A DNA stretch of 8,080 bases from Candidatus Heimdallarchaeota archaeon (GTDB lineage Archaea; Asgardarchaeota; Heimdallarchaeia; Heimdallarchaeales; Heimdallarchaeaceae). Below, in pieces: positions 1 to 8,080 of the stretch (position 1 is its first letter; the number at the start of each line of letters is the position of its first letter). The notes below the pieces were generated by a model, which worked only from the letters and a program-made list of their open reading frames with translations, did not search any database and was not told the origin of the DNA. The stretch covers positions 1 through 8,080 of the forward strand of contig JAGLTP010000102.1 in the NCBI GenBank assembly GCA_023135215.1. Reading direction: 5' to 3'. The position numbers were made by a program, and so were the translations under genes.

Positions 1-117
1 ATCAATTCCTGCCCAGCTTCCAATTATTAACGTGAATAGTATCCCTTCTAAAATTGCTATCATAAGGTATGCTCCACCATAAAAAAATAGTAGGTCTCGT
101 TTTTTTAATTCTGTCAC
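1..117 (-). CDS. N-terminus of a membrane protein (partial, runs off the left edge)
   Basis: The minus strand is open from a GTG at 117-115 to the window edge, 39 codons. It begins with a short polar stretch (TELKKRD) followed by a strongly hydrophobic, glycine-containing segment (about residues 9-36, including LFFYGGAYLMIAILEG), which looks like one long or two short membrane helices. A stop lies in frame a few codons upstream (144-142) and GTG is the only reasonable start. A TTTAAA box at 141-146 is about 27 bases from the GTG, so the message may be leaderless. The family cannot be recognised from 39 residues. It is transcribed away from the rest of the window. Confidence 0.55.
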   Translation of the reverse strand, partial: MTELKKRDLLFFYGGAYLMIAILEGILFTLIIGSWAGID

Positions 118-140
118 ATGAAGAAGAAAGTAAAAGTCGT

Positions 141-146
141 TTTAAA
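141..146 (-). promoter_or_regulatory. TATA-like box for the left-edge membrane protein
   Basis: TTTAAA, read on the minus strand after an AAC context, centred about 27 bases from the GTG start at 117. This is the spacing expected of an archaeal TATA box driving a leaderless or nearly leaderless message. The region is very AT-rich, so a chance match is possible. Confidence 0.3.
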
Positions 147-239
147 GTTAACGTATTGTCATTTTTATAACTAAAAATCCCTCAAAATCAAGTAAAATGC
201 AAATTTTCTAAGAAAACATTATCTTGTTTTAAATTTTCG

Positions 240-253
240 TCTCATTTATGAGA
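240..253. repeat. Perfect inverted repeat TCTCAT-TT-ATGAGA
   Basis: A 6-bp perfect inverted repeat with a 2-base centre lies just upstream of the TATA-like box at 258-264. Its place suggests a protein-binding site rather than an RNA hairpin, since it lies upstream of the predicted transcription start. No regulator can be assigned. Confidence 0.3.
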
Positions 254-257
254 AAAG

Positions 258-264
258 TATATAA
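258..264 (+). promoter_or_regulatory. Strong TATA-box match (TATATAA) with no protein gene downstream
   Basis: TATATAA preceded by a purine-rich AGAAAAG that could serve as the BRE element. Transcription would begin near 285-290. No open frame with a start codon follows for more than 200 bases, but a run of inverted repeats does (309-369). This suggests either a small RNA gene or a distal promoter with a long leader for the regulator at 524. Confidence 0.35.
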
Positions 265-308
265 GTGAAATTATCAACGTACAATTACTAGAACCTTTGA
301 GTCGGATA

Positions 309-331
309 AATACCAGAAAAAACTGGTTATT
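309..331. repeat. Inverted repeat AATACCAG / CTGGTTATT
   Basis: The arms at 309-316 and 323-331 pair with one bulged T, around a six-A loop. It contains a GC-bearing CCAG/CTGG core, which makes it a more convincing hairpin than the pure AT repeats nearby. It is the first of three hairpins in tandem. Confidence 0.4.
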
Positions 332-333
332 AG

Positions 334-356
334 AATACATATTAGAAATATGTATT
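334..356. repeat. 10-bp perfect inverted repeat AATACATATT-AGA-AATATGTATT
   Basis: This is the longest perfect inverted repeat I found in the window: two 10-base arms with a three-base centre. It could be an RNA hairpin within the candidate small RNA or a dimeric regulator's operator. It has no neighbouring T-tract, so it is not a terminator. Confidence 0.45.
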
Positions 357-369
357 GAAACCATTTCAA
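355..369. repeat. Inverted repeat TTGAAA-CCA-TTTCAA
   Basis: A 6-bp perfect inverted repeat with a three-base centre. It overlaps the end of the preceding repeat by two bases. It is the third member of the tandem hairpin run in this intergenic region. Confidence 0.35.
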
Positions 370-405
370 AGTATGTTAATTAGTGGTAGTTGGTTCTCCC
401 AAACA

Positions 406-412
406 TTTATAA
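406..412 (+). promoter_or_regulatory. TATA box for the winged-helix regulator
   Basis: TTTATAA lies about 115 bases before the ATG at 524. Transcription would start near 433-437, giving an untranslated leader of roughly 90 bases. That is long compared with the near-leaderless arrangements elsewhere in the window. The predicted leader contains the inverted repeats annotated at 447-470. Confidence 0.4.
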
Positions 413-446
413 GGGTAAAAGTTAGGGGACATTATCGCTGACAAAC

Positions 447-470
447 AGTCGACTCTTAGAGACGCTCTAA
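447..470. promoter_or_regulatory. Operator-like inverted repeats in the regulator's leader
   Basis: Two inverted repeats lie side by side: AGTCGACT (447-454, perfect 8-base palindrome) and TTAGAG-ACG-CTCTAA (456-470, 6-bp arms). A third, CAAC-A-GTTG, follows at 487-495. All lie between the predicted transcription start and the regulator's ATG, where bound protein would block transcription. Autoregulation by the downstream winged-helix protein is inferred, not shown. Confidence 0.3.
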
Positions 471-511
471 AGCGTAAGACAATCAACAACAGTTGGTTGA
501 AAACAAAATAC

Positions 512-516
512 AGGTG
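512..516 (+). promoter_or_regulatory. Ribosome binding site AGGTG choosing the ATG at 524
   Basis: AGGTG ends seven bases before ATG 524. A TTG at 497 in the same frame would add nine residues, but AGGTG would then lie inside the gene. The site therefore favours the shorter protein. Confidence 0.6.
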
Positions 517-523
517 TATAAAA

Positions 524-796
524 ATGAAGAGGCGTAAACTACCTCGCGGTGGTGAGGACATAATTAAAGTCCTAGATATAAGCGGTCCTATGACTCAAAA
601 GCAAATATTAGGGTCAGTAGACCAACCTGAAAGGACCGTACGTTACGGTATAAGAAGGTTACTGGAGAAGGGTATCCTTAAGAAAATGTCTAATTTAAGT
701 GACATGCGCAGTGTGTTTTATTATCTTGATCCTGAAATCAGGGACAACTTTGAGTTCCTTGTAGAAGACAAGATTGAGATTAGTCAAGAAGCTTAG
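524..796 (+). CDS. Small winged helix-turn-helix DNA-binding protein
   Basis: A 90-residue basic protein with the layout of an archaeal winged helix-turn-helix regulator. Residues 8-20 form a first helix (GGEDIIKVLDISG). An 'MTQKQI' helix follows, then the recognition helix around PERTVRYGIRRLLEKGIL, and then a two-strand wing around residues 52-66 ending in YYLDP. The pattern resembles MarR/ArsR-type and other archaeal single-domain regulators, in which such proteins bind operators as dimers. No ligand or metal site is visible, so the signal it senses is unknown. It stands alone, with its own TATA box, a leader containing inverted repeats and a strong terminator, which makes autoregulation plausible. 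Start chosen from the AGGTG at 512-516. Confidence 0.75.
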   Translation: MKRRKLPRGGEDIIKVLDISGPMTQKQILGSVDQPERTVRYGIRRLLEKGILKKMSNLSDMRSVFYYLDPEIRDNFEFLVEDKIEISQEA

Positions 797-805
797 TTTG
801 CCTTT

Positions 806-868
806 GGAGCACAGGCTCCGTTTATTCTGGGAGAGAAAGGGACTCCGTCCCTCTTTTTTTATTTTTTT
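806..868 (+). terminator. Double hairpin plus T-tract terminator of the regulator gene
   Basis: Ten bases after the stop comes GGAGC-ACAG-GCTCC (806-819), then AGGGAC-TCC-GTCCCT (838-852), followed directly by runs of T (854-860 and 862-868). Both stems are unusually GC-rich for this sequence. Archaeal termination depends chiefly on the T-tract, so the hairpins may instead protect the 3' end of the message. Confidence 0.7.
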
Positions 869-906
869 CAATTTTTCTTTCGTGTTTCCATAATAGCAAA
901 CACAAA

Positions 907-914
907 TTATATTA
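907..914 (+). promoter_or_regulatory. TATA-like box for the 103-aa gene and GTPase
   Basis: TTATATTA centred about 30 bases before ATG 941. This spacing would put the transcription start within a few bases of the start codon, meaning a leaderless or nearly leaderless message. It would serve both overlapping genes, since no gap separates them. Confidence 0.4.
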
Positions 915-940
915 ACGCTAGTATCTTTTCCTTATTTGTT

Positions 941-1252
941 ATGACTGAACTTTCCCCGCTTGAAGAGTTTGATAAGCTAGAACAAGTTGCATCTTGGATG
1001 CTATCCATTGTTTCAGCTTATGAAAAAGGAGCTTTAGATCGAAAAACAACTTCAGCTCTGGCAAGGAGAGCTCAAAAGAAGATAAGGAGACACATCCCTA
1101 ATGATTATGAGAAAGATCATAAGGAGATAATAGAAGATCTTTGTATTTCATTATCTACCATTGATAGAGCTGTGGGAAGTTTTGAAAGATTCTTTTTGAC
1201 TAGTCTCAAAGAGGAGATTGAAACCATAATTAAGACACTAGAAGATGAATGA
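941..1252 (+). CDS. Small all-helical protein of unknown function, paired with a small GTPase
   Basis: A 103-residue charged protein that I do not recognise. It is predicted to be entirely helical: about residues 6-28, 33-50, 56-76 and 78-102, with a turn at EKGALDR. It has no signal peptide, membrane segment or cysteine pair. Its 3' end overlaps the start of the GTPase gene by eight bases in an ATGAATGA arrangement, so the two are translated as a coupled pair. A functional tie to the GTPase (regulator, effector or scaffold) is the natural inference. The first hairpin (about residues 17-50, with the YEKGALD turn) has the loose spacing of the helical hairpins in ESCRT-I headpiece subunits, but this is too weak to name it. 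Start is ATG, supported by the TATA box at 907-914. Confidence 0.75.
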   Translation: MTELSPLEEFDKLEQVASWMLSIVSAYEKGALDRKTTSALARRAQKKIRRHIPNDYEKDHKEIIEDLCISLSTIDRAVGSFERFFLTSLKEEIETIIKTLEDE

Positions 1253-1796
1253 AATGAGTACCCAACCTGATTTTAATTTCAAGATTTTATTACTTGGTAA
1301 CGCTGCCGTAGGAAAAACCAGTCTAGTTCAGCGTTTTGTTCACGACAGATTTGACAGTTCATATCTTATGACAATAGGAATGGAACCTTCGGAGAAGCAT
1401 GTGAAATTAAAAGATGGAACACATGTAGCGCTTTCTATCTGGGATCTTGCAGGACAAGAACGATTTCGTTTTATCAGACACACTTTTTACAAGGGTGCCA
1501 AAGCGGCATTGTTAGTCTTTGATCTTACTAGAGAAGCAACTCTGAGTGACTTAAAGAAATGGGATAAGGAGTTTATTGATAACTGTGGTTCTTCAGTTAT
1601 TAAAATTCTAGTAGGAAATAAACAAGATCTCAAGAATCAGATAGCGGTATCAGACAAAGAGTGTCAAGAGACCCATAAAAAACTCAAAAGTCTTCATTAT
1701 ATAAGAACAAGTGCTCTTACTGGAGAACATGTTGACGATGCTTTCACCAAAATTGCAAAATCATTAGTTGAACTAGCAAATAAGGATTTAGCATAA
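1245..1796 (+). CDS. Ras/Rab-type small GTPase
   Basis: A 183-residue single-domain GTPase with all five G motifs. These are the P-loop GNAAVGKT (18-25), the switch I threonine in MTIG (T43), WDLAGQE (66-72, with the catalytic-type Gln71), NKQD (125-128) and TSAL (155-158). WDLAGQERF and the MTIG context are closest to the Rab/Ras/Arf-like superfamily that is greatly expanded in Asgard archaea. It binds and hydrolyses GTP as a molecular switch. The C-terminus ends ANKDLA with no cysteine, so it lacks a prenylation site and would need another way to reach membranes. It overlaps the preceding 103-aa gene by eight bases. A second ATG at 1254 is an alternative start with little consequence. The downstream partner is unknown. 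Confidence 0.93.
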   Translation: MNEMSTQPDFNFKILLLGNAAVGKTSLVQRFVHDRFDSSYLMTIGMEPSEKHVKLKDGTHVALSIWDLAGQERFRFIRHTFYKGAKAALLVFDLTREATLSDLKKWDKEFIDNCGSSVIKILVGNKQDLKNQIAVSDKECQETHKKLKSLHYIRTSALTGEHVDDAFTKIAKSLVELANKDLA

Positions 1797-1798
1797 AT

Positions 1799-2467
1799 CT
1801 ATTTATCTTTCTTTTTTGCAGTTTTTTCTTGTTCTTCTGCTTCTTCTTTCACAATCTCATCTAATTCTTCATCATCAAAAAGCAAAATACTATCAAGAAC
1901 GTTTTCTAGTAATGGTCTTTCTGGTGGAGCTATTATTCCATCTTCAGAATCAGCTAGATCTACTTCTAAAGATGATAAATCAGCTCTCGCACCTGTAGTT
2001 CTAAAACTCATATTACCTACAGTACCCATATTTTGTATCAATGATTTCATTGATGTAATTTCATCGCGTAGATCCTTGATAGATGTTAAATCACCAATCT
2101 GTTCGCTGAATTTTTCCAGAATTTTATCTACTTCTTCAATTTTCGTTTGAGTTTTCTCGTCAAATTTCTGTCTATTTTCGAAGATTTTTGATAGTTTTCC
2201 ATCTGTAACTGGAGTATCCATCTGTGGTAGTTGACGCAGTACTCTAGTAGTTGTTGTTGAAAATTCCATCTTTGTTTTCCCGAGAATCCCAAATTTCTCC
2301 TTATGATGAGACTTTAAAGCTTCCAAAATAGCATTTTCTTGGCTACCATAGTGTATTGCTAAATCTTCCAATAAATCAAAGAAATCCATAGGAATAGCTA
2401 GTTCTATAATTCTAGCTATTCTTTGTTTTCTATTTTCATCAAACATTAAAGTAGCCTCAATATTCAT
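1799..2467 (-). CDS. Coiled-coil protein of unknown function with acidic/lysine tail
   Basis: A 222-residue cytosolic protein that I do not recognise. Residues 12-60 look like a small helical domain. Residues 91-147 carry heptad-like spacing with many Lys/Glu, consistent with a coiled coil. Residues 150-185 are low in structure (with PPERP), followed by an acidic helix and a lysine-rich end (AKKKDK). There are no cysteines, no catalytic motif and no membrane segment. It converges on the GTPase gene, with two bases between the stop codons. It diverges from the deacetylase gene across 124 bases that carry a TATA box for each direction. The composition suggests a scaffold or polymer-forming or adaptor protein, but no function can be assigned. 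Confidence 0.75.
   Translation of the reverse strand: MNIEATLMFDENRKQRIARIIELAIPMDFFDLLEDLAIHYGSQENAILEALKSHHKEKFGILGKTKMEFSTTTTRVLRQLPQMDTPVTDGKLSKIFENRQKFDEKTQTKIEEVDKILEKFSEQIGDLTSIKDLRDEITSMKSLIQNMGTVGNMSFRTTGARADLSSLEVDLADSEDGIIAPPERPLLENVLDSILLFDDEELDEIVKEEAEEQEKTAKKKDK
1812..1827 (+). terminator. T-tract terminator of the GTPase, inside the opposing gene
   Basis: Two six-T runs (1812-1817 and 1822-1827) follow the GTPase stop by 15-30 bases, with more T-rich sequence after. They are the complement of the lysine codons at the C-terminus of the minus-strand gene. Hairpin-less T-tracts are the known archaeal termination signal, so the opposing gene's Lys-rich tail may double as the terminator. 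Confidence 0.45.
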
Positions 2468-2496
2468 CTTCTTCTTTTATTTAAGATAGATTTTGC

Positions 2497-2504
2497 TATT
2501 TATA
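2497..2504 (-). promoter_or_regulatory. TATA box (TATAAATA) for the coiled-coil gene
   Basis: Reads TATAAATA on the minus strand, centred about 33 bases before the ATG at 2467. Transcription would start near 2474 with a leader of about seven bases. It is one of the best TATA matches in the window. Confidence 0.5.
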
Positions 2505-2563
2505 GTATTTGTGGAATTAAGATACATAAATACAAAAAATATGTTTTAATGAAACACAAAATT

Positions 2564-2573
2564 AAAATTATAA
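2564..2573 (+). promoter_or_regulatory. TATA-like box for the deacetylase gene
   Basis: AAAATTATAA centred about 23 bases before ATG 2592. No ribosome binding site is visible between it and the ATG (AACAATTCTA), which fits a leaderless message. Confidence 0.35.
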
Positions 2574-2591
2574 GCATCTTAAACAATTCTA

Positions 2592-3299
2592 ATGACTGAA
2601 GAAGAAAAGACCATATTTGCTTGTTTTGCTCATCCCGACGATGAAATTTCTAGCATAGGCAGCCTTTGTAATCACGTTGACAAAGGGGATAGTGTAATTT
2701 TAGCATGGACTACAAGCGGTGAAATGGCATCTCATTTTAATGGAATGGAGTTTGAAGAAGTTAAGAAAATTCGAGAAGAACAGGGTAAAGAGGTAGGAGA
2801 GATTGTAGGGTGTGAAACTCTATTCTTGGATTATGGTGACACACATGTAAGATCAACCAGAGAAAATGCGTTGAAAATGGCAAAAGTGATAGCTGAGATA
2901 AAACCAGATGCAGTTATTACTTGGTCGTTAAATACAAGACACCCAGATCATCGAGGTACAGCGCAGATAATTTACGATGCCATAACTTATGCAAGAATAC
3001 CTCATATTACAGGTCCTATTTCCCCACATCGTCCTCCTTTACATATTCCAATGTTTCTATACTACGAGGAATTCTCTAGATTACCTGTAATCCACATTGA
3101 CATTAGTAAGAATTTTGAGAAGGTTCAAAAAGTAGCAAAATTATATGGGGATTTCTATAAATGGGAAAGAGTAAGTGATTGGTTAAATACAATGAAACGT
3201 GCAGATGGCTTACGTTGTGGAGTAGACTATGCAGAAAAATTCAATCTTTTGACTAGATATTCCCCTGTAGAAAAATATCTGCCTATAAACAAAAGGTAA
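2592..3299 (+). CDS. PIG-L/LmbE-family zinc-dependent deacetylase
   Basis: A 235-residue protein with the two signature motifs of the PIG-L/LmbE/MshB/BshB family. AHPDDE at residues 13-18 supplies two zinc ligands (His14, Asp17) and the catalytic aspartate (Asp16). HPDHRG at 117-122 supplies the third zinc ligand (His120). Family members remove the N-acetyl group from N-acetylglucosamine attached to inositol, malate or other groups. They act in GPI anchor, mycothiol, bacillithiol or antibiotic pathways, and many archaeal members have unknown substrates. Length matches the family. No membrane anchor is seen, unlike eukaryotic PIG-L. The tail after residue 150 is family-variable. The substrate here could be a sugar lipid or a thiol cofactor precursor, which the neighbours do not decide. 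The frame opens cleanly at ATG 2592. Confidence 0.88.
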   Translation: MTEEEKTIFACFAHPDDEISSIGSLCNHVDKGDSVILAWTTSGEMASHFNGMEFEEVKKIREEQGKEVGEIVGCETLFLDYGDTHVRSTRENALKMAKVIAEIKPDAVITWSLNTRHPDHRGTAQIIYDAITYARIPHITGPISPHRPPLHIPMFLYYEEFSRLPVIHIDISKNFEKVQKVAKLYGDFYKWERVSDWLNTMKRADGLRCGVDYAEKFNLLTRYSPVEKYLPINKR

Positions 3300-3322
3300 T
3301 GTGAGTAAGACATAATAAAATG

Positions 3323-3352
3323 TTTTCCCAAGTATTTGCGTTATTTGGAAAA
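3323..3352. repeat. Imperfect inverted repeat after the deacetylase gene
   Basis: TTTTCC (3323-3328) and GGAAAA (3347-3352) are perfectly complementary, and the pairing can continue inward through CAA/TTT with a mismatch. No T-run follows on the plus strand, so it is at best a 3'-end hairpin. It could also be chance in AT-rich sequence. Confidence 0.2.
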
Positions 3353-3407
3353 TATGAAATAGATGGTAGTTTGTGTTTAAGAAAAGTAAACTTAAAAGCT
3401 GTTATAG

Positions 3408-3424
3408 CAGTCATATAATGACAG
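3408..3424. promoter_or_regulatory. Palindrome CAGTCATATAATGACAG ahead of the PDCD5-like gene
   Basis: GTCAT-ATA-ATGAC (3410-3422) is a perfect 5-bp inverted repeat, extended by C and G after one mismatch. It lies 10-26 bases before ATG 3434 and contains CATATAAT. It is too close to the ATG to be a normal TATA box, but well placed as an operator. A TATA-like CTTAAAAG at 3391-3398 is a better promoter candidate. Confidence 0.3.
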
Positions 3425-3433
3425 TGTAGTGAT

Positions 3434-3823
3434 ATGACAGAAGACAAGGAACTAGAGAAAATTAGGGGGAAAAAAACCCAAGAGCTTCTAAGAATCGCAG
3501 AACAGAGAAAAAAGAGGATGGAAGAATTAAAAGAGGCAGAAGAAGCTCCAAAAAATATAGAAGAAAAAGATAAGTTAGCATTGATGCAGTTTTTTCTAGT
3601 ATCAGAAGCATATGAATATTGGATACAATTATACGACAGTTCGGATAAAAAACAAACAGCAGAAACGATTTTCAAGAATGTGCTTTATATGATAAAAATA
3701 GGTTTCATGGAAGGAAAGCAAGTTAATAGAATAGGTATTAAGAAGCTAGAAAGAGATATTGAAGGAATTCCACCATCTATTACAATTAAAAGGAAAGGAG
3801 AAAAGAAAAGAACTGTAAAATAA
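3434..3823 (+). CDS. Divergent PDCD5-like (TFAR19) protein
   Basis: A 129-residue protein with the outline of archaeal/eukaryotic PDCD5. It has an N-terminal charged helix beginning ELEKIRGKKTQELL (6-19), a Lys/Glu-rich stretch (22-46), and a helical core starting LALMQFFLVSEAYEYW (48-63), which corresponds to the family's LRQILTPEAR region. A second core helix follows (about 75-92), then IKKLERDIEG and the closing basic strand SITIKRKGEKK (115-125), like the family's KI(T/R)I.RR end. Canonical PDCD5 is usually recognisable by the TPEAR motif, which is degraded here, so this may be a paralogue rather than the standard copy. Family members are small helical-bundle proteins linked to nucleic acid and chaperonin binding in different systems; the archaeal role is unsettled. 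It sits between the deacetylase and ubiquitin genes. Confidence 0.55.
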   Translation: MTEDKELEKIRGKKTQELLRIAEQRKKRMEELKEAEEAPKNIEEKDKLALMQFFLVSEAYEYWIQLYDSSDKKQTAETIFKNVLYMIKIGFMEGKQVNRIGIKKLERDIEGIPPSITIKRKGEKKRTVK

Positions 3824-3835
3824 AGTATAAGTCAG

Positions 3836-3853
3836 TTTTTTGCTTTATTTTTT
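3836..3853 (+). terminator. Double T-tract terminator after the PDCD5-like gene
   Basis: Two six-T runs (3836-3841 and 3848-3853) begin 13 bases after the stop, with no hairpin. This is the usual archaeal termination signal and would separate this gene's transcript from the ubiquitin gene. Confidence 0.5.
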
Positions 3854-3885
3854 AGCACTTCTATTCTCAGAATGATTTGGTAAGC

Positions 3886-3893
3886 TTTAATAA
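3886..3893 (+). promoter_or_regulatory. TATA-like box for the ubiquitin gene
   Basis: TTTAATAA about 50 bases before ATG 3939 would place transcription near 3913, giving a leader of about 26 bases. A small inverted repeat, TAATGA-ATAAG-TCATTA (3891-3907), overlaps it. A second AT-rich box, CATTAAAAAA (3903-3912), is an alternative giving an almost leaderless message. Confidence 0.3.
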
Positions 3894-3938
3894 TGAATAA
3901 GTCATTAAAAAATTAGAAGCAATTTGGTGTTAGATAAA

Positions 3939-4175
3939 ATGCGAATTTCAGTAGTAACAGCTATCGGTGGAGGATCAATCGAACTAGATGTAGATCCACA
4001 TTCAACAGTGGCTCAATTAAAAAGAGAAGTAGCGAAGAAGAAAAAAATACCTGCTAATACAGTAATCATTGTTTTTCATGGAAAACAACTTGATGATAGT
4101 GAAATTTTGAAGCAGACAGGTATGATGGACGGAGACAAGTGCTATTTGATTGCAAGAACCAAAGGTGGTTTTTAA
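3939..4175 (+). CDS. Ubiquitin (Asgard-type, precursor ending Gly-Gly-Phe)
   Basis: A 78-residue protein that lines up with eukaryotic ubiquitin along its whole length. MRISVVTAIGGGSIELDVDP (1-20) matches the first beta hairpin. VAQLKREVAKKKKIP (24-38) matches the main helix and its IP end. FHGKQLDDSEIL (46-57) matches FAGKQLEDGRTL, so the position of Lys48 is kept as Lys49. ARTKGGF (72-78) matches the RLRGG tail plus one residue. Processing to expose Gly77 would be needed before E1 can adenylate it. Hydrophobic-patch positions are conservatively changed (Ile44 equivalent is Val45; His68 equivalent is Tyr69). ATG 3939 gives exactly the ubiquitin N-terminus; a TTG at 3924 would add five residues and is less likely. 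It has its own promoter and terminator and precedes the E1 gene. Confidence 0.93.
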   Translation: MRISVVTAIGGGSIELDVDPHSTVAQLKREVAKKKKIPANTVIIVFHGKQLDDSEILKQTGMMDGDKCYLIARTKGGF

Positions 4176-4204
4176 TCAGATAATTTCTTCTCCACTTTTG
4201 TTAA

Positions 4205-4239
4205 AGAATCAAAAGCATGATTCTACGTTATTTTTATTT
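4205..4239 (+). terminator. Hairpin plus T-tract terminator of the ubiquitin gene
   Basis: AGAATCA (4205-4211) and TGATTCT (4218-4224) form a perfect 7-bp stem around a six-base loop. A T-rich tract (4228-4239) follows. It lies 30 bases after the ubiquitin stop and about 90 bases before the E1 start, which suggests ubiquitin is expressed as its own short message. Confidence 0.5.
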
Positions 4240-4315
4240 ACAAATTCATTGTTACTTTTAGATTGTTAGATTAAAAAGAAACATATATCAGTTTCATTAA
4301 GAAAGATATTGATTA

Positions 4316-4321
4316 GAGGTG
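4316..4321 (+). promoter_or_regulatory. Strong ribosome binding site GAGGTG of the E1 gene
   Basis: GAGGTG ends seven bases before ATG 4329 and is among the clearest Shine-Dalgarno matches in the window. An ACATATATC box at 4281-4289 is a possible TATA element giving a short leader containing this site. Confidence 0.6.
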
Positions 4322-4328
4322 CTACCTT

Positions 4329-5333
4329 ATGCCAAAAGATAACAGATATTCTCGTCAATCACTTATTCCAGGATGGGATCAAACAACATTAGATAGTAGT
4401 ACTGTTATTCTTGTTGGAGTGGGTGCGATAGGTAGTTATGTTGCCACTATTTTAGCATCTTCAGGCATTGGAAAGCTTGTCATTATTGAATTTGATACTA
4501 TTGAATTATCAAACTTAAATAGACAATTACTCTTTCGTGATGAGGATCTAGGGAAACCTAAAGCGGAAGTAGCTTCTAAGAGACTAAAGGAGATTAACCC
4601 AGAGATAGAAATAGAGTTTCATCACAAAAAAATGGAAGAAGTCAATGCTTCGGTATATGAACGAGCAAATGTTATTATCGGTTGCCTTGATACATTCATT
4701 GGCAGAAGATGGATAAGTTCTATGGCCTTAAGAGTAAAAAAGCCTCTTATTTTAGGAGGAATGTTCGCATTTTTAGGTGACGTACAAGTAATTATTCCAT
4801 ATAAAACTGCATGTTTTGAATGCCAGCCCTTGGTACCCGATGAAGAACTAGCACAAGCATGTACTCCCTATGGTGAAGAAAGGAAAAAAGAAAGAGAAGA
4901 AGAAGAGGAAGAAGCTAAACTACCTGCTGTAGCAACATTATCAAGTATCATAGGGGGGATGATGGCTCAAGAATCTCTAAAACTCATCCTTGAATTAGGA
5001 GCACCTCTGGAGAACTATATGTTCTACGATGGTCTCAATAATGCAACTACTATCATTCCATTAGCAAGAACAGAAGATTGCCCAGCTTGTGGAGAATTAT
5101 ACAAGTTAGAACAGATTAAATTTATTGCTCATCCTACTGAAACAATTAAAGACTTAATGCTTAGATTAGCATTAACTTACGGTTTGGAGAAACCTGATTT
5201 GATGGTTGAGGGAAAACTATTAGATAGCGAGAGCGTGGTAGAAAATCAACTAAAGGAAAAATCTATTGTTTATATTTTAGATAAAAATCTGGCAAAACCA
5301 ATTAAGATTGTTATAAAAATTGAAAAACTTTAG
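4329..5333 (+). CDS. Ubiquitin-activating E1-like enzyme with C-terminal ubiquitin-fold domain
   Basis: A 334-residue E1/ThiF/MoeB-family protein. The adenylation domain shows GVGAIG (30-35) for ATP binding, Asp56 in EFDTIELSNLNRQLLF (54-69, with Arg65), Lys78 in GKPKAEVA and Asp121 in CLD. Four zinc ligands sit at Cys162/Cys165 (CFEC) and Cys251/Cys254 (CPAC). Cys178 in the QACTP context is the likely thioester cysteine. A highly charged loop (about 182-197) follows it. After the zinc knuckle, residues 257-334 look like a beta-grasp ubiquitin-fold domain (TIKDLMLRL, YGLEKPDLMVEGKLL), the part that recruits the E2 in UBA3-type E1s. MoeB and ThiF lack this domain. The enzyme would adenylate the neighbouring ubiquitin and pass it to an E2 not seen here. 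It is much shorter than eukaryotic UBA1 and probably acts as a homodimer. Confidence 0.92.
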   Translation: MPKDNRYSRQSLIPGWDQTTLDSSTVILVGVGAIGSYVATILASSGIGKLVIIEFDTIELSNLNRQLLFRDEDLGKPKAEVASKRLKEINPEIEIEFHHKKMEEVNASVYERANVIIGCLDTFIGRRWISSMALRVKKPLILGGMFAFLGDVQVIIPYKTACFECQPLVPDEELAQACTPYGEERKKEREEEEEEAKLPAVATLSSIIGGMMAQESLKLILELGAPLENYMFYDGLNNATTIIPLARTEDCPACGELYKLEQIKFIAHPTETIKDLMLRLALTYGLEKPDLMVEGKLLDSESVVENQLKEKSIVYILDKNLAKPIKIVIKIEKL

Positions 5334-5338
5334 GGTGG

Positions 5339-5347
5339 TTATAAAAT
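5339..5347 (+). promoter_or_regulatory. TATA-like box for the ESCRT-I gene
   Basis: TTATAAAAT begins five bases after the E1 stop and would start a message near 5369 with a leader of about 46 bases. A second box, TTTTTTAAAG (5368-5377), gives a shorter leader. Either would make the ESCRT-I gene independent of the E1 transcript. Confidence 0.35.
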
Positions 5348-5414
5348 AGCGGTTCTTGAATGCAATATTTTTTAAAGTTTGATAGCCATGATTTATTAGA
5401 GATATAGAAACAAG

Positions 5415-6824
5415 GTGAGACAAATATCCACAGATGATTTCCTCCTCGCAAATGAAGCGCAGTTAATTTATGAAAAAGCTTCCGGATTTGAACCAGTTAG
5501 AGGCAATCTTAAACATTGGAAAGGCTTTGTTGGAATAATTGAAGGAACAGAAATACCCATTTTTGCCAATATTTGGATTCAAGATGGTTTTCCTGACATT
5601 CCTCCTTTTGTAGATATTACTCCAAAAGTTAATCATCCTAATGTTGAAGACGACGGAACTTTAAATTTACGAATTCTATCTAATTGGAAAAATAACTACA
5701 ACATCTATGAAGTGATGAATGATATTATGGATCTTTTCACTAAAGTTCCTGCAAGAACCTACAAAACAAAGGTGAAAAGAGCAAAGAAAGAAGAACGTAT
5801 TTCTGGGCTTCCAGTATATGCAATACCAACAAGACAGCTTCCTCAAACTCAAGCTAAAGCTCCAAAGGTTGATACAAAAATCGAAGAAGAAAAGAGATCA
5901 ACAGAAGAATCGATTGTCAATTATCAGAGACAGATTGAAACTATAAGCAGGAGCATAGAGAAAGAAAGAGAATCACTTTTGAAAGAAGGTGGAGTTAAAA
6001 TTGAAACTAAAGAGGTTTCCATATCAAGAGAAGATGACCTAAAAGCTGATGTTAGTGCTGTAGTGGATACTCTTGAGACCTTGCATGAAAAATTTGAAGA
6101 TGGAGACATGACAAATGTAGACTTTCTCAAGCTTTACAGAAGATACTCTAAAAAAGGTTATAAGGCAGAGAAACAGCTTAACAAAATCAGAGTAGACTCA
6201 AGTGGTAGTATGACAAAGGAAGAAGAAAAAATACTTGAATTAGAAGCAGATTTGTTTGCTTCAATTGTAACGTTAGATAATTTAATCAAAGGTTTCGAAG
6301 ATAACGAAATAGAGCAAATTGCTTATAGAAAACAGCTTAGGTCACTATTACGGGGTATATTCAAAGCTCGAATACAGTTAGAAAAAATCGGATTCAATCT
6401 AGAAGAATTTGTAAAAAGAGAAAAAATGGAAGAAAGATATTCCAAAGGTATAAGGCAATTACGTGTTGCAGAAGGTGTTGAAACAGCTGATGCAATATCC
6501 ATACCATTTGACACTCTAAAGAAGATGCCTTCTAAAACTGCAGATTATGTTTCTTCAGCGATTGAATTGATTGATCTTACAAGACTTCGTTCAGTAGCTC
6601 GAGCTGATTTGTTATTAGCAGATATTGATGAAATGCTTCATATTCTGAAAACATTTCCATCTATACCTGAAGACCATTGGGTTATAAGTGACCTAAATAA
6701 TTGGCGAGATATTCTGTCAAAATACAAACCTCAAGATGTGATAAAAGAAGAAGATTGCGAGAAACTAGAATTTCAAGCAGCAAGATGGCTGAATGATTTC
6801 AGAAGACTTTTGAAAGAATTGTAA
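5415..6824 (+). CDS. Single-chain ESCRT-I protein: UEV, steadiness box and Vps28 domains
   Basis: A 469-residue protein. Residues 1-112 form an E2-like (UEV) domain: FPDIPPFVDI, HPN at 74-76, then GTLNL, where the E2 catalytic cysteine is Asn84, followed by the conserved Trp91. So it should bind but not transfer ubiquitin, as in Tsg101/Vps23. A basic, proline-containing linker (113-155) and a coiled coil (156-190) follow. Residues 204-260 resemble the Tsg101 steadiness box (DTL...G...FLK..R..S.K...L.K.R). Residues 276-348 resemble the Vps28 N-terminal hairpin (LFASIVTLDNLIKGFED, then LEEFVKRE). Residues 385-469 resemble the Vps28 C-terminal four-helix domain (IPED...V..L..W...L, then LEFQAARWLNDFRRLL), the ESCRT-II/III contact in eukaryotes. 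Start is GTG: the only upstream ATG (5388) meets a stop three codons later. It lies between E1 and ESCRT-II genes. UEV and Vps28 C-terminal calls are firm; the two headpiece hairpins are from pattern alone. Confidence 0.88.
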   Translation: MRQISTDDFLLANEAQLIYEKASGFEPVRGNLKHWKGFVGIIEGTEIPIFANIWIQDGFPDIPPFVDITPKVNHPNVEDDGTLNLRILSNWKNNYNIYEVMNDIMDLFTKVPARTYKTKVKRAKKEERISGLPVYAIPTRQLPQTQAKAPKVDTKIEEEKRSTEESIVNYQRQIETISRSIEKERESLLKEGGVKIETKEVSISREDDLKADVSAVVDTLETLHEKFEDGDMTNVDFLKLYRRYSKKGYKAEKQLNKIRVDSSGSMTKEEEKILELEADLFASIVTLDNLIKGFEDNEIEQIAYRKQLRSLLRGIFKARIQLEKIGFNLEEFVKREKMEERYSKGIRQLRVAEGVETADAISIPFDTLKKMPSKTADYVSSAIELIDLTRLRSVARADLLLADIDEMLHILKTFPSIPEDHWVISDLNNWRDILSKYKPQDVIKEEDCEKLEFQAARWLNDFRRLLKEL

Positions 6825-6894
6825 TGGCAATAACAACATAATGAGGTTTTTACAATTTCCCTTCTCTTTCATCCCATGAGGTCAGAATCACTAG

Positions 6895-7209
6895 GTGAAT
6901 TTCTTGGATAGGAGAAATGCTCTCAATACGATGTTCATCAATATAAGAAAGGATTTATTTGAACTTGTAAATATGATTGAGATAAAAATCGATATAGGAT
7001 ATATCCTCGAAGAGATAGAGGAATTATCATATGAAGTTCAAAAAATGAGTGAAATCGGTTCTAATATGGGAGTAGAGATGAAAGATATTTATAATTCATT
7101 GTACAATAAATATAAAAACAAACTAGCTTCGTTTTTAACCCCCAGAGAAGCAAATCATCTTGTTAGTAAAATAATGAGTTGGATACAAACATTACCGGGT
7201 TTGATTTAA
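6895..7209 (+). CDS. Small helical protein between ESCRT-I and ESCRT-II genes, function unknown
   Basis: A 104-residue protein that I do not recognise. It appears all-helical: about 7-30, 33-57, 61-80 and 83-99. There are no cysteines, no membrane segment and no catalytic motif. Residues 45-80 (YEVQKMSEIGSNMG, then MKDIYNSLYNKYKNKL) have the spacing of the helical hairpins in ESCRT-I headpiece subunits and echo the FLKLYRRYSKKGYK stretch of the neighbouring ESCRT-I protein. This is suggestive only. It lies 70 bases after the ESCRT-I gene with no clear promoter of its own, so it may be cotranscribed with it. Start is uncertain: GTG 6895 (GAGGT 12 bases before) or TTG 6904 (AGGTGA at 6893-6898, better spaced); ATG 6931 would shorten it by 12 residues. 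A missing third ESCRT-I subunit (Vps37-like) or an Asgard-specific ESCRT partner are the leading ideas. Confidence 0.75.
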   Translation: MNFLDRRNALNTMFINIRKDLFELVNMIEIKIDIGYILEEIEELSYEVQKMSEIGSNMGVEMKDIYNSLYNKYKNKLASFLTPREANHLVSKIMSWIQTLPGLI

Positions 7210-7255
7210 ATTTAAGTAAAACAACGTCGGAAGAAATATTTTGGATTTGCGAAGA

Positions 7256-7263
7256 TATAAATA
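7256..7263 (+). promoter_or_regulatory. TATA box (TATAAATA) for the Vps22-like gene
   Basis: TATAAATA is identical to the box found at 2497-2504 on the minus strand. Centred about 24 bases before TTG 7283 and 36 before TTG 7295, it predicts a start of transcription very close to the first codon. Confidence 0.45.
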
Positions 7264-7282
7264 ATTGCTAGACAATAAATAG

Positions 7283-8020
7283 TTGGAGATTGAATTGGGA
7301 TTACGAGAAATAGAGAAAAAAATCAAGGTAAAATCAGCATTCCAAGTTAAAGATGCAGAATTGATGATTAAAGAATTAGAACAAATGATAGGGAATATTG
7401 GAGAAATTAAGAAACAATTGAAAAAATTCGAGAAAAAATTTGGTGGTAAGATCACTGAAAACAAAGAATATTATGAAAAACTTGCTGATTTAAGAAAAGA
7501 ACTTGGTTTACCCATGGAAATTGGGCGTTTTGATTGGCAGGAAACTCCCACTCTAAAAGATAAGCTTACAGGAAGAGGTTTTTATGACATTTTAGCAAAT
7601 GAGATTATAGAGCTAGGTCAAAAACTTACGCCTGAAAACGGGGGGATAATGTCATTAGGTGAGTTATTCACTCAGTTAAACAAAACTCGTCCAGGTAAGA
7701 TGGTTTCTATTGATGATATGTATCGATCACTGGAGAAACTAATAAATGCTCAACTTATTCCTCCGTACAAGACTCTTGAATCAGGAACTAAGATAGTAGA
7801 ATTTACCACCGTGGAATTCAGTCAAGACCATGATATTATCCTAAATTACGCTTCACGTGAAGGATATGTTACAAAAGAAGATTTGTTAATGCGTACTGAC
7901 TGGAACGAAGAACGAATTGATAGATGCTTAACATTCTTTGAAGAACATGGGATTGCACGGGTGGATAGAAGCTATTCTGGTGGAACAAAATACTGGTTCC
8001 CAGGTCTTATGAGTCTATAA
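7283..8020 (+). CDS. ESCRT-II subunit Vps22/EAP30 (SNF8) homologue
   Basis: A 245-residue protein, similar in length to human SNF8 and yeast Vps22 (roughly 230-260 aa). The order of parts is the same. There is an N-terminal helical/coiled segment (1-75, with GLREIEKK like the family's glycine-containing KKK start). A first winged helix follows (about 98-175), with FYDILANEIIELG and GGIMSLGEL matching the family's FYYELGVQIIE and GGLITLEEL. The second winged helix (about 180-245) has DHDIILNYASREGYVT and the closing YWFPGL. In eukaryotes two Vps25 copies and one Vps36 join Vps22, linking ESCRT-I to ESCRT-III at membranes. No Vps25 gene is present here. Start is non-ATG: TTG 7283 directly follows an in-frame TAG. 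TTG 7295, with GGAG at 7285-7288 six bases before it, is an equally good choice and removes four residues. Confidence 0.93.
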   Translation: MEIELGLREIEKKIKVKSAFQVKDAELMIKELEQMIGNIGEIKKQLKKFEKKFGGKITENKEYYEKLADLRKELGLPMEIGRFDWQETPTLKDKLTGRGFYDILANEIIELGQKLTPENGGIMSLGELFTQLNKTRPGKMVSIDDMYRSLEKLINAQLIPPYKTLESGTKIVEFTTVEFSQDHDIILNYASREGYVTKEDLLMRTDWNEERIDRCLTFFEEHGIARVDRSYSGGTKYWFPGLMSL

Positions 8021-8080
8021 TTAAAATACTTTATCAGCTTCAAACTGAATTATTGTTTTATCTTTATTTAACCATCTTGC
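8021..8080 (-). CDS. C-terminal end of a convergent gene (partial, runs off the right edge)
   Basis: Read on the minus strand, the last 60 bases are open and end in TAA at 8023-8021. They encode 19 residues with coding-like composition (RWLNKDKTIIQFEADKVF at the end). The stop abuts the Vps22 stop with no gap, the same tight convergent layout as the GTPase and coiled-coil genes at 1796/1799. Nineteen codons are too few to identify a family or exclude chance. Confidence 0.35.
   Translation of the reverse strand, partial: ARWLNKDKTIIQFEADKVF

Follow-up and report, generated by a model that had tools for sequence, protein, structure and literature searches.

Domain matches and phylogeny point to a Heimdallarchaeaceae ESCRT-I subunit that joins Vps23 and Vps28 in one chain through a single fusion of neighbouring genes

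By its profile matches and structural model, the product of positions 5415-6824 of the window (the whole stretch of 8,080 nucleotides of Candidatus Heimdallarchaeota contig JAGLTP010000102.1 analysed here) is an ESCRT-I subunit of a Heimdallarchaeaceae type, with a Vps23-type protein and a full-length Vps28 in one chain. We consider it highly probable, taking the explanation as a whole, that this fused subunit serves in ubiquitin binding, in the ESCRT-I head and in contact with Vps22, that it arose by a one-time fusion of adjoining genes and that Met266 is a remnant of that event. The gene is a single open frame of 469 codons with no internal stops, and its parts are the following.

5415..6824, forward strand: ESCRT-I fusion gene comprising UEV, stalk, steadiness box and complete Vps28 (469 aa, GTG start)
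5415..5744, forward strand: UEV domain, residues 1-110 (Pfam and structure matches; without Cys in residues 72-95)
5874..5987, forward strand: predicted stalk helix, residues 154-191 (a single helix in the AlphaFold2 model)
6027..6194, forward strand: first hairpin, putative Vps23 steadiness box (Vps23_core), residues 205-260 (Pfam and model)
6210..6212, forward strand: ATG codon of Met266, invariant and at the place of split vps28 starts; candidate fossil (or retained) vps28 start codon
6216..6473, forward strand: second hairpin and following helices, Vps28 N-terminal domain, residues 268-353 (Pfam, model and profile A3)
6525..6821, forward strand: Vps28 C-terminal four-helix domain, residues 371-469 (Pfam VPS28 and model)

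From the N-terminus the protein carries a UEV domain, a predicted stalk helix, a putative steadiness-box hairpin, a Vps28 N-terminal hairpin and a Vps28 C-terminal four-helix domain. The Pfam scan covered 10 of the 17 listed ORFs of the window. We aligned the protein with 21 of its 47 database matches (22 rows in total, 52 to 94% identity); at E <= 0.01, VPS28 and UQ_con each match all 22 rows, and UEV and Vps23_core 21 rows each. The AlphaFold2 model built on this alignment has a mean pLDDT of 76 and a pTM of 0.47. A single-sequence search of the whole protein against solved structures returned E2 enzymes and two interferon entries in the best 60 of 209 rows. The initial annotation had proposed Vps23 (UEV plus steadiness box) and a complete Vps28 in one chain, and the Pfam, model and profile matches bear this out.

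The Vps28 half contains both the N-terminal hairpin and the C-terminal four-helix domain. Pfam VPS28 matches residues 278-466 with 40.4 bits (cut-off 24.5), spanning positions 2-188 of the 188 in the profile. A Vps28 profile of 16 rows (A3) matches the solved Vps28 N-terminal chains 2caz, 2f66, 2f6m, 2p22 and 6vme with E-values from 1.6e-4 to 2e-3. In the model, helices 268-295 and 301-323 form the second hairpin and are followed by short helices up to residue 353; the C-terminal helices lie at 373-389, 397-413, 422-435 and 445-468. The assignments of the second hairpin to the Vps28 N-terminal hairpin and of the C-terminal region to a Vps28-like domain are thereby upheld, and no match of the latter to an unrelated family occurred.

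The first hairpin is formed by helices 205-228 and 234-260 in the model. Pfam Vps23_core matches residues 208-249 with 24.6 bits (E 2.5e-5), slightly below its cut-off of 26.8, and PF09454 is precomputed for 28 of the 47 homologues. A stalk-plus-box profile of 13 rows reaches yeast Vps23 (2p22_A) among solved structures at E 0.12, in row 14 of 47; its best match is an unrelated chain (8whn_A, E 5e-4), and other unrelated chains also precede yeast Vps23. The first and second hairpins are related to one another in a profile comparison (probability 93%, E 3e-7). The identification of this hairpin as a Tsg101-type steadiness box, as initially claimed, is thus supported by the Vps23_core E-value at a score below the Pfam cut-off, and by sequence evidence it is the weakest part of the domain reading. 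Of the two hairpins originally placed at about 204-260 and 276-348, the first agrees with the model, and the second is present but had been started about eight residues too late. Because the model separates the two hairpins, residues 204-348 do not form one continuous coiled coil in it.

A scan of species genomes yielded 26 loci: 19 with whole fused genes, one with a fused gene cut by the contig end (L017) and six with split pairs. Of 227 genomes of the phylum searched for Vps28, 162 gave a match, and 142 of these scored above the family cut-off; among the matches listed, at least 19 Vps28 frames measure 467-490 codons and most others about 205-240. Many frames of about 790-850 codons among these listed matches (G089, G111 and G108, for example) carry the Vps28 C-terminal domain only, and are perhaps the multidomain proteins described in the text of Makarova et al. 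(2024, PMC10936438). We added 40 further regions and dropped duplicate loci (L027-L035, L050, L051, L055). The resulting 94 Vps28 rows comprise 93 loci and the window, each having both a hairpin match and a C-terminal match; this locus set and the tree do not extend to about 69 of the 162 matched genomes, for the most part those with weaker matches.

The fused form accounts for 21 of the 94 loci (the window and L017 included) and the split form for 73. In 55 of the 73 the split vps28 lies directly behind a vps23-type frame, which has a UEV hit in 53 cases and is cut at the contig end in the other two (L045 and L072). Of the 18 split loci without an adjacent vps23-type frame, 17 form the most distant branch of the tree, which we take to be Loki-type, and in the remaining one (L065) the sequence breaks off just upstream; in our sample, vps23-vps28 adjacency is the rule for all but the branch of 17. 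In seven loci (L069, L073, L077 and L079-L082) the vps23-type gene is closely preceded on its own strand by a Rab-like stop-to-stop frame of about 405-443 codons.

On the tree, which was built without eukaryotic rows and has several long end branches, the 21 fused rows form one clade with support of 100/100, requiring one change, and do so in 100% of 200 bootstrap trees, although the bootstrap is rough and not fully settled. The junction between the two halves carries a further mark. All 48 proteins (44 of them distinct) have Met266, which is the one Met conserved throughout, while its surroundings (positions 259-273) vary. Met266 stands 7-8 residues ahead of the hairpin match in all 20 fused loci listed (8 in the window). 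The fused rows belong to a clade of 56 (support 99/99), and in 34 of its 35 split rows a distance of 5-13 residues separates the hairpin match from the closest Met upstream of it, L022 being the sole exception; elsewhere in the tree the spacing varies more. Among the 55 adjacent pairs, 10 are in phase with exactly one in-frame stop between the stop-to-stop frames, 25 overlap out of phase and 20 lie farther apart. In L072 the vps23 stop is followed immediately by the vps28 ATG, with GGAGG just upstream.

The Met266 pattern is, as far as sequences can tell, the trace expected if the two genes fused when a stop codon was lost or the frame shifted, and Met266 would then be a remnant of the vps28 start codon. 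Because the fused rows form one clade, split genes are adjacent and Met266 sits at the split start site, our data indicate that the single chain is not ancestral but was derived once, by fusion of adjoining genes, and they argue against eukaryotic ESCRT-I being a split version of the Asgard chain, the tree on which this rests having no eukaryotic rows. The initial annotation had left two options open. Adjacency, the single fused clade and the position of Met266 favour its fusion of once-separate genes, whereas the placement of the fused clade among split rows, in a tree of Asgard sequences, speaks against its alternative of a eukaryotic complex derived by splitting this chain. Our searches of the open-licence PMC literature turned up no mention of the direction of the fusion or of an internal start.

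Met266 could also still be in use, one mRNA yielding two products, the full UEV-Vps23-Vps28 chain and a free Vps28 started internally. Met266 is the sole invariant Met (48/48) within a variable linker, and the other common Met columns are replaced, mostly by Leu, Ile or Val. Its mean duplex energy with an assumed archaeal anti-Shine-Dalgarno sequence is -4.3 across 20 loci; the mean for 131 other in-frame Mets is -2.2. In L016, GGAGG precedes Met266 at good spacing and gives -9.3, a value reached by 0.5% of 8884 codon positions and resembling that of split genes, of which 44 of 72 score -5 or better at whichever upstream ATG scores best. No Met is retained at this place in L022, L036, L041 and L044, split genes whose long N-terminal extensions make the position internal (their Vps28 frames have 304-322 codons, with about 100-125 residues ahead of the hairpin).

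The window itself argues the other way. Its Met266 site scores a weak -3.6, a value that 23% of codon positions reach, and another in-frame Met scores -5.9; in just 10 of the 20 loci does Met266 lack a better in-frame rival. When synonymous codons are resampled, the window has p 0.64 and 4 of 14 distinct sequences, all close relatives, have p < 0.03; linker Gly can by itself produce a Shine-Dalgarno-like signal. The 48 rows are, moreover, related and hence not 48 independent cases. We therefore regard a second product as unlikely, though it is the strongest competitor to a start codon that is only a remnant. If such a product were made, the fusion would not have fixed the subunit ratio at 1:1, and internal initiation would be most pronounced where GGAGG still precedes the internal ATG, as in the lineage of L016. 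The conserved internal Met offers a cheap test of whether the fused gene still supplies a free subunit.

The same junction bears on the possibility that the single chain is ancestral and that other Asgards and eukaryotes carry a split form. We looked for evidence in support of this and found none. The fused rows form their single clade (100/100, one change) amid split rows, and all 17 rows of the most distant branch are split. An invariant Met at the place where the split gene starts, together with the GGAGG of L016 that resembles the sequence ahead of split starts, is expected for a fusion and less so for the origin of a split. On the evidence of the Asgard tree and the junction we reject an ancestral single chain as very improbable, which leaves the derived fusion of adjacent genes as our reading.

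At the N-terminus, the E2-like domain claimed at the outset is confirmed, since both UQ_con (residues 51-110, 41.2 bits, cut-off 27) and UEV (residues 45-110, 27.7 bits, cut-off 27) exceed their cut-offs. That the general E2 family outscores UEV could suggest that the domain is an active E2 enzyme and the protein a ubiquitin ligase component rather than ESCRT-I; some sources indeed label relatives as ubiquitin-conjugating enzyme or ubiquitin-protein ligase, and the 50 Foldseek rows listed, which correspond to the UEV/E2 part, are mostly E2s and include no TSG101 or Vps23 UEV chain. The catalytic Cys of an E2 falls within residues 72-95, consistent with the E2 alignments of the solved-structure search. 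However, Cys is found in this stretch in none of the 46 rows covering it, residue 84 being Ser in 42, Asn in two, Ala in one and Lys in one, so the UEV domain is not an active E2. With a complete Vps28 following in the same chain, an active E2 was rejected and has hardly any chance of being correct. An assembly or frameshift artefact joining two genes is the least credible explanation of all, because the same architecture recurs in many separate assemblies, which points to neither chance nor assembly error: a fused frame of 467-490 codons occurs in at least 19 of the 227 genomes of the phylum, plus one more cut by a contig end, and is present in the complete genome of Heimdallarchaeum endolithica (L016).

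Around the ESCRT-I gene the window carries the following parts.

3924..4175, forward strand: ubiquitin-like protein ending GGF (Pfam)
4329..5333, forward strand: E1-like ThiF-family protein, candidate ubiquitin-activating enzyme of the same cluster (Pfam)
6904..7209, forward strand: small helical protein, possible stand-alone Vps28-C paralogue (about 101 aa from TTG; linked to Vps28-C through relatives)
7283..8020, forward strand: ESCRT-II Vps22-like protein (Pfam EAP30, 78 bits)

The ubiquitin-like protein ends in Gly-Gly-Phe, so that conjugation would first require the loss of one residue; its gene more probably starts at ATG 3939 than at the listed TTG. Upstream of it, a 129-aa ORF (3434-3823, forward strand) has 16 matches in related loci, those in L042, L048 and L056 being on the opposite strand. 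A 103-aa ORF (941-1252, forward strand) that adjoins a Rab/Ras-like GTPase gene (1245-1796) has matches in eight related loci, and a 222-aa ORF (1799-2467, reverse strand) in nine. Neither the 129-aa nor the 222-aa product belongs to a Pfam family above cut-off.

The small gene at 6904-7209 is conserved between the ESCRT-I and Vps22 genes, and its product is predicted to form four helices. Translation more probably begins at TTG 6904, which follows GGTGA, than at the listed GTG at 6895; the protein P0049 has 101 aa. Pfam gave no match for this product or for the small proteins of L042, L048 and L056, and when the profile of the window's small-protein family was compared directly with Vps28-C, the probability was 0.3%. 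Small proteins from split genomes do match the Vps28-C model of the fused family: L056 at E 7e-7, L048 and L070 at 1e-4 and, more weakly, L042 and L067 at about 5e-4 and L062 and L022 at 0.01. In a shuffle control with five of the small-protein sequences, 0 of 1000 matched this model. The small-protein model in turn matches L042, L048 and L056 at 1e-12 to 1e-16. Because iterated HMMs mix small proteins with Vps28-C, the homology is cited here from models of the fused family alone. Taken together, these sequence matches suggest that 6904-7209 may encode a stand-alone Vps28 C-terminal domain. Asgard genes that encode this domain separately have been noted (Makarova et al., 2024, PMC10936438), and the product fits in having four predicted helices and adjoining vps28; the article text does not name this gene, and the link made here passes through relatives.

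As the initial annotation had correctly stated, Asgard proteins that combine UEV- and Vps28-like parts were already in print: the text of Hatano et al. (2022, PMC9192718) describes HeimAB125_14070 as Vps28 fused to a UEV-Vps23-like structure. The UEV-Vps23-Vps28 fusion is thus already known, and the window's protein is an orthologue, HeimAB125_14070 (P0020) being 71% identical to it over 100% of its length. According to the same text, HeimAB125_14070 was purified, binds ubiquitin in crosslinking experiments in a manner dependent on the ubiquitin hydrophobic patch, and dimerises, and Heimdall ESCRT-I contacts Vps22 in a two-hybrid assay (PMC9192718).

By analogy, the window's protein would behave like HeimAB125_14070. 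Its UEV would bind ubiquitin on cargo, as shown for the orthologue, while the stalk and two hairpins would hold a head that is probably a dimer; with a pTM of 0.47, the model leaves the packing of the hairpins tentative. ESCRT-II of the Vps22 type, whose gene lies two genes downstream, would probably be recruited by the Vps28 C-terminal domain. The hand-over from ESCRT-II to ESCRT-III is established for the eukaryotic pathway, and the window's ESCRT-II would likewise pass on to ESCRT-III. We propose that the fusion occurred once, in the ancestor of the fused clade, from two genes that are adjacent in many other Asgard genomes. Asgard ESCRT-I bears on the origin of eukaryotic membrane sorting; if the fused gene stems from one derived joining of neighbouring genes, it does not represent the ancestor of the eukaryotic complex, a role that suits the tandem two-gene form better. 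The direction of evolution is what this analysis adds to the published fusion.

Eukaryotic ESCRT-I consists of Vps23/TSG101, Vps28, Vps37 and Mvb12. It shares with the window's protein the UEV, the Vps28 hairpin, the Vps28 C-terminal domain and, probably, the stalk and the steadiness-box hairpin, and differs in having two subunits where the fusion has one chain. No clear Vps37 was found in Asgards according to the text of PMC9192718. The closest system is HeimAB125_14070 of Heimdallarchaeota AB_125, which has the same domain order and length (469 aa) and differs by sequence divergence only. An AB_125 contig in our set (L018), and hence presumably the HeimAB125_14070 locus, resembles the window in that the small gene and the Vps22 gene follow downstream. 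The adjacent vps23 and vps28 of other Asgards (for example L019 of Borrarchaeum, L023 of Sifarchaeum, L020, L021 and L072) keep the same order with the breakpoint between the hairpins, but occupy two reading frames where the window has one. The text of Eme et al. (2023, PMC10307638) reports a fusion of Vps5-BAR to Vps28 in Thorarchaeia, which likewise includes Vps28 but with another partner and in another lineage.
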